A program made the translations under genes and the position numbers. From the NCBI RefSeq assembly GCF_029962485.1, contig NZ_CP073637.1, forward strand, positions 1,240,001 through 1,304,000: a DNA stretch of 64,000 bases. The letters run 5' to 3'. The notes below the pieces were generated by a model that was given only the letters and a program-made list of their open reading frames with translations, had not been told where the DNA came from and made no database searches. Shown here in pieces: positions 1 through 64,000 of this stretch. This stretch comes from Burkholderia cepacia. GTDB lineage: Bacteria > Pseudomonadota > Gammaproteobacteria > Burkholderiales > Burkholderiaceae. Within the stretch, counting starts at the first letter, position 1, and each line of letters begins with the position of its first letter.

Positions 1-2579
1 AGGAACAGCTGGTTCGACAGCGATGCCTGGAACGCGAGCGCCGCACCCTGGAAGCGCGTCTGGAACGACGCGGGCAGGTTGATGTCCTTCTCGGCGGCCT
101 CGATCGCCTTGACGGCTTCGCCGAGCGACGCGCCCTGCGCGAGGTTGAACGAAATCGTCGTCGACGGGAACTGCGACAGGTGCGCGACCAGCAGCGGCGA
201 CGGCCGCTCGTGGAACGATGCGATCGACGACAGCGGCACCTGGCCGCCGCCCGCCGACGGCAGGTAGATGTCGTTCAGCGATTGCGCGTAGTGCTGCTCC
301 TTCGGCTCCGACTCGAGAATCACGCGGTACTGGTTCGACTGCGTGAAGATCGTCGACACGATGCGCTGGCCGAACGCGTCGTACAGCGCGTTGTCGACGG
401 TCGCCGGCGTGATGCCGAAGCGCGCGGCGCTCGCGCGGTCGATCTCGATGTACACCGACTGGCCGTTGCTCTGCAAGTCGGTCGCGACGTCGGCGAGCGA
501 CGGCTCCTGCTGCAGCCGCGCGACGAGCTTCGGTACCCAGGTCGCGAACTCGTCCGAGTTCGGGCTCGTCAGCATGAACTGGTACTGCGTCGGGCTGACG
601 GTCGAATCGATCGTCAGATCCTGCACCGACTGCATGAACAGCGAGATGCCCGTGATGTTCGACACGCGGTGCTGCAGGTCCCGGATGATCTGCGCGGCCG
701 TCTCGGAACGATCGTCGCGCGCCTTCAGGTTGATCAGCATGCGGCCGCTGTTCAGCGTGATGTTGCTGCCGTCGACGCCGATGAACGACGTGAGGCTGTC
801 GACGTTCGGATCTTTGAGGATCTCGGCCGCGAGCGCCTGCTGCCGTTCGGCCATCGCGCCATACGAGATCGACTGCGGCGCCTGCGTGATCGCCTGGATC
901 ACGCCGGTGTCCTGCGCGGGGAAGAAGCCCTTCGGAACGTAGATATAGAGCAGGGCGGTCAGCCCGAGCGTCAGCAGCGCGACGACGAGCGTCGAGCGCT
1001 GGCGGTTCAGCACCCACTCGAGCGCGACCGCGTAGCGCGCGATCACCCAGTCGATCGCGCGGTGCACACGCGCCTCGAAGCGGTGGCTTTCCGGCGGCGG
1101 CGAATGGCGCAGCAGCTTCGCGCACATCATCGGCACGAGCGTGAGCGACACGATCGCCGAGATCACGATCGTCACGGCGAGCGTGATCGCGAATTCGTGG
1201 AACAGGCGCCCGACCACGTCGCCCATGAACAGCAACGGGATCAGCACCGCGATCAGCGACACCGTCAGCGAGATGATCGTGAAGCCGATCTGCTTCGAGC
1301 CCTTCAGCGCGGCCTCGAGCCCCGTTTCGCCTTCCTCGACGTAGCGTGCGATGTTCTCGATCATCACGATCGCATCGTCGACGACGAAGCCGGTCGCGAT
1401 GGTGAGCGCCATCAGCGACAGGTTGTTCAGCGAGAAGCCGGCCATGTACATCACCGCGAGCGTGCCGATCAGCGACAGCGGCACTGACAGGCTCGGGATG
1501 ATCGTCGCGTAGACGTTCGCGAGGAACAGGTACATCACGAGCACGACGAGCCCGACCGCGAGCAGCAGCTCGAACTGCACGTCGCGCACGGCCGCGCGGA
1601 TCATCGTCGTGCGGTCGGTGACGATCTCGACGTCGAGCGCGGCCGGCAGCGTTTCCTGCAGCTTCGGCAACTGCGCCTTGATTGCGTCGACCGTCTGGAT
1701 CACGTTCGCGCCGGGCTGTCGCTGCACGTTCAGGATGATCGCGGGATCGGCATTCACCCACGCACCGAGCTTGGTGTTCTCCGAGCCGGCGACGACCGTC
1801 GCGACGTCGGTCAGCATCACCGGGCGGCCGTTCTTGTATGCGACGACCGCGCTGTTGTACTGGTCGGCGCTCGTCAGCTGGTCGTTCGCGTTGATCGTGT
1901 ACGCGCGCGTCGGGCCGTCGAAGTTGCCCTTCGGCGTATTCACGTTCAGGTTCGAGATCGTCGTGCGCAGGTCGTCGAGGTTCATCCCGTACTGCGCAAG
2001 CGCGGTCGGGTTCGCCTGGATCCGCACGGCCGGCCGGTTGCCGCCCGACAGGCTGACGAGACCGACGCCCGCGATCTGCGAGATCTTCATCGCGAGGCGC
2101 GTGTCGGCGAGGTCCTGCACTTGCGTGAGCGGCAGCGTCTTCGACTTGACGGCGAGCGTGATCACCGGCGCATCGGCCGGGTTGACCTTCGCGTAGATCG
2201 GCGGAGCGGGGAGGTCGGACGGCAGCAGGTTGCCGGCCGCGTTGATCGCGGCCTGCACTTCCTGTTCGGCGATGTCGAGCGGCAGGTCGAGCGAGAACTG
2301 CAGCGTGATTACCGACGCGCCGGCCGAGCTTTGCGACGACATCTGGTTCAGCGACGGCATCTGCCCGAATTGCCGCTCGAGCGGTGCGGTGACCGACGAG
2401 GTCATCACCTCCGGGCTCGCACCCGGGTAGAAGGTCTGGACCTGGATCGTCGGGTAGTCGACTTCGGGCAGCGCGGCGAGCGGCAGGAAGCGCAGCGCGA
2501 CGAGACCGGCCAGCATGATCGCCGCCATCAGGAGGGCGGTGCCGACCGGCCGGAGAATGAAGAGGCGGGATGGATTCAT
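1..2579 (-). CDS. mdtB: RND multidrug efflux permease, MdtB-like (partial, C-terminus off window)
   Basis: Inner-membrane pump of a proton-driven tripartite RND efflux system, expected to work with the adaptor encoded just upstream and an outer-membrane channel. The minus-strand reading begins [20 protein letters not shown] (first membrane segment), continues through a periplasmic porter region ([19 protein letters not shown]) and reaches the central membrane block, where the twin aspartates [12 protein letters not shown] of the TM4 proton relay are visible. Family members have about 1040 residues; roughly 859 are present and the frame is open to position 1. The ATG lies 15 bp after the adaptor stop, so the two are one operon. 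MdtB rather than AcrB is suggested by the MdtA-type partner; MuxB would be an equivalent name. Confidence 0.9.
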
Positions 2580-2594
2580 CGAGCGGCCCGCGCG

Positions 2595-3965
2595 TTATTG
2601 GGCCGCTGCTTGCGACGCACCGTGCTTGTGTCCGCCGCGATGGCCGGCGGTGCCCGATGCAGCCGAGGCACCCGACGCCGCACCGGCGCCGCGCGCGCCC
2701 GACGCGCCTTTCGGCTTGTCGGCCGGGATCGAGATCTTCGCGCCTTCGCGCAGGCGGTCGGAGCCGTCGGTCACCACGCGCTCGCCGAGCGCGACGCCGC
2801 TGACGATGCTCGTGCGTTCGCCGTCGACCGGGCCGATCGTGACCTTGCGCACCGTCACCGTGTTGTCGGGTTTCACGACATAGACGAACTGGCCGATCGA
2901 GCCCGTCAGCACCGCGGAGGTCGGCACGATCGTCGCGTTGCGCAGCACGTCGACGAGCAGCCGCGTGTTCACGAACTGATTCGGGAACAGCATGCCTTCC
3001 TTGTTATCGAAGTTCGCGCGCAGCTTGACCGTGCCGGTGCTCGTGTCGATCTGGTTGTCGAGCGTCGCGAGCGAGCCCGTCTCGAGCGGTACCGTGTTGT
3101 TGCGGTTGTACGCGGTGACCGACAGCTTCTGGCCCGCGTTCACCTGCTTGAGGATCTGCGGCAGGTTGTCTTCCGACGTCGTGAAGATCACGCTCATCGG
3201 TTGCAGCTGCGTGATCACGACGAGGCCGTTGGTGTCGCCGGCCGTCACGTAGTTGCCCGGGTCGACCTGGCGCAGGCCGACGCGGCCCGACACCGGCGCC
3301 GTGATGCGCGCATAGGTGAGGTTCAGTTTCGCGGAATCGATCGCGGCCTGGTCGGTCTTCACCGCGCCTTCGTACTGCTTGACGAGCGACGCCTGCGTAT
3401 CGACGGTTTGCGACGCGATCGAATCCTGCGACAGCAGCGTCTGGTAGCGCTTCAGGTCGAGGCGCGCCGTCGCGAGCAGTGCCGAGTCGCGTGCGTGCGT
3501 GCCTTCGGCGTTCTCGAGCGACACCTGGTACGGGCGCGGGTCGATCTGCGCGAGCACGTCGCCTTTCTTGACGATCTGCCCTTCCTGGAACGACACCGAC
3601 TGCAGGTAGCCCGACAGTTGCGTCTTGACCGTCACGTTCGCGAGCGGCGTCACGGTGCCGAGTGCGGACAGCACGATCGGCATCTCGCCCTGCGTCGCGG
3701 TCGCGACCTGCACGGGCTGCGGAACGTTCGCCATGGCAGCCGGGCCGCCGCGGCCGCGATGGCCGCCTGCGCTGCTGCCGGCGGTTGCGCTCGCGCCGTT
3801 CGCCGTGCCGCCCGCGGCCGGCGTGCGGTTCCACGGGTGCCACCACAGCAGGCCGCCGATGGCGACGACCGCGACCGTGCCGATCATCAGCGTGCGGCGT
3901 GGACGCCGTGCGGCGGGCGACGCGGGGTCTTTCGAAGGGGGCGTGGGCTTTTGTTCGTTATCCAT
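2595..3965 (-). CDS. mdtA: RND efflux periplasmic adaptor (membrane fusion protein), MdtA-like
   Basis: 456-residue adaptor that bridges the inner-membrane pump and an outer-membrane channel. A cytoplasmic basic start (about residues 20-26, RRPRR) is followed by one membrane anchor (TLMIGTVAVVAIGGLLWW) and a Gly/Ala-rich linker. Biotinyl/lipoyl halves (VSFQEGQIVKKGDVLAQIDP; ITAPVSGRVGLRQVDPGNYV) flank a helical hairpin. The core matches MdtA closely (TGIVVITQ-like DTNGLVVITQ, LFPNQFVNTRLLVD). The C-terminus is an unusual Ala/Gly/His tail (GHRGGHKHG). The start has no clear Shine-Dalgarno. First gene of the efflux operon; no regulator of the usual BaeR/TetR kind is adjacent. Confidence 0.9.
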   Translation of the reverse strand: MDNEQKPTPPSKDPASPAARRPRRTLMIGTVAVVAIGGLLWWHPWNRTPAAGGTANGASATAGSSAGGHRGRGGPAAMANVPQPVQVATATQGEMPIVLSALGTVTPLANVTVKTQLSGYLQSVSFQEGQIVKKGDVLAQIDPRPYQVSLENAEGTHARDSALLATARLDLKRYQTLLSQDSIASQTVDTQASLVKQYEGAVKTDQAAIDSAKLNLTYARITAPVSGRVGLRQVDPGNYVTAGDTNGLVVITQLQPMSVIFTTSEDNLPQILKQVNAGQKLSVTAYNRNNTVPLETGSLATLDNQIDTSTGTVKLRANFDNKEGMLFPNQFVNTRLLVDVLRNATIVPTSAVLTGSIGQFVYVVKPDNTVTVRKVTIGPVDGERTSIVSGVALGERVVTDGSDRLREGAKISIPADKPKGASGARGAGAASGASAASGTAGHRGGHKHGASQAAAQ

Positions 3966-4218
3966 CGTGATCTGTCAGGAAGACGGCGCGGCGTGCCGGA
4001 AATCGGACTGCTGGGCTGCGCGTGGGCGAGCGGGTGACGGGAAGGGGGCCCGGCTCGGTCCGGGGCCCCGCCGACCCGCGCGGGAAAAGAGCGGTGCGCA
4101 CCGCGAATGCGGCGCGACGATGGGCATGATCCTACGTCCCGTCCCCGTTACAGTCCAGTGGTCTATCTTTCAACGGGTTACGGTCGTTACAGAACGCGAC
4201 AGGACGATGACGGAACGA

Positions 4219-5043
4219 TTACACGCTGATGCGCCGGGCCGGTGCGCCGCCGATCTCGCGGGTGATTTTCGCGATGCATTCGTGCAGCGCGGGCACGACG
4301 TGTTCGTGCAGCCATTCGGGCGAGCACTGGTGCGCCGCGCCGCCGCAATTCACCGAGTAGCGCTGGCCCGACGGGCCGACGAAACCGGCTGCGACCGCAT
4401 TCAGGCCCTCGCGCCATTCGCCGATCGCGATCGCGTGGCCGTCGCGCATGGCTTCGTCGAGCGCGGGGGTCAGGCGCGACGAGACGTGCGGCCAGTCGTC
4501 GCCCGCCGTGGTGCGCAGCGACTCGAGCAGCAGGCGCCGCTCGTCTTCCTCGAGAGCGGCGAGATACGCGCGGCCCACTGCCGTGCGTGCGATGTCCATT
4601 CGCGAGCCGATCTCGAGGCGCGTGACGAGCACCGCGGAGCGCGGGCGAATCACGTCGATCGCGACCATGTCGAGCCGGTCGCGCACCGCGAGGTGCACGG
4701 ACAGCGACGTGCGTTCGGCCAACTCGATCATGAACGGCCGCGAGCGCGCGCGGATGTCGAAGTTGCGCAGGAAGCCGTGACTCAATTCGAGCACTGACGC
4801 GGTGAGTACGAAGCGCTCGCTGTCGGGCAACTGGAACAGGAAACCGGCGCTGACGAGCGTCGCGGTGATGCGCGAGACGGTCGGCTTCGGGATGCCGGTC
4901 AATTCGGTCAGTTCGCGGTTGCTGACGGGCGCGTCAGCAGCCGCGATGCGGCGCAGCACGGCGAGGCCGCGGGCGAGGGCGGTGATCTCGTCGGGCGAGG
5001 ATTCACGGTCCCGCGGCGCGGGAGGGGTTACAGTTGTCGACAC
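4219..5043 (-). CDS. IclR-family transcriptional regulator
   Basis: 274 residues. An N-terminal winged helix (EITALARGLAVLRRIAAADAPVSNRELT; recognition region GIPKPTVSRITATL, about residues 50-63) precedes the IclR effector domain (SVHLAVRDRLDMVAIDVI, RMDIARTAVGRAYLAAL, GEWREGLNAVAAGFVG). Such proteins usually control aromatic or organic-acid catabolism. Start is GTG at 5043. The upstream region carries a sigma-70-like promoter and a palindrome. It points the same way as the efflux operon, separated by about 250 bp; its target is not evident from the neighbours. Confidence 0.88.
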   Translation of the reverse strand: MSTTVTPPAPRDRESSPDEITALARGLAVLRRIAAADAPVSNRELTELTGIPKPTVSRITATLVSAGFLFQLPDSERFVLTASVLELSHGFLRNFDIRARSRPFMIELAERTSLSVHLAVRDRLDMVAIDVIRPRSAVLVTRLEIGSRMDIARTAVGRAYLAALEEDERRLLLESLRTTAGDDWPHVSSRLTPALDEAMRDGHAIAIGEWREGLNAVAAGFVGPSGQRYSVNCGGAAHQCSPEWLHEHVVPALHECIAKITREIGGAPARRISV

Positions 5044-5077
5044 GAGGGATTCTCTCTAATTCCGAAACTCGATTTCA

Positions 5078-5107
5078 ATTTTGTTGGTATTGTAGGACTA
5101 TTGTCAA
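5078..5107 (-). promoter_or_regulatory. sigma-70-like promoter of the IclR gene
   Basis: On the minus strand a consensus -35 TTGACA (5102-5107) is followed after 18 bp by CAAAAT (5078-5083), a 4/6 match to -10, giving transcription starting about 30 bp before the GTG start. The -35 is unusually good for this AT-poor genome. Confidence 0.5.
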
Positions 5108-5178
5108 AAGATGCATGTTCTGCAGGCGAACCGGTCATTGGATGAGATTTTACGGGTTCACCCTTGGTTTATTAGGAA

Positions 5179-5196
5179 AACGCTCAAATGAGCGTT
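5179..5196. promoter_or_regulatory. 18-bp perfect palindrome, possible operator
   Basis: AACGCTCA-AA-TGAGCGTT is a perfect inverted repeat with 8-bp arms, about 140 bp upstream of the IclR start and 35 bp before the -35 of the sRNA candidate. It may be a repressor or activator site; no protein can be assigned from sequence alone. Confidence 0.35.
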
Positions 5197-5264
5197 GCCA
5201 GAAAGTGCATGAACCGGTGCAAATACCGCTTGACTTGTCGGGCGGAAACGGAAAGAATGTCTCA

Positions 5265-5391
5265 CGTTTTCGAAACATCGTTTCAAGAGTTTAACCGGCA
5301 ACGATGTTTCGCGCAGTCTCTCAGGTTCTAGCACGGCCCTCGGAATGGCTAGAACTTTTTTAGCGCCACGGTCTCCGTGGCGCTTTTTTTT
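5265..5391 (+). ncRNA. candidate small RNA: three hairpins ending in an intrinsic terminator
   Basis: No coding frame explains this stretch. It holds three successive stem-loops: CGAAACATCGTT (5271-5282) with AACGATGTTTCG (5300-5311), 12 perfect pairs; GTTCTAGC (5325-5332) with GCTAGAAC (5348-5355), 8 perfect pairs followed by a T-run; and the terminator stem AGCGCCACGG/CCGTGGCGCT (5362-5384) with T8. A possible promoter is TTGACT (5230-5235), 17 bp, AAGAAT (5253-5258), placing the 5' end near 5265. The length of about 127 nt and U-rich single-stranded segments fit an Hfq-type sRNA. It matches no RNA family I recognise; the exact 5' end is uncertain. Confidence 0.5.
5362..5391 (+). terminator. 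intrinsic terminator of the sRNA candidate
   Basis: AGCGCCACGG-TCT-CCGTGGCGCT: 10 perfect pairs, 3-nt loop, followed by eight T on the plus strand. The other strand lacks a T-tract, so it serves plus-strand transcription although no plus-strand protein gene precedes it. Confidence 0.8.
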
Positions 5392-5513
5392 GCCCGTCAT
5401 TTGACTGTCCGCCCGGACGCGTCAGGCCCGTATTATCCCCCGATCGCTGGAAACGCCCGGCCGAGCCCGCTCGGCGCGCGCTTGCGCACGCCATTCACGC
5501 GATTCGCGCGCGC

Positions 5514-5548
5514 AAAAAAAAGCGCGACGCCCGCACTGGGCATCGCGC
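5514..5548 (-). terminator. intrinsic terminator after the PhoX-like gene
   Basis: On the minus strand GCGCGATGCCC-AGTGC-GGGCGTCGCGC (11 pairs with one T-G) is followed by T8, about 100 bp beyond the stop of the PhoX-like gene. Confidence 0.8.
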
Positions 5549-5644
5549 ACAAAACGGCGTGGAGCGCCGACGAATGAACGGTGATGAAGATGGGGCGCCC
5601 GGCCAGGAGCGCCTGGTCACGGGCATTGCCCTCGCGCGGCCCGG

Positions 5645-7609
5645 TCAGGCCTTCGCGAGCTTGATGCCGGTCTGCTCGGCCGTCAGGTAGCCGACGCTGG
5701 CGCCGAAGCGGTCCTTGAAGTTCGCACGCACGAGCGGATCGAGCGTCGGCTTGACCTTGTCGTGCAGCGGCGATTCCCAGTCGCCCGCGTGCTGGAAGTT
5801 GCTCATGATGTACGTCCAGCCATTGATCTCGTCCACCGCGTGCAGGCCCGTCGATTCCGCGCCGGCCGGGCACGACAGCACGCGCACCAGCGACTTCGTG
5901 TCGACGTTGTACGCCCACAGGAAGTTGTTCACGTGCATACCCGAGTCTTCGCCGATGAACAGCGTGCGCAGCTTTTCGGAGAACTTCAGGTTGTCCGGGT
6001 TGGCGATCTTGTCCGGGTTCGCGAGGTTGCCGAGGCCGTCGGCCGCGGCGAGATCCTCGCCGACGAGCGCGGCCGGCGCGCCCATGTCGACCGGCACCCA
6101 TTCGCTGTCGATCGCGCCGCCGGTCGTGTCGCGCTGGCTGGCCTTCAGGTTCAGCGCGTAGACGGCGCCCGCGGCGATCTTCTTGTCGACCGCGACATCG
6201 CGCGACACGGCGTTGCCCTTGACCATCGACGTTTCGATCCGCGACATCGCCGTGTAGACGATCTTGTCCTTCGCGTTCACCGTCGTGCCTTCGAGCTTCG
6301 TGAAGCCCATGCTGCCGCCGAGCAGTGCCGCGTAGCGGTGTGTCTCGAGGAACGCGGCCGCCTTTTCCATTCCCGGCTTCACGCGCATCCAGTTGAACTT
6401 GCCGCCGAAGTGGATCTTCGCGTAGCTCGCATCGTTCGGGTCGGTGGTCACCAGGTCCATGATGTCCGACGCCTTCAGCGTGTTCGCGAGCGCTTCGATC
6501 TCGCTGCTCGTCGCGTGGCCAATCTTGATCCACGTGAGCGTCGCGGTGCCGGCGCCGGCCGACGACGTCTGCGTCCACTTCGCGACGTACAGCGTGCCGG
6601 CCGACAGGTCGGCCGCCTTGTCGGCGACGAACATGAACAGGCCGCCGTTGGTGGCGTCGTCACCCATCATCACGGTGCGCTGGTCCGGCATCACCTGGAT
6701 CAGCTCGTGCGAGATGCGGCCGAGGCAATAGTGCTTCTTCACGGTGCCCGTGCCGTCCGGATTCACCGTGATCTCGGGCAGGTGGCCGTAATGGTAGGGG
6801 TTCGCCTTCGTCTCGTCGCCGAACGTGTTCTTGCTGAACGCCTTGAACTGCGCGTCGGTCGCAACCTTGGTCGCGTCCGGTTCGTATTCCTCGCTCGACA
6901 GGTGCGTGCCCCACGGCGACAGGCTCGCGCCGCAGGTGATCCACAGGCCGTGCGCCTTCGACGTGTCGACGTTGTGGTACTTCACGACCTTCAGCGCGCC
7001 GGTGGCCGGATCCTGGTCGAGCGAGAGCACCGCGATCGGCGACGGCAGCTGGCCGTACTGCGATGCGCTCGCCTGGTCGCGTGTCGTGTATTCGAACTGG
7101 ACGACCGCGAACACCGTGTTGCCCTTCACGCCGGGCACGTTCGCGTTCTTCAGCGTCAGCAGCGAGCTGCCGTCCGGGCAGTCGGAATAGAACTGGCGCT
7201 CCTTGCCGGCGACCGAGCGATCGATGATCGGCTGGTTGTTGATGTCGTAGTAGCCGCCCGCGAGCGTCGTGCCGCCCTTGCCGTCCGGCACCATGTCGCC
7301 CGTCACGAAGAACGGCCGGTACGCGAGCTTGAAGTTGCGCGACGAGCCGTCCGAGAACGACACCGACAGCGTCGAGCCGACCGTCGTCGTGGCCATCGCG
7401 GCCGCGTTGTCGAGCGTGGGTGCAGCCATCGCCGAGAATGCCGCCGACGTATAGGCAGCGGTGACCGGGGCCGGCGTCGATGCGGGATTGTCGTCGCCGC
7501 CGCAACCCGTCAGCAGGGCCGGCAGCGCGAGACCGGAAAGGGGGAGCATCGGCGCGCCGGCAAGGATCTTCAGGGCCTGACGACGGGCAGCATTGGGCAA
7601 CGCGGGCAT
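5645..7609 (-). CDS. PhoX/DUF839-family exported phosphatase-like protein
   Basis: 654 residues from the chosen ATG. The N-terminus has a twin-arginine-like signal (NAARRQALKILAGAP followed by a hydrophobic stretch and LLTGCGGDD, which could also be a lipobox), so it is probably exported folded by Tat. The rest is a long beta-propeller-like DUF839/PhoX domain with family segments such as SSEEYEPDA, NPDNLKFSEKLRTLFIGEDS and ESTGLHAVDEINGWTYIMSN. PhoX proteins are calcium/iron alkaline phosphatases; activity here is inferred. A longer reading starting at 7666 adds 19 residues ahead of the twin-arginine motif, which is unlikely. It is monocistronic with its own terminator. No convincing Pho box is visible. 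Confidence 0.85.
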   Translation of the reverse strand: MPALPNAARRQALKILAGAPMLPLSGLALPALLTGCGGDDNPASTPAPVTAAYTSAAFSAMAAPTLDNAAAMATTTVGSTLSVSFSDGSSRNFKLAYRPFFVTGDMVPDGKGGTTLAGGYYDINNQPIIDRSVAGKERQFYSDCPDGSSLLTLKNANVPGVKGNTVFAVVQFEYTTRDQASASQYGQLPSPIAVLSLDQDPATGALKVVKYHNVDTSKAHGLWITCGASLSPWGTHLSSEEYEPDATKVATDAQFKAFSKNTFGDETKANPYHYGHLPEITVNPDGTGTVKKHYCLGRISHELIQVMPDQRTVMMGDDATNGGLFMFVADKAADLSAGTLYVAKWTQTSSAGAGTATLTWIKIGHATSSEIEALANTLKASDIMDLVTTDPNDASYAKIHFGGKFNWMRVKPGMEKAAAFLETHRYAALLGGSMGFTKLEGTTVNAKDKIVYTAMSRIETSMVKGNAVSRDVAVDKKIAAGAVYALNLKASQRDTTGGAIDSEWVPVDMGAPAALVGEDLAAADGLGNLANPDKIANPDNLKFSEKLRTLFIGEDSGMHVNNFLWAYNVDTKSLVRVLSCPAGAESTGLHAVDEINGWTYIMSNFQHAGDWESPLHDKVKPTLDPLVRANFKDRFGASVGYLTAEQTGIKLAKA

Positions 7610-7767
7610 GTGGAGTCCAGTTTCAGTTGTTGGAAGAATGGCCTTCGCGAAGCAGGCGATCGGCAAGCTCGGCGAAGGCTTATTGAAAACTGGACGGGAG
7701 TGTAAGGGTGCTAGATGAAAGTTTTTTGAATTGAAAACGTAATGATGCGTCGGTGTTCGTCAACGGA

Positions 7768-8961
7768 TCAATCGCGCTCGGGCGTTGCCGAGATGCGATG
7801 GATCGACAGGTCGGCGCCGTCGAACTCGGCTTCGCGGTCGAGGCGCAGCCCGACGGTCGCCTTGAGCGCGCCGTAGACGAGCGTGCCGCCCGCGCTTGCG
7901 ATCACGATGCCGCCGAGCGTGCCGACGAGCTGCGACATGAACGACACGCCGCCGAGACCGCCGAGCGCGGGCAGGCCGAACACGCCGGCCGCGAGGCCGC
8001 CGAGCGCACCGCACATGCCGTGCAGCGGCCACACGCCGAGCACGTCGTCGATGCGCCACTTGTTCTGCACGCAGGTGAACATCGCGACGAACAGTGCGCC
8101 GGCGGCCGCGCCCGTGACGAGTGCGCCGATCGGATGCATCACGTCGGAGCCCGCGCATACCGCGACGAGGCCGGCGAGCGGCCCGTTGTACGTGAAACCC
8201 GGGTCGTTGCGGCCGGCCATCCACGCGGCGAGCGTGCCGCCGACCATCGCCATCAGCGAGTTCACGGCGACGAGGCCGCTGATCTTGTCGAGCGTCTGCG
8301 CGCTCATCACGTTGAAGCCGAACCAGCCGACCGCGAGCACCCATGCACCGAGCGCGAGGAACGGGATGTTCGACGGCGGGTGGGCGGCGATGCGGCCGTC
8401 CTTCGCATAACGGCCGTGACGCGCGCCGAGCAGCAGCACGGCCGGCAGCGCGACCCAGCCGCCGAACGCATGCACGACGACCGAGCCGGCGAAATCGTGG
8501 AACGGCGCGCCGAACGCGTGCGTGAGCCAGGCCTGCACGCCGAAGCGCTCGTTCCACGCCATTCCTTCGAAGAACGGATAGATGAAACCGACGATGATCA
8601 GCGTCGCGACGAGCTGCGGGTTGAACTTCGCGCGCTCGGCGATGCCGCCGGACACGATCGCGGGAATCGCCGCCGCGAAGGTCAGCAGGAAGAGGAAGCG
8701 CACGAGCGCGTAGCCGCTGTGCTGCGACAGCGTGCCGATGTCGTCGAAGAACTCGACCCCGTACGCGATCGTGTAGCCGATGAAGAAATACGCGAGCGTC
8801 GACACCGAGAAGTCGACCAGGATCTTCACGAGCGCGTTGACCTGATTCTTCTTGCGGACCGTGCCGAGTTCGAGAAATGCGAAGCCCGCGTGCATCGCGA
8901 GCACCATGACGGCGCCGATCAACAGGAACAGTGTGTCGACGCCGGATTTCAGACCATCCAT
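7768..8961 (-). CDS. amt: ammonium transporter, Amt/MEP family
   Basis: 397-residue polytopic membrane protein conducting ammonium/ammonia into the cytoplasm. The start MDGLKSGVDTLFLLIGAVMV was chosen because AAGGAAG sits about 8 bp before it and because family proteins begin here; an open frame extends to 9213 but its N-terminal part is low-quality. Amt signatures visible: FLELGTVRKKNQVNALVKI, GGIAERAKFNPQ, DFAGSVVVHAFGGWVAL, and the late HGMCGALGGLAAGVFG carrying the pore histidine region. No glnK is adjacent. A sigma-54 promoter directly upstream indicates nitrogen control. Confidence 0.93.
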   Translation of the reverse strand: MDGLKSGVDTLFLLIGAVMVLAMHAGFAFLELGTVRKKNQVNALVKILVDFSVSTLAYFFIGYTIAYGVEFFDDIGTLSQHSGYALVRFLFLLTFAAAIPAIVSGGIAERAKFNPQLVATLIIVGFIYPFFEGMAWNERFGVQAWLTHAFGAPFHDFAGSVVVHAFGGWVALPAVLLLGARHGRYAKDGRIAAHPPSNIPFLALGAWVLAVGWFGFNVMSAQTLDKISGLVAVNSLMAMVGGTLAAWMAGRNDPGFTYNGPLAGLVAVCAGSDVMHPIGALVTGAAAGALFVAMFTCVQNKWRIDDVLGVWPLHGMCGALGGLAAGVFGLPALGGLGGVSFMSQLVGTLGGIVIASAGGTLVYGALKATVGLRLDREAEFDGADLSIHRISATPERD

Positions 8962-8996
8962 GCCGTGGCTTCCTTGCGCAAAAAACGGGCAAGGAA

Positions 8997-9012
8997 TGCA
9001 AGTATCGAGCCA
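8997..9012 (-). promoter_or_regulatory. sigma-54 (-24/-12) promoter for amt
   Basis: Minus-strand TGGCTCGATACTTGCA matches the consensus TGGCAC-N5-TTGCA with the GG and GC doublets exactly 12 bp apart. The -12 element is about 36 bp from the amt ATG, leaving a short leader. Confidence 0.75.
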
Positions 9013-9124
9013 ACTTGGTGAACGGACGCGTGGAGTTGGTGCTCCCGCACCGCGCGATGCGGCATTCCGGTGAATCGTGCACGGGATGAGGGCGCAGCCG
9101 ATGGCGATCGACCACCGTACGGGG

Positions 9125-9141
9125 TGCACGCACGTGGTGCG
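9125..9141. promoter_or_regulatory. NtrC-like binding site
   Basis: TGCACGCACGTGGTGCG fits the NtrC pattern TGCAC-N7-GTGCA with one end mismatch. It lies about 115-130 bp upstream of the sigma-54 promoter, a normal enhancer distance. Confidence 0.5.
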
Positions 9142-9208
9142 GTGCGTGCTGAACTGGTGCGTGCTGCGAGTGGGGTGATGCGGCGTGGTGCGCGGTGGTG
9201 CGCCGCGA

Positions 9209-9225
9209 CGCACCGATCTGGCGCG
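9209..9225. promoter_or_regulatory. second, weaker NtrC-like site
   Basis: CGCACCGATCTGGCGCG matches the same arrangement GCACC-N5-GGYGC with a T-to-C change in the right half. It is placed just after the stop of the 111-residue gene and about 200 bp from the amt promoter. Confidence 0.35.
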
Positions 9226-9561
9226 TCAGTGGCGGGCGAACAGCGCGGGTGGCCGGCGCAGCCGCAGCGCGCACGCCGACCAGTAGGCGGCGACGGTCGA
9301 CAGCCCGAGCGCGGCGAACGCGAGCGCCGCGAAGCCCGTGAGCGACTGGCCGTCGCCATCGGGGCCGAGGATGCCTTCCACGACGATCAGCGCGGCCGTC
9401 CAGAAACCGATCACGGCCTGCGTGAGCAGGCGCGCGCAGGCGACGCGACGCGGGCGTCCGGATTCGGTCAGGGAGCGCGCCGACGGCGCGCGCAGGCACA
9501 GGAACAGGGTGGCGGCGAGCAGCGCGGCCAGGGCGATGAGCCAGTCGACAAGGAAAGCCAT
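9226..9561 (-). CDS. small membrane protein of unknown function
   Basis: 111 residues with about three hydrophobic segments: residues 1-24 (MAFLVDWLIALAALLAATLF), about 48-63 (TQAVIGFWTAALIVVEG) and about 75-98 (LTGFAALAFAALGLSTVAAYW), joined by Arg-rich loops. No domain is recognised. It lies upstream of amt on the same strand, in the place where glnK sits in many bacteria, but the sigma-54 promoter falls between the two genes. The Shine-Dalgarno is poor. It could be an ammonium-related accessory protein only by position. Confidence 0.6.
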   Translation of the reverse strand: MAFLVDWLIALAALLAATLFLCLRAPSARSLTESGRPRRVACARLLTQAVIGFWTAALIVVEGILGPDGDGQSLTGFAALAFAALGLSTVAAYWSACALRLRRPPALFARH

Positions 9562-9754
9562 AAGAAAAAGGGGGCACGTACGAAACGGATTGAAGCGTGC
9601 CCACTTTAGTGATGTAGCGCCTGCGATTGAATCAGACGAATCCGAAATTGAAAGGCATTTTTAATGGCCGGTCGTTATTTGGCCTGTTCCACAGGCGGTA
9701 TCATCGACACCGGTCCAACCCTAAGGCCGTGCGACGCGCGGCCGGAGATTGCTG

Positions 9755-10183
9755 ATGAACATGAAGACATCGCGGGCGCGTCGCGTGCCCGGGTCCGTGC
9801 TGGCGGCGGTGGCCGCCGGTGCGCTGCTGTTGCTCGCGGGCTGCGAGAAGTCCGGTACGCCGGTCGCCCAACCCGATACGGCCGCGAGCGCGGCCGCCGA
9901 TGCCGCGAACAATGCGGCCAAGGCGCTCGACCAGGTGGCGAGCACCGTCAACCAGCAGATCAACGCCGCGAAGGCCGGCATCGCGTCCGCGGCGTCGGCC
10001 GTGCCGCCGCTGTCCGCGAGCGGTCTCGCGTCGGCGGCGCAGGCGCAGATCGACGCGGCTGCTTCCGCGGTCGTCGCGCATGCGGCTTCCGAAGCGGGCG
10101 CGAAGATCGCGGAAGCCGGCAAGAAGCTCCAGCAGTGGAGCCAGCAGAACGCATCGGGCGCCAAGCCCGCGAGCGGTGAATGA
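9755..10183 (+). CDS. putative lipoprotein, Ala-rich helical
   Basis: 142 residues from ATG 9755, which has GGAG 7 bp upstream; a TTG six bases earlier is a worse start. The signal peptide ends in a lipobox (LLLLAGC, Cys near residue 31). The mature part is an Ala-rich helical repeat-like region (ASAAADAANNAAKALDQVAS; VVAHAASEAGAKIAEAGKK) suggestive of an amphipathic coiled coil. Role unknown; probably an outer-membrane-anchored small lipoprotein. Its stop is followed directly by the Rrf2 operator. Confidence 0.75.
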   Translation: MNMKTSRARRVPGSVLAAVAAGALLLLAGCEKSGTPVAQPDTAASAAADAANNAAKALDQVASTVNQQINAAKAGIASAASAVPPLSASGLASAAQAQIDAAASAVVAHAASEAGAKIAEAGKKLQQWSQQNASGAKPASGE

Positions 10184-10207
10184 CGCGGGCTTGCATGATC
10201 CGCAAAA

Positions 10208-10226
10208 TGTAATTATGATGGTTACA
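10208..10226. promoter_or_regulatory. TGTAA-N9-TTACA operator, copy 1 (Rrf2 gene)
   Basis: TGTAATTATGATGGTTACA lies 48 bp upstream of the Rrf2 start and overlaps a TATGAT -10-like element. The same 19-bp pattern occurs at 10819-10837 before the partner gene, so it is likely the regulator's own operator. Confidence 0.65.
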
Positions 10227-10273
10227 CATGTCGCCGGTTGCGGGTCGGGCCGGCGTCGCCGAGTGAGTGAGGA

Positions 10274-10729
10274 ATGAATACCAGCAGCCGGTTCGCGTTT
10301 GCCGTCCACGTGCTCGCCTTGCTGTCGATGCAGGAAGGCGTGCCGCTGTCGTCCGACATCATCGCGGGCAGCGTGAATACGAATCCGGCGCTGATACGCC
10401 GGTTGTTGTCGATGCTGGCAGCCGCGGGGCTGACCACGTCGCAGCTCGGTGCTGGCGGCGGCGCGCTGCTGGCGCGCGAACCCGGCGAGATCACGCTGCT
10501 CGACGTGTATCGCGCGGTCGACGATGCGCAACTGTTTGCGTTGCATCGCGAGGCACCGAATCCCGCGTGTCTCGTCGGGCGGCACATCCAGGGCGTGCTG
10601 ACCGGCTATATCGGCGATGCGCAGCGCGCGATGGAAGCGTCGCTCGCCACGCGCACGCTCGTCGATGTGACGGCCGACATGCTGGATCTCGAGCGACGCA
10701 CGCAACAGGCAGCACGCGCCGGCGGATAG
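10274..10729 (+). CDS. Rrf2-family transcriptional regulator (YwnA-like)
   Basis: 151 residues. An N-terminal winged helix (RFAFAVHVLALLSMQEGVPLSSDIIAGSVNTNPALIRRLLSML) is followed by the wing ALLAREPGEITLLDVYRAVDD. Only one cysteine is present (PNPACLVG), so it lacks the Fe-S ligand set of IscR/NsrR and probably senses redox or an electrophile through that cysteine or another way. It precedes an NAD(P)-binding protein as ywnA precedes ywnB in Bacillus. Identical-pattern operators in front of both genes imply autoregulation plus control of the neighbour. Confidence 0.85.
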   Translation: MNTSSRFAFAVHVLALLSMQEGVPLSSDIIAGSVNTNPALIRRLLSMLAAAGLTTSQLGAGGGALLAREPGEITLLDVYRAVDDAQLFALHREAPNPACLVGRHIQGVLTGYIGDAQRAMEASLATRTLVDVTADMLDLERRTQQAARAGG

Positions 10730-10784
10730 CCGGCAGCAGGCAGGGCAGGAAGCCGGACGGCGCGCAGGCGCGGTGTCCGGTGCA

Positions 10785-10808
10785 ACGGGGGCTTCGCCCC
10801 GTTTTTTT
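10785..10808 (+). terminator. intrinsic terminator after the Rrf2 gene
   Basis: ACGGGG-GCTTCG-CCCCGT followed by T7. It separates the Rrf2 gene from the next gene, which therefore needs its own promoter, consistent with a second operator immediately after. Confidence 0.8.
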
Positions 10809-10818
10809 CGATCTTATG

Positions 10819-10837
10819 TGTAATTAACTGTGTTACA
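10819..10837. promoter_or_regulatory. TGTAA-N9-TTACA operator, copy 2 (oxidoreductase gene)
   Basis: TGTAATTAACTGTGTTACA has the same arms and spacing as the site at 10208-10226 and shares the inner TGTAATTA. It lies 25 bp before the start codon of the NAD(P)-binding protein. Confidence 0.65.
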
Positions 10838-10861
10838 TATTTTTCTTACTGGAGAATCGCC

Positions 10862-11503
10862 ATGACGCAACGTTCCTTGAATATCGCGCTGTTCGGCGCC
10901 ACCGGCATGATCGGTTCGCGCATTGCGGCGGAAGCCGTGCGACGCGGCCATCGCGTGACCGCGCTGTCGCGCCATCCGGGCGCATCGGGCGACGGCATCA
11001 CCGCGCAAGCGGCCGACCTGTTCGACGCGGCCAGCATCGCTGCCGCGCTGCCGGGTCATGACGCGGTCGCGAGCGCGTACGGTCCGAAGCAGGACGATGC
11101 GGCGAAGGTCGTCGCGGCCGCGAAGGCGCTGGTCGCCGGCGCGCGTCAGGCGGGCCTGAAGCGTCTCGTGGTGGTGGGCGGCGCCGGTTCGCTCGAAATC
11201 GCGCCGGGCAAGCAGCTGGTCGACAGCGAAGGCTTTCCTGAAGCGTACAAGGGGCAGGCGCTCGCGCACCGCGATGCGCTCGGCTATCTGAAGACGGTCG
11301 CCGATCTCGACTGGACGTTCTTCGCGCCGGCCGCGATGATCGCACCGGGCGAGCGCACGGGCACATTCCGCACGGGCGTCGGCAAGCTGATCGTGGATGC
11401 GCAGGGCAACAGCAAGATCTCGGCGGAAGACTACGCAGTCGCGTTCGTCGACGCGCTCGAACAGGACAGCTTCGTGCACGAGATCGCGACGGTCGCGTAT
11501 TGA
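10862..11503 (+). CDS. NAD(P)-binding atypical SDR oxidoreductase (YwnB-like)
   Basis: 213 residues; Rossmann start [32 protein letters not shown] with the GATGxxG motif of NmrA/atypical SDR proteins. A central [19 protein letters not shown] and [12 protein letters not shown] complete the fold. GGAG precedes the ATG by 7 bp. Substrate is unknown; relatives act as NAD(P)H-dependent reductases or sensors in electrophile stress. It has its own operator and is separated from the Rrf2 gene by a terminator. Confidence 0.85.
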
Positions 11504-11749
11504 GCGGCGCGATGGCCGGCGGCGTATGCGCGCCGGCCCGGACGCGGCCGTCACGCTGCGACGCGCAGCGACTTCAGGCGATTCCACCTTGACGGGCGGA
11601 GTCGCCTGTTTCGTTTGGCGACGCGGGATAGCCGGCGGAACTGTTCAGGATCGGTATTTATACCGGTCGACGCGGTGCAGCCGTTTTCATATTGTTCCCC
11701 GTTGTGCAGGATGAATAGAATAAATTTCTATCTACGAGGGACTGGAGAA

Positions 11750-12220
11750 ATGGACGCCATCGATCGCAAGCTGCTGGAACTGCTGCAGGCGGATGCCACA
11801 CTGCCGATCGCGGAGCTGGCGCAGCGCGTGAACCTGTCGCAGACGCCATGCTGGAAGCGCGTGCAGCGGCTCAAGGAAACCGGCGCGATTCGCGCACAGG
11901 TTGCGCTGTGCGATCCGCGCAAGCTTGGCGTCGGCACGACCGTGTTCGTCGCGATCCGCACGAACCAGCACACCGAGGAATGGGCGCAGCGTTTCACGCA
12001 GGCCGTGCGCGACATGCCGGAAGTGGTCGAGGTCTACCGGATGAGCGGCGAGACCGATTACCTGCTGCGCGTCGTGGTGGCCGGCATCGACGACTACGAC
12101 CGTGTCTACAAGCAGCTGATTCGCACGGTGCCGCTGTTCGACGTCAGTTCGTCATTTGCGATGGAGCAGATCAAGTATTCGACCGCGCTGCCCGTACGCG
12201 ATCTTGCGGAGCCGGCTTAG
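11750..12220 (+). CDS. Lrp/AsnC-family transcriptional regulator
   Basis: 156 residues from ATG 11750, chosen because MDAIDRKLLELLQADA is the canonical family start and AGGGA/GGAG precede it. HTH (ELAQRVNLSQTPCWKRVQRLKETGAI, residues 22-47) and the RAM effector domain (VVEVYRMSGETDYLLRVVVAGIDDYDRVYK) are complete. It binds DNA as dimers/octamers in response to amino acids. No metabolic partner is adjacent on the same strand, so its target is unknown. Confidence 0.92.
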   Translation: MDAIDRKLLELLQADATLPIAELAQRVNLSQTPCWKRVQRLKETGAIRAQVALCDPRKLGVGTTVFVAIRTNQHTEEWAQRFTQAVRDMPEVVEVYRMSGETDYLLRVVVAGIDDYDRVYKQLIRTVPLFDVSSSFAMEQIKYSTALPVRDLAEPA

Positions 12221-12279
12221 CGCGGCGATGAAGCCGCACGGATGCCGACGGCGCGGCGTGACGAGGCCGCGGCGCCGCT

Positions 12280-13053
12280 TCAACGGCCGCGCGCCAGTGC
12301 GCGCGCGCGTTCGTCGGCCAGCGCGTCGCGGCGCACGAAATCCGCGACGAATGCGCTTGCTGGATGATGGTGTAGCGCGTACGGCGTGTCCCATTGCGCG
12401 AGCTGGCCGTCCTTCATCACGCCGATCCGGTCGGCGATCGCGAACGCTTCGGCCTGGTTGTGCGTGACGAGGATGGCGGTGTGGCCCGTGCGTTTCAGGA
12501 TGTCGCGCAACTCGAACGCGAGTCGCTCGCGCGTATCGACGTCGAGATTCGAGAACGGCTCGTCGAGCAGCAACAACTCCGGTGACGGCGCGAGCGCACG
12601 GGCGAGCGCGACGCGTTGCTGCTGGCCGCCCGACAACTCGTGCGGATAGGCGCCGCCGGAATCGGCGAGGCCGACGAGATCGAGCATTTCGGCAACACGC
12701 ATGCGCCGTTCGGTCTTCGGCATGCGCCGCAAACCGAACGCGACGTTGTCGGCCGCGCTGAGGTGCGGGAACAGCGCGTAGTCCTGGAACATCATGCCGA
12801 TGCGCCGCCGCTCCGGCGGCACGTCGAGCGATGGCGCCGCGACGGGCGCGCCGTCCAGCATGATGCGTCCCATGCGCACGGGTTCGAACCCGGCGATCGC
12901 ACGCAGTACGGTCGTCTTGCCGCAGCCCGACGCGCCGAGCAGGCAGCCGATGTCACCGCGCGGCAGCGCGAGGCTCAGCCCGTCGACCACCGTGCGGCGG
13001 CCGTGCGGCGTGTCGTAGGCGACGCAGAGGTCATCGAGTTCGAGCAGGTTCAC
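12280..13053 (-). CDS. fbpC: ferric iron ABC transporter ATP-binding protein, FbpC-like
   Basis: 257 residues. Walker A GASGCGKTTVLRA (about 33-45), Q-loop MFQDYALFP, signature LSGGQQQRVALARAL, Walker B LLLDEPFSNLD and switch His (VTHNQAEAF) are intact, of the CysA/FbpC class. It lacks much of the C-terminal TOBE region, as its total length is short. The start chosen is GTG 13053, preceded by GGAG and 4 bp after the permease stop; a TTG five codons earlier overlaps the permease. Last gene of the three-gene operon. Confidence 0.88.
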   Translation of the reverse strand: MNLLELDDLCVAYDTPHGRRTVVDGLSLALPRGDIGCLLGASGCGKTTVLRAIAGFEPVRMGRIMLDGAPVAAPSLDVPPERRRIGMMFQDYALFPHLSAADNVAFGLRRMPKTERRMRVAEMLDLVGLADSGGAYPHELSGGQQQRVALARALAPSPELLLLDEPFSNLDVDTRERLAFELRDILKRTGHTAILVTHNQAEAFAIADRIGVMKDGQLAQWDTPYALHHHPASAFVADFVRRDALADERARALARGR

Positions 13054-13057
13054 GGGT

Positions 13058-14734
13058 TCAGGCTCCAATCTTGTGGCGGGTGCGCGCGAGCAGGATCACG
13101 GGCACGAGCCCGGCCAGCACGATCGCGAGCGCGGCGACCGCGCCTTCTTCGTAGGTGCCGCGTGCGGCTTCCGCATACAGCCAGGTCGCAAGGGTGTCGA
13201 AATTCAATGGGCGCAGCAGCAGCGTGGCCGGCAATTCCTTCATCGCGTCGACGAACACCAGCAGCGCGCTTGTCGTGAGCGCGGGCCGCAGCAGCGGCAG
13301 GTGGACGCGGCGCAGCGTGCCGCCGGCTGTTTCGCCGAGCGAGCGCGCCGCGTGTTCGAGCGATGGCGGAATGCGCGCGAGGCCGGCCTCGATGCTGCCG
13401 GCCGGGATCGCGAGAAAGCGCACGGTGTACGCGATCACGAGCGCGGTGACCGAGCCCATCAGCAGCAGCCCGTCGCGTCCGAGCGCCGCGCCGAACAGCC
13501 GGTCGGCCGCCGCGAACGGGATCAGCAGGCCGATCGCGAGCACGGTGCCCGGCACCGCATAGCCGAGGCTCGCGATTCGCGCACACAGGCGGGCAGGGCC
13601 CGCGCGGGCGCTGTCGCGTTGCGCGCGCGCGGCCCACGCGACGACGAGCCCGCACGCGAGCGTCGCGGCGGTGGCGGCGGTGGCGATCGTCAGCGTGTTC
13701 GCGAGCCCCGTCATCAACTGGTCGGACACGCCGCCGACGAGATGCAGCCGCTTGCCGGTCTCGACCGCGAGGTACGCAGCGGGCGCGCCGAAACCGAGCA
13801 GCACGGGCAGCCAGCCGAACACGGCGGCGCCGAGCGCGGCCGCGCCGGTGAGACGACGCGGCGAGATCGGCCGCATGCGCCGGCCATGCGCGTAGCGCTG
13901 GCGGCGGCGCCCGTAGCGTTCGAGCACGATCATGCCGACGACGATCGCGAGCATCGCCAGCGCGATCTGCGCGGCGCCGGCGAGGTCGGAGCGCGTGATC
14001 CAGGTCGTATAGACGGAGACGGTCAGCGTTTGCACGCCGAGGAATTCCGACGCACCGATGTCGTTCAGCGTTTCGAGCAGCGCGAGGCTCACGCCGACCG
14101 CGATCGCCGGCCGTGCGAGCGGCACGACGACGCGCCAGAATGTCGCGATGCGTCCCGCGCCGAGCGTGCGCGCGGCTTCGAGCAGGCTCGCGGATTGCGT
14201 GACGAACATCGCGCGCGTGCTCAGGTACACGTACGGATACAGCACGAAGCCGAGCACGAAGATCGCACCGGGCAGCGAACGCAGGTCGGGCAGGCGGAAC
14301 TGGCGCGGGCTGTCGAAGCCGAGCAGCCAGCGGATCGCGCCCTGGACGGGGCCGATCGGGTGCAGCAGGTCGAGATACGCGAACGCGACGATGTAGGTGG
14401 GCACCGCGAGCGGCAGCAGCAGTGCCCATGTGAGCACGCGGCGGCCGGGAAAATCGTAGGCCGTGACGAGCCACGCGCACCCGGTGCCGACGATCGACAC
14501 GATCGCGCCGACGCCCGCGAGCAACAGCAGCGTATTGACGAGTGCCTGCGGCAGCACGAATTCGGCGAGATGCCGCCAGTGCGCGAGATCGGCGTCGAAC
14601 GCGGCGGCGACGAGCACCGCGAGCGGTGCCGCGACCGCCGCGGCGATCGCCAGCGCCGCGAGCAGCCACAGGCTGCCCGCGCGCGGCCGGGATGGCCGGC
14701 GGTACGCGCCGGCCGACGAAGCGTCAGTTGTCAA
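13058..14734 (-). CDS. fbpB: ferric iron ABC transporter permease, fused two-domain FbpB
   Basis: 558-residue inner-membrane protein with two BPD permease halves, so one chain supplies both transmembrane domains. The EAA-like coupling loops are visible in each half (EAARTLGAGRIATFWRVVVP about residue 187; HAARSLGETAGGTLRRVHLP about residue 460). The start is TTG at 14734 inside the binding-protein gene (11-bp overlap), with AAGG 6 bp upstream, indicating translational coupling. Typical of the SfuB/FbpB family for Fe(III). Confidence 0.9.
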   Translation of the reverse strand: MTTDASSAGAYRRPSRPRAGSLWLLAALAIAAAVAAPLAVLVAAAFDADLAHWRHLAEFVLPQALVNTLLLLAGVGAIVSIVGTGCAWLVTAYDFPGRRVLTWALLLPLAVPTYIVAFAYLDLLHPIGPVQGAIRWLLGFDSPRQFRLPDLRSLPGAIFVLGFVLYPYVYLSTRAMFVTQSASLLEAARTLGAGRIATFWRVVVPLARPAIAVGVSLALLETLNDIGASEFLGVQTLTVSVYTTWITRSDLAGAAQIALAMLAIVVGMIVLERYGRRRQRYAHGRRMRPISPRRLTGAAALGAAVFGWLPVLLGFGAPAAYLAVETGKRLHLVGGVSDQLMTGLANTLTIATAATAATLACGLVVAWAARAQRDSARAGPARLCARIASLGYAVPGTVLAIGLLIPFAAADRLFGAALGRDGLLLMGSVTALVIAYTVRFLAIPAGSIEAGLARIPPSLEHAARSLGETAGGTLRRVHLPLLRPALTTSALLVFVDAMKELPATLLLRPLNFDTLATWLYAEAARGTYEEGAVAALAIVLAGLVPVILLARTRHKIGA

Positions 14735-15767
14735 AGCCGACCTTGTCGACGAGCTGGCTCGCCTGCTTGCGATGCTTCGCGATGTCGGTCAGCGGCAGCG
14801 GATCGACCTTCAGCGCACCGAAGCTCGCGATCACCGGATCGAGCTTCACGTTCGCGCGCACCGGGTATTCGTAGTTCGCCTGCGCATACAGCGCCTGCGC
14901 TTCCGGCGACACGAGGTATTCGAGCAGTTTCACCGCGTTGGCCTTGTGCGGCGCGTGCTTCGCGACCGTCGCGCCGCTGATGTTCACGTGCGTGCCGCCG
15001 CTCTTCGCGTTCGCGAACGTCGGCCGCACGACCTTGATGGCATCGCCCCACTTGCGCGCATCGCTGCCCGGTTCCGCATTCTTCATGTGGCCGACGTAGT
15101 ACGCGTTCGCGAGGCCGACGTCGCAGATGCCGCCGAGGATGTCGCGTGCGACATCGCGATCGCCGCCCGTCGCCTTGCGCGCGAGGTTCGCCTTCACGCC
15201 GCGCAGCCACTTCTCGGTCGCGGCTTCGCCATCGTGCGCGATCATTGCCGCGACGAGCGCCGTGTTGTACGGATGCTGGCCCGAGCGGATGCAGACCTTG
15301 CCCTTCCATTTCGGATCGGCGAGATCCTCGTAGCGGAATGCGTCGACCTTCAGGTCCTTTTCGACGTACAACACGCGGTCGCGCAGCGACAGTGCATACC
15401 AGTCGCCGTTCGCGCCGCGCAGGTTCGCGGGAATCGCATCGTCGAGCGCCTTCGAGCGCACCGGCTGCGTGATGCCGCCGTCGACGAGATCGAGCAGGTT
15501 GCCGACGTCGACCGTCATCAGCACGTCTGCCGGCGACTGCGTGCCTTCCGCCTTCACGCGCTCGAGCAGTCCGTCCTTCACGAACACCGTATTGACCTTG
15601 ACGCCGCTCTGCTTCGTGAAGGCGTCGATGAGCGGCTGGATCAGCTTGGGCTCGCGAGTGGTGTACAGGCTCACTTCCTCGGCCGCCTGGGCAAGCGGCG
15701 CGAAAGCGGCCGCAGCTACGGCGAGGGCGCCGGCGAGCGGCAGCAGGCGGGTGCGCGGATTCGACAT
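14724..15767 (-). CDS. fbpA: ferric iron ABC transporter periplasmic binding protein, FbpA-like
   Basis: 347 residues with a cleavable signal (LPLAGALAVAAAAFAPLAQA-AEE). The mature start EVSLYTTREPKLIQPLIDAF and the late ALYAQANYEYPVR, with adjacent tyrosines used for iron coordination in the family, identify a ferric-binding protein. GGAG precedes ATG 15767. First gene of fbpABC. The promoter region holds only a very weak Fur-box-like AT patch (about 15835-15855). Confidence 0.9.
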   Translation of the reverse strand: MSNPRTRLLPLAGALAVAAAAFAPLAQAAEEVSLYTTREPKLIQPLIDAFTKQSGVKVNTVFVKDGLLERVKAEGTQSPADVLMTVDVGNLLDLVDGGITQPVRSKALDDAIPANLRGANGDWYALSLRDRVLYVEKDLKVDAFRYEDLADPKWKGKVCIRSGQHPYNTALVAAMIAHDGEAATEKWLRGVKANLARKATGGDRDVARDILGGICDVGLANAYYVGHMKNAEPGSDARKWGDAIKVVRPTFANAKSGGTHVNISGATVAKHAPHKANAVKLLEYLVSPEAQALYAQANYEYPVRANVKLDPVIASFGALKVDPLPLTDIAKHRKQASQLVDKVGFDN

Positions 15768-15973
15768 GGAGACTCCGGTGGAACAGGTGGACGAAGGGAA
15801 TATTACAAAATGAAAGACTCCGGATTCTAGATCGAAATGGGAACGATTACCAACTGAAAGCTTGCGGAAAGCGACGGGGACGGGCGGAACGGCGATCGGA
15901 AACCGGGCGTCGCAGCTCGGTCGCAAGCGCGTAGAATGCCCGCTTCGATGAATTTGACGGAGACGCACCGACC

Positions 15974-16135
15974 ATGAACGATCAGCGCAAGAAGAACCCT
16001 GTCCGCAACGTGAGCATCCTGATCGTCGTGGCCGTGCTGCTCGTGATCGGGACGATCCTGTACAACGCGATTTCGCAGAAGCGTGCGTACGACGAGGCCC
16101 ATCCGGCCGAGGCCGCGAGCGCGGCATCGCACTGA
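15974..16135 (+). CDS. 53-residue single-pass membrane protein
   Basis: Short ORF starting MNDQRKKNPVRNVSILIVVA with a basic N-terminus, one hydrophobic helix (about residues 13-30, VSILIVVAVLLVIGTILY) and a polar Ala/Glu/His tail ending EAASAASH. ACGGAGAC is placed 9 bp before the ATG. The organisation (positive-inside, one helix, short tail) and codon use look genuine. Function unknown; it stands alone between the iron importer and the permease, which both run the other way. Confidence 0.7.
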   Translation: MNDQRKKNPVRNVSILIVVAVLLVIGTILYNAISQKRAYDEAHPAEAASAASH

Positions 16136-16281
16136 CGTGCCGGTGCGCGGCCCGGCCGGGCCGCGTGCGCGGGGCATGCGAAGGGGGCAATCCGCGGCTT
16201 CCGGCGCGACTGGCGTCGCGCGGAGTCGGGGCAGCAGCGGGCGCCGAACGGGGCGCGCCGCGTATTCAGGTCAGCTGTGCG

Positions 16282-17649
16282 TCAACGTGACGCAGGGGCG
16301 AATTTCGGGCGGATCCGTGCGTAGAACACGACCGCGAGCAGCGCGAGCCACGCCGCGCCGACATACAGCGCGACGCGCGTATCCTCGAACCAGCCGAGCA
16401 TCACGATCACGAAACCCATGAATGCGATCGTCAGCGCCGGTGCGACCGGCCACAGCGGCACCTTGAACTTCAGCGCGGCGACTTCGGCGCTCGACAGGCG
16501 GCGACGCATCGCGACCTGCGACAGCAGGATCATCAGCCAGACCCACACGGTCGCGAACGTCGCGATCGCGGCGACCATCAGGAACACGTCCTTCGGCATC
16601 AGGTAGTTCAGCACCACGCCGACGAGCAGCGCGCCGGCCATCACGAGCACCGTGACCCACGGCACGCCGTGCCGCGACGTCGTCATCAGCACGCGCGGCG
16701 CCTGGCCCTGTCGCGCCATCCCGAACATCATTCGGCCTGCGCCGAAGATATCGCTGTTGATCGCCGAGATCGCCGCGCTGATCACGACCAGGTTGAGGAT
16801 CGTCGCAGCCGACTTCACGCCGAGCGCCGAGAAGATCTGCACGAACGGGCTGCCGTCGCCGCCGACGCCCGTCCACGGGCTGATCGACATCAGCACGACC
16901 ATCGTCAGCACGTAGAACAGCAGGATGCGCGCGGGTACCGCGTTGATCGCACGCGGAATCACGCGTTCCGGGTCCTTCGCTTCGCCGGCGCTCATCCCGA
17001 TCACCTCGATCCCGCCGTACGCGAAGATCACGACCGACAGCGACGCAATCAGCCCGCCCATGCCGTTCGGCAAGAAGCCGCCGTGGTTCCACAGGTTCGC
17101 GAACGTGGGCACGTCGGCCGAATGGCCGAAGTGCATGCCGGTCAGCAGGATCGCGACGCCGCCGCCGATCATCGCGACGATCGCGCCGACCTTGATGATC
17201 GACAGCCAGAATTCGAGCTCGCCGAACACCTTGACGTGGCACAGGTTCAGCCCGCAGATGATCGCGACGACGCCGAGCACCCAGATCCATTGCGGGACGT
17301 CCGGAAACCAGAAGCCCATGTAGATGCCGAACGCGGTGATGTCGGCGATCGCGACGATCACCATTTCGAGCGTGTAGGTCCAGCCGGTGACGAATCCCGC
17401 GAACGGGCCGAGGTTCTCCGTCGCGTAATGGCCGAACGAGCCGGCGACGGGTTCGCGCACGGCCATCTCGCCGAGCGCGCGCATCACCATGTAGACGGCC
17501 GCGCCGCCCAGGATGTACGCCAGGATCACGGCCGGGCCCGCGAGCTGGATCGCGGACGCCGAACCGTAGAACAGGCCGGTGCCGATCGCCGAGCCGAGCG
17601 CGAGAAAGCGGATGTGCCGCGCGCTCAGGTGGCGCTGCAAGTTTTTCAT
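16282..17649 (-). CDS. amino-acid permease, APC family, ProY-like
   Basis: 455 residues, 12 predicted membrane helices. The sequence follows E. coli ProY closely by memory: [91 protein letters not shown] 17649 has GGAG upstream; longer frames add a non-conserved N-terminus. The ProY subgroup contains proline and histidine transporters. A palindrome resembling a HutC operator 57 bp upstream suggests histidine or urocanate as inducer, hence a HutT-like role. Confidence 0.88.
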
Positions 17650-17705
17650 CGAGTCTCCGATATCGTTATGCGACGGACCGGGCGAGCGGGACCGGTCCGA
17701 TTGGC

Positions 17706-17727
17706 TCAAGTTGTCTATACAACTTGA
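17706..17727. promoter_or_regulatory. HutC/GntR-type palindromic operator before the permease
   Basis: TCAAGTTGT-CTAT-ACAACTTGA is a perfect 9-bp inverted repeat whose core TTGTCTATACAA resembles HutC (GntR/HutC family) operators. It sits 57-78 bp upstream of the permease ATG, where the promoter is expected. Confidence 0.6.
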
Positions 17728-17940
17728 ATGTGAGCGAATGATAACAAGCCGGGACGGGTGACCGGAATCGGGTATTCCCTGACTGGCGCGATGAGCGGAA
17801 TCGGGTGTGGGGCGATCGCGCGGCGCGCGAGCGGGCCACGTGAGGCGGACGCGACATGCTTGGGGAGGTCGTTGAATCGGGGCGTGCCAGCGGCCGACCC
17901 GCGGTGTGCGCGGGCCGGCTAGCCGGCCGGTCATTCGGGG

Positions 17941-20232
17941 TCAGGCGGGCAGGCGGATCACGCTCGCATCCTTGCGGATCAGCAGCGACGACGCGAGCAT
18001 CTGCTTGCACTGGTGCGCGAGCACTTTCAGGTCGTGCGTAAGCTCGGCGCCGACCGCATCGGATTTTTCCGCGGACACGACCATCGCGTCGAGATCGCGC
18101 GTGATCTGCTTCGATGCATCGATCTGGTCGGCAGGTGGCGGCTCGCCGGCTTCGGCCTTCTCGAGATTGTCGAGCACGGCGGCGAGGCCGCGCTGCAGCG
18201 CGTCATCGTGCAGGATGCCGCCGTCGGCCGCGCATGCGCTGCGGATCAGCGGCGCGGCGGCCGTTATCTGCGCGCCGAGCACGTGCGTTTGCACGAGCAG
18301 GTCGTTCAGCTCGGGTACGAAGCGCTGGTGCGCCTTCGGTTCGATCATCATGCGCTGGAACGCCTGCCCGAGGTTCGCGAATGCGATGTGCACGTCCTTG
18401 CGTGCAAGGCGGTAGCGATAGTCGTCGTCGAGGCTCGCGGTGGGCGACTCGACCACTGCCGCCACGCCCGGGACGACGGCCGCGCCGTCGGCGGCCGGGA
18501 CCGGCGGCGGCGACATGCCGCGCCCGGCGCGCCACACGGCCTCGAAATACTTGCGGGTGGACGTCAGCATGTCGGTGACGAGCTTGCCCATCAGCCGGTA
18601 TTCCCAGTACGGGAACAGCCGGCTCGCGGCGATCGCGATCATGCAGCCGACCACCGTGTCGATCGCACGTTCGCCGATGATCCGCATGCTGCCCGGCGCG
18701 AGCAGGTGGAACATCAGCAGCACATAGGACGACGTGAAGACGACGCTCGCCGCGTAGTTGAACAGCAGCAGGCTGTAGCTCATCACCATCGACCCGAACA
18801 TGATCGCGATCAGCAGGTGCGGCTCCTTCACCGTGTAGATCAGCGCGATGCTCGCCGCGCAGCCGATCAGCGTGCCGATGATCCGTTGCGCGTTGCGCTG
18901 CTTGGTGAGCGAGTAGCCGGGCTTCAGGATGATGATGGTCGTCATCACGATCCAGTACGCGTTCGTGAGCGGCAGCAGCCGGCCGATCCAGAAGCCGACC
19001 GCCACCGCGATCGTCACGCGCAGCGCGTGGCGGAAGCTCGGCGAGCGCATGTTCAGGTTCGAGAAGATCAGGAGCGGCGACATCCGGCGACGCTGCAGGA
19101 AGCGCGTGAGCGCCTTGTCGATCTTCAGTTCGGTTTGCTGCGGATCGGCGTGGCCCGACAGGTTGCGGCGCATCCGGTCGATCAGGCGCGTCGCGCTCCA
19201 GATGCGCCGGAACGTCGCGAGCACGGCCGCATACGCTTCCGCGTTGGTGGCCGCGAAGTTCTTCTTGCGCATCAGCTCGATCTCGTACTCGATCGCGCGC
19301 AGCTCGGCTTTCACGCTGATCCGCGAATGCGGCGCGCGGTTCTCGAGCACCGCGAGGCCGATCTCCTCGAGATCGGCGGCCGCCTTGCGGATCAGGTCGC
19401 GGTAGAAAATGATCAGGTCCGAGCCGCCGAACGTATTGCGCACCAGCGGATAATCGGTGTGCGCGCCGACGAACAGCTCGTGCAGGTCGACGCTGTTGAT
19501 GAACAGGTTGTACATCGTCGTGCGGCCGGGATCGAGCTTGCCGCGCCGCAGCTTCGGCAGGTTGCGCAGCACGATGTCGCGCGCGGTTTCCTGCGTTTCG
19601 ACCGCGGTGATCTGCCGGGCGACCAGATTGCGGTAGCACTCGTCGAGATCGGCATCGAGATCGTAGAATTGCGCGCGGGCGAGCAGGTAGTCGGCGCAGG
19701 CGAACAGGCTTTCGGCCAGCGCCTGCTGCTCGATCCGGCGTGCCTGCCATTGCGACACGAGCGTGGCCCAGTACGTGTACCAGAGGCCGCCCGCGAGAAT
19801 CCAGCCGGCGTTGATGAACGCCTGCAGCGGCGTGAACTTTTCCTCGAGCGTCATCACCATCATGAACAGCGTCGCGAAGCTGATCTGCGGCCAGCGGTTG
19901 CCGTAGACGACGATCAGCGACAGCACGAACGTGAGCGGTACGATCGTGAGCCACAGCGCGAAGATGTTCGGTGTCGCGAGGCCGGTGGCGAGCGCGGCCA
20001 GGAAGCCGATCACGCTGCACGCGAGCATTTCGTTGTGCTTGTACTTGAGCGGGCCCGGCATGTCGACGACGCAGGCGCCGAGCGCGCCCGTCGAGATCGT
20101 GAAGCCGAGTTCGCGGTTGTGGAACACGATCAGGCACAGCACGGCCGGCAGCGAGACGCCGACCGCGATCCGCAGGCCGCCGAAAAAGTACTGGCTGTAG
20201 AAAAACTTTCTGATTTCGACCGAATAGCGCAT
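17941..20232 (-). CDS. FUSC-family (YccS/AaeB-like) inner-membrane transporter
   Basis: 763 residues with the duplicated FUSC layout: an N-terminal helix bundle (about residues 20-160, beginning FFGGLRIAVGVSLPAVL), a long soluble charged region, and a second bundle (FRHALRVTIAVAVGFWIGRLLPLTNAYWIVMTTII, about 400-540), then a cytoplasmic C-terminal domain. Relatives export aromatic carboxylic acids or fusaric acid; the substrate here is unknown. No adaptor (AaeA-like) is adjacent, so YccS-like is the safer label. Confidence 0.85.
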   Translation of the reverse strand: MRYSVEIRKFFYSQYFFGGLRIAVGVSLPAVLCLIVFHNRELGFTISTGALGACVVDMPGPLKYKHNEMLACSVIGFLAALATGLATPNIFALWLTIVPLTFVLSLIVVYGNRWPQISFATLFMMVMTLEEKFTPLQAFINAGWILAGGLWYTYWATLVSQWQARRIEQQALAESLFACADYLLARAQFYDLDADLDECYRNLVARQITAVETQETARDIVLRNLPKLRRGKLDPGRTTMYNLFINSVDLHELFVGAHTDYPLVRNTFGGSDLIIFYRDLIRKAAADLEEIGLAVLENRAPHSRISVKAELRAIEYEIELMRKKNFAATNAEAYAAVLATFRRIWSATRLIDRMRRNLSGHADPQQTELKIDKALTRFLQRRRMSPLLIFSNLNMRSPSFRHALRVTIAVAVGFWIGRLLPLTNAYWIVMTTIIILKPGYSLTKQRNAQRIIGTLIGCAASIALIYTVKEPHLLIAIMFGSMVMSYSLLLFNYAASVVFTSSYVLLMFHLLAPGSMRIIGERAIDTVVGCMIAIAASRLFPYWEYRLMGKLVTDMLTSTRKYFEAVWRAGRGMSPPPVPAADGAAVVPGVAAVVESPTASLDDDYRYRLARKDVHIAFANLGQAFQRMMIEPKAHQRFVPELNDLLVQTHVLGAQITAAAPLIRSACAADGGILHDDALQRGLAAVLDNLEKAEAGEPPPADQIDASKQITRDLDAMVVSAEKSDAVGAELTHDLKVLAHQCKQMLASSLLIRKDASVIRLPA

Positions 20233-20413
20233 CGATGGGCTGAATGGCAGACGAAGACGCCCGGGGCGGCGTATTGACTGGCGACGAGTCTATCGTATTT
20301 CGCGGTCCGTAAAACCTGGCTTTCCGGCCGAGGTTCGCGGCGGCGGTCCATTTGCTATCCTTGGGGACCCTGTTCGCCCGGCTCGGCCGGTGCGAGGTTC
20401 CGACGCCCGCTTC

Positions 20414-23400
20414 ATGCTCCATCTCTTCTATTCGAACCGTCACGAAACGCTGGCCGACGCACTGCTCGAGGATCTGGCCGCGTTCCCGTCCCGCAACGGC
20501 CCGTGGGCGCCGCAACAGGTCATCGTGCCGAGTGCGGCGCTGCGCCGTCGCCTCGAGCTCGACATCGCCGCGCGCAACGGCGTGTGCGCGAACGTCGAGT
20601 TCACGTATCTCGCGCAATGGCTGTGGGCGCAGATCGGCCGCGTGATGGACGTGCCCAAGCGTTCGCCGTTCGCGCCCGACCGCCTCGTGTGGCGCTGCTA
20701 CCGGCTGTTCGCGCAGGCGGCCGGCGGCGCGCCGTGGCTCGCCTCGCCGCGGCTGGCCGCGTATCTGTCCGCATCCGACGATGCGATGCGCTACGAGCTC
20801 GCGCACCGCGTCGCGGCCGTGCTCGATCATTACCTGACCTATCGTCCCGAGTGGCTGGCCGCGTGGCAGGCGGGCGAATCCGTGCTCGCGGGCGACGGCG
20901 CGCCACGGGGGATCAGCGACGCCGCGCGTGACGACGAGCACTGGCAGGCCGCGCTGTGGCGCGCGCTGCTCGCCGAGCTGAGCGACAGCGGCACGCCGCC
21001 TGCGCACCGCTTCCTCGTCGAAGCGCGCCATCTCGATCCCGAAGCGGTCGCACGTGCCGACTGGCCGGAATCGGTCAGCGTGTTCGCGCTGCCGACGATG
21101 CCGCCGCTGCACGTCGCGCTGCTACGCGAGCTGTCGCGCTGGATCGATGTGCGCGTCTATGCGCTGAACCCGTGCCGCGAATTCTGGTTCGACATCGTCA
21201 CGGCCGCGCATGCCGAGGCGCTTGACGCGGCCGGGCGGCTCGACTACCAGGAAGTCGGCCATCCGCTGCTCGCCGAGTGGGGCAGGCAGACGCAGGCGCA
21301 GTTGCACATGCTGCACGAACTGACCGAAAGCGCCGCGTCAGGCGATGCGTCGCGCTTCGTCGCGAATCCCGAATCCACGTGGCTCGCGCGCGTGCAGAAC
21401 GCGATCCTCGAACTGCAGCCGGAGGCCGAAACCGGCGACACGCCGGCCGAGCGCGGCATCGAGGTGCACGTGTGCCACAGCCTCGCGCGCCAGCTCGAAG
21501 TGCTGCACGACCGCCTGCTCGCGTGGTTCGACGCCGACGCGAGCCTGCAGCCGTCCGACGTGCTGGTCGCGGTGGCCGACCTCGCGGCGGCCGGGCCGCT
21601 GATCGATGCCGTGTTCGGCACGGCCGGCGCCGGCGGCGCGCGCGTGCCGTACCGGATCACCGGCCTGCCGCCGTCGCAGGCGAACCCGGTCGCCCGCGTG
21701 CTGCTCGACTGGCTCGCATTGCCGGAACGGCAGGTCGGCGCGCCGGAGCTGGTCGAATGGCTGCGCGTCGATGCAGTGGCCGCGCGCTACGACATCGACG
21801 CGGCTGCGCTCGAGACGGTGCAGACCTGGCTCGCGGCCGCCGGCGCGCGGCGCGGGTTGTCGCCGCTCGCCAGCGATGACGCGGCCGTGCCCGCGCCGCG
21901 CCACACGTTCTCCGATGCGCTCGCGCGGCTCTTTCTCGGCTACGCGATGCCGGAGGGGGCTGCGCCGATCGGGGCGTGGCTGCCGATCGAGGCGGCCACG
22001 GGCAGCGAGGCCGAACTGCTCGGCCGGCTTGCGCGCTTCACCGACGATCTCGACGGCTTCGCGCGGCGCCTGGCTGAATCGCACACGCCGAGCGGCTGGA
22101 GCGAACTGTTCGCCGACACGCTCGCACGCTTCTTCGATTCGGGCGCCGCGTATGCGGACGCGCTGGCCGGCGTGCGCGATGCGCTCGACGCGATGCTGGC
22201 GGCGATGACGGAGGGCGCGCCCGACGAAGCATTGCCGGCTGCCGTCGTCCGCGCGGGGCTGGCCGCGGCGCTCGACGATCCGGCGCGCGGCGGGGTGCCG
22301 TGGGGCGGTGTCACGTTCTCGTCGCTGACGAGCCTGCGCGGGCTGCCGTATCGCGTCGTCTGCCTGCTCGGGATGGACGACGGCGTGCTGCCGAGCCTCG
22401 CACGCGCGGACGAATTCGACCTGATGGCCGTGTTGCCGAAGCTCGGCGACCGGCAGCGCCGCGACGACGAGCGCAACCTGTTTCTCGACCTGCTGCTCGC
22501 CGCCCGCGACCGGCTGCTGATTGCCTACACGGGCCGCAGCATTCGCGACAACGCACCGTTGCCGCCCGCGGCGCTCGTCGACGAGTTGCTCGATCATCTG
22601 GCGATCGTCACGGCCGGGCCCGACGCTGCACCGGATGAAGTCGATGCCGCGCGGCGCGCGTTCATCGTCGAGCATCCGCTGCAACCGTTCGCGGCCGCGT
22701 ATTTCCAGCCCGGCAGCACGCTCGTGTCCTATGACGCCGAGCGTGCGACGCTCGCGTCGCTGCTCGCCGCGGAAGTGTCGCGCGACGGCCCGCGCGAGTT
22801 GCCGTTCTTCGCGCAGCCGCTGCCGGCCGAACCGGTCGAGCCCGTCGCGTTCAGCGAATTCGAACGCTTCTGGCGTCATCCGGCGCGTGCGTTGCTGCGC
22901 GGCCGGCTCGGCATCGTGCTTGCCGATGCGCAAGCCGAACTGCTCGATACCGAACCGTTCTCGCTCGACTTCGCCGGCAGCGATGCGCTCGCCGAGCGCG
23001 TGTTGCCGCTGTTGATCGAATCGGACGAGGGCGGCGTGCACGATCACGCGCTGCGCATTGCCGACGCGAGCCCCGAACTGCCGGGCGGTGCGACGGGCGC
23101 GGTGTGTGGCGCGACCAGGCGCTCGGCTCGATGACGCAACTGGCGTCGAGCGTGCGCCGAGCGCTGGCCGACGGCATCGAGCGGCGGCCGTTCTCGCTCA
23201 CGGTCGTGCCGGCGTGGCCCGATACGGAGCAGGCGTTGTTCGGCACCGACGACGCGATGCTGTTGGCCGACGCGGTGAGCGCGCCGCTCGAACTGCACGG
23301 CACGCTGAACCGGTTGACGCCGGCCGGCCAGATCATCTACCGCTACGCACGGCCGAGTGCGCGCGACTATCTGTCCGCGTGGCTCGCGCATCTCGTCTAC

Positions 23401-23754
23401 TGCGCGGTCGAGCCCGACGGCCCGCGCCGTACGCTGTGGTACGGCAGCGGCGGCGCGTTCGAGCTGACGCCCGTCGCGGCGCCGCTGGAGCGGCTCGCGC
23501 CGCTTGCCGCGCTGTTTCGCGCGGGGCGGCGCATGCCGCTGCGGTTCTTTCCGCGCAGCGCGTGGGCGAGGGTATCCGACGGCGAAGCCAAGGCCGCAAG
23601 CGTGTGGATCAACGAACGCGTCGTGAGCGAAGCCGACGATCCGGCCATCGCGATCGCGTGGCGCGGCGCGCACCCGTCGCTCGACGAGCCGTTCGGCACG
23701 CTCGCGAAGCTCGTGTTCGAGCCGCTCATCGAGCATCTGAAGGAGGTCGCATGA
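20414..23754 (+). pseudogene. recC: recC, exonuclease V gamma subunit, split by a 2-nt frameshift
   Basis: RecC is the Chi-recognising scaffold of RecBCD. The start MLHLFYSNRHETLADALLED matches the RecC N-terminus. Frame 1 runs to a stop at 23134 but its last residues (AVCGATRRSAR) are not RecC-like. The expected continuation AVWRDQALGSMTQLASSVRR is in another frame from 23104 to 23754. The switch falls at a (TG)3 run, 23103-23108: removing one TG restores a reading frame of about 1116 residues, the normal RecC size. The stop overlaps recB by ATGA. It may be a true mutation, a slippage site or a sequence error. Without repair, roughly 900 N-terminal residues would be made and the C-terminal RecB-contact part lost. 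Confidence 0.85.
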
Positions 23755-26700
23755 GCGCCGTGTCGCAGCCGCAGCAGGCGCTCGAATTCGACGTGTTCGC
23801 GTGCCCGCTCGACGGCGTCAACCAGATCGAGGCATCGGCCGGCACCGGCAAGACCTGGAACATCTGCGCGCTATATGTGCGCCTGTTGCTCGAGAAGGAT
23901 CTTGGGGCGGACGAGATTCTCGTCGTGACCTTCACGAAGGCGGCGACGGCCGAACTGCACGAGCGGATTCGCAGCCGGCTCGCGCAGCTTGCGCATGCAC
24001 TCGACACGGGTGACGACGGCGGCGATCCGTTCATCGCACGCCTGCTCGAGACCACGCTCGGCGAAGACGGCGCGCTCGATCCGGAGACGGCCGCGAAGCG
24101 GATCCGGCGCGCGCTGCGTGCGTTCGACCAGGCCGCGATCCACACGATCCACGCGTTCTGCCAGCGCGCACTGCAGGAAGCGCCGTTCGCGGCGGCGATG
24201 CCGTTCGCGTTCGACATGGAGGCCGACGACGCGTCGCTGCGCTTCGAACTCGCGGCGGATTTCTGGCGCACGCGCGTCGAACCCGCGGCCGCGCGCTGGC
24301 CGGGATTTGCGACCTGGCTCGTCGAATCGGGCGCCGGTCCGGCGGCGCTCGACGCGCAGCTCGCGCGCCGGCTGAAGAAGCCGCTCGCCGCGCTGCGCTG
24401 GGATGGCGTGACCGAACCGGACGAGTCGGCTGAAGCCGCCGCGGCCGAATGTTTCGCCGAGGCGTCGCGGATGTGGGCGGCCGAGCGCGATGCAATCGAT
24501 GCGTTGCTGCGCACGGCGCAGCCGGTGCTCAATCAGCGCTCGCACAAGCCCGATGCGGTCGCCGATGCGCTGGCCGCATGGACTGCGCATTTCGCGCAGG
24601 GCGACGCGACGGCCGCGCTGCCGAAGGCCGCGTTGAAGCTCACGCATTCCGCACTGGTGAAGGCGACCAAAAAAGGCGGCGTGCCGCCCGAGCACGCGTT
24701 CTTCGATGTCGCCGATGCGCTCGAAGCCGCGGTAGCGGCCGCCGAGGCCGCACAGCGTGCGCGCTGGCTCGCGCTGATCGCCGACTGGCTCGACGTGGCG
24801 CCGGGTGCGCTGGCCGAGCGCAAACGCACGCGGCGCGTCGTGTCGTTCGACGATCTGCTGGCGAACCTGTACCACGCGCTGCATGCGCATCCGTGGCTCG
24901 CCGAGACGCTGCGCGCGCGCTATCCGGCCGCACTGATCGACGAGTTCCAGGACACCGATCCGCTGCAGTTCGCGATCTTCGACCGGATCTTCGCGCCCGG
25001 CGGCCCGCTGTTCCTCGTCGGCGATCCGAAGCAGGCGATCTACAGCTTCCGCGCGGCCGATCTGCATACCTATCTGGCGGCGCGCGCGCGGGCGAGCGCG
25101 TGCTACACGCTTGCGGTCAACCAGCGTTCGACGCCCGCGATCGTCGATGCGTGCAACCGCTTCTTCATGTCGAATCCGCGCGGCTTCGTGCTCGACGGGC
25201 TCGACTATTACGCGGTGCGCGCCGGCACGCGCGTGCGTGCGCCGTTCGTCGACGAAACCGATCCGGGCCCCGCCGGCGACTTCCGGGTCTGGGCGTTGCC
25301 GGGCGGCGAAGGCACGTTGCTCAAGCGCGATGCACAGGCACAGGCCGCGCAGGCGTGCGCGGCCGAGATCGCGCGGCTGATGCGTGGCGCGCGAGAAGGG
25401 CACGTGCGGCTCGGCGAATCGCCGCTGTCGCCGGGCGACATCGCGGTGCTCGTGCAGACGCACCGGCAGGGCAGTCTCGTGAAGCGCGTGCTCGCCACGT
25501 GGGGCATCGGCAGCGTCGAGCTGGCGCAGGCGTCGGTGTTCTCGACCGGCGACGCCGAGCAGCTCGAACGCGTGCTGGCGGCGATCGATGCGCCGGGCGA
25601 CTTGCGGCGTCTGCGCGCGGCGCTCGCGTCCGACTGGTTCGGCCTCGATGCCGGTGCGCTGTGGCGGATGGAGCAAGGTGACGGCGATGCGCGAAGCGAA
25701 GCATCCGACAGCACCGACGCGATGAGCTGGGTCGAGCGCTTCTCGCGATATCGGCTGCTGTGGCGCGAACGCGGTTTCGCGGTGATGTGGCGCACGTTCA
25801 CGCGTGAGCTGCGGATCGCCGAGCGGCTGATGGCCGGTGCAGACGGCGAGCGTCGCGTGACCGACATCAACCATCTGGCCGAACTGACGCAGGCGCGCGC
25901 ATCCGCGCAGCCGGGCATCGCACCGACGCTGCGCTGGCTTGCCGCGCAACGGCTCGACGGCGGCGGCGAGGAAGCGCAATTGCGGCTCGAATCCGATCGC
26001 AACCTCGTGCAGATCGTGACCGTGCACAAGTCGAAGGGGCTGGAATACGCAATCGTGTTCTGTCCGTTCCTGAACGACGGCGGATTGCGCGAGCCGCCTT
26101 CGTCCGCGCTGCCCGATGCGCGCGAATATCACGACGAAGCGGGCGACGCCGTGCTGCATTACGGATGCGACGACGAAGCAGCTGCGCACGCGGCGCGGCA
26201 GGCGTTGCGCGAGCAGGCCGCGGAGCGCGCGCGGCTCGTCTACGTGGCGCTTACGCGCGCGGTCTATCGTTGTTATGTGGTTGCCGGGCCGTACCTGTCG
26301 TCGCGCTCGACGCGTGAAGCGCGGCGCAGCGTGCTCAACTGGCTCGTCGCCGGCGCCGGCCAGTCGTTCGATGCGTGGCTTGACGAACCGCCCGACGAAG
26401 CTGCGCTCGATACGGCGTGGCAGGCGCTCGCGGGTGGCCCCGTGAGCGTCGCGCCGCTGCCGGTGCCGGCGCGCCGCGAGCGTCTCGCGGCCGGGCACGA
26501 CGCGTCGCAGACGCTCGCGGCGCGTCATGCGACGCGTGTGCTGCGCGACGCGTGGCGGATGGCGAGCTTCAGCTCGCTGACCGCGTCGATGGCGCGCGAG
26601 GAAGCGGGCGTCGCGGCCGTCCCCGACGAAGAGTTGCGGCCCGATCACGATGCGCTTGCCGAGGTGACGCCGGACGGCGAATGGATCTTCGACGAGCCGG

Positions 26701-27455
26701 TCGCAGCCGTTCCGCCGGACGACGACATCCTCGTGTTCCCGCGCGGAGCGGCAGCCGGCGAATGCCTGCACCGCCTGTTCGAACTCAGCCGCTTCACGGA
26801 GCGCGAGTCGTGGCACAAGGCCGCGCTCGGTGCGCTGCACGACCGGCCGGTCGAGGCGGAGCCCGGGCTCGCTACGCGGTTGCCGGCGATGATGGCGCAG
26901 CTGGTCGACGATGTCGTGCACACCGAGCTCGTGCCGGGCATGCGGCTCGCCGATCTCGATCCGGCGAAGCGGCTCGACGAAATGGGTTTCCTGTTCCCGG
27001 CGCCGTCGCTCGACCTGATGGCGTTGCGCCGTTTGCTGGTCGCGCACGGCTATCCGGACGTTGCACTGGAGGCGGGCATGCTCGCCGGTTTCATCAAGGG
27101 TTTCATCGACATGATCGTCGAACACGACGGCCGTTTCTGGATCGTCGACTGGAAGTCGAACCATCTCGGCACGACGCCGGATGCCTACGGCCCGCGCGCG
27201 CTCGACGTCGCGATGGCCGATCACGCATATCACCTGCAGGCGCTGCTCTACACGGTCGCGCTGCATCGCTACCTGCGCGGGCGGCTGCGCGACTACGACT
27301 ACGACACGCACATCGCGGGCTACCTGTACCTGTTCGTGCGCGGTGTGCGGCCCGACTGGCGCAGCGGCGGCGAGCCGTCCGGCGTGCATGCGCGCCGGCC
27401 CGCGCGTGCGCTTGTCGATGCCCTCGACCGGATGATGGAAGGGGGCCGCGCATGA
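23751..27455 (+). CDS. recB: RecB, exonuclease V beta subunit (helicase/nuclease)
   Basis: 1234 residues. ATG 23751 has a perfect AAGGAGG and overlaps the recC stop. Walker A EASAGTGKTWNI (27-38) and superfamily 1 helicase motifs follow: VVTFTKAATAELHERI, LIDEFQDTDPLQF, VGDPKQAIYSFRAAD, IVTVHKSKGLEYAIVF, ARLVYVALTRA. The C-terminal nuclease keeps the catalytic set: AGECLHRLFE (His), GFIKGFIDMIV (Asp) and IVDWKSN (Asp/Lys). The 3'-5' helicase and nuclease of RecBCD, acting in double-strand break repair and degradation of linear DNA. recD starts inside its last codons. Confidence 0.95.
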   Translation: MSAVSQPQQALEFDVFACPLDGVNQIEASAGTGKTWNICALYVRLLLEKDLGADEILVVTFTKAATAELHERIRSRLAQLAHALDTGDDGGDPFIARLLETTLGEDGALDPETAAKRIRRALRAFDQAAIHTIHAFCQRALQEAPFAAAMPFAFDMEADDASLRFELAADFWRTRVEPAAARWPGFATWLVESGAGPAALDAQLARRLKKPLAALRWDGVTEPDESAEAAAAECFAEASRMWAAERDAIDALLRTAQPVLNQRSHKPDAVADALAAWTAHFAQGDATAALPKAALKLTHSALVKATKKGGVPPEHAFFDVADALEAAVAAAEAAQRARWLALIADWLDVAPGALAERKRTRRVVSFDDLLANLYHALHAHPWLAETLRARYPAALIDEFQDTDPLQFAIFDRIFAPGGPLFLVGDPKQAIYSFRAADLHTYLAARARASACYTLAVNQRSTPAIVDACNRFFMSNPRGFVLDGLDYYAVRAGTRVRAPFVDETDPGPAGDFRVWALPGGEGTLLKRDAQAQAAQACAAEIARLMRGAREGHVRLGESPLSPGDIAVLVQTHRQGSLVKRVLATWGIGSVELAQASVFSTGDAEQLERVLAAIDAPGDLRRLRAALASDWFGLDAGALWRMEQGDGDARSEASDSTDAMSWVERFSRYRLLWRERGFAVMWRTFTRELRIAERLMAGADGERRVTDINHLAELTQARASAQPGIAPTLRWLAAQRLDGGGEEAQLRLESDRNLVQIVTVHKSKGLEYAIVFCPFLNDGGLREPPSSALPDAREYHDEAGDAVLHYGCDDEAAAHAARQALREQAAERARLVYVALTRAVYRCYVVAGPYLSSRSTREARRSVLNWLVAGAGQSFDAWLDEPPDEAALDTAWQALAGGPVSVAPLPVPARRERLAAGHDASQTLAARHATRVLRDAWRMASFSSLTASMAREEAGVAAVPDEELRPDHDALAEVTPDGEWIFDEPVAAVPPDDDILVFPRGAAAGECLHRLFELSRFTERESWHKAALGALHDRPVEAEPGLATRLPAMMAQLVDDVVHTELVPGMRLADLDPAKRLDEMGFLFPAPSLDLMALRRLLVAHGYPDVALEAGMLAGFIKGFIDMIVEHDGRFWIVDWKSNHLGTTPDAYGPRALDVAMADHAYHLQALLYTVALHRYLRGRLRDYDYDTHIAGYLYLFVRGVRPDWRSGGEPSGVHARRPARALVDALDRMMEGGRA

Positions 27456-29761
27456 ACGCGTCGGACGACACGCTCGAATTTACCGGCGGCCTCGTCGCGC
27501 GGCTGCCCGAGCCGGCCGATTTCGGCATCGCGCTCGCGGAAGGCTTCGCACGTCGGATCGGCGATCTCGCGCGGCGCGCCGGCGCGCCGTCCGCAGCAGC
27601 GCGCTGGGCGGCGCGCGCCGCGTTCGCGACGAGCCGTGCGACGGCCGGCGGTCACGTATGCGTCGCGCTCGGCGCGCTCGCGCAGCGCTACGAAGCACCG
27701 CTTGACGAGGTTCGCGCGGCGCTCGCCGCGAGCGGCGTGGTCGCGTTCGGCACGCTTGCGCGTGGCGACGAGCGGCCGCTGATCGTCGACCGGCACGACC
27801 ACCTGTATCTGTCGCGCTATTTCGATTACGAACGGCGGCTTGCCGATGCGCTCGTCGCGCAGGCCGGTGCCGCAGCGCCGGACGAAGGGCTGTCGCCCGA
27901 CCGGCTGCGCGACAACCTTGCGCGTTACTTTGGGCCGGCCACCGGCGAAGTCGACTGGCAGCGCGTGGCGGCGATCGTCGCGCTGACGGGCCGCGTGACG
28001 ATCGTCAGCGGCGGCCCTGGCACGGGCAAGACGACGACTGTCGTCGGCGTGCTGGCTTGTCTGCTCGACGCGCACCCGGGGCTGCGCATCGCGCTGGCCG
28101 CACCGACCGGCAAGGCCGCACAGCGGATGCAGGAAGCGCTGCATGCACGGGCCGGCGACTTGCCGCCCGAGCTGGCGGCGCGTTTGCCCGATACGTCGTA
28201 TACGCTGCATCGGCTGCTGGGCGGCGGCGGGGCGGCCGGCTTTCGCCATCATCGCGACAATCCGCTGCCGTACGACCTGATCGTCGTCGACGAAGCGTCG
28301 ATGATCGACGTCGCGCTTGCCGCGCATCTGCTCGACGCGCTTGCGCCGGGCGCGCGGCTCGTGCTGCTCGGCGACAAGGATCAACTGGCCGCGGTCGAAG
28401 CCGGTGCCGTGTTCGCGGAGTTGAGTGCGCGGCCAGCCTTTACGGCTGCGGCGCGCACGCGCATCGCACAGGCGCTCGGCATCGACGAGGCGGCATTCGT
28501 CGCGGCATTGCCGGTGCCGGACGAAGCCGCAGCCGCAGGGGTTCCGGCCGCGAGTTCAGCTTCAGCTTCGGCGCAGGCCCCGGCGTCACCTTCGACATCG
28601 GCTTCCGTTTCACGCAAACCGGCGTCCCGGTCGAAGGCCGATCCGCGACAGGCATCGCTCTTCGGCGACGAACCGCAGGATGACGAAGTTTCGTCGGCCG
28701 GGATCGTGTCGCCATCGCCCGCCGTCCCGGCGCCGGCCGCTATCGGCGGCACCGCTACAGCGGGTGATACACCGGCATGGATCGAAGCCGACGAGCTTGC
28801 ATGGCTCGATGCCGTCGAACTGCCGCCGTTCGACGCCGGCGACGTGGCGCTTGCATCGGTGACGGCGACCACATCGCCATCGACCGGCGAAGCCGCCGCA
28901 GCGTCCGCCATGCCCGGGCCGGCACCACTCGCGGACTGCGTTGTCTGGCTCGAACGCAATTACCGTTTCGGTCTCGATTCACCGATCGGGCGGCTGTCGC
29001 TCGCGATTCGCAGCGGCGACGTGCAGGCCGCGCTCGATGCGCTGCCCGCCGACGACGCGGCCGCCGCGTCGTTCCTCGACGATGCGGGCGATGCGCTCGC
29101 ACCGTCGACGGTCGAGCGGCTCGCAAGGCGGTTCGGCGCGTACCTCGACGCGTTGCGCGACGCACTGACCGCGCCGGTGCCCGATCCGCTGCCGCTATTC
29201 GATGTGCTCAACCGGTTTCGGATCCTGTGCGCGACCCGCAACGGCTCGCGCGGGGCGGAGCACGTCAACGCGCTCGTGGCCGCGCATGTGCGGCACGCCG
29301 CTCGCGTGCCGCTTGCGGTCGGCGCGCACTGGTTCACGGGGCGGCCGATCATGGTGACGCGCAACGACTATGCGCTCGGGCTGTTCAACGGCGATATCGG
29401 CATCGCGTTGCCCGATGCGCACGGTGTGCTGCGCGTGTGGTTCAGGCGCGCGGACGGCACCGCGCGTGCGGTGTCGCCGGCTGCGCTGCCGCCGCACGAA
29501 ACGGCGTTCGCGCTGACCGTCCACAAATCGCAGGGCTCGGAATTCGACGAAGCCGCGCTCGTGCTGCCGGCATCGTTCAGCCGGGTGCTCACGCGCGAGT
29601 TGATCTATACGGCCGTCACGCGTGCCCGCACGCGCGTCCAGGTGATCGGGCCGAGGCGCGTGCTGGCGCAGGCGGTCGCGACGCGCACGCAGCGCGATTC
29701 GGGGCTCGCGGCGCGCGTCGACGAAGCGCTTGCGCGGCGCCGCACGGAGGCTTCGCGATGA
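27452..29761 (+). CDS. recD: RecD, exonuclease V alpha subunit, with an extra linker segment
   Basis: 769 residues from ATG 27452 (ATGA overlap with recB). It supplies the 5'-3' helicase motor. N-terminal RecB-contact domain to about 180; Walker [14 protein letters not shown] (185-197); [18 protein letters not shown] (278-286); [14 protein letters not shown]; late motifs [45 protein letters not shown]. Between about residues 350 and 490 lies an Ala/Ser/Pro-rich segment absent or short in E. coli RecD. It contains [11 protein letters not shown] (QASLF at 400-404, nt 28649-28663), a good match to the beta-clamp-binding pentapeptide. Base composition there is slightly less biased. Confidence 0.94.
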
Positions 29762-30162
29762 TGATCCGCTATACGCTCGATCCGGCCGACGTGGAATGGA
29801 CGGCCGTGCGCGCACAGGGCGCGGGCGGGCAAAACGTGAACAAGGTGTCGAGTGCGATTCACCTGCGCTTCGACATCCGCGCGTCGTCGCTGCCACCGGT
29901 CATCAAGGAGCGGCTCCTCGCACTGTCCGACCAGCGCATCACGCGTGACGGCATCGTCGTGATCAAGTCGCAGGAATACCGCACGCAGGAGAAGAATCGC
30001 GAGGCCGCGCTGGCGCGGCTCGATACGCTGATCGGCAGCGTCGCGTTCACGCCGCGCGCTCGCGTTGCGACGCGGCCGACGCGCGCGTCGAAGGAGCGGC
30101 GGCTCGAGCACAAGTCGCGCCGCAGCGTGGTGAAGTCCGGAAGAGGGAAGGTGACCGACTGA
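29758..30162 (+). CDS. arfB: ArfB (YaeJ) alternative ribosome-rescue peptidyl-tRNA hydrolase
   Basis: 134 residues. The class-I release-factor-like domain has the catalytic GGQ motif in [20 protein letters not shown] (about residues 20-39). A basic C-terminal tail ([24 protein letters not shown]) would enter the mRNA channel of stalled ribosomes. It hydrolyses peptidyl-tRNA on non-stop ribosomes. GGAGG is 7 bp before ATG 29758, overlapping the recD stop, so it is the fourth cistron of the rec operon. Confidence 0.93.
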
Positions 30163-30212
30163 CAAATGAATGGCCGGCGGCGCGCGCAGGCCAATGTCCG
30201 CTGCCCGCGCGG

Positions 30213-31493
30213 CTAACGCATCACCGTTCCCGCGCTGTCGAGCACGAAGTCGACGCAGAACACGACGAGGCGGCTCTGTGCCCGGATTGCGACGGCGGCC
30301 GTATAGCAGTCGCGACCTTCCGTCAGCGAGAAGTGCGGGCCCATCAGCGCGACGCGTCCCGGTGCGGCGATTGCACGCTGGAAATACGGGCGTCGCGACC
30401 AGTTGCTGTGGGTTTCCGGGAACAGTGGCGCGAGGCGCGTGGCGCCCGCCTGGCCGTCGTCGGCGCGGGCGCCGATCGACGGCAGGAACTGCTCGCCGAT
30501 CTCGTCGGTGACGAACACGCGGCGCGCGGCCGGTACCGCAAACACGCGTTGCGCGGCGTCCTGCAGGTTGCCGCTCGCGGAAAACGCGGCCGCGCCGGTG
30601 AGCACGAGCCGCTCGATTGCATCGAAGCCCGGTTGCTCTGCGATGACCGGCGTGTGCCGGCCGGCGATGAAGCGTTGCCACGCGGCGTCGAGCATCGCGG
30701 GCGCGGCCGCGCTCGCGTGCGCGATCGAGGCGTCGGGCTGGCCGAACCGGAAACCCTGCACGAAATCGATATCGGCTTCCATCAGCGCCTGCAGCGCGTC
30801 GTCGCTTTCGACGCCTTCGGCCAGCACCATTGCGCCGGCCTGGTGCAGCATCGACACGAGGTGATGCATGATGCGTCGATCCTCGGCCGATCCGGTCGAG
30901 CGTTCGACGAGCGAGCGGTCGAGTTTGACGATGTCGGGCCGTGCGCGCCAAACGCGGTCGAAGTTCGAGAAGCCGGTGCCGAAATCGTCGATCGCGATCA
31001 GGAAATCGCGATGCTGGATCATGTCGATCGTGCGGGCGAGCGCGGCTTCGTCGCGCGCCGGTTGCTCGACGACTTCCAGCACGATGCGATTCGGCGGCAA
31101 CGAGAAATGCCGGCACAGCGCCTCGACGAACTCGCGCTGCACGAGGCCCGTATCGAGCACGCGCGGCGTCACGTTCAGGAACAGCCAGCCGTCACCGATT
31201 CCTTGTGCGACAAAGTTGGCCGTGTGCAGGCAGCGCGCGAGCCGGTCGAGCAGCAGCGCGTCGGCGTCGCCGCGCGTCCGGTCGAACAACGCGGTGGGCG
31301 ACACCAGCGCGCCGTTCGCGTCGACGACGCGCAGCAGCGCTTCGTAACCGACGACACGCTTGTGCGTGATCGACAGCACGGGCTGGAACACGCTGCGCAG
31401 CTTCGTGGTGCGATAAGTGGCGAGCCAGCCGCCGGGCGTCGGCGTGAGGCGTTCGAGCAGGGAGTCGAGCGATAGGTCGCGGGCGGGCTTCAT
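30213..31493 (-). CDS. EAL-domain cyclic-di-GMP phosphodiesterase with C-terminal sensor domain
   Basis: 426 residues. EAL domain about residues 25-265 with catalytic motifs present: EALLR, NVTPR, LEVVEQ, IDDFGTGFSNFDR, VKLDRSLV, EGVES, and QGFRFGQP. This set predicts active hydrolysis of c-di-GMP. The C-terminal about 160 residues (SIGARADD...YFQRAIAAPGRVALMGPHFS...VVFCVDF) resemble a PAS/Cache-like fold of the YkuI_C type. No transmembrane segment, so cytoplasmic. The start chosen is ATG 31493 (MKPARDLSLDSLLERL); no clear Shine-Dalgarno. Confidence 0.88.
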   Translation of the reverse strand: MKPARDLSLDSLLERLTPTPGGWLATYRTTKLRSVFQPVLSITHKRVVGYEALLRVVDANGALVSPTALFDRTRGDADALLLDRLARCLHTANFVAQGIGDGWLFLNVTPRVLDTGLVQREFVEALCRHFSLPPNRIVLEVVEQPARDEAALARTIDMIQHRDFLIAIDDFGTGFSNFDRVWRARPDIVKLDRSLVERSTGSAEDRRIMHHLVSMLHQAGAMVLAEGVESDDALQALMEADIDFVQGFRFGQPDASIAHASAAAPAMLDAAWQRFIAGRHTPVIAEQPGFDAIERLVLTGAAAFSASGNLQDAAQRVFAVPAARRVFVTDEIGEQFLPSIGARADDGQAGATRLAPLFPETHSNWSRRPYFQRAIAAPGRVALMGPHFSLTEGRDCYTAAVAIRAQSRLVVFCVDFVLDSAGTVMR

Positions 31494-31971
31494 GTCAACG
31501 GTGCCCGGGGGCGAGCGGTGGGGCGGGAGCGAGCCGCCACGCCAATGCAGTCGCACGCGCAGGCGGACGCGAAAGAACGTGGAGCATCGATGCCGCCTTC
31601 TGCGGGTAAGTGTTCCGAGTGTAACGGGATTGCAGCGGCGCGCGTATCAGGGTAACTCCAGACGCAAACGGTACACGGCTCGGCCGTGGCTGGCGCGCAG
31701 GGGTATCTGGCGCCGGTCGAGTGCGCGCCGCGCATGACTGTCACGCAGCGAAGCGCGCCGCCGCGGGACATGACAACCCGGCCGCATGGCGAATGGTGGG
31801 GAGTGGCGTACGGGAAATCCCGGCGGCCGACACGGGCGTAGCCGGGATTGGCCGTCAGAGGAATGCGGGCGTGCCGCGACACCGTTCGCGGCGCGTTGGC
31901 AGGCGGGCGTTGCGCGTCACCGGCGGTTGACGATGGCCGCGCGACGAACGACGGCGCCCGCGCCCGGCTCG
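31494..31971. other. intergenic, no gene seen
   Basis: 478 bp between two minus-strand genes. Only short, non-conserved frames are present; no strong hairpin-T-tract, tRNA or clear promoter. It may hold the promoter of the EAL gene and the 3' end of the EamA transcript. Confidence 0.5.
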
Positions 31972-32898
31972 TCAGGTCGCTTCGCCACCGCGCGGCCCGA
32001 AGCCGGGAATCCGCTTGATCACGCCGGTCGCGAGCGCGGTGCCGACGAGCACGATCGCGCAGCCTTCGATCATCACGGCCGACACGTGTTCGCCGAGGAA
32101 CAGCGCCCCCCACAACAACCCGAACACGGGGATCACGAACGTGACGGTAATCGCGCGGGCGGGGCCGATATGTGCGATCAGGTAGAAGAAGATGAAGTAC
32201 GCGACGCCCGTGCATGCGATGCCGAGGGCGAGCACCGAGCCCCACGCGTGTGCGCTGACCGGCGCGGCCGGCCACGTGGCGATCGCGAACGGCAGCAGCA
32301 GGATGGACGAGCCGATCATGCTGCCGGCTGCGTTGACGAGCGGGTCGACGCCGCTGAGCTTGCGCTTCGTGTAATTGGCCGCGATGCCGTAAAGCAGCGT
32401 CGCGCCGAGCGCCGCGGCGGCGGCGAGCGCGGTTGCGCTGGCGCCCGTGTCGCCGTGCGCGTTCGCGATCTGGTTCCACACGAGCGTGAGCACGCCGGCA
32501 AAGCCGATCACGAGGCCGAGCGCGCGCGGCAGCGACAGCTTGTCCTTCAGCCACAGGTACGCGACGAGCGCGCCCCACAGCGGCGTCGTTGCATTGATCA
32601 CCGACGTCAGGCCGGCCGACAGCGTCAACTCGGCGAACGCGAACAGGCAGAACGGGATGCCCGAGTTCAGCGCGCCGACGACGAACAACGGCCACGCATG
32701 ATCGCGCAGCCGCGCGCCGAGGTCGGCGGGTTTGAAGCGCGTCAGCGCGAAGCCCGTGAGAAACAGCGCGCCGATGCCCACGCGTAACGCCATCAGCGGC
32801 GCGACGCCGAGATCGACCACGCCGATCCGGATGAACAGGAACGACGCGCCCCACAGGGCAGCGAGCACGGTCAGCAGAAAAGCGTTCTTGGGCGACAT
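31972..32898 (-). CDS. EamA/DMT-family transporter
   Basis: 308 residues, ten predicted membrane helices made of two EamA repeats (FLLTVLAALWGASFLFIRIGV at the start; VLALGIACTGVAYFIFFYLIAHIG and VTFVIPVFGLLWGALFLGEHV in the second half). Members export amino acids, nucleobases or other metabolites; the substrate cannot be read from sequence. Monocistronic. Confidence 0.9.
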   Translation of the reverse strand: MSPKNAFLLTVLAALWGASFLFIRIGVVDLGVAPLMALRVGIGALFLTGFALTRFKPADLGARLRDHAWPLFVVGALNSGIPFCLFAFAELTLSAGLTSVINATTPLWGALVAYLWLKDKLSLPRALGLVIGFAGVLTLVWNQIANAHGDTGASATALAAAAALGATLLYGIAANYTKRKLSGVDPLVNAAGSMIGSSILLLPFAIATWPAAPVSAHAWGSVLALGIACTGVAYFIFFYLIAHIGPARAITVTFVIPVFGLLWGALFLGEHVSAVMIEGCAIVLVGTALATGVIKRIPGFGPRGGEAT

Positions 32899-33040
32899 CG
32901 ATCGTGAGGGCGGGGACGGGATGCGATGAATCTTACACCGCGTTACCGTGCCGTCGTTTCACGATTGGATGAAACGACAAGAAACGGGAAGGTCGCCGGT
33001 TGCGGGGGACGGGCGGCCTTCCGTCGGCGGCCGTATCCGG

Positions 33041-33289
33041 TCAGTGATGGCGCCAGCCGCCGCGTCCGCCGAAGCCGAAATTGAGCGACAGCGCCGGTCC
33101 CCAATAGCCGCCCCATGCGGGTGCATAGGCGGGTGCCGGATAGTAGTAGGCGGGGCCGGGATCGACGTACACGGGCGCCGGCTGCACCGGCGCGGCCGTG
33201 TAATAGCCGCCAGGATAGTAGCCGTACGGGTAGTAGCAGCCGGCGAGCGTCGTGCAGGCGAGCGCCGCTGCGACGAGGGTCCTGTTCAT
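33041..33289 (-). CDS. small Tyr/Pro/Gly-rich lipoprotein
   Basis: 82 residues with a short signal and lipobox (LACTTLAGC, Cys 18), then a mature region of YYPYGYYPGGYYTAAP type ending in NFGFGGRGGWRHH. Likely an outer-membrane-anchored surface or periplasmic peptide of unknown function, of a type common in Burkholderia. Good frame and start; no partner. Confidence 0.75.
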   Translation of the reverse strand: MNRTLVAAALACTTLAGCYYPYGYYPGGYYTAAPVQPAPVYVDPGPAYYYPAPAYAPAWGGYWGPALSLNFGFGGRGGWRHH

Positions 33290-33416
33290 GATGTCTCTCC
33301 GGCGGAGCCGGCAATCGGCAGATGCTTAAGCTTAGGCCGCGCGCCGATGACACGGTGTGCAAAACGGTAACCGATCATTTCCGGGCGGTTGACGCGCATA
33401 TTGCGGCGCCGCATGC

Positions 33417-33449
33417 GAAAACGGCGCTTCCGCATCGCGGAAACGCCGT
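33417..33449 (-). terminator. intrinsic terminator after the glycine-zipper gene
   Basis: Minus strand ACGGCG-T-TTCCGC-GAT-GCGGAA-G-CGCCGT followed by TTTT: a long stem with one internal mismatch, 35 bp beyond the stop. Confidence 0.65.
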
Positions 33450-33483
33450 CTGGACGAATGTTGCGCCGGGTCCGGCCGGCTGC

Positions 33484-33696
33484 TTACTTGCCGACCTGGT
33501 TGCCGATGATGCCGCCGGCTGCCGCGCCGCCCAGCGTCGACAGTGCGCTGCCGCCGATCGCCGCGCCGGCGACGCCACCGACACCCGCGCCGATTGCCGT
33601 GTCGCGCTGCCGCCTCGTCATCGAATCGCAGGCCGACAGGCTGGTCACCGTTGCGACGAGGAGCGCGCATACCCCAATACGCCGAATCGAAATCAT
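33484..33696 (-). CDS. glycine-zipper lipoprotein
   Basis: 70 residues from ATG 33696, which has AAGGA 8 bp upstream; a longer frame to 33753 lacks these signs. Signal and lipobox (VTSLSACDS), then DTAIGAGVGGVAGAAIGGSA and GGAAAGGIIGNQVGK, alternating Gly/small residues typical of OmpA-like/SlyB-type glycine zippers that insert in or span a membrane. Probably a minor outer-membrane lipoprotein, maybe stress-related. Confidence 0.8.
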   Translation of the reverse strand: MISIRRIGVCALLVATVTSLSACDSMTRRQRDTAIGAGVGGVAGAAIGGSALSTLGGAAAGGIIGNQVGK

Positions 33697-33861
33697 GATC
33701 GTTGTCCTTGTGGTAGTGAACGGAGGACGCGCGACCGGCTGGCGGCCACGCATGTCCCCAATCTACGCGCCGCTCCACGGGGCTGCTGTAAGGACTTGTT
33801 AAGGCTCGCGCGGTTTCGTAATCAATTGTGTCCCGCACGTCGGCAGGCACACGACATGCGC

Positions 33862-33887
33862 AAAAAAGCCCGCTCGAAAGCGGGCTT
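33862..33887 (-). terminator. intrinsic terminator of thiC
   Basis: Minus strand AAGCCCGC-TTTCGA-GCGGGCTT followed by a T-run, 43 bp after the thiC stop. Confidence 0.85.
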
Positions 33888-33929
33888 CGTGCATTGCGAT
33901 GCGATTCCGGTGTGGATCGCCGCTTGCGT

Positions 33930-36097
<2,168 letters not shown>

Positions 36098-36309
36098 AGC
36101 AGCGCACACGATACACCGGCTTGGCGGCGGTTTCAACCGGGAGCGGATCGGATGCCGCCTGGCGATCGCCGGATCGCCGCCGGCGAACCGGGCAGGGTGC
36201 AGTGCAGCAATCGCGGCTTCCTTGCGGCGTCCCGGCCAAGCCGGCACGCGTCGAGCGGTGCAGCATTCGCATCTTCAGTTCAGGCGTCTAAAATTTTTTT
36301 TGACATCGC

Positions 36310-36337
36310 TGTCATTTCCGGCGGTGTGCTCCGTCTA
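36310..36337 (+). promoter_or_regulatory. ECF-sigma-like promoter before the Met-rich peptide gene
   Basis: TGTCAT (36310-36315), 16-bp spacer, CGTCTA (36332-36337) has the layout of ECF promoters and would start a leader of about 28 nt before ATG 36372. TGACA-TCGC-TGTCA, a small palindrome, overlaps the -35. The assignment is tentative; the cognate sigma factor is not in the window. Confidence 0.35.
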
Positions 36338-36371
36338 TTCGGCTCCTAAACCCATGTAGTGGAGAGATGTC

Positions 36372-36644
36372 ATGAAAAACGTATTCCTGGTTGCCTGTGT
36401 CGCCGCACTTGCCACGATCGCAACGGGCGCCTACGCGCAGAACGATGCGATGTCGAAGGACGGCATGTCGATGTCGAAGGACGCGATGGGTCACGACGCG
36501 ATGGCGAAGGATGGCGCGATGAAGAAGGACGGCATGAAGAAGCACGCGATGAAGAAGGACGCCATGTCGAAGGACGCGATGGGCCATGACGCGATGTCCA
36601 AGGGCGACGCGATGAAGAAGGACACCATGAGCCCGTCGAACTGA
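36372..36644 (+). CDS. periplasmic Met-rich MXKDX-repeat peptide (MrpX-like)
   Basis: 90 residues: a Sec signal (MKNVFLVACVAALATIATGAYA-Q) then about 68 residues made of short repeats such as DAMSKD, GHDAMAKD, KKDGMKKHAM, carrying 13 methionines. This is the penta_MxKDx family. Together with the cytochrome b and YedY-like genes that follow, it resembles MrpX of the Azospira hypochlorite-response system, where peptide methionines scavenge oxidant and are re-reduced. GGAGA precedes the ATG by 6 bp. The repeat DNA has tandem near-copies that could expand or contract. Confidence 0.85.
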   Translation: MKNVFLVACVAALATIATGAYAQNDAMSKDGMSMSKDAMGHDAMAKDGAMKKDGMKKHAMKKDAMSKDAMGHDAMSKGDAMKKDTMSPSN

Positions 36645-36718
36645 TCGACGTGCGCGGGGCGCGGCCGGCCGGCTGCGGACGCATCGCGTCCCGTCGCATC
36701 ATTCCGGGAGTCTTCATC

Positions 36719-37351
36719 ATGCAAACGGTTCCTGTCACGGATCGCGCGAGCCCGCCGCCGCCCGCGCCGACGATCCATCCGCCGTGGGTGCGCGTGAGCC
36801 ACTGGCTCAATGCGCTCGCGGCGATCCTGATGGCGCTGTCCGGCTGGCGTATCTACGACGCGTCGCCGATCTATCCGTCGTTCACGTTCGCACACGGCAT
36901 CACGCTCGGCGGCTGGCTCGGCGGCGCGCTGCAATGGCATTTCGCGGCGATGTGGCTGCTGGTCGGCAACGGGCTGTTCTATCTCGCGATGTCGATCGCG
37001 ACGGGGCGCTTCGCGCGCAAGCTGTTGCCCGTCACGCCAGCGTCCATCTGGCGTGACGTCCGCGCCGCGCTCGGCGGGCGGCTGTCGCACAACGACCTGA
37101 GCGTCTACAACGCGGTGCAGCGAGCCGCGTACCTGACCGCGATCGTCGATCTCGTCGTGCTGGTGCTGTCGGGGCTCACGATCTGGAAATCCGTGCAGTT
37201 TCCGCTGCTGCGCGAACTGTTCGGCGGCTACGACAACGCGCGCGTCGTGCATTTCTGGGCGATGTCGCTGCTCGTCGCCTTCTTTGTCGTCCACGTCGCG
37301 ATGGCGCTGCTGGTGCCACGCTCGTTGCTCGCGATGCTGCGCGGCCGCTGA
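36719..37351 (+). CDS. cytochrome b561-type membrane protein (YedZ1-like)
   Basis: 210 residues from ATG 36719 (GGGAG 8 bp upstream). Four helices of the Ni/Fe-hydrogenase-type cytochrome b fold with candidate haem histidines in VRVSHWLNALAA, FAHGITLGG, LQWHFAAMWL and VVHFWAMSLLVAFFVVHVAM. It likely passes quinol electrons to the periplasmic molybdoenzyme encoded 29 bp downstream. The first 20 residues are Pro-rich and cytoplasmic. Confidence 0.87.
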   Translation: MQTVPVTDRASPPPPAPTIHPPWVRVSHWLNALAAILMALSGWRIYDASPIYPSFTFAHGITLGGWLGGALQWHFAAMWLLVGNGLFYLAMSIATGRFARKLLPVTPASIWRDVRAALGGRLSHNDLSVYNAVQRAAYLTAIVDLVVLVLSGLTIWKSVQFPLLRELFGGYDNARVVHFWAMSLLVAFFVVHVAMALLVPRSLLAMLRGR

Positions 37352-37380
37352 CCTGCTCATCGCGAGCGAAGGAATTCATC

Positions 37381-38169
37381 ATGTCGGAATCCGAAAAAAA
37401 CCGTGGCGCGCCGCGCTGGACACTCGACCGGAAGTCGCTCGAACTCGACGTCCGCCGCGAGCTCGAGATGCCGTCGCGGCGGCTCTTCAACCGACGCGTG
37501 CTGACGCTCGGCGGCCTCGCGATGCTGACCGGCTGCACGCTGCAGGACGACGCGTCGGTCAACACGTTTCTCGAGAAAGTGTCGCGCATGAACGATCGCG
37601 TGCAGGCGTGGCTGTTCAACCCCGACCGGCTCGCGCCGACCTACACCGAGGCCGACATCACGCGACCGTTCCCGTTCAACGCGTACTACGGGATCGACGA
37701 AGTGCGGCATGTGGATGAGTCGACGTACCGCCTCGTGCTGTCCGGCCGCGTGACGGGCAAGCGCGTGTGGACGCTCGACGAGCTTCGCGCGTTGCCGCAC
37801 GCGGAACAGATCACGCGGCACATCTGCGTGGAAGGGTGGAGTGCGATCGGCCGCTGGGGCGGCACGCCGTTCGGCGCGTTCCTCGCGCGTGCCGGCGCCG
37901 ACACGCGGGCGAAATACGTCGGCTTCAAGTGCGCGGACGATTACTACGAAAGCATCGACATGCCGACCGCGCTGCATCCGCAGACGCTGCTCGCGCTCGA
38001 GTACGACGGCCGCCAGTTGCCGCCGGAATACGGCTTCCCGATGAAGCTGCGGATGCCGACCAAGCTCGGCTACAAGAACCCGAAGCACATCATGGAAATC
38101 TTCGTGACCGATACGTTCCCGGGCGGCTACTGGGTCGATCAGGGGTACAACTGGTTCGGCGGATCGTGA
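37381..38169 (+). CDS. periplasmic molybdopterin oxidoreductase, sulfite-oxidase fold (MsrP/YedY-like)
   Basis: 262 residues. A twin-arginine signal (SRRLFNRRVLTLGGLAMLTGC) marks Tat export, with a possible lipobox cysteine at its end. The sulfite-oxidase domain shows the Mo-ligand cysteine in ITRHICVEGWSAIGRWGG and FKCADDYYESIDMPTALHPQ, MKLRMPTKLGYKNPKHI. YedY/MsrP enzymes reduce methionine sulfoxide in periplasmic proteins. Cotranscribed with the cytochrome and the Met-rich peptide, its likely substrate is the oxidised peptide. Confidence 0.9.
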   Translation: MSESEKNRGAPRWTLDRKSLELDVRRELEMPSRRLFNRRVLTLGGLAMLTGCTLQDDASVNTFLEKVSRMNDRVQAWLFNPDRLAPTYTEADITRPFPFNAYYGIDEVRHVDESTYRLVLSGRVTGKRVWTLDELRALPHAEQITRHICVEGWSAIGRWGGTPFGAFLARAGADTRAKYVGFKCADDYYESIDMPTALHPQTLLALEYDGRQLPPEYGFPMKLRMPTKLGYKNPKHIMEIFVTDTFPGGYWVDQGYNWFGGS

Positions 38170-38194
38170 GCGGCGCGCGAGGTGCGCGCATCCG

Positions 38195-38476
38195 TCATGC
38201 GGATTCGCGCACCTGGAGATCGACGCGCAGGCCGACTGCCGCGGCCATGTTCACGAGCGCGTCGAGCCCGAACAGGTTGATCTTGCCGCGCATCAGGTCG
38301 GACACGCGCGGCTGCGTGACGCCCAGCTGCTTGGCGGCCTGGGCCTGACTGAGTTCGAGCTGCGCGATGCGCTGCTTGAGCGCGATCATCAGTTCGGAGC
38401 GCAGCTTCATGTTCTCGGCTTCGGCCGGCTGGCCCTCGATTGCATCCCAGACGCTCGTGTAGCGTTCGTTGGTCAT
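38195..38476 (-). CDS. HTH antitoxin, HigA/XRE-like
   Basis: 93 residues from ATG 38476. A helix-turn-helix of the HTH_37 type (LKQRIAQLELSQAQAAKQLGVTQPRVSDLMRGKINLFGLDALVNMAAAVG, about residues 34-83). The ATG overlaps the stop of the toxin gene (ATGA), giving the toxin-first order of HigBA. It should neutralise the toxin and repress the operon by binding the palindrome at 38824-38839. Confidence 0.88.
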   Translation of the reverse strand: MTNERYTSVWDAIEGQPAEAENMKLRSELMIALKQRIAQLELSQAQAAKQLGVTQPRVSDLMRGKINLFGLDALVNMAAAVGLRVDLQVRESA

Positions 38477-38829
38477 GGTTTCTTCAACTCCATCGGCAGG
38501 GCGCGATAGCGCCGGGCGGCCAGGTCGATATCGGCTTTGTTCGTGCGCGCCGATTGCTTCCGGAAGCAATGCAGCACGTAGATCGCTGCGGCGAACGTCG
38601 CGACATAGACGATCCGGAACGCGCCGCTCGCATCGCGCACGCGGATTTCCCGTACGCCGGCGCCGATCGTGCGCATCGGTTTCCAGTCGTCGGGCGCGAG
38701 GCCGCGCTGTACCTGGTCGATCTGGTGGCCGGCTTCGCGCCGGGCAGGCAGCGGAAAGCCGCGGAGATCGCCCAGTGCGCTGCCGACGAAAACGACGGGT
38801 TTCGGCGGAAGTACGGTTGAATTATACAA
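38473..38829 (-). CDS. RelE/HigB-like toxin (phage Gp49-type); start uncertain
   Basis: About 118 residues. Family features: VVFVGSALGDLRGFPLPARREAGHQIDQVQRG, DDWKPMRTIGAGVREIRVRD, FRIVYVATFAAAIYVLHCFRKQSARTNKADIDLA. This class cleaves mRNA on ribosomes. No ATG or GTG exists near the conserved start (PPKPVVF); the only nearby initiator in frame is TTG at 38829, which lies inside a TATAAT -10-like element and the operator. The gene may be leaderless and TTG-initiated, or its start may have decayed. Confidence 0.78.
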   Translation of the reverse strand: MYNSTVLPPKPVVFVGSALGDLRGFPLPARREAGHQIDQVQRGLAPDDWKPMRTIGAGVREIRVRDASGAFRIVYVATFAAAIYVLHCFRKQSARTNKADIDLAARRYRALPMELKKP

Positions 38830-38839
38830 AATATTGTAT
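38824..38839. promoter_or_regulatory. HigBA-type palindromic operator overlapping the promoter
   Basis: ATACAA-AATA-TTGTAT, perfect 6-bp arms, overlaps the minus-strand TATAAT (38821-38826) at the start of the toxin gene; placed for autorepression by the antitoxin. Confidence 0.6.
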
Positions 38840-39139
38840 GAGAAGGGCGGGTTTCGAAGAGAAGCGCTGGACGGCAAGGGAAGGGCGCGTCGTCCGTCAC
38901 GATAGGCGTGACGGGGCGCCCCGGCGCGCGTGACAGGCCGTTCGGCCGACGCTGGATCCAACTGCCGCGGATGGCGATGGCATGCGCACGGAACCGGCGG
39001 TGGCAACGCGTGCGTCCTGCGCATCCGGCCCCGGATTTCACCGGCCCGCCGGCGGAAAAATGTCGCGCCGAAACGTCAGTCGTTATCCTTTCAGCCAGGT
39101 CTGGCGTTGCTTTCGAATCCTTGATGCCATAATGCGGAG
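38840..39139. other. intergenic, no gene seen
   Basis: About 300 bp between the toxin-antitoxin operator and the leader of the EamA gene. Small frames only. Near the right end TTGCTT (39110-39115) and CATAAT (39129-39134) may form the promoter of the next gene. Confidence 0.4.
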
Positions 39140-39174
39140 CGTGTGCAGCCGAAGTGGCTGCGCACGTTTTTTTT
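39140..39174 (+). terminator. terminator-like hairpin with T8 in the leader of the EamA gene
   Basis: CGTGTGCAGCC-GAAGT-GGCTGCGCACG (11 pairs, one T-G) followed by T8 on the plus strand. No plus-strand gene precedes it, and CATAAT lies just upstream, so a transcript would meet this terminator almost at once. It may be an attenuator for the gene starting at 39335. Confidence 0.7.
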
Positions 39175-39334
39175 GTCCCTCTGCCGCCGCTTGCCGGTTC
39201 TCTTTCGTCGCCGTTCGCACTGCCATGTCGTTCCGCACGTTCGCTCTGCCTTCCCGGTCCCGCCAGGACCGTTTGCCGGCATTGCCGGCGTCTTTCAGCG
39301 GAGCACGCGGCGTGACGTGCGGGCGGGCTGCACG

Positions 39335-40498
39335 ATGACGCCGCTCGACCGCCTCCTCGATTTCTTCGCCCGCTTTTCGTTCCGGATCCGCCTGCCGCAA
39401 AGCCGCGGCGGCCGCGTCGCGCTGGCGCTCGTGTTCATCTATTTCGTCTGGGGTTCGACCTACAGCGGGCTGCATTTCGCGCTGCAGTCGTTCCCGCCGC
39501 TGCTGCTGTCGGGGCTGCGCAACCTGCTCGGCGGGATCGGGCTGTTCATCTTCGCGCTGCGGCGCAAGCCCGAATGGCCGACGCTGCTGGAGATCCGCAA
39601 CGCGGGGATCGTCGGCACGATGCTCGTCGCGCTGTCGTCCGGCACGATCGCGCTCGGGATCAGCTCGGTCAGCAGCGGCTCGGCCGCGGTGATGGTGGCC
39701 ACGGTGCCGCTGTTCGCGACCGTGATCGCGGCGGTGGCTGGCCGGCCGGTAACGAAGGGCGAGTGGGCGGCCGTCGGGCTCGGCATGGTCGGTATCGTCG
39801 TGCTGAATTCGGGCGGTGCGGCCGCCCAGAATTCGGCGCTCGGCACGATCTGCGTGCTGGCCGGCGCGCTGTTCTGGGCCGGCGGCGCGCATCTCGCGAC
39901 GCGGCTCAAGCTGCCGTCCGACCTGTTCCTGTCGACGTCGCTGCAGATCGGCCTCGGCGGCCTGATCTCGACGCTCGTCGCCTGGCTGATCGGCGAACGC
40001 ATCGAGCACGTGATGGTGGGGCCGGTGTTCGCGTTCCTGTACCTGATGGTGTTCTGCACGATGGCCGCGTACGTCGCGTACGGCTACCTGATCCGTCACA
40101 CGAGCCCGATCATCGCGAGCAGCTGTATGTACGTGAATCCGATCGTCGCGGTCGCGCTTGGTGCGCTGCTGCTCGGCGAACCGGTGACGATGGCGACCGT
40201 GGTCGCGACCGTCGCGATCCTCGGCAGTGTCGGGCTGTCGTTCGTGTTCGATCCGGCCCGCCGGCCCGCGACGCGTGCGGCGGCCGTGGCGGCCGAGCAG
40301 GCGCCGATGGCGGACGCTGCGTCCTCCCCCGAGCAGATCGCGATTCCCGAAGCGGCGCCGATCCTCGCGCCTTCCGCTGTCCCGCTCGCGGTGCCGATGC
40401 CGGCGGCCGTGATGGATCCCGCCGCGGTGATCGACCCGGCACCGGCGTTCGCACCGCCGCCCGTCGACGAACCGGCCGCGCCGCGCGCAGACGCGTGA
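39335..40498 (+). CDS. EamA/DMT-family exporter with long Pro/Ala C-terminal tail
   Basis: 387 residues from ATG 39335. Two EamA repeats (VALALVFIYFVWGSTYSGLHFAL; YVAYGYLIRHTSPIIASSCMYVNPIVAVALGALLLGEPV), of the YedA subgroup of drug/metabolite exporters. After the last helix (about residue 305) comes an unusual cytoplasmic tail of about 80 residues rich in Ala, Pro and acidic residues (IAIPEAAPILAPSAVPLAVP), which other EamA proteins lack. An open frame runs back to 39143 but overlaps the leader terminator. Confidence 0.88.
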   Translation: MTPLDRLLDFFARFSFRIRLPQSRGGRVALALVFIYFVWGSTYSGLHFALQSFPPLLLSGLRNLLGGIGLFIFALRRKPEWPTLLEIRNAGIVGTMLVALSSGTIALGISSVSSGSAAVMVATVPLFATVIAAVAGRPVTKGEWAAVGLGMVGIVVLNSGGAAAQNSALGTICVLAGALFWAGGAHLATRLKLPSDLFLSTSLQIGLGGLISTLVAWLIGERIEHVMVGPVFAFLYLMVFCTMAAYVAYGYLIRHTSPIIASSCMYVNPIVAVALGALLLGEPVTMATVVATVAILGSVGLSFVFDPARRPATRAAAVAAEQAPMADAASSPEQIAIPEAAPILAPSAVPLAVPMPAAVMDPAAVIDPAPAFAPPPVDEPAAPRADA

Positions 40499-40519
40499 CG
40501 CCGCCGTGGCCGGCCGCGC

Positions 40520-41719
40520 TCAGCCGTGCCGGCCGCCGCGATGGTGGGACCAGCCCGCGAGCGCGGCAAACAGCAGCCCTGTCGCGCACATGCCGGTCCA
40601 GCCGAATGCATGCCACGCGGCAACCCCGGCCGACGAGCCGAGCGCGCCGCCGATGAAGTAACACACCATGTACACCGTGTTCACACGGCTGCGCGCTTCG
40701 GGCTTCAGCGCGTAGATGCGCGACTGGTTCGAGATCTGCGCGGCCTGTACGCCGACATCCAGCACGATCACGCCGATCACGAGCCCGACGAGGCTCGAAC
40801 CCGACAGCGCGAAGATCACGAACGACAGCGCGAGCAGCGCGATCGCGAGCGAGATGATCGCGCGCGGGCCGCGCTTGTCCGCGAAGCGGCCCGCGTACGG
40901 TGCGGCGAGCGCGCCCGCTGCGCCGACGATCCCGAACAGGCCGGCTGCCTGCGGGCCGAGATGGAACGGCGCGCCGGCGAGCAGCAGCGTCAGCACGGGC
41001 CAGAACGCGCTGAATGCCGCGAACAGCGCGGCGCCCGTCAGCGATGCCTCGCGCAGCCCGCGCAGTTCGACCGCCAGATGCCACATCGAGCCGAGCAGCT
41101 TGCCGTACGACAGCGTCGACGTTGGCGAACTGCGCGGCAGCCGCATCACGATGACGGCGGCGAGCGCGACGAGTGCCGCGACCGACGCGGCGAACACCGC
41201 GCGCCAGCCGAAATACTCGGCGACGAAACCGGCCGCTGTGCGCGCGAGCAGGATGCCGAGCAGCAGGCCGCTCATCACGGTGCCGACCGCATGCCCGCGT
41301 TCGGCGGGCGGCGCGATTTCGGCGGCGAACGGCACGGCCTGCTGCGCGATGGTCGCGAGAATGCCGATCGCGAGGCTCGCGACGGCGAGTACGGCCAGCG
41401 ACGGTGCGGTGGCCGCCACGATCAGCGCGACGGACAGGCCGGCGATCTGCATCAGGATCAGCCCGCGGCGATCGAACCGGTCGCCGAGCGGTGCGAGCAG
41501 GAACATGCCGGCTGCATAGCCGAGCTGCGTCGCGGTCGGCACCGCGCCGATCCATGACGCGCCGTCGGGGAACGCCGAGCGGAAGCTGTCGAGCAGCGGC
41601 TGGTTGTAGTAGATGTTCGCGACCGATACGCCCGCGATCGTCGCGAGCAGCAACAGCAGGCTGCGTGAGTAGTGAGGCGAGGCGGCGTCGGTCGGACGGT
41701 CGGTGGAGGCGGTGGACAT
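40520..41719 (-). CDS. MFS transporter (drug/metabolite efflux type)
   Basis: 399 residues from ATG 41719, twelve predicted helices. Motif A-like PLGDRFDRRGLIL between TM2 and TM3 and AGRFADKRGPRAIISLA in the second half. N-terminal region IAGVSVANIYYNQPLLDSF is characteristic of the YtbD/SotB-like group with SRVNTVYMVCYFIGGALGS later. Substrate unknown. A longer frame to 41839 is possible; neither start has a good Shine-Dalgarno. Convergent with the EamA gene, 21 bp apart. Confidence 0.87.
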   Translation of the reverse strand: MSTASTDRPTDAASPHYSRSLLLLLATIAGVSVANIYYNQPLLDSFRSAFPDGASWIGAVPTATQLGYAAGMFLLAPLGDRFDRRGLILMQIAGLSVALIVAATAPSLAVLAVASLAIGILATIAQQAVPFAAEIAPPAERGHAVGTVMSGLLLGILLARTAAGFVAEYFGWRAVFAASVAALVALAAVIVMRLPRSSPTSTLSYGKLLGSMWHLAVELRGLREASLTGAALFAAFSAFWPVLTLLLAGAPFHLGPQAAGLFGIVGAAGALAAPYAGRFADKRGPRAIISLAIALLALSFVIFALSGSSLVGLVIGVIVLDVGVQAAQISNQSRIYALKPEARSRVNTVYMVCYFIGGALGSSAGVAAWHAFGWTGMCATGLLFAALAGWSHHRGGRHG

Positions 41720-41881
41720 GGCTGCGCGGACGAAGTTGGACGGCGTGGCAAGCGGCGCACGCGTCGGGTGCGCAGGCGGGCCGGGCGCCGGTCGAGGCTG
41801 CCGATCATACCGGAGCGTCGTGAATCCTGCCGGGCGCACGGCGAACCGGCCGCCGCCCGTCGTCGCGCGTGCCGCAAGCCG

Positions 41882-42706
41882 TCAGTCGACCAGCTCGCCC
41901 GTCGGTTCGTAGAACGGATACGGGCCGGCGCCTTCGTCGACATACACGTGATGCGACGTCATCCCCGTATCGGGCGCATAACGATGGACCGCGAACGCCG
42001 GCGGTTCGAGCCGGAACGCGGACGGCGCATCGGTCCGCAGGTCGAACGCGACCTGGTGCGCGGGCGACGGCACCGCCGACGCGAGCGTGCCGCCGAAGCG
42101 CGTGAACATCGTGCGGTGCACGTGACCGCACAGCACGCGTTCGACGTTCGGATGACCGCGCAGCAACGCGTCGAGTTTCGCGGCAGCCGCAGGCGCGAGG
42201 CGCAGCTTGTCCATGTGGCCGATGCCTGCCACGAACGGCGGGTGATGCAGCGCGACGATCACCGGCCGGTCGCGGGCGGCGTCGAGCTGCGCGGCGAGCC
42301 ACGCGAGCCGTGCGTCGCACAGGTCGCCGTGGCTCGCGCCGGGTACCTGCGAATCGAGCGCCAGCACGCGCACCGCGCCGACGTCGAGCGCGTATTGCAC
42401 GAATTCGCCGTCCTGCAGCTCGGCGCGCTCCGCAAACGCGCGGCGCAGCCCGGCGCGGTCGTCGTGATTGCCGATCATCAGGTAGTACGGAATCTCGAGC
42501 GTCGCGAGCAGCTCGCGCAGGTTGCCGTACTCTTCATCGTGGCCGAAGTCGGTCAGGTCGCCGGTGACGAGCACGGCGTCGGGGCGCGGTTCGAGCGCGT
42601 TCAGCTTCGCAATGCAGCGCGCGAGCGCGGCAGCCGTGTCGACGCGCCGGTACGCGAGCTGGCCCGGACGCTTGATGTGGAGATCGCTGATTTGAGCAAG
42701 CAGCAT
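41882..42706 (-). CDS. GpdQ-like calcineurin-fold phosphodiesterase
   Basis: 274 residues. The binuclear metal ligands align with GpdQ of Enterobacter at matching positions: D8 and H10 (ISDLH), D50 (VTGDLTD), N80/H81 (GNHDD), H154/H155 (ALHHPP), H195 and H197 (CGHVH). GpdQ hydrolyses glycerophosphodiesters and other phosphodiesters. It ends the operon of the upstream ABC importer, so it probably processes the imported substrate. cAMP phosphodiesterase CpdA is an alternative family label, less likely given the context. Confidence 0.85.
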   Translation of the reverse strand: MLLAQISDLHIKRPGQLAYRRVDTAAALARCIAKLNALEPRPDAVLVTGDLTDFGHDEEYGNLRELLATLEIPYYLMIGNHDDRAGLRRAFAERAELQDGEFVQYALDVGAVRVLALDSQVPGASHGDLCDARLAWLAAQLDAARDRPVIVALHHPPFVAGIGHMDKLRLAPAAAAKLDALLRGHPNVERVLCGHVHRTMFTRFGGTLASAVPSPAHQVAFDLRTDAPSAFRLEPPAFAVHRYAPDTGMTSHHVYVDEGAGPYPFYEPTGELVD

Positions 42707-42793
42707 CGTCGTTTCTCGGAATCGTCTGTTTGTTGTGGGGGCGGCGTCGTGCGCCGCGATGGGGTGCTGCATGAATGATGCCCGAACGACGGA

Positions 42794-43825
42794 TTACGCG
42801 CCGAGCGCGATCAGGCCTTCCGGGGCGATCGTGAGGCCGACCGCCGTGCCGCGTGCGAGCGCGATGCGGCCCGGCACGTCGATCACGAGCGCATCGGGTG
42901 CCGCGTGCTCGATCGTGAGCCGCGTGCGTTCGCCGAGGAACGCACACGCGCCGACCGCGCCGCGCAGCGGCGCATGCGCGGGATCGGCGAGCTGCGCGTC
43001 TTCGGGGCGGAAGAACCATTCGTCGGCGGCGTGCGGCGTCGCGATCGCGCCGCCCGTCGTCACCAGCGCGCCATCGCGCCATTGCCCGGCAAGCCGGTTC
43101 AGCGTGCCGATGAACTGCGCGACCGTACGGTTCGCCGGATGGTAGTAAATCTCGCGCGGCGTGCCGATCTGCTCGATGCGGCCCGCGCCCATCACGACGA
43201 TCCGGTCGCCGAGTTCCATCGCTTCCGCCTGGTCGTGCGTCACGTAGACGGTCGTCACGCCGAGCTCGCGCAGCAGCGCGTTCATCTCGCGGCGCAGCAC
43301 GTCGCGCAGCTTCGCATCGAGCGCGGTCAGCGGTTCGTCGAGCAGCAGCACGCGCGGGCGCACCGCGAGCGCGCGCGCCAGCGCGACACGCTGGCGCTGG
43401 CCGCCCGACAGCTGATCGACCGGCTTGTCCGCATGTGCGTCGAGCCGCATCATCGCGAGCAGCTCGTCGACGCGTTCACGCAGCGCGCGCGGCTCGGTCT
43501 TGCGGATCTTCAGCCCGTAGCCGACGTTGCCGCGCACCGTCAGGTTCGGAAACAGCGCGTAGTTCTGGAACACCATGCCGACTTGCCGGCGCTCGATCGG
43601 CAGCGCGGTGACATCGTCGTTGCCGAATGCGATCGTGCCGCCGGCGTCCGGCGTGTCGAGCCCCGCGATCAGGCGCAGCGTCGTCGTCTTGCCGCAGCCC
43701 GACGGGCCGAGCAGCACGAGTGTTTCGCCCGCGCCGATCGACAGGTCGAGCGGTTCGAGTACGCGCGTGCCGCGGAACGTCTTCGCGCAGCCGGTCAGCG
43801 TGATGGGAGTGGAATCGAGTTTCAT
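42794..43825 (-). CDS. ABC transporter ATP-binding protein (CysA/PotA class)
   Basis: 343 residues. Walker A GPSGCGKTTTLRL (about 38-50), MVFQNYALFPNLTVRGNVGYGL, signature LSGGQRQRVALARAL, Walker B LLLDEPLTALD, VTHDQAEAMELGDR, and a C-terminal TOBE domain (YHPANRTVAQFIGTLNRL onward). Supplies energy to the two permeases encoded upstream; importer of small organic or phospho compounds. 13 bp after the second permease gene. Confidence 0.92.
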   Translation of the reverse strand: MKLDSTPITLTGCAKTFRGTRVLEPLDLSIGAGETLVLLGPSGCGKTTTLRLIAGLDTPDAGGTIAFGNDDVTALPIERRQVGMVFQNYALFPNLTVRGNVGYGLKIRKTEPRALRERVDELLAMMRLDAHADKPVDQLSGGQRQRVALARALAVRPRVLLLDEPLTALDAKLRDVLRREMNALLRELGVTTVYVTHDQAEAMELGDRIVVMGAGRIEQIGTPREIYYHPANRTVAQFIGTLNRLAGQWRDGALVTTGGAIATPHAADEWFFRPEDAQLADPAHAPLRGAVGACAFLGERTRLTIEHAAPDALVIDVPGRIALARGTAVGLTIAPEGLIALGA

Positions 43826-43838
43826 GTCTGCGAGAAAT

Positions 43839-44753
43839 TCAGCGCGGGCGCTTCTTGAGCGCGCGCGTGCCGGACGGATCGACGCCGAGCCACTGCATCG
43901 CGATGAGCAGCGGCAGCGTCATCAGCAGGAACAGGATCGTGTACGCGCTGCCGACTTCAAGGCGCAGCGATGCGTAGGTATCGGCGAGTCCGACCGGCAG
44001 TGTCTTGGTGTCGGGCGTATGCAGCATCCACGTGAGGTTGAATTCGCCGATCGACAGCGTGAGTACCGCGAGCGCGCCCGCGACGATGCCGGGGCGCAGG
44101 TTCGGCAGCACGATCGTGACGAAGCGCGTGACGAACGACGCACCGAGGCTCGCCGCGCCTTCCTCGAGCGTGCGCAGGTCGGCGCCGGCCGCGACGGCGG
44201 CCACCGCACGGACCATGAACGGCAGCGTGAACACGACGTGGCCGACGACGATGAACCACAGGCTCATCCGGAACGAGGTGAAGCCGCCGTACACGATCAG
44301 CAGCGCGAGCGCCGACGCGAGGCCGGGCAGCGCGACCGGCAGGACGAGTGCCTCCTCGATCGCGCGTGCGACGCGGCTCTTGCTGCGCGCGAGTGCATAG
44401 CCGGCCGGCACGCCGGTGACGAGCACGATCGCGAGCGTCGCGAATGCCACATAGAGCGACAGCGCGACCGAGCCGTGATACTGCTGCCACACCTGTTCGA
44501 GCCAGCGCAGCGTGAGGCCGCTCGACAGGCCGCGGAAATAGTTGACGGTCACGCCCGCGAGCACGGACATCACGACGGGCACGATCAGGAACGCGCACAA
44601 CAGCAGCGTGACGCCCCATTGCAGCGCGGCGATCGCGCGCGCGCCGGTGACGCGCGGCGCGCGGCGCGCGACACCGTTCGCCTGCGCGGGAGCGGGTGCC
44701 GGCGAAGGCGACGGCGATGGCGACGGCGCGGAAGAGCCGGAAAGCGATTGCAT
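43839..44753 (-). CDS. ABC transporter permease (second)
   Basis: 304 residues. After a Pro/Ala-rich cytoplasmic start (GSSAPSPSPSPSPAPAPAQA) come six helices of the BPD_transp_1 fold and the coupling loop LEEGAASLGASFVTRFVTIVLPNLRPG (about 205-231). Pairs with the permease encoded 10 bp upstream. Confidence 0.9.
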   Translation of the reverse strand: MQSLSGSSAPSPSPSPSPAPAPAQANGVARRAPRVTGARAIAALQWGVTLLLCAFLIVPVVMSVLAGVTVNYFRGLSSGLTLRWLEQVWQQYHGSVALSLYVAFATLAIVLVTGVPAGYALARSKSRVARAIEEALVLPVALPGLASALALLIVYGGFTSFRMSLWFIVVGHVVFTLPFMVRAVAAVAAGADLRTLEEGAASLGASFVTRFVTIVLPNLRPGIVAGALAVLTLSIGEFNLTWMLHTPDTKTLPVGLADTYASLRLEVGSAYTILFLLMTLPLLIAMQWLGVDPSGTRALKKRPR

Positions 44754-44763
44754 GCAGGAATCC

Positions 44764-45588
44764 TCAGGCCGCGGCGGCAGCAGTGTGGCCGGTGAAACGA
44801 CGCGCGAGCGCGAGCACGGCCCAGGTGACGATACCGAGCACGATCGACAGGCCGGCCGCCGTCGCGATGTTCGCGTTCAGCGTGAACTCGGTATAGATCG
44901 TCATCGGCAGCACGTTCAGGTCGGTGGCGAGCGTGAACGCGGTGCCGAATGCGCCCATCGCGGTCGCGAAGCAGATCGCGCCGGCCGCGATCAGGCCCGG
45001 CGCGAGCGCGGGCAGCACTATGTCGACGAAGATGCGCCACGGCGACGCGCCGAGCGAACGGGCGGCTTCCTCGAGCGACGCGTCGAGCTTCGACGCGGCC
45101 GCGATCACGGTGACGATCACGCGCGGAATCGAGAAGTACAGGTAACCGATAAACAGGCCCGCAACCGAGTACGCGAATACCCACTTGTCGCCGGTGAGTT
45201 TCGCCGACAGCATTCCGATCAGCCCCTGACGGCCGGCGAGCATGATCACCATGAAGCCGACGACGACGCCCGGGAACGCGAGCGGAAACGTGAGCAGCGC
45301 GAGCAGCACGCGCTTGCCGGCGAAATCGCGGCGCGCGAGCAAGAGGCCCGAGATCGTCGACAGGGCGAGCGTCGCGAGCGTCACGCCCGCGGACAGCGCG
45401 ATGGTCCCGCCGAGGCTCTTCATGTAGCGCGCGTTGCCGAGCAGCGCCGCATACTGCGAGAAGAACGCGCCGTCGGCGGACACCTGCACGAGCGCCGCCA
45501 TCGGCAGCAGCCAGAACGCGGCGAACACCGCGAGCGCCGGCGCGACGAGCGCGACGCGCCAGCGCAGCGGGAAAGTCAGGTCGAGCAT
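44764..45588 (-). CDS. ABC transporter permease (first)
   Basis: 274 residues from ATG 45588 (MLDLTFPLRWRVALVAPALA). Six helices and the EAA loop LEEAARSLGASPWRIFVDIVLP (about 171-192). An open frame extends far upstream but overlaps the binding-protein gene. Spacing to the binding protein gene is 17 bp. Confidence 0.9.
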   Translation of the reverse strand: MLDLTFPLRWRVALVAPALAVFAAFWLLPMAALVQVSADGAFFSQYAALLGNARYMKSLGGTIALSAGVTLATLALSTISGLLLARRDFAGKRVLLALLTFPLAFPGVVVGFMVIMLAGRQGLIGMLSAKLTGDKWVFAYSVAGLFIGYLYFSIPRVIVTVIAAASKLDASLEEAARSLGASPWRIFVDIVLPALAPGLIAAGAICFATAMGAFGTAFTLATDLNVLPMTIYTEFTLNANIATAAGLSIVLGIVTWAVLALARRFTGHTAAAAA

Positions 45589-45605
45589 CGGTCGTATCCT
45601 GCCGC

Positions 45606-46634
45606 TTACTGCATCACCTGCAGGTACTGCTGGCCGAACGCCTGCTGGCCGGCCGCCATCTTGCCGAAGTCGACCGATTTCGCCCGTGCGTACTCGCTCG
45701 CCGGCAGGAACTTCGCGGCGATGTCGGCGCCGAGCGCCTGCGCGCGCACCGGGCGCAGGTAGGCGTTGGCCCACAGCTTCTGGCCTTCGTCCGACAGCAC
45801 GAAGTCGAGCACCTTCTTGCCGTTCGCGTCGTGCGGCGCACCCTTGACGAGGCTCATCACGTACGGCACGGCGATCGTGCCTTCCTTCGGAATCACGAAC
45901 TCGACGTTCGCGCTGTCCTTGTACTTCGCACGATACGCATCGAAGTCGTAGTCGAGCAGGATCGGAATCTCGCCGGACAGCACGCGTGCATAGGCGGTCT
46001 GCTTCGGCACGATCGGCGCGTTCGCCTTCAGCTTGCGGAACCAGTCGAGGGCCGGCTTGAAGTTGTCGAGGCTGCCGCCGAGCGCCTGGTTGACGGCGAC
46101 CGCACCGGCGTAGCCGACGAATGCGCTCGACGGATCGAGATAACCGACCATGCCCTTGTATTCGGGCTTCAGCAGATCGGCCCATGAACGCGGCACCGGC
46201 TTGCCGTCAAGCGCGTCCTTGTTCACGAAGAAGCCGAGCGTGCCCGAGTGAATCGCGAACCAGTAGCCTTGCGGATCCTTCAGGTTCGCGGGAATGTCGT
46301 TCCAGTGCGCGGGCTTGTACGGCGCGATCACGCCCTTGTCCTTCGCCTGGAATGCCGACGACACGCCGAGGTAGACAACGTCGGCCACCGGGCTCTTTTG
46401 CTCGGCGATCAGCTGCGCGATCGACTGGCCCGAGTTCTTGTTGTCGAACGGTACGCGGATGCCCGTCTTCTGCTTGATCGCCGCGATCTGCGCGGCCCAG
46501 TCGGCCCATTCGGGTGGGCAGTTGTAGCAGATCGCCGTTTCGTCGGCGTGGGCGGCGGGCGCGCCGGCGATGAGTGCGGCGCAGGCTACGGGAGCTGCGA
46601 GCGCACGCAGCAGCGAGGTCAGGCGAAAGGACAC
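45606..46634 (-). CDS. ABC transporter periplasmic substrate-binding protein
   Basis: 342 residues from GTG 46634, with GGAG 7 bp before. Signal peptide LLRALAAPVACAALIAGAPAAHA-DET, then ICYNCPPEWADWAAQIAAIK and DFDAYRAKYKDSANVEFVIP, of the type-2 periplasmic binding fold in the iron/thiamine/putrescine/phosphonate class. Substrate unassigned from sequence; the GpdQ-like enzyme in the operon favours a phosphodiester. First structural gene, 74 bp after the LacI regulator. Confidence 0.88.
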   Translation of the reverse strand: MSFRLTSLLRALAAPVACAALIAGAPAAHADETAICYNCPPEWADWAAQIAAIKQKTGIRVPFDNKNSGQSIAQLIAEQKSPVADVVYLGVSSAFQAKDKGVIAPYKPAHWNDIPANLKDPQGYWFAIHSGTLGFFVNKDALDGKPVPRSWADLLKPEYKGMVGYLDPSSAFVGYAGAVAVNQALGGSLDNFKPALDWFRKLKANAPIVPKQTAYARVLSGEIPILLDYDFDAYRAKYKDSANVEFVIPKEGTIAVPYVMSLVKGAPHDANGKKVLDFVLSDEGQKLWANAYLRPVRAQALGADIAAKFLPASEYARAKSVDFGKMAAGQQAFGQQYLQVMQ

Positions 46635-46708
46635 GGTGGGTCTCCGGGCGAGTGGGTGCGGCGCTGGGGTGGTGTGGTTGTCGGTATGCGTAGCCGTGCG
46701 GCCTGCGT

Positions 46709-47734
46709 TCAGGCTTTGCGCAATTGCAGCTCGGCGGCCGGCGGCGCAACCGTCGCGCCGTCGCGCACCGTATGCGGCAGGATCATCGATGTGCGTTCGA
46801 TCGCCGCACCGCCGATGCATTCGACGAGACGCTGCCACGCGTGGCGACCGATGTCGCGGTTCGGCGTCGCGACGCTCGCGAGCGGCGGTGCAAGCAGTTC
46901 ACCGATCGCGATCCCGTCGAAGCCGAGCACCGACAGGTCGTCCGGGATCGAGAAGCCGGCGCGGCGCAGGCCGCGCATCACGACCATCGCGAGCAGGTCG
47001 TTGCTGCAGAAGAGGGCGGTCGGGCGCGTTGCGTGCGCGGTCAGGTGCGCGAGCACGGCATCGGGTAGCTCGGGTGCGTTGAAGTCGACTTCGACCGGCG
47101 GCAGCGTGGCGACGCCGCTTTCCTCGAGTGCCTGCGCATAACCAAGGTGGCGCTGACGCGCGCGATCCGACGCGGCGAGCGAGCCGGCCAGCATCAGCAC
47201 GCGGCGGTGACCGCGCGCGGTCAGCATCCGCACGCCGTCATATGCGGCGCTGCGGTTGTCGACCGACACCGACGGGCGGCGCTGTGTGTCGTTGTGCATC
47301 AGCACGTAGTGCGGGCCGTCGCGGTCGAGCATGTCGAGCAGCGGGTGCGTGTCCGCATCGGCGACGGTGAGGATCAGCCCTTCGACGCGCTGCTCGCGCA
47401 GCGTCTCGATCGCGTGACGCTCGCGCGCCGCGTCGTACTCGGTCGTCATCAGGATCAGCTTGAAGCCGGCCGCGGTCGCGAGCTCGTCGATGCCTTGCAG
47501 GCAGTCGGCGAACACGGGGTTCGACAGTGTCGGCAGGACGACGCCGACGAGCCGCGTGCGCTCGCCGCGCAGTTGCCGGCCGAGCGGGCTCGGGCGGAAC
47601 TGCAGCGTATCGATCGCTGTGCGGATCGTTTGCAGCGTGGCGGGGCTGACGGTATGCGGTGCATTGATCGCGCGCGAAACGGTGGCGATCGAGAAGCCCG
47701 CGAGGGCAGCGACATCCTTGATGGTCGAGGTCAT
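46709..47734 (-). CDS. LacI-family repressor of the ABC/phosphodiesterase operon
   Basis: 341 residues from ATG 47734. HTH and hinge TIKDVAALAGFSIATVSRAINAPHTVSPATLQ (4-35), then the periplasmic-binding-like effector domain (RLVGVVLPTLSNPVFADCLQGI, CSNDLLAMVVMRGLRRAGF, DDLSVLGFDGIAIGELL). A LacI-type operator pair lies right upstream, so it likely represses itself and the downstream importer until a ligand related to the transported compound appears. Confidence 0.93.
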   Translation of the reverse strand: MTSTIKDVAALAGFSIATVSRAINAPHTVSPATLQTIRTAIDTLQFRPSPLGRQLRGERTRLVGVVLPTLSNPVFADCLQGIDELATAAGFKLILMTTEYDAARERHAIETLREQRVEGLILTVADADTHPLLDMLDRDGPHYVLMHNDTQRRPSVSVDNRSAAYDGVRMLTARGHRRVLMLAGSLAASDRARQRHLGYAQALEESGVATLPPVEVDFNAPELPDAVLAHLTAHATRPTALFCSNDLLAMVVMRGLRRAGFSIPDDLSVLGFDGIAIGELLAPPLASVATPNRDIGRHAWQRLVECIGGAAIERTSMILPHTVRDGATVAPPAAELQLRKA

Positions 47735-47749
47735 GAAGTAGCGCGATGT

Positions 47750-47784
47750 AAACGTTTTCGGCGAGGAAATTATCGAAAACGTTT
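47750..47784. promoter_or_regulatory. paired LacI-family operators
   Basis: AAACGTTTTCG (47750-47760) and CGAAAACGTTT (47774-47784) are exact inverted copies separated by 13 bp; each contains the palindromic core AAACGTTT with the central CG typical of LacI/PurR-like operators. They cover the region just before the regulator start. Confidence 0.75.
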
Positions 47785-48014
47785 GTGACTTCGCGATGAC
47801 GCAAGCGACGCTTGTTTCGCAAAAAGCACGATACAAACGTCAGACGGTTGGGGCCGTCGGACGACGCGGGCTCGATTGTATCGGGGATGTTGCGGCGCGG
47901 GAGGAAATGGGTGGATGTATCGTGTCGGTGGTGATGACACGCGCCGGACGCGTGGGGCGCGGCGGAATAAGGGAACGCATGCGCAAGCAATGGTAGAATC
48001 GCGTCCGCCCTCTT

Positions 48015-48349
48015 GCCGGGGTGATGAAATTGGTAAACATAGCGGACTTAAACGATTGAGTGCCCGGTCGGAAACGGTCGGTGCAGAACCCTTCAAATTC
48101 GGTGAAACCCCTGATGCGCGCATCGAGGCAACGCCGAGCCAAGCCTCGCGGTTTTCGCGAGGAAGGTGTAGAGACTAGACGGGGGGCGCCTAAGGCGCAC
48201 GGGCAGCGGTTACGCCCGCGCGCGACGGTGAAGGCATAGTCCAGCGCACGAACGGCATCGCTTACGCGACGCCGGCTTTGAAAGAAGCAGTGTGACGAAA
48301 ATCCGCCGCCTTAACTGGCTTGCCGGTTCAAGTCCGGTCCCCGGCACCA
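48015..48349 (+). tRNA. tRNA-Leu(UAA) interrupted by a group I intron
   Basis: 5' exon 48015-48049 and 3' exon 48298-48349 join to an 87-nt class II tRNA. Acceptor GCCGGGG pairs with CCCCGGC; D-stem ATG/CAT; anticodon stem GCGGA/TCCGC with loop CTTAAAA gives anticodon TAA; T-arm CCGGTTCAAGTCCGG; CCA is encoded. The split falls between anticodon positions 34 and 35, as in cyanobacterial and plastid tRNA-Leu(UAA). A TAGAAT -10-like element (47994-47999) precedes it. Likely the cell's decoder of UUA, so splicing would be important. Confidence 0.95.
48050..48297 (+). ncRNA. group I self-splicing intron in tRNA-Leu(UAA), IC3-like
   Basis: 248 nt. Conserved core elements in order: P in TTCAAATTCGGTGAAACC (about 48092-48109), Q in GGCAACGCCGAGCCAAGCC (48127-48145), R in AAGGTGTAGAGACTAGACGG (about 48163-48182) and S in AAGGCATAGTCCA (48231-48243). 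R GACTA pairs with S TAGTC to form P7. The 5' exon ends in ACTT, which pairs with GAGT (48059-48062) leaving the U-G at the splice site. A P9-like hairpin GCTT-TGAAAG-AAGC precedes the terminal G (48297). No homing endonuclease is encoded. Confidence 0.93.
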
Positions 48350-48382
48350 CGATCGCCTTCATGGCGATGCGACGACGGTTCG

Positions 48383-48418
48383 AAAACCCGCGAGAAATAA
48401 AGCGCTCGCGGGTTTTTT
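48383..48418 (+). terminator. intrinsic terminator of tRNA-Leu
   Basis: AAAACCCGCGAG and CTCGCGGGTTTT form 12 pairs around a 10-nt loop, ending in T6. 34 bp after the tRNA. The remaining 260 bp to the next gene show only the likely promoter region of the flavin-reductase-like gene. Confidence 0.9.
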
Positions 48419-48679
48419 GTTTGTACGGCGCCTGGATTCGCGCATGTGCAGAGCGTCGGGCCGTCGCCCCGTCATTCAACGCATGGTATCGGCGTGCTGG
48501 TCGCTCGACCTGCCCGAGGGCGCTTCGCGTTCATCGATATTCCCTTGCCACGTCGCTGCGACGAAATCAACGCCATGTGATACTGGCGCGCACGTCGTAC
48601 CGGACGCCTCGCCGTGATCCGCACACGCGCTCTCGCCGATAGACTTCAACGCAATTTGCTTCTCGCCAGACTCACTGTC

Positions 48680-49306
48680 ATGACCGACTCGACCTATCAC
48701 TATTACGAACCGTCGCAAGGCCACGGCTTGCCGCACGATCCCTTGAATGCGATCGTCGGCCCGCGGCCGATCGGCTGGATCTCATCCCGCGGCAGCGACG
48801 GCACGGTCAACCTCGCGCCCTACAGCTTCTTCAACGCATTCAACTACCGGCCGCCGATCATCGGCTTTTCGAGCACCGCCGCCAAGGACAGCCTGCGCAA
48901 CGTGCAGGAGACCGGCGAGTTCGTCTGGAACCTCGCGACGCGCGAACTTGCAGAGCGGATGAACCAGACGTGCGCCGCGGTGCCGTACGACGTGGACGAG
49001 TTCGAACTCGGCGGCCTGACCGCCGTGCCGTCGCGCCTGGTCGACGTGCCGCGCGTCGCGGAAAGCGGCGTCAACTTCGAATGCAAGGTGACCGACGTGA
49101 TTCGCCTGCGCGATCACCATGGCGTGGAAACGCCGGCGTCGCTCGTACTGGGCGAGGTCGTCGCGATTCATATCCGGAAGGATCTGTTGAAGGACGGCAT
49201 CTTCGACACGTTCGGTGCGGGCATCATTCTTCGCGCGGGCGGCCCGTCGGCCTATGTGCACGTCACACCCGACAGCCGTTTCGACCTCTTTCGCCCCGAC
49301 GCATGA
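48680..49306 (+). CDS. flavin reductase-like (FMN-binding split barrel) protein
   Basis: 208 residues from ATG 48680. Flavin_Reduct domain: NAIVGPRPIGWISSRGSDGTVNLAPYSFFNAFNYRPPIIGFSS near the start, then NVQETGEFVWNLATREL and LVLGEVVAIHIRKDLL. Binds FMN; may act as an NAD(P)H:flavin oxidoreductase or a related enzyme. Substrate unknown; monocistronic and followed by a strong terminator. Confidence 0.88.
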   Translation: MTDSTYHYYEPSQGHGLPHDPLNAIVGPRPIGWISSRGSDGTVNLAPYSFFNAFNYRPPIIGFSSTAAKDSLRNVQETGEFVWNLATRELAERMNQTCAAVPYDVDEFELGGLTAVPSRLVDVPRVAESGVNFECKVTDVIRLRDHHGVETPASLVLGEVVAIHIRKDLLKDGIFDTFGAGIILRAGGPSAYVHVTPDSRFDLFRPDA

Positions 49307-49362
49307 TTCAACGTGCGCCGGGACAACCGGCTTGCGGGCGCTGACGCGCCCGATCGGACAGC

Positions 49363-49407
49363 AACAGGCCCCGCGGAAATCCGGGATTTCGCGGGGCCTG
49401 TTGTTTT
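49363..49407 (+). terminator. long intrinsic terminator after the flavin reductase-like gene
   Basis: AACAGGCCCCGCG and CGCGGGGCCTGTT pair perfectly over 13 bp, with additional GAAAT/ATTTC pairing in the loop, then GTTTT. Confidence 0.8.
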
Positions 49408-49587
49408 CGTGGCGTTCGAGGGGATGCGTCGGCGGTCCACGGGGCACGGCGTCAGTCTGCCGCGTTTTGGATATTTGCCCATAAAACAGCCGCCGATCTC
49501 ATGAAAAATCGTGCATCCTGACGATGAGTCGGCCCGCCGGACTGCGTACCATGCGCAGATCAAAATACCCAATATCCGGAGACAAGT

Positions 49588-50916
49588 ATGGGCATCGCTC
49601 CCGCCACCGCGCCCCTCGCGACCGACGCATTGAGCAGCGGTTATCGGAAGGTCACGTCACGCGTGATTCCGCTGATCTTTATCTGTTATCTGTTCAATTA
49701 CCTCGACCGGGTCAACGTCGGGTTCGCGAAGCTGCAAATGCTCAGCGATCTCAAGATGAGCGAGACCGTCTACGGACTGGGCGCGGGCGTTTTCTTCATC
49801 GGCTACGTGCTGGCCGGTGTACCGAGCAACCTGATGCTCAGGCGCGTCGGCGCGCGTATCTGGATCGCGATCATCATGTGCGTGTGGGGCGCGCTTTCCG
49901 CGTCGCTGCTGCTCGTGAGGACCCCCGAATCGTTCTACGCGCTGCGATTTCTGACGGGTATCGCCGAAGCCGGGTTCTTTCCCGGCATGGTGCTCTTTCT
50001 GACGCAGTGGTATCCGTCGGCGCGTCGCGGCCGTGCGATTGCGCTCTTCATGTCGGCGATTCCGGTTTCCGGCGTGCTCGGCGGCCCGCTGTCGGGCTGG
50101 ATGCTGACGCATTTCGCGGCCGGGCAGAGCGGGCTCGCCGCCTGGCAATGGCTCTTTTTGCTGCAAGGCGCACCGACCGTACTACTCGGTGTCGCCGTGT
50201 TCTTTCTGCTGCAGGACCGGATCGCCGACGCCACGTGGTTGACCGAAGGCGAGAAAGCCGCGCTCGCACAGGCGCTGGCGGATGACGCCGCGGCGCACGG
50301 GTCTGCCGCCGGCAAGCCGCAAAGTGCCACGCCGGTGCGCGACATCGTGTGCAATGTCGCGGTCTGGAAGTTCGGTCTCGTGTACTTCAGCATTCAGATG
50401 GGCGTGTACGCGATCAACTTCTGGCTGCCGACCATCATCAAATCGCTCGGGATCGGCAACGACGGCATGGTCGGATGGCTGAGCGCGGTGCCGTACCTGT
50501 TCGCGGCGATCGCGATGATCGTTGTTGGACGATCGGCGGATGCGCGCCGGGAACGCCGCTGGCATCTGAGCGTGCCGATGGCAATCGGTGTCGCCGGCCT
50601 GCTGATCGCCGCCCGGTTCGACGACCAGATCGCTCCCGCGATGATCGGCCTGACGCTCGCGACCTCCGGCGCACTGACCGCGCTCGCGATGTTCTGGCCG
50701 CTGCCGACCGCGGTACTTGCCGGCACGGCCGCGGCGGGCGGCGTCGCACTCATCAATTCGCTCGGGCAGATCGCGGGTTTCGTGAGCCCCTACATCGTCG
50801 GCTGGATCAAGGACGCCACGCATCGCACCGATATCGCGCTCTATCTGCTGTCGAGCGCGATGGTGGTCGGCTTCGTGCTCGTCATGCGAACGCCGGCCCG
50901 TCAGGTCAACCGTTGA
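49588..50916 (+). CDS. MFS transporter, anion:cation symporter family (sugar acid/glycerate uptake)
   Basis: 442 residues, twelve helices. ACS-family features: LIFICYLFNYLDRVNVGFAKLQM, PSNLMLRRVGARIWIAIIM, GIAEAGFFPGMVLFLTQWYP, FWLPTIIKSLG. Similar to glucarate, galactarate and tartrate permeases. GGAG is 6 bp before the ATG. Followed in operon order by glycerate kinase, pyruvate kinase and cdaR, so the substrate is probably glycerate or a sugar diacid. Confidence 0.88.
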   Translation: MGIAPATAPLATDALSSGYRKVTSRVIPLIFICYLFNYLDRVNVGFAKLQMLSDLKMSETVYGLGAGVFFIGYVLAGVPSNLMLRRVGARIWIAIIMCVWGALSASLLLVRTPESFYALRFLTGIAEAGFFPGMVLFLTQWYPSARRGRAIALFMSAIPVSGVLGGPLSGWMLTHFAAGQSGLAAWQWLFLLQGAPTVLLGVAVFFLLQDRIADATWLTEGEKAALAQALADDAAAHGSAAGKPQSATPVRDIVCNVAVWKFGLVYFSIQMGVYAINFWLPTIIKSLGIGNDGMVGWLSAVPYLFAAIAMIVVGRSADARRERRWHLSVPMAIGVAGLLIAARFDDQIAPAMIGLTLATSGALTALAMFWPLPTAVLAGTAAAGGVALINSLGQIAGFVSPYIVGWIKDATHRTDIALYLLSSAMVVGFVLVMRTPARQVNR

Positions 50917-50986
50917 CACAGGGCCAGGTCGCGCGCACGGCGCGCGACACTGCCCGACATGCCGGTAAATGCATGAGGACACCTAA

Positions 50987-52135
50987 ATGAAAATCGTTAT
51001 CGCACCCGATTCCTTCAAGGAAAGCCTGAGCGCCGTCGACGTTGCCCGGCAGATCGAGGCCGGCTTCCGCGAGATATTCGCCGACGCGTCGTATCTGTGC
51101 CTGCCGATCGCCGATGGCGGCGAGGGCACGGTGGACGCATTGATCGCCGCCGTCGGCGGGGAGCTGCGCAGCGCGATGGTCGAAGACCCGCTCGGCCGAC
51201 CGGTCGCCGCCGCTTACGGCTTGCTGAGCGACGGCACGGCCGTCATCGAAATGGCGGCCGCGAGCGGCCTGCATCTCGTCGCGCCGACGGAGCGCAACCC
51301 GCTCGTCACGTCGAGCCGCGGTACCGGGGAACTGATTCGTGCGGCGCTCGACGACGGCGCGCGGCGATTCATCGTCGGCATTGGCGGGAGTGCGACCAAC
51401 GACGGCGGCGCCGGCATGCTGCAGGCGCTCGGCGCGAAACTGACCGACGCCGACGGGCGGGAGGTCGGCCGCGGCGGCGGCGCACTGGCGGCGCTCGCGC
51501 ACATCGACACAGCCACGCTCGATGCGCGGCTCGCATCATGCCGCTTCGAAATCGCGTGCGATGTGGACAACCCGCTCGTCGGCCCGAACGGTGCATCCGC
51601 GGTGTTTGGCCCGCAAAAGGGCGCGACGCCGGCGACGGTTGCATGTCTCGACGACAACCTGCGGCATTTCGCCGACGTGATCGCGCGCGATCTGAACCGT
51701 CAGGTCGCGGCGCTGCCGGGTGGCGGCGCCGCGGGCGGGATGGGGGCGGCGATGCTGGCCTGTCTGAACGCGACGCTGCGTCCCGGCGTGCAGATCGTGA
51801 CGGAAGCCGTGGGCCTGCATGAAGCGATTCGCGACGCGCACCTCGTGGTGACGGGGGAGGGATGCCTCGACGGCCAGACCGTGCGCGGCAAGGCGCCGAT
51901 CGGCGTCGCACGGATCGCGGCCGAGCATGGCGTGCCGGTCATCGCGATCGGCGGCGCCGTGTCGGGAACCGCGGGCGCGATCTACCAGCATGGCGTCGAC
52001 GCGATGTTTGCGTCGGTCAGACGCGCGTGCTCGCTTGGCGAGGCATTCGAGGAGGCCGCATCCAACGTGCGCTTCGCCGCACGCAACATCGCCGCAGCCA
52101 TTCGGCTCGGTCATCGCATTGCGCAACGGAGTTAA
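50987..52135 (+). CDS. garK: glycerate 2-kinase (GarK/GlxK family)
   Basis: 382 residues. Phosphorylates D-glycerate to 2-phosphoglycerate. Family motifs: KIVIAPDSFKESLSAVDVA at the start, LPIADGGEGTVDAL, GIGGSATNDGGAGMLQALG, TGEGCLDGQTVRGKAPIGVARIA. GAGGA precedes ATG 50987 by 8 bp. Second gene of the glycerate cluster; product enters glycolysis via enolase. Confidence 0.94.
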   Translation: MKIVIAPDSFKESLSAVDVARQIEAGFREIFADASYLCLPIADGGEGTVDALIAAVGGELRSAMVEDPLGRPVAAAYGLLSDGTAVIEMAAASGLHLVAPTERNPLVTSSRGTGELIRAALDDGARRFIVGIGGSATNDGGAGMLQALGAKLTDADGREVGRGGGALAALAHIDTATLDARLASCRFEIACDVDNPLVGPNGASAVFGPQKGATPATVACLDDNLRHFADVIARDLNRQVAALPGGGAAGGMGAAMLACLNATLRPGVQIVTEAVGLHEAIRDAHLVVTGEGCLDGQTVRGKAPIGVARIAAEHGVPVIAIGGAVSGTAGAIYQHGVDAMFASVRRACSLGEAFEEAASNVRFAARNIAAAIRLGHRIAQRS

Positions 52136-52137
52136 TC

Positions 52138-53604
52138 ATGTCCATCGAGAACAGGTCACACGGCGGCCAGCGCCGTTCGACGAAGATCATCGCAACGCTC
52201 GGGCCGTCGAGTTCGAGCGAAGCGGCCATCGAGGCGATGGCGCGAGCCGGCGCCGACGTGTTTCGCCTCAATTTCAGCCATGGCACGCACGACGACCATG
52301 CGGCGCGGCATACGGCAATCCGTACGGTGGAAGCTCGCCTGGGCCGGCCGATCGGCATTCTGATCGACCTCCAGGGGCCGAAGCTCAGGGTCGGCAAGTT
52401 CGCCCAGGGGCGCGAGCGCGTGGTCAAGGGGCAGACGTTCGTCTTCGACGCCGACGAAGCGCCGGGCGATGCGCACCGTGTGCACTTGCCGCATCCGGAG
52501 ATTTTCGCGGCGGTACAGCCCGGCCATCAACTGCTCGTCGACGACGGCAAGCTCCGTTTCAAGGTGCGGAGTGCTGCTCCGGGACGCATCGAAACGGAAG
52601 CGCTCGTCGACGGTGCAATCTCCGATCGCAAGGGCGTGAGCGTGCCGGACGCGCCGCTCGCGATACGGGCCATGTCGCGCAAGGATCGCGACGATCTCGC
52701 GTTCGGGCTGTCGCTCGGCATCGATTGGGTCGCGCTCTCGTTCGTGCAGACCGAAGACGACGTGCGCGACGCGCGCAGCCTGATCGGCTCGCGGGCGAAC
52801 ATCGTCGCCAAGATCGAGAAACCGCAGGCCGTCGCGAACATCGCGGGCATCATCGACGCGGCCGATGCGTTGATGGTGGCGCGCGGGGATCTTGGCGTGG
52901 AAATGTCGATCGAGGATGTGCCGGGCGTACAGAAGCGGCTCGTGCGCCTCGCTCGCGCGGCCGGCAAGCCGGTCATCGTCGCCACGCAGATGCTCGAATC
53001 GATGACGTCGTCCCCGACGCCGACGCGCGCCGAGGCCTCCGACGTCGCCGCGGCCGTCTACGAAGGCGCCGACGCGGTGATGCTGTCGGCCGAATCGGCG
53101 TCGGGCGAGTACCCGATCGACGCGGTGACTTTCATGCGGAAGATCGTGTCGACCGTCGAAGCCGATCCGCTGCGGCGCGAGCTCATGAAGGCGAACGCGA
53201 CCGCGCATGCGCCGAATGCGACCGACGCGATCGGCGCGGCGATCGAGGCGGTGTCGGACACGCTGACGCTGGACGCAGCGGTGACCTATACGACGTCGGG
53301 CGCCACGGCGCTCCGGCTGTCACGCCTCCGGCCGCGGGCCGCGATCCTGAGCCTGACGCCACACGTCGACGTCGCGCGACGGCTCACGCTGGCGTGGGGC
53401 GTGCATTCGCGCGTCGGCGCCGAGGCAGTTGGGATTGAAAACGTCGTCGAGATCGCCATCGCGGCGGCACGCGAGGAAGGATTGTCGACGGGTGAACGGC
53501 CCCTCGTCGTCGCGGCCGGCGTGCCGTTCGGCCATCCCGGCTCGACCAACCTGATGCGCATCGTCTGGCCGACGGAAATCGTTCAGGGCGGCTCGCCGGC
53601 CTGA
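52138..53604 (+). CDS. pyruvate kinase, accessory catabolic copy
   Basis: 488 residues from ATG 52138 (GGAG 6 bp upstream, 2 bp after the kinase stop). Converts PEP and ADP to pyruvate and ATP. Motifs: STKIIATLGPSSSSEAAIEAM, VFRLNFSHGTH, DLQGPKLRVG, AKIEKPQAVANI, MVARGDLGVEMS and VATQMLESMTSSPTPTRAE. C-terminal allosteric domain present (VTYTTSGATALRLSRLRPRA). Its place after glycerate kinase suggests a dedicated enzyme, like the pyruvate kinase in tartrate operons (TtuE). Confidence 0.93.
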   Translation: MSIENRSHGGQRRSTKIIATLGPSSSSEAAIEAMARAGADVFRLNFSHGTHDDHAARHTAIRTVEARLGRPIGILIDLQGPKLRVGKFAQGRERVVKGQTFVFDADEAPGDAHRVHLPHPEIFAAVQPGHQLLVDDGKLRFKVRSAAPGRIETEALVDGAISDRKGVSVPDAPLAIRAMSRKDRDDLAFGLSLGIDWVALSFVQTEDDVRDARSLIGSRANIVAKIEKPQAVANIAGIIDAADALMVARGDLGVEMSIEDVPGVQKRLVRLARAAGKPVIVATQMLESMTSSPTPTRAEASDVAAAVYEGADAVMLSAESASGEYPIDAVTFMRKIVSTVEADPLRRELMKANATAHAPNATDAIGAAIEAVSDTLTLDAAVTYTTSGATALRLSRLRPRAAILSLTPHVDVARRLTLAWGVHSRVGAEAVGIENVVEIAIAAAREEGLSTGERPLVVAAGVPFGHPGSTNLMRIVWPTEIVQGGSPA

Positions 53605-53665
53605 GCGCGCCCGTGCGCCGGGCTGCCGCCGTGGCTGTCATTTCCTGATAGACTCGCCAGCCGTG

Positions 53666-54817
53666 ATGATCGATTCCCGCCTCGCGACAGCGATCGTGGA
53701 ACGCACGCTCGACGTGATTCCATTCGATGTCAATGTCATGGACGCGCACGGCTCGATCCTCGCGAGCAGCGACGCGAAGCGCGTCGGCGAATTGCACGCG
53801 GGGGCGCAGCTCGCGCTGGCCGGCGCGCGCACGGTCGAGATCGATGCGGACATGGCGCAACGCCTGCACGGCGTGCGGCCGGGCGTCAATCTGCCACTCA
53901 GCGTGCGTGGGCAGCTGTGCGGGGTGATCGGCGTAACCGGCGATCCGGCCGAGGTTCGCCGGTTCGGCGAGCTGCTGAGAATTACCGCGGAAATGCTCCT
54001 CGAACGCGAACAACTGACGCACGAGCTGCGCCAGAACGCGCGCCACCGCGAGGCGTTCGTGCTGCAGCTGATCGAACGCCGGGGCGCGGCCGCCGAACTG
54101 GATGCGTGGGCGCAGCGGCTCGGCATCGACTGCGGGCTCCCGCGGGTCGCGATCGTCTGCCGTCTCACTGATGTCGATGCGAATCCCGAGGCCGGGGTGG
54201 CGCAGATCGAGCGGATGCAGTCGCAGCTCGCCGACGAGCGACCACACCAGCTGACCGCAAAGACATCGTTCCGCGAACTCGTGATCTTCGATCCGATCGA
54301 CGTGCGAGCGGTCGCACTCGACGCGGTGGCCGATGCCGCCCGCAAGGCGCTGGACGCGCTCGAGACAATCCTGGGCCAGAAGGCGACGCAGCCGTTCAAG
54401 CTGGCACTCGGCATCGCGATGGATGGCGTCGCCGGCTTCGAGCGTTCCTACCAGTGCGCGCTGACGACGCTGCGCGTCGGCGTCGAGCGCATGCCGCAGC
54501 GGACGACGTTCTCGTACTACGAATTCAGTCTGCCGGTCCTGCTGTCGGGCATGTCGCAGAGCTGGCAGGCGCAGCAATTGCAGTTGCCGCTCAAGCGGCT
54601 GCTTGCGTTGGGCCGGCGTTCGGGCCCGTTGCTCGATACCTTGCGGGCATGGTACGCATCGGACGGACATCTCGGGGCGACCGCCGCGCTGCTCGGCATC
54701 CACCGCAATACGCTCGACTATCGGCTGCAACAGGTTTGCGACGCGACCCGTCTCGACCTGTCGGTGATGGACGATCGACTCCTGCTGTATATCGCGCTGC
54801 AGATCAGCGAAAAGTGA
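53666..54817 (+). CDS. cdaR: CdaR-type sugar-diacid regulator
   Basis: 383 residues from ATG 53666; a GTG one codon earlier is possible. Diacid-recognition domain (LATAIVERTLDVIPFDVNVMDAHGSILASSDAKRVGELHAGAQLAL), central GGDEF-like/CdaR middle part, and C-terminal HTH_30 (LGATAALLGIHRNTLDYRLQQVCDATRLDLSVMDDRLLLYIALQ). Aligns with E. coli CdaR, activator of glucarate, galactarate and glycerate genes. Position after the cluster indicates it controls the operon. Confidence 0.93.
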   Translation: MIDSRLATAIVERTLDVIPFDVNVMDAHGSILASSDAKRVGELHAGAQLALAGARTVEIDADMAQRLHGVRPGVNLPLSVRGQLCGVIGVTGDPAEVRRFGELLRITAEMLLEREQLTHELRQNARHREAFVLQLIERRGAAAELDAWAQRLGIDCGLPRVAIVCRLTDVDANPEAGVAQIERMQSQLADERPHQLTAKTSFRELVIFDPIDVRAVALDAVADAARKALDALETILGQKATQPFKLALGIAMDGVAGFERSYQCALTTLRVGVERMPQRTTFSYYEFSLPVLLSGMSQSWQAQQLQLPLKRLLALGRRSGPLLDTLRAWYASDGHLGATAALLGIHRNTLDYRLQQVCDATRLDLSVMDDRLLLYIALQISEK

Positions 54818-54971
54818 CCGCGGCCGCGCGCCGGCCCGGCGCGCGTGCCCGAACCGCGCTGCTCACGACCCTCTCTCCCGTCTCTCCTCGCCCGACATGG
54901 CAAATCTGCTCACCGCAATCGAGCGGCTTGGACATCGACGTCCGGCTCCGCAAGGCATAAATTTCCAAGGT

Positions 54972-54993
54972 TGACGTGCTTATCCGCACGTCA
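54972..54993. promoter_or_regulatory. palindrome upstream of the bkd operon, possible operator
   Basis: TGACGTGC-TTATCC-GCACGTCA, 8-bp perfect arms, 75 bp before bkdA1. TTGACG at its left end may serve as a -35. A regulator such as BkdR is not adjacent. Confidence 0.45.
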
Positions 54994-55040
54994 GCCCGCG
55001 CGCGTGCCGGCAACCGGCGGCGCGTTCCCAAACAGCGTGA

Positions 55041-56300
<1,260 letters not shown>

Positions 56301-56302
56301 TC

Positions 56303-57343
56303 ATGGCGCAACAAGAGACAGGCACGGCTACGCAGCCGATGACGATGATCCAGGCGCTGCGCTCCGCGATGGACGTGATGCTCGGGCGCGACAGCGACGT
56401 GGTCGTGTTCGGGCAGGACGTCGGTTATTTCGGCGGCGTGTTCCGCTGTACCGAAGGACTGCAGAACAAATACGGCAAGTCGCGCGTGTTCGATGCACCG
56501 ATCTCCGAAGGCGGGATCGTCGGCGCGGCGGTCGGAATGGGCGCGTACGGGCTGCGCCCCGTGTGCGAGATCCAGTTCGCCGACTATTTCTACCCGGCGT
56601 CCGACCAGATCGTGTCGGAAGGCGCGCGGCTGCGCTATCGCTCGGCCGGCCAGTTCATCGCGCCGATGACGATCCGGATGCCGTGCGGCGGCGGCATCTA
56701 CGGCGGCCAGACGCACAGCCAGAGCCCGGAGGCGATGTTCACGCAGGTGTGCGGGTTGCGCACGGTGATGCCGTCGAATCCGTACGACGCGAAAGGGCTG
56801 CTGATCGCATCGATCGAGAACGACGACCCGGTGATCTTCCTCGAGCCGAAGCGGCTGTACAACGGGCCGTTCGACGGCCATCACGAACGGCCGGTTACGT
56901 CGTGGCTCAAGCATCCGGCGAGCGCGGTGCCCGAGGGGTATTACACGGTGCCGCTCGATACGGCCGCCATCGTGCGGCCCGGCAACGATGTGACGGTGCT
57001 GACGTACGGCACGACCGTGCACGTGTCGCTCGCCGCGGCCGAGGAGACGGGCATCGATGCGGAGGTGATCGACCTGCGCACGCTGTGGCCGCTCGATCTC
57101 GACACGATCGTCGCATCGGTCCGCAAGACCGGGCGCTGCGTCGTGGTGCACGAGGCGACGCGCACCTGCGGCTATGGCGCGGAACTCGTGTCGCTGGTTC
57201 AGGAACACTGCTTCTACCACCTCGAAGCGCCGGTCGAGCGCACGACGGGCTGGGACACGCCGTATCCGCATGCGCAGGAATGGGCGTACTTTCCGGGCCC
57301 GACCCGGGTTGGTGAAGCGTTGCGACGCGTGATGGAGGCCTGA
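56303..57343 (+). CDS. bkdA2: branched-chain 2-oxoacid dehydrogenase E1 beta subunit
   Basis: 346 residues. Start ATG 56303 chosen because GGGAG is 7 bp upstream; an ATG at 56297 overlaps the E1 alpha stop and would leave almost no spacing. Transketolase-type pyrimidine-binding domain (VVVFGQDVGYFGGVFRCTEGL, PVCEIQFADYFYPASDQIV) and C-terminal domain (DVTVLTYGTTVHVSLAAAEE, GRCVVVHEATRTCGYGAEL). Confidence 0.95.
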   Translation: MAQQETGTATQPMTMIQALRSAMDVMLGRDSDVVVFGQDVGYFGGVFRCTEGLQNKYGKSRVFDAPISEGGIVGAAVGMGAYGLRPVCEIQFADYFYPASDQIVSEGARLRYRSAGQFIAPMTIRMPCGGGIYGGQTHSQSPEAMFTQVCGLRTVMPSNPYDAKGLLIASIENDDPVIFLEPKRLYNGPFDGHHERPVTSWLKHPASAVPEGYYTVPLDTAAIVRPGNDVTVLTYGTTVHVSLAAAEETGIDAEVIDLRTLWPLDLDTIVASVRKTGRCVVVHEATRTCGYGAELVSLVQEHCFYHLEAPVERTTGWDTPYPHAQEWAYFPGPTRVGEALRRVMEA

Positions 57344-57344
57344 G

Positions 57345-58655
57345 ATGGGGATTCATGTCATCAAGATGCCGGATATCGGCGAAGGGATCGCCGAGGTCGA
57401 GCTGGTGGCCTGGCATGTGGAAGTCGGGCAGATGATCAAGGAAGACCAGCCGCTCGCCGACGTGATGACCGACAAGGCGGCGGTCGAGATTCCGTCGCCG
57501 GTGACGGGCAAGGTGATCGAGCTCGGCGGCCGGATCGGCGAGATGATGGCGGTAGGTAGCGAGCTGATCCGACTCGAAGTCGAAGGCAGCGGCAACCTGA
57601 AGGCCGGTGCACCGGTGCGGGAAACAAAGGTGGAAACCGCACCGGTCGCGTCGGCGCCGTCGAAGCCGGCGGCCGACCTGCCGGCCGAGCCGCCTGCACG
57701 GCCGGCGGCGAGTCACGCTCCGGCGAAGCCGCGTCGTGAGGAATCCGCGACCCAGCCGCGTGCGGCGCTTGCGCCGGGCGAACGGCCGCTCGCGTCGCCG
57801 GCCGTGCGTCAGCGCGCGTGGGACATGGGTATCGAGCTGCGCTATGTGCGCGGCACCGGTGAAGCGGGGCGGATCCTGCATGCGGACCTCGATGCGTATG
57901 CGGGCGCCGGTAGCGGTGCTGCGCGCCCGTCGCACGCGCACGGCTACGACGAACGCAACGACGAAACCGAAGTGCCGGTGATCGGCTTACGGCGTGCGAT
58001 CGCGCGCAAGATGCAGGAAGCGAAGCGCCGCATTCCACACTTCAGCTACGTCGAGGAAATCGACGTCACTGAACTCGAATCGTTGCGCACGGAACTGAAC
58101 CGCCGCTACGGCGACACGCGTGGAAAGCTCACGCCGCTGCCGCTGCTGATCCGCGCGATGGTGATCGCGCTGCGCGATTTCCCGCAGATCAACGCGCGTT
58201 TCGACGACGAAGCGGGCGTCGTCACGCGCTACGGCGCGGTGCACATGGGCGTCGCGACGCAGACGGACGGCGGCCTCACGGTGCCCGTGCTGCGTCACGC
58301 GGAAGCGAAGGACGTGTGGTCGATTTCCGCCGAGATCGCACGGCTCGCCGATGCGGTACGCGCGAACCGTGCACAGCGCGACGAGCTGAGCGGTTCGACG
58401 ATCACGATCTCGAGCCTCGGCGCGCTCGGCGGCATCGTGTCGACACCGGTCATCAATCATCCGGAAGTCGGCATCGTCGGCGTGAACCGGATCGTCGAGC
58501 GGCCGATGATCCGCGACGGCGCGGTCGTCGCGCGCAAGATGATGAACCTGTCGTCGTCGTTCGACCATCGCGTCGTCGATGGCGCGGATGCTGCCGAATT
58601 CATCCAGGCCGTGCGCGCGGTGCTCGAACGCCCGGCCATGCTGTTCGTGGAGTGA
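57345..58655 (+). CDS. bkdB: branched-chain 2-oxoacid dehydrogenase E2 (dihydrolipoyl acyltransferase)
   Basis: 436 residues. One lipoyl domain (1-80; lipoyl lysine in [11 protein letters not shown]), an Ala/Pro linker, a peripheral subunit-binding domain ([36 protein letters not shown], about 150-185) and the catalytic domain (about 210-436) with the active-site motif [13 protein letters not shown]. Core of the complex, transferring acyl groups to CoA. One base after the E1 beta stop. Confidence 0.95.
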
Positions 58656-58660
58656 GCACG

Positions 58661-60052
58661 ATGAAGAACGAACACACCACACTGCTCGTCGTCGGCGGCG
58701 GCCCGGGCGGCTACGTCGCCGCGATTCGCGCCGGCCAGCTCGGCATCCCGACCGTGCTCGTCGAGCGCGACCGGCTCGGCGGCACCTGCCTGAATATCGG
58801 CTGTATTCCGTCGAAGGCGCTGATCCACGTGGCCGATGCGTTCGAACAGGCGTGCGGTCATGCGGGCGAAGGCGCGCTCGGGATCCGCGTGCGCACGCCC
58901 GAGATCGACATCGCGAAAAGCGTCGCATGGAAGGACGGCATCGTCGACCGGCTCACGCGCGGCGTCGGCGCGCTGCTCAAGAAGAACGGCGTACGCGTGC
59001 TGCATGGCGACGCACACGTGGTCGACGGCAAGACCGTCGATGTCGTCACCGGCGGCCACTCGGTGCGGATCAGTTGCGAACACCTGTTGCTCGCGACGGG
59101 CTCCGAGCCGGTCGAGCTGCCGACGATGCCGTTCGGCGGGCACGTCGTGTCGTCTACCGAAGCCCTGTCGCCCGCGACGTTGCCGAAGCGGCTGGTCGTC
59201 GTCGGCGCCGGGTATATCGGGCTCGAACTCGGGATCGTCTATCGCAAGCTCGGCGTCGACGTCAGCATCGTCGAAGCGGCCGAACGCGTGCTGCCTGCGT
59301 ACGATGCCGAACTCTCGCGGCCGGTGGCCGATTCGCTCGCGCGGCTCGGTGTCCGGCTGTGGCTCGGCCACAAGGTGCTCGGGCTCGGGGAGAAAGGCGC
59401 GGTGCGCGTGCAGGCCGCCGACGGCGCCGAGCAGACGCTGCCGGCCGATCGCGTGCTGGTGGCCGTCGGCCGCCGGCCGCGGGTCGACGGATTCGGGCTG
59501 GAGACGCTGCAGCTCGATCGCAACGGCCGTGCGCTGCGGATCGACGACGAATGCCGGACGTCGATGCGCAACGTGTGGGCGATCGGCGACGTCGCCGGCG
59601 AGCCGATGCTCGCGCATCGCGCAATGGCGCAAGGCGAGATGGTCGCCGAGCTGATTGCCGGCCGGCGCCGCCAGTTCGTGCCGGCGTCGATTCCGGCCGT
59701 GTGCTTCACGGATCCCGAGATCGTGACGGCCGGCTGGTCGCCGGACGATGCGCATGCGGCCGGCGTCGATTGCCTGAGCGCATCGTTCCCGTTCGCGGCG
59801 AACGGGCGCGCGATGACGCTGCAGGCGACCGACGGGTTCGTGCGGGTCGTCGCGCGGCGCGACAACCACCTGATCGTCGGCTGGCAGGCCGTCGGGCGCG
59901 GGGTGTCGGAACTGGCTGCCGCGTTCTCGCAGTCGCTGGAGATGGGCGCGCGGCTGGAGGACATCGGCGGCACGATCCATGCGCACCCGACGCTCGGCGA
60001 GGCGCTGCAGGAAGCGGCGTTGCGTGCGCTCGGGCATGCGTTGCATGTCTGA
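58661..60052 (+). CDS. lpdV: dihydrolipoyl dehydrogenase (E3) of the bkd complex
   Basis: 463 residues from ATG 58661. FAD motif [19 protein letters not shown], redox-active disulfide [18 protein letters not shown] motif [23 protein letters not shown]-ribityl [17 protein letters not shown], and the interface catalytic His in [14 protein letters not shown]. Reoxidises the lipoamide on BkdB. An upstream GTG (VSTMKN) is an alternative start. Confidence 0.95.
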
Positions 60053-60076
60053 CGCATAGCCATCCTGAAACGGAAG

Positions 60077-60103
60077 CGCCGATGCGCAATGTGCGCATCG
60101 GCG
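60077..60103 (+). terminator. terminator-like hairpin after lpdV
   Basis: CGCCGATGCGCA-ATG-TGCGCATCGGCG, 12 perfect pairs with a 3-nt loop, 24 bp after the stop; the T-tract is weak (TCCTTTCGTTT). Confidence 0.6.
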
Positions 60104-60174
60104 TCCTTTCGTTTAGCGTACTTTCGGTCGAGCATCGGTCGGGCTGAAACGGCCACCCGCGTGTTCGCCGTTCG

Positions 60175-60582
60175 TCACGAAAGCGTACGCGGCGGGACAC
60201 GTCGCGCCGTCACCTCACGATAGAACCCGTCGATCGTATCGACCATCTGCGACAGCCCCGGCTGTTCGAGCGGATAGTGGCCCGCATTCTCCAGCATCGC
60301 GATCCTGACCGGCACGTGACGAATCCGCGCGAGGAACGGCTCGCTCAGATGCAGCGGCGTCCGGCGGTCCGCGGCCGGTTGCGTGAGCAGGGAAGGGCAT
60401 ACGGCAAAATTCTCCGGCCGCCGAGGATCATCGACATCTGTCGGCACGTTGGTGCCCACGCCATTGAACAGGATCACGTTCACCCGCGCCTGCGGGTTGC
60501 ACCGAGCGTGTCGCGACAGGCCATGACCGCATCGTAGCGCTGCCGTCCGCGCGGATCGCGCACGGACGGCCGGCGCACCTGC
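60175..60582 (-). pseudogene. C-terminal remnant of an alpha/beta-hydrolase
   Basis: A 102-residue open frame (60175-60483) ends with MLENAGHYPLEQPGLSQMVDTIDGFY, the catalytic-His end of an alpha/beta hydrolase. It has no nucleophile elbow and starts mid-domain (VNVILFNGVGTNVPTD). Upstream to the MarR stop, another frame reads RGRQRYDAVMACRDTLG. Joining it with CNPQARVNVILFNG needs one extra base near 60505. So the gene has lost its N-terminal two thirds and is frameshifted. It abuts the MarR stop, suggesting a deletion when the MarR/dehalogenase pair arrived or rearranged. Confidence 0.65.
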
Positions 60583-61095
60583 TCAGGTGTGGCGCGTACC
60601 TCGTTTGCCCGGTTTCGCGGCGGACGTCGCGGGGTCTGGCGCCTCGTTGCCGTCGGCGGTTTGCAACTGCTGTACCAACTTGAGGAGCGAGCGTTCCAGT
60701 GTGGCCATTTCCGCGTCGCCGATCAGGCTTGCCCAATGTCGTTCCACACGTTCGCCGGTGGCGACGGCAAGCGGCCGGATCATCCTGCCGCGCGCCGTCA
60801 GGTGCACCAGCCGGGCGCGACGATCGTCGGGGTCGGGGCGGCGCTCCACATAGCCGAGTTTTTCAAGTTCCTCGACGGCCTCGGTGATCGACTGCTTGCG
60901 GACATGGGCGAGCTTGGTGAGCTCACTTACACGAATACCCTGCTCGGGCGTGAACGCGAACACGCTTGAATGCAACGGGCGGATGTCGCCGAACCCGGCA
61001 TCCGCGAGCGCGGTGTCGACGGTCTGGGTCCAGTGCTGATACGCCAGGCGTAGGAGGATGCCGAGGGAGGCGGGAGTCCGGGAAGATTGCGTCAT
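60583..61095 (-). CDS. MarR-family regulator
   Basis: 170 residues from ATG 61095. Winged helix ELTKLAHVRKQSITEAVEELEKLGYVERRPDPDDRRARLVHLTARG (about 57-101) with dimerisation helices at both ends. Divergent from the haloalkane dehalogenase-like gene; two near-identical palindromes lie in the 108-bp gap, so it most likely represses both genes and is relieved by a substrate-like small molecule. A longer frame to 61746 is overlap only. Confidence 0.92.
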   Translation of the reverse strand: MTQSSRTPASLGILLRLAYQHWTQTVDTALADAGFGDIRPLHSSVFAFTPEQGIRVSELTKLAHVRKQSITEAVEELEKLGYVERRPDPDDRRARLVHLTARGRMIRPLAVATGERVERHWASLIGDAEMATLERSLLKLVQQLQTADGNEAPDPATSAAKPGKRGTRHT

Positions 61096-61102
61096 GATGA
61101 TA

Positions 61103-61120
61103 TAGACAGGCTCCTGTCCA
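61103..61120. promoter_or_regulatory. MarR operator 1
   Basis: TAGACAGGCTCCTGTCCA, palindromic GACAGG-N2-CCTGTC. It covers the -35 (TAGACA, 61103-61108) of the dehalogenase promoter and lies 8 bp before the MarR start codon. Confidence 0.75.
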
Positions 61121-61125
61121 ATTCC

Positions 61126-61131
61126 TATAAT
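61126..61131 (+). promoter_or_regulatory. -10 of the dehalogenase promoter, between the two operators
   Basis: A perfect TATAAT lies 17 bp after TAGACA (61103-61108). The element sits between the two MarR operators, so binding at either would block it. Confidence 0.7.
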
Positions 61132-61148
61132 GGACAGGTTCCTGTCTA
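61131..61148. promoter_or_regulatory. MarR operator 2
   Basis: TGGACAGGTTCCTGTCTA is the reverse complement of operator 1 except the two central bases; centres are 28 bp apart, placing two dimers almost three helical turns apart. Confidence 0.75.
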
Positions 61149-61203
61149 ATTTTGGGTGGTCCGACAGGCACCTTATCATTCTTGTTCTGGAAAGGGCTCT
61201 CAC

Positions 61204-62067
61204 ATGGCAACGCTTTCGGTTCTGGGTTCGACGATGTTCTACGAGGAGCAGGGGGCCGGCCGGCCCATTGTGTTCCTGCACGGTAATCCGACGTCCTCGC
61301 ATGTGTGGAGGAAGGTCATGGCGGAGATGCCCACTGCCGGGCGGCTGCTGGCCCCCGACCTGATCGGCATGGGGCAGTCGGGGAAACCGCCGATCCGATA
61401 CGATTTCGACGATCACGTGCGCTATCTGGATGCCTGGTTTGACGAAGCGGGGCTGTCCGATGTGGTGCTGGTCGGACATGACTGGGGCGGATCGCTGGCG
61501 CTCGACTGGGCAGCCCGACACCCGGACCGGGTCGCCGGCGTCGCGCTCATGGAAACCGTGGTCCGGCCGATGACGTGGGCCGATTTCCCGGGGCCGGCCC
61601 GCGAGCGTTTCGAAGCGCTGAGAACATCGGGCACGGGCGAGGCGATCGTGCTCGGCAGCAACGACTTCCTGGAGAAGTCGCTTGCCGCGACCATCCTGCA
61701 TCCCCTTGCGACCGAAGATCTTGAGGTCTATCGGGCTCCTTATCAAACCCGGGAGAGCCGGCTTCCGCTATTGCAGTGGCCGCGCGCGTTCCCGATCGAC
61801 GGGCTGCCGAGGAACGTGACGGAAAGGGTCGATGCCTACGATGCATGGCTGGCCGCGAGCCACGATGTTCCGAAGCTCCTGCTGACGTTCGACGGGCCGC
61901 CCGGCACGCTGCTGATCGGGCCGGAGGCGATCGCGTGGTGCGAGGAACATGTCGTCGGACTGAGCGTGACGGGCTGCGGGCCGGCGCGTCACAACGCACC
62001 GGAAGACCGACCGGAAGCGATTGCCGCGGCGATCGTCGCATGGATGCGGCTGAACGATCTGTATTGA
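61204..62067 (+). CDS. haloalkane dehalogenase-like alpha/beta hydrolase
   Basis: 287 residues from ATG 61204, AAGGG 8 bp upstream. Haloalkane dehalogenase subfamily features: FLHGNPTSSHVWRKVM (halide-binding Asn), VGHDWGGSLALDWAARHP (nucleophile Asp followed by halide-binding Trp), and ARHNAPEDRPEAIAAAIVAWM (catalytic His with the ED of the HFxQED pattern). These hydrolyse carbon-halogen bonds to alcohol and halide. The His region deviates from the usual HFxQED, so substrate and activity are uncertain; an epoxide hydrolase-like role is less likely. Controlled by the divergent MarR gene. Confidence 0.85.
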   Translation: MATLSVLGSTMFYEEQGAGRPIVFLHGNPTSSHVWRKVMAEMPTAGRLLAPDLIGMGQSGKPPIRYDFDDHVRYLDAWFDEAGLSDVVLVGHDWGGSLALDWAARHPDRVAGVALMETVVRPMTWADFPGPARERFEALRTSGTGEAIVLGSNDFLEKSLAATILHPLATEDLEVYRAPYQTRESRLPLLQWPRAFPIDGLPRNVTERVDAYDAWLAASHDVPKLLLTFDGPPGTLLIGPEAIAWCEEHVVGLSVTGCGPARHNAPEDRPEAIAAAIVAWMRLNDLY

Positions 62068-62217
62068 ACCGGCCCGGGCGCCGCGCGCGTGAAGCGCGCG
62101 GAGGGCCGCGCGACACGCGTGCCGTCGGCGTCCTTCACTTCGATGCGCAAGGACTCGCGTGTGGTTCGCCGCTCGCGGGTTCCGGGTCTCGGGGCGGGTG
62201 AACCGCCTCGCGCGGCA

Positions 62218-64000
62218 TCACCACGAATGCCCGATGCCGCCGTTGACCATCATGCGCGAGCCGTTCACCGTGCCGACACCGAGCTTGATCACGGTGTTCT
62301 GCGTGATCCGCGCGCTACCACCGACCGCGATTGCCGTATAGCCGCCGTAGTTGCCGAACCCGGCGCCGACCGAGACGACCTTGCCCGGATCGACCTGCGG
62401 CATCCCCGCGAGCGCGCCGGCGATCGCGATCCCCGAATAGGCGTTGCGTGCGAGATCGTTCACGCCTTGCTGAATCGCGCCGACGCGCTGGTCGGTGTAG
62501 CGGTTCGCCGATTCGGTCGCCATCGTCAGCTGATTCAGGTTGACCGCGTCGGTGCCCTGCGTGCCCGGTGCGACGTTGACGATCTGGCGCTGCTGCTCCG
62601 CGGTGCCGACCGAGACCACGTTCGAGCGGCCGCCGTCGTTCGAGTTCGCGCCGATCGCGACCGAGTTGGAGCCGGCCGTGACGGTCGGCGCATCGGTGCC
62701 CGAACCGTTCATGTCCGCGGTGATGCCCGTGTTGCGCGACGCCGACGTCGACAGGTTGTTGATCTGCGTGTTGATGTTCGTCACGCTGGTCGACAGCGAC
62801 GATACGCGGTCGTTGGTCGTCGACAGGCCGGTGGACAGCGACGTCACGCTCGTCGACGTGGAGGTCGACAGCGAGCCCAGCGCTTCGTTGGTCGACGACA
62901 GGCCGGTCGACAGCGAACCGATGCTGGTCGACGTCGACGTGGACAGCGATGCGAGATTGCTGTTCGTCGAGCTCAACCCCGTCGACAGCGATGCGACGTT
63001 GAGGTTGGTCGCATGCAGCTGGCTGCCGTTGATCGCATCGGTGCTATCGGCACTGACGCGGCCCGCCGCGACGTTCTGGATCTGGCGTTCCTGGCCCGGT
63101 GAGCCGACGCTGAACACGCCGAACGGGTTCGCACCCGCATATCCGCCGAAATGCAGGCCGCCGATGCTCGACGACGACACGCCGACCGCGGCGCCGGTGA
63201 CCGAACGGTTGCCGATCGCCACCGAGTTGTCGAGGTTCGCGACCGCGTTCGGGCCGATCGCGACGCTGTTCGCGCCGGTGGCCTGGCTGTCGGCCTCGGT
63301 CGAGTTCGCGTGGAAGTACTTCGCGCCCTTCGCGTTGAGGTTGTCGATCGCGTCGCCTACGTTGGCGTGAGTCGTCGTCGTGCCGTCGTTGTTGTATGTC
63401 ACATACGACGGCGCGGTGATCTTCCCGGTTACCGGATCGTATGTGGCGCCGCCGCCGAGCGCGTCGGCCGTGCTGTTGCCGAGGTTCGTCGTGTTGACGG
63501 TGACCGAGCTGATGCTCGTCGACAGCGAGCCGAGGCCCGACGACGTCGACGTGGACAGCGACGTCATCGTGCTGTCGGTCGCGCTCAGGCTGGTCGACAG
63601 CGAATGGACGCCCGTCGAGGCGGACGTGGACAACGACGCAAGCGTGCTGTTGGTCGTCGACAGTCCGGTCGACGTGGAGGTCGACAACGACGTGACCGTG
63701 TCGTTGGTCGTGCTCAGGCCGGTCGACAGCGACACGAAACCGGTCGACGTCGAGGTCGACAACGAGACCAGATTGTCATTCGTTGTACTGATCGTGGTGG
63801 ACAAGGAACCGACGGTCGTCGACGTGGCGGTCGACAGCGACGTCAGGTTTTTGCCGAGCGTATCGATGCCGGTCGATGTGGACGTGGACAGCGAAACCAG
63901 CGTGTTGTTGGTGGTCGACAGGCCGGTGGACGTGGCAGTCGACAGCGATGCGACGGTGTTGTCGGTCGTGCTCAGGCCGGTCGACAGCGAGGCCATGTTG
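62218..64000 (-). CDS. trimeric autotransporter adhesin (partial, N-terminus off window)
   Basis: The visible 594 residues are open to the right edge. C-terminal YadA anchor (VNLNQLTMATESANRYTDQR then a four-strand membrane anchor ending VNGGIGHSW, with terminal aromatic Trp) makes a trimeric outer-membrane barrel. Before it come YadA-head repeats (NSVAIGANSNDG, NSVAIGPNAV, NSVAIGNRSV), a TAINGSQL-type neck (DAINGSQLHATN) and long coiled-coil stretches of SLSTxTSTGLSTTNxT repeats in 18- and 25-residue units. Role: surface adhesion or serum resistance. The signal peptide and distal head are outside the window. Confidence 0.92.
   Translation of the reverse strand, partial: NMASLSTGLSTTDNTVASLSTATSTGLSTTNNTLVSLSTSTSTGIDTLGKNLTSLSTATSTTVGSLSTTISTTNDNLVSLSTSTSTGFVSLSTGLSTTNDTVTSLSTSTSTGLSTTNSTLASLSTSASTGVHSLSTSLSATDSTMTSLSTSTSSGLGSLSTSISSVTVNTTNLGNSTADALGGGATYDPVTGKITAPSYVTYNNDGTTTTHANVGDAIDNLNAKGAKYFHANSTEADSQATGANSVAIGPNAVANLDNSVAIGNRSVTGAAVGVSSSSIGGLHFGGYAGANPFGVFSVGSPGQERQIQNVAAGRVSADSTDAINGSQLHATNLNVASLSTGLSSTNSNLASLSTSTSTSIGSLSTGLSSTNEALGSLSTSTSTSVTSLSTGLSTTNDRVSSLSTSVTNINTQINNLSTSASRNTGITADMNGSGTDAPTVTAGSNSVAIGANSNDGGRSNVVSVGTAEQQRQIVNVAPGTQGTDAVNLNQLTMATESANRYTDQRVGAIQQGVNDLARNAYSGIAIAGALAGMPQVDPGKVVSVGAGFGNYGGYTAIAVGGSARITQNTVIKLGVGTVNGSRMMVNGGIGHSW

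Follow-up and report, generated by a model that had tools for sequence, protein, structure and literature searches.

The window analysed here, a 64,000-nt stretch of the Burkholderia cepacia genome, contains a tRNA-Leu(UAA) gene at 48015-48349 on the plus strand that is interrupted by a 248-nt group I intron at 48050-48297, between U34 and A35 of the anticodon. ARAGORN finds no tRNA in the window without introns; with introns allowed, it returns tRNA-Leu(taa) with a 248-nt intron at exactly 48015-48349. The joined exons form an 87-nt tRNA-Leu that has the anticodon loop CUUAAAA and all of the tRNA-Leu(UAA) features, including a cloverleaf, a long variable arm, the anticodon UAA, A73 and an encoded CCA. 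Where is the precursor cut? Four placements of the cut generate the identical mature loop, and only the U34/A35 cut gives the intron a terminal G. This last intron base (G283 of the gene) is invariant in the 30 aligned rows described below. A first-pass annotation of the sequence had proposed two exons that rejoin to a tRNA-Leu across a U34/A35 break; ARAGORN in intron mode and the sequence agree on this point, and the reading as a betaproteobacterial tRNA-Leu(UAA) gene interrupted by a group I intron is confirmed at the level of sequence analysis. The features of the locus and two further RNA elements of the window are listed below.

5314-5391: Burkholderia ncS54 sRNA (Rfam default)
35986-36102, minus strand: TPP riboswitch (Rfam default)
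46709-47836, minus strand: LacI-family regulator, upstream (Pfam; the ORF may start too early)
48015-48049, plus strand: 5' exon with the acceptor 5' strand, D arm, anticodon stem 5' strand, C32, U33 and U34 (ARAGORN intron mode, sequence)
48050-48297, plus strand: group I intron, 248 nt, ending in G (ARAGORN intron mode, Rfam match, covariation)
48298-48349, plus strand: 3' exon with A35, A36, anticodon stem 3' strand, variable arm, T arm, acceptor and CCA (ARAGORN intron mode, comparison with intact alleles)
48384-48418, plus strand: possible intrinsic terminator with an 11-bp stem, a 10-nt loop and a T run (by eye)
48614-49306, plus strand: flavin-reductase-like protein, downstream (Pfam)

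A promoter and terminator scan returned none, and the loop that it allows is shorter than the 10-nt loop of the possible terminator. No ORF of at least 80 aa in the ORF list is contained in the intron, and the ORFs that overlap it extend outside. Given its length and the lack of such an internal ORF, the intron is not classed as a homing intron.

Ribozyme architecture and detection

The Rfam group I model RF00028 matches 48040-48265 with 35.2 bits (E 2.4e-7 in the region, 7.7e-7 genome-wide), and this is the single group I intron detected in the whole genome. The covariance-model search that had been suggested as a check thus yields a match, although its score falls under the RF00028 gathering score of 50 bits, and a default Rfam scan therefore overlooks the intron. 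The lack of a group I model match, which the first-pass annotation had named as refuting its reading, applies only narrowly, with respect to this cut-off. Above the default cut-offs, Rfam reports only the ncS54 sRNA and the TPP riboswitch in the window. Likewise, the default scan gives no match in 20 loci of the split-tRNA kind, the window's own included; at E 0.01, 16 of the same 20 loci match RF00028, one of them above 50 bits. The warning that gene finders may drop this tRNA thus proves accurate for ARAGORN and Rfam at their default settings. The ARAGORN labels of split tRNAs are also often off by one or two bases, and L093 (labelled 'Stop') and L216 and L225-L230 ('Phe' or 'Ser') were re-read as Leu(UAA) from the motif GACTT/...G/AAAAT[CT]. 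Any codon study or essential-gene screen based on default ARAGORN and Rfam scans, which overlook the split tRNA, would have a blind spot here.

Minimum free energy folding does not set the precursor apart from shuffled sequences (z -1.12), and a covariation test was used instead. The alignment comprises 30 split Leu(UAA) genes from the genus and its relatives, hand-picked from 50 representatives (<93% mutual identity) of 106 aligned genes, with the resistance-linked split gene described below excluded. The structure was named by hand and consists of 78 pairs in P1, P2, P3, P4, P5, P6, P6a, P7, P8, P9.0, P9, P9b and the cloverleaf. Its principal helices, all on the plus strand, are located as follows.

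48046-48061: P1, exon ACUU (48046-48049) with the internal guide GAGU (48058-48061), U.G at the cut
48062-48084: P2 hairpin with a GAAA tetraloop (compensatory change in 8/9 pairs)
48089-48186: P3, 48089-48094 with 48181-48186 (paired in 30/30 rows; compensatory change in 2/6 pairs)
48099-48137: P4, 48099-48104 with 48132-48137, enclosing the P5 hairpin (covariation test)
48138-48167: P6, 48138-48140 with 48165-48167, enclosing P6a (covariation test)
48173-48241: P7, the expected guanosine site, 48173-48177 with 48237-48241, pseudoknotted with P3 (paired in 30/30 rows)
48187-48230: P8, 48187-48190 with 48227-48230 (covariation test)
48245-48294: P9.0 extension, 48245-48249 with 48290-48294, around P9 and P9b (covariation test)

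Paired bases occupy 98.0% of the pair cells, compared with 90.6% in shuffles and 33-44% when the partners are slid by 1-3 columns, a sliding control that is biased in favor of the structure because the structure was taken from the window's own sequence. Compensatory change is observed over the 30 genes in 39 of the 78 pairs, including the P3/P7 pseudoknot, and none of 500 shuffles attains any of the five measures of the test. All of the P3 and P7 pairs are formed in every row, with covariation in P3, P7 and P8; in three relatives, P7 exchanges C-G/U-A for G-C/C-G and keeps its pairing. In P1, the U.G, U-A and C-G pairs are formed in 30/30 rows and the fourth pair in 26/30, and gene pair 89-119 in the P4 region is unformed in 5/30. 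The P, Q, R and S core elements, the P7 pairing, the U-G at the 5' splice site and the terminal G that the first-pass annotation had recognized are all present in the sequence, and its paired D-stem changes (ATG/CAT) reappear as covariation of the D-stem AUG/CAU (A-U in 26 rows, G-C in 4). The structure is read as having a short P5 without P5abc, a tRNA host and no ORF in the intron, which makes the intron a candidate member of subgroup IC3.

Distribution and descent of the intron

A survey of the genus had been proposed, and the intron proves to be present in 65 of 65 genomes, each of which matches the gene over 335/335 positions with 82-100% identity. Each of the 66 loci taken from these genomes, one of which was fetched twice, receives a split Leu(UAA) call from ARAGORN. 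In the named collection, the gene stretch matches 19 records, all Burkholderia, with a split call by ARAGORN in 18 of the 19 and Burkholderia sp. BCC1644 (98.5%) as the nearest gene. Phage records gave no match.

Related genera have either the intron form or an uninterrupted gene for almost the same tRNA. Ten intact rows, from eight genomes and among the best matches, agree with the tRNA predicted after splicing throughout the anticodon arm, and their only differences from it lie in the variable loop and, for one row, at the 3' end. Across intact matches as a whole, identity to the spliced tRNA is 90-98%. The two forms were counted in a family sample of 299 genomes, where 'intact' denotes a match to the spliced tRNA at E 1e-25 or better, only the genomes listed are counted and anticodons were read for those intact matches that were fetched. 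The window's genus (g1) has the intron in 41/41 genomes and no intact gene, and the intron is also present in 11/11 genomes of g25, 3/3 of g13 and 8/8 of g8. All 40 genomes of g10 are intact. Mixed genera are g11 (3 intron, 28 intact, 1 unresolved) and g20 (22 intron, 16 intact and, among the genomes listed, none with both). The counts exclude g3, g12, g16, g24 and other genera whose patterns are sparser, more distant or unresolved.

The intron tree was built from 67 rows of a larger set of 139, whose own tree was set aside for its many long branches. The 14 g1 rows form one clade (97/89), and a single clade is not rejected for the nine g20 rows or the seven g25 rows (p-AU 0.46 and 0.48). Given that genera carry the intron or the intact form and that the tree largely follows genus, vertical descent with losses would fit better than repeated gain, with the deep forks of the intron tree open. 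We thus propose that the intron may have descended mostly vertically in this part of the family and undergone repeated clean losses. Many lateral gains in related genera, rather than one gain with losses, would be an unlikely alternative. The mixed presence within g11, g15 and g20 would be expected from such gains, as would related introns in several tRNAs, and the open deep forks leave room for them; however, the intron tree is mostly ordered by genus, one-clade g20 or g25 costs nothing significant, and the upstream neighbor recurs across the genus. The upstream 1 kb matches over at least 600 nt in 52 of the 66 genus loci (any match in 57), and the downstream 1 kb matches over at least 700 nt in 17 (any match in 30, some of only 43-175 nt), the window's own locus being counted in both cases. 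On sequence comparison, the LacI side is the better-conserved flank, and the downstream side differs between species. Since sister genera carry either form of nearly the same tRNA, they allow a direct test of how a bacterial group I intron is gained and lost and of what it costs.

One locus of the genus (L166, genome G035) contains a second partial copy of the gene at 9147-9218 that corresponds to gene positions 258-329 (86%) and lies on the LacI side, ~7 kb from the intact gene. Genes for a thiolase, an AMP-binding protein and a DUF5938 protein separate the split-gene remnant from the complete copy, an arrangement that seems to point to replacement or displacement of the locus. An integrase island was considered at this locus; 10 of the 20 listed ORFs were scanned and gave the thiolase, the AMP-binding enzyme and DUF5938 but no integrase, and the locus is therefore not named as such.

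Decoding of UUA and splicing

Which tRNA reads UUA in this genome? The three contigs (7.7 Mb) contain 65 tRNA matches to RF00005, the matches for which anticodons were read, and no other UAA tRNA is found among the 65; ARAGORN on the fetched loci assigns the leucine anticodons CAG (three), CAA, UAG and GAG (two). A pattern for the intact Leu(UAA) gene, which could overlook a divergent copy, has 0 occurrences in this genome vs 1 in each of three genomes with an intact gene. A pattern of nine bases from the anticodon loop lacked the specificity to be informative. Neither the anticodons nor the intact-gene pattern thus reveals a second intact tRNA-Leu(UAA), which, together with no spliced product from this locus, the first-pass annotation had named as capable of overturning its reading. 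As far as searched, the split gene appears to be the only UUA-reading tRNA gene in the genome. Human and plant pathogens are among the members of the genus, which as a whole seems to rely on a ribozyme for the only UUA-reading tRNA found.

UUA is very rare, accounting for 14 of 100,496 codons and occurring in 12 of 271 called genes (about 4%) in a 464-kb sample, in which genes were called by a custom script rather than a standard gene finder, starts were set by coding score and atypical genes may be absent. An initial count of 28 UUA codons in 22/271 genes was inflated by too-early starts. The UUA codons of alaS, glnS and queA precede the likely true start and were discarded; that of recG precedes the start of the family match, and recG is still within the 14-codon count. 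No clear essential gene with UUA was found in the ten families looked up. The first-pass annotation had held splicing to be essential if this is the only UUA decoder; the gene is the sole UAA tRNA found, but essentiality is an inference and, given the rarity of UUA and the lack of a clear essential UUA gene in those families, we do not claim it. In Streptomyces, the corresponding UUA-reading tRNA is dispensable.

The best indirect sign of good splicing by this type of intron is presumably provided by Ca. Vallotia, an adelgid symbiont, in which the split tRNA is located on a 66-kb plasmid (L094:5000-5352) with rpsU and thiC nearby. Five plasmid CDSs of Ca. Vallotia contain 34 UUA among 1,437 codons, three of them in rpsU, and the intact-gene pattern is absent from four g8 genomes of 1.1-1.2 Mb that are taken, by inference, as Vallotia, three of them on the basis of identical contig positions. 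As UUA is frequent and no intact copy is found by pattern, splicing presumably works there.

The locus is thus very probably a functional tRNA-Leu(UAA) gene whose small group I intron is of the kind seen in bacterial tRNAs (IC3-like) and lacks a homing endonuclease gene, as argued by the covariation, the RF00028 match, the presence in 65/65 genomes, the lack of another UAA tRNA among those found and the intact alleles. In the mechanism that we propose, the precursor would be transcribed, and guanosine bound in P7 would attack after U34, at the U.G of P1. The freed U34 would then join A35 after the terminal G, and the spliced tRNA would, after processing and charging, decode UUA (and UUG).

Would the ribozyme suffice in the cell? 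According to PMC7717549, group I introns in the cell presumably rely in part on protein co-factors, and a related tRNA intron nonetheless self-splices in vitro. We consider it somewhat improbable that splicing of the Burkholderia intron is limited in vivo, with a host protein needed because the ribozyme alone is insufficient.

Far less probable is regulated splicing that gates the few genes with UUA codons, in the manner of bldA of Streptomyces, which gates the expression of UUA-codon genes. Group I splicing uses guanosine, and a guanosine-dependent, ribozyme-gated switch could in principle transmit the growth state through splicing and the tRNA to the expression of UUA genes in GC-rich Burkholderia. 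Such a switch, to which we assign a very low probability, would be in keeping with a single UAA tRNA found and with UUA in only 12 of the 271 sampled genes, but sister genera live without the intron and Vallotia has it despite frequent UUA. Least probable of all is a dying relic that no longer splices while UUA is read otherwise, because compensatory changes throughout the ribozyme and cloverleaf, the presence in every genus genome and the failure to find a replacement UAA tRNA in the genome outweigh the argument that the loss of so rarely used a tRNA might be tolerated.

Related introns in other tRNAs and on plasmids

Bacterial tRNAs are well-established hosts of group I introns, with cases in cyanobacteria, alphaproteobacteria and betaproteobacteria, and cyanobacteria and plastids share one common intron site (PMC4033280). 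Bacterial tRNA introns are thus known, and what is notable here is that the intron is genus-wide, resides in the only UUA decoder found and is overlooked by default scans. The cyanobacterial and plastid tRNA-Leu(UAA) intron is inserted at U34/A35 and interrupts the same tRNA as the Burkholderia intron, whose host is in contrast a betaproteobacterium. The Azoarcus tRNA-Ile(CAU) intron (IC3) is, as here, a betaproteobacterial tRNA intron, and its P, Q, R and S core is nearly that of the window intron; its tRNA and splice position differ. Alphaproteobacterial tRNA-Arg(CCU) introns also split an unannotated tRNA, and one of them, BbgpI of Bartonella bacilliformis, splices both in vivo and in vitro (PMC7717549). 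However, the Arg(CCU) loci that we opened are cut after U36 with a UUGGG-like guide, unlike the U34 cut and GAG guide of the window gene. In the same host genus, tRNA-Ile2 introns have been described in Burkholderia, as well as in Acidovorax, and were overlooked by a tRNA finder not built for group I introns; this is another tRNA, and Leu(UAA) is absent from the passage concerned (PMC8450103). No report of a tRNA-Leu(UAA) intron in Burkholderia was found in the open-access literature searched, and we do not claim that the intron is unpublished.

How widespread are related introns? With a core model derived from 22 introns, matches are obtained in 69 of 369 class-sample genomes and 27 of 299 phylum-sample genomes, two samples that share the window's genome and a few others. 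Together with the 65/65 of the genus, these counts make the first-pass wording 'only sporadically in proteobacteria' too weak. Besides the window's own locus, 29 class-sample and 27 phylum-sample loci were opened; after re-reading of the boundaries, 19 and 12, respectively, are Leu(UAA), two and one have no tRNA, and the remainder includes calls of Arg(CCU), Arg(UCU), CAU (Ile2-type), Ser, Thr and Leu(CAA). The presence of such introns in further tRNAs, and on plasmids of enteric bacteria, would call for routes other than vertical descent.

In the Thr(UGU), Arg(UCU) and Leu(UAA) introns, the cut is read after position 34 and adjoins CUU. The tRNA-Thr(UGU) introns (CUU/GUAA) are found in one g20 genome and one genome of the window's genus (L148:896-1179 and L149:959-1243), and the tRNA-Arg(UCU) introns (CUU/CUAA) in L212 and L213. 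Second group I introns occur within the genus in a tRNA-Arg(CCU) of G059 and a CAU tRNA of G041 (L150, L151). A tRNA-Leu(CAA) with an intron after C34 is observed in L126, L127, L128, L143, L144, L145 and L187, and the predicted 5' splice-site pair of these introns is C-G instead of the usual U.G. In the intron tree, the seven introns form a single clade (97/96) next to a different type of Leu(UAA) intron, and three g8 genomes (L126-L128) have the Leu(CAA) intron plus a Leu(UAA) intron.

Plasmids also carry such genes. Plasmid pBB1 of Cupriavidus necator N-1 (L096:3001-3178) has apparently only the 5' part of a related tRNA-Leu with its intron. Complete tRNA-Leu(UAA) genes with a group I intron are located at L287:3501-3799 (the same in L288, L289 and L290), L093:3990-4287 and L097:2990-3289. 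All checked pairs of this split tRNA are formed, and of 1280 plasmid records with a match, 1257 extend over at least 80% of the gene. It is present in 624 of 5,426 complete E. coli genomes, at 81 places on chromosomes and 589 on plasmids, and no annotated feature lies under it in the eight E. coli rows listed. Its nearest relative in the set, L216, belongs to another class and is 85.6% identical, a likeness limited to the tRNA gene. In the records opened, this related split tRNA of enteric bacteria stands beside an aminoglycoside resistance gene: an AAA-ATPase gene, presumably tmrB-like, and aac(3)-IId adjoin it in four records (two from E. coli), and aac(3)-II-type genes are nearby in L093 and L097.
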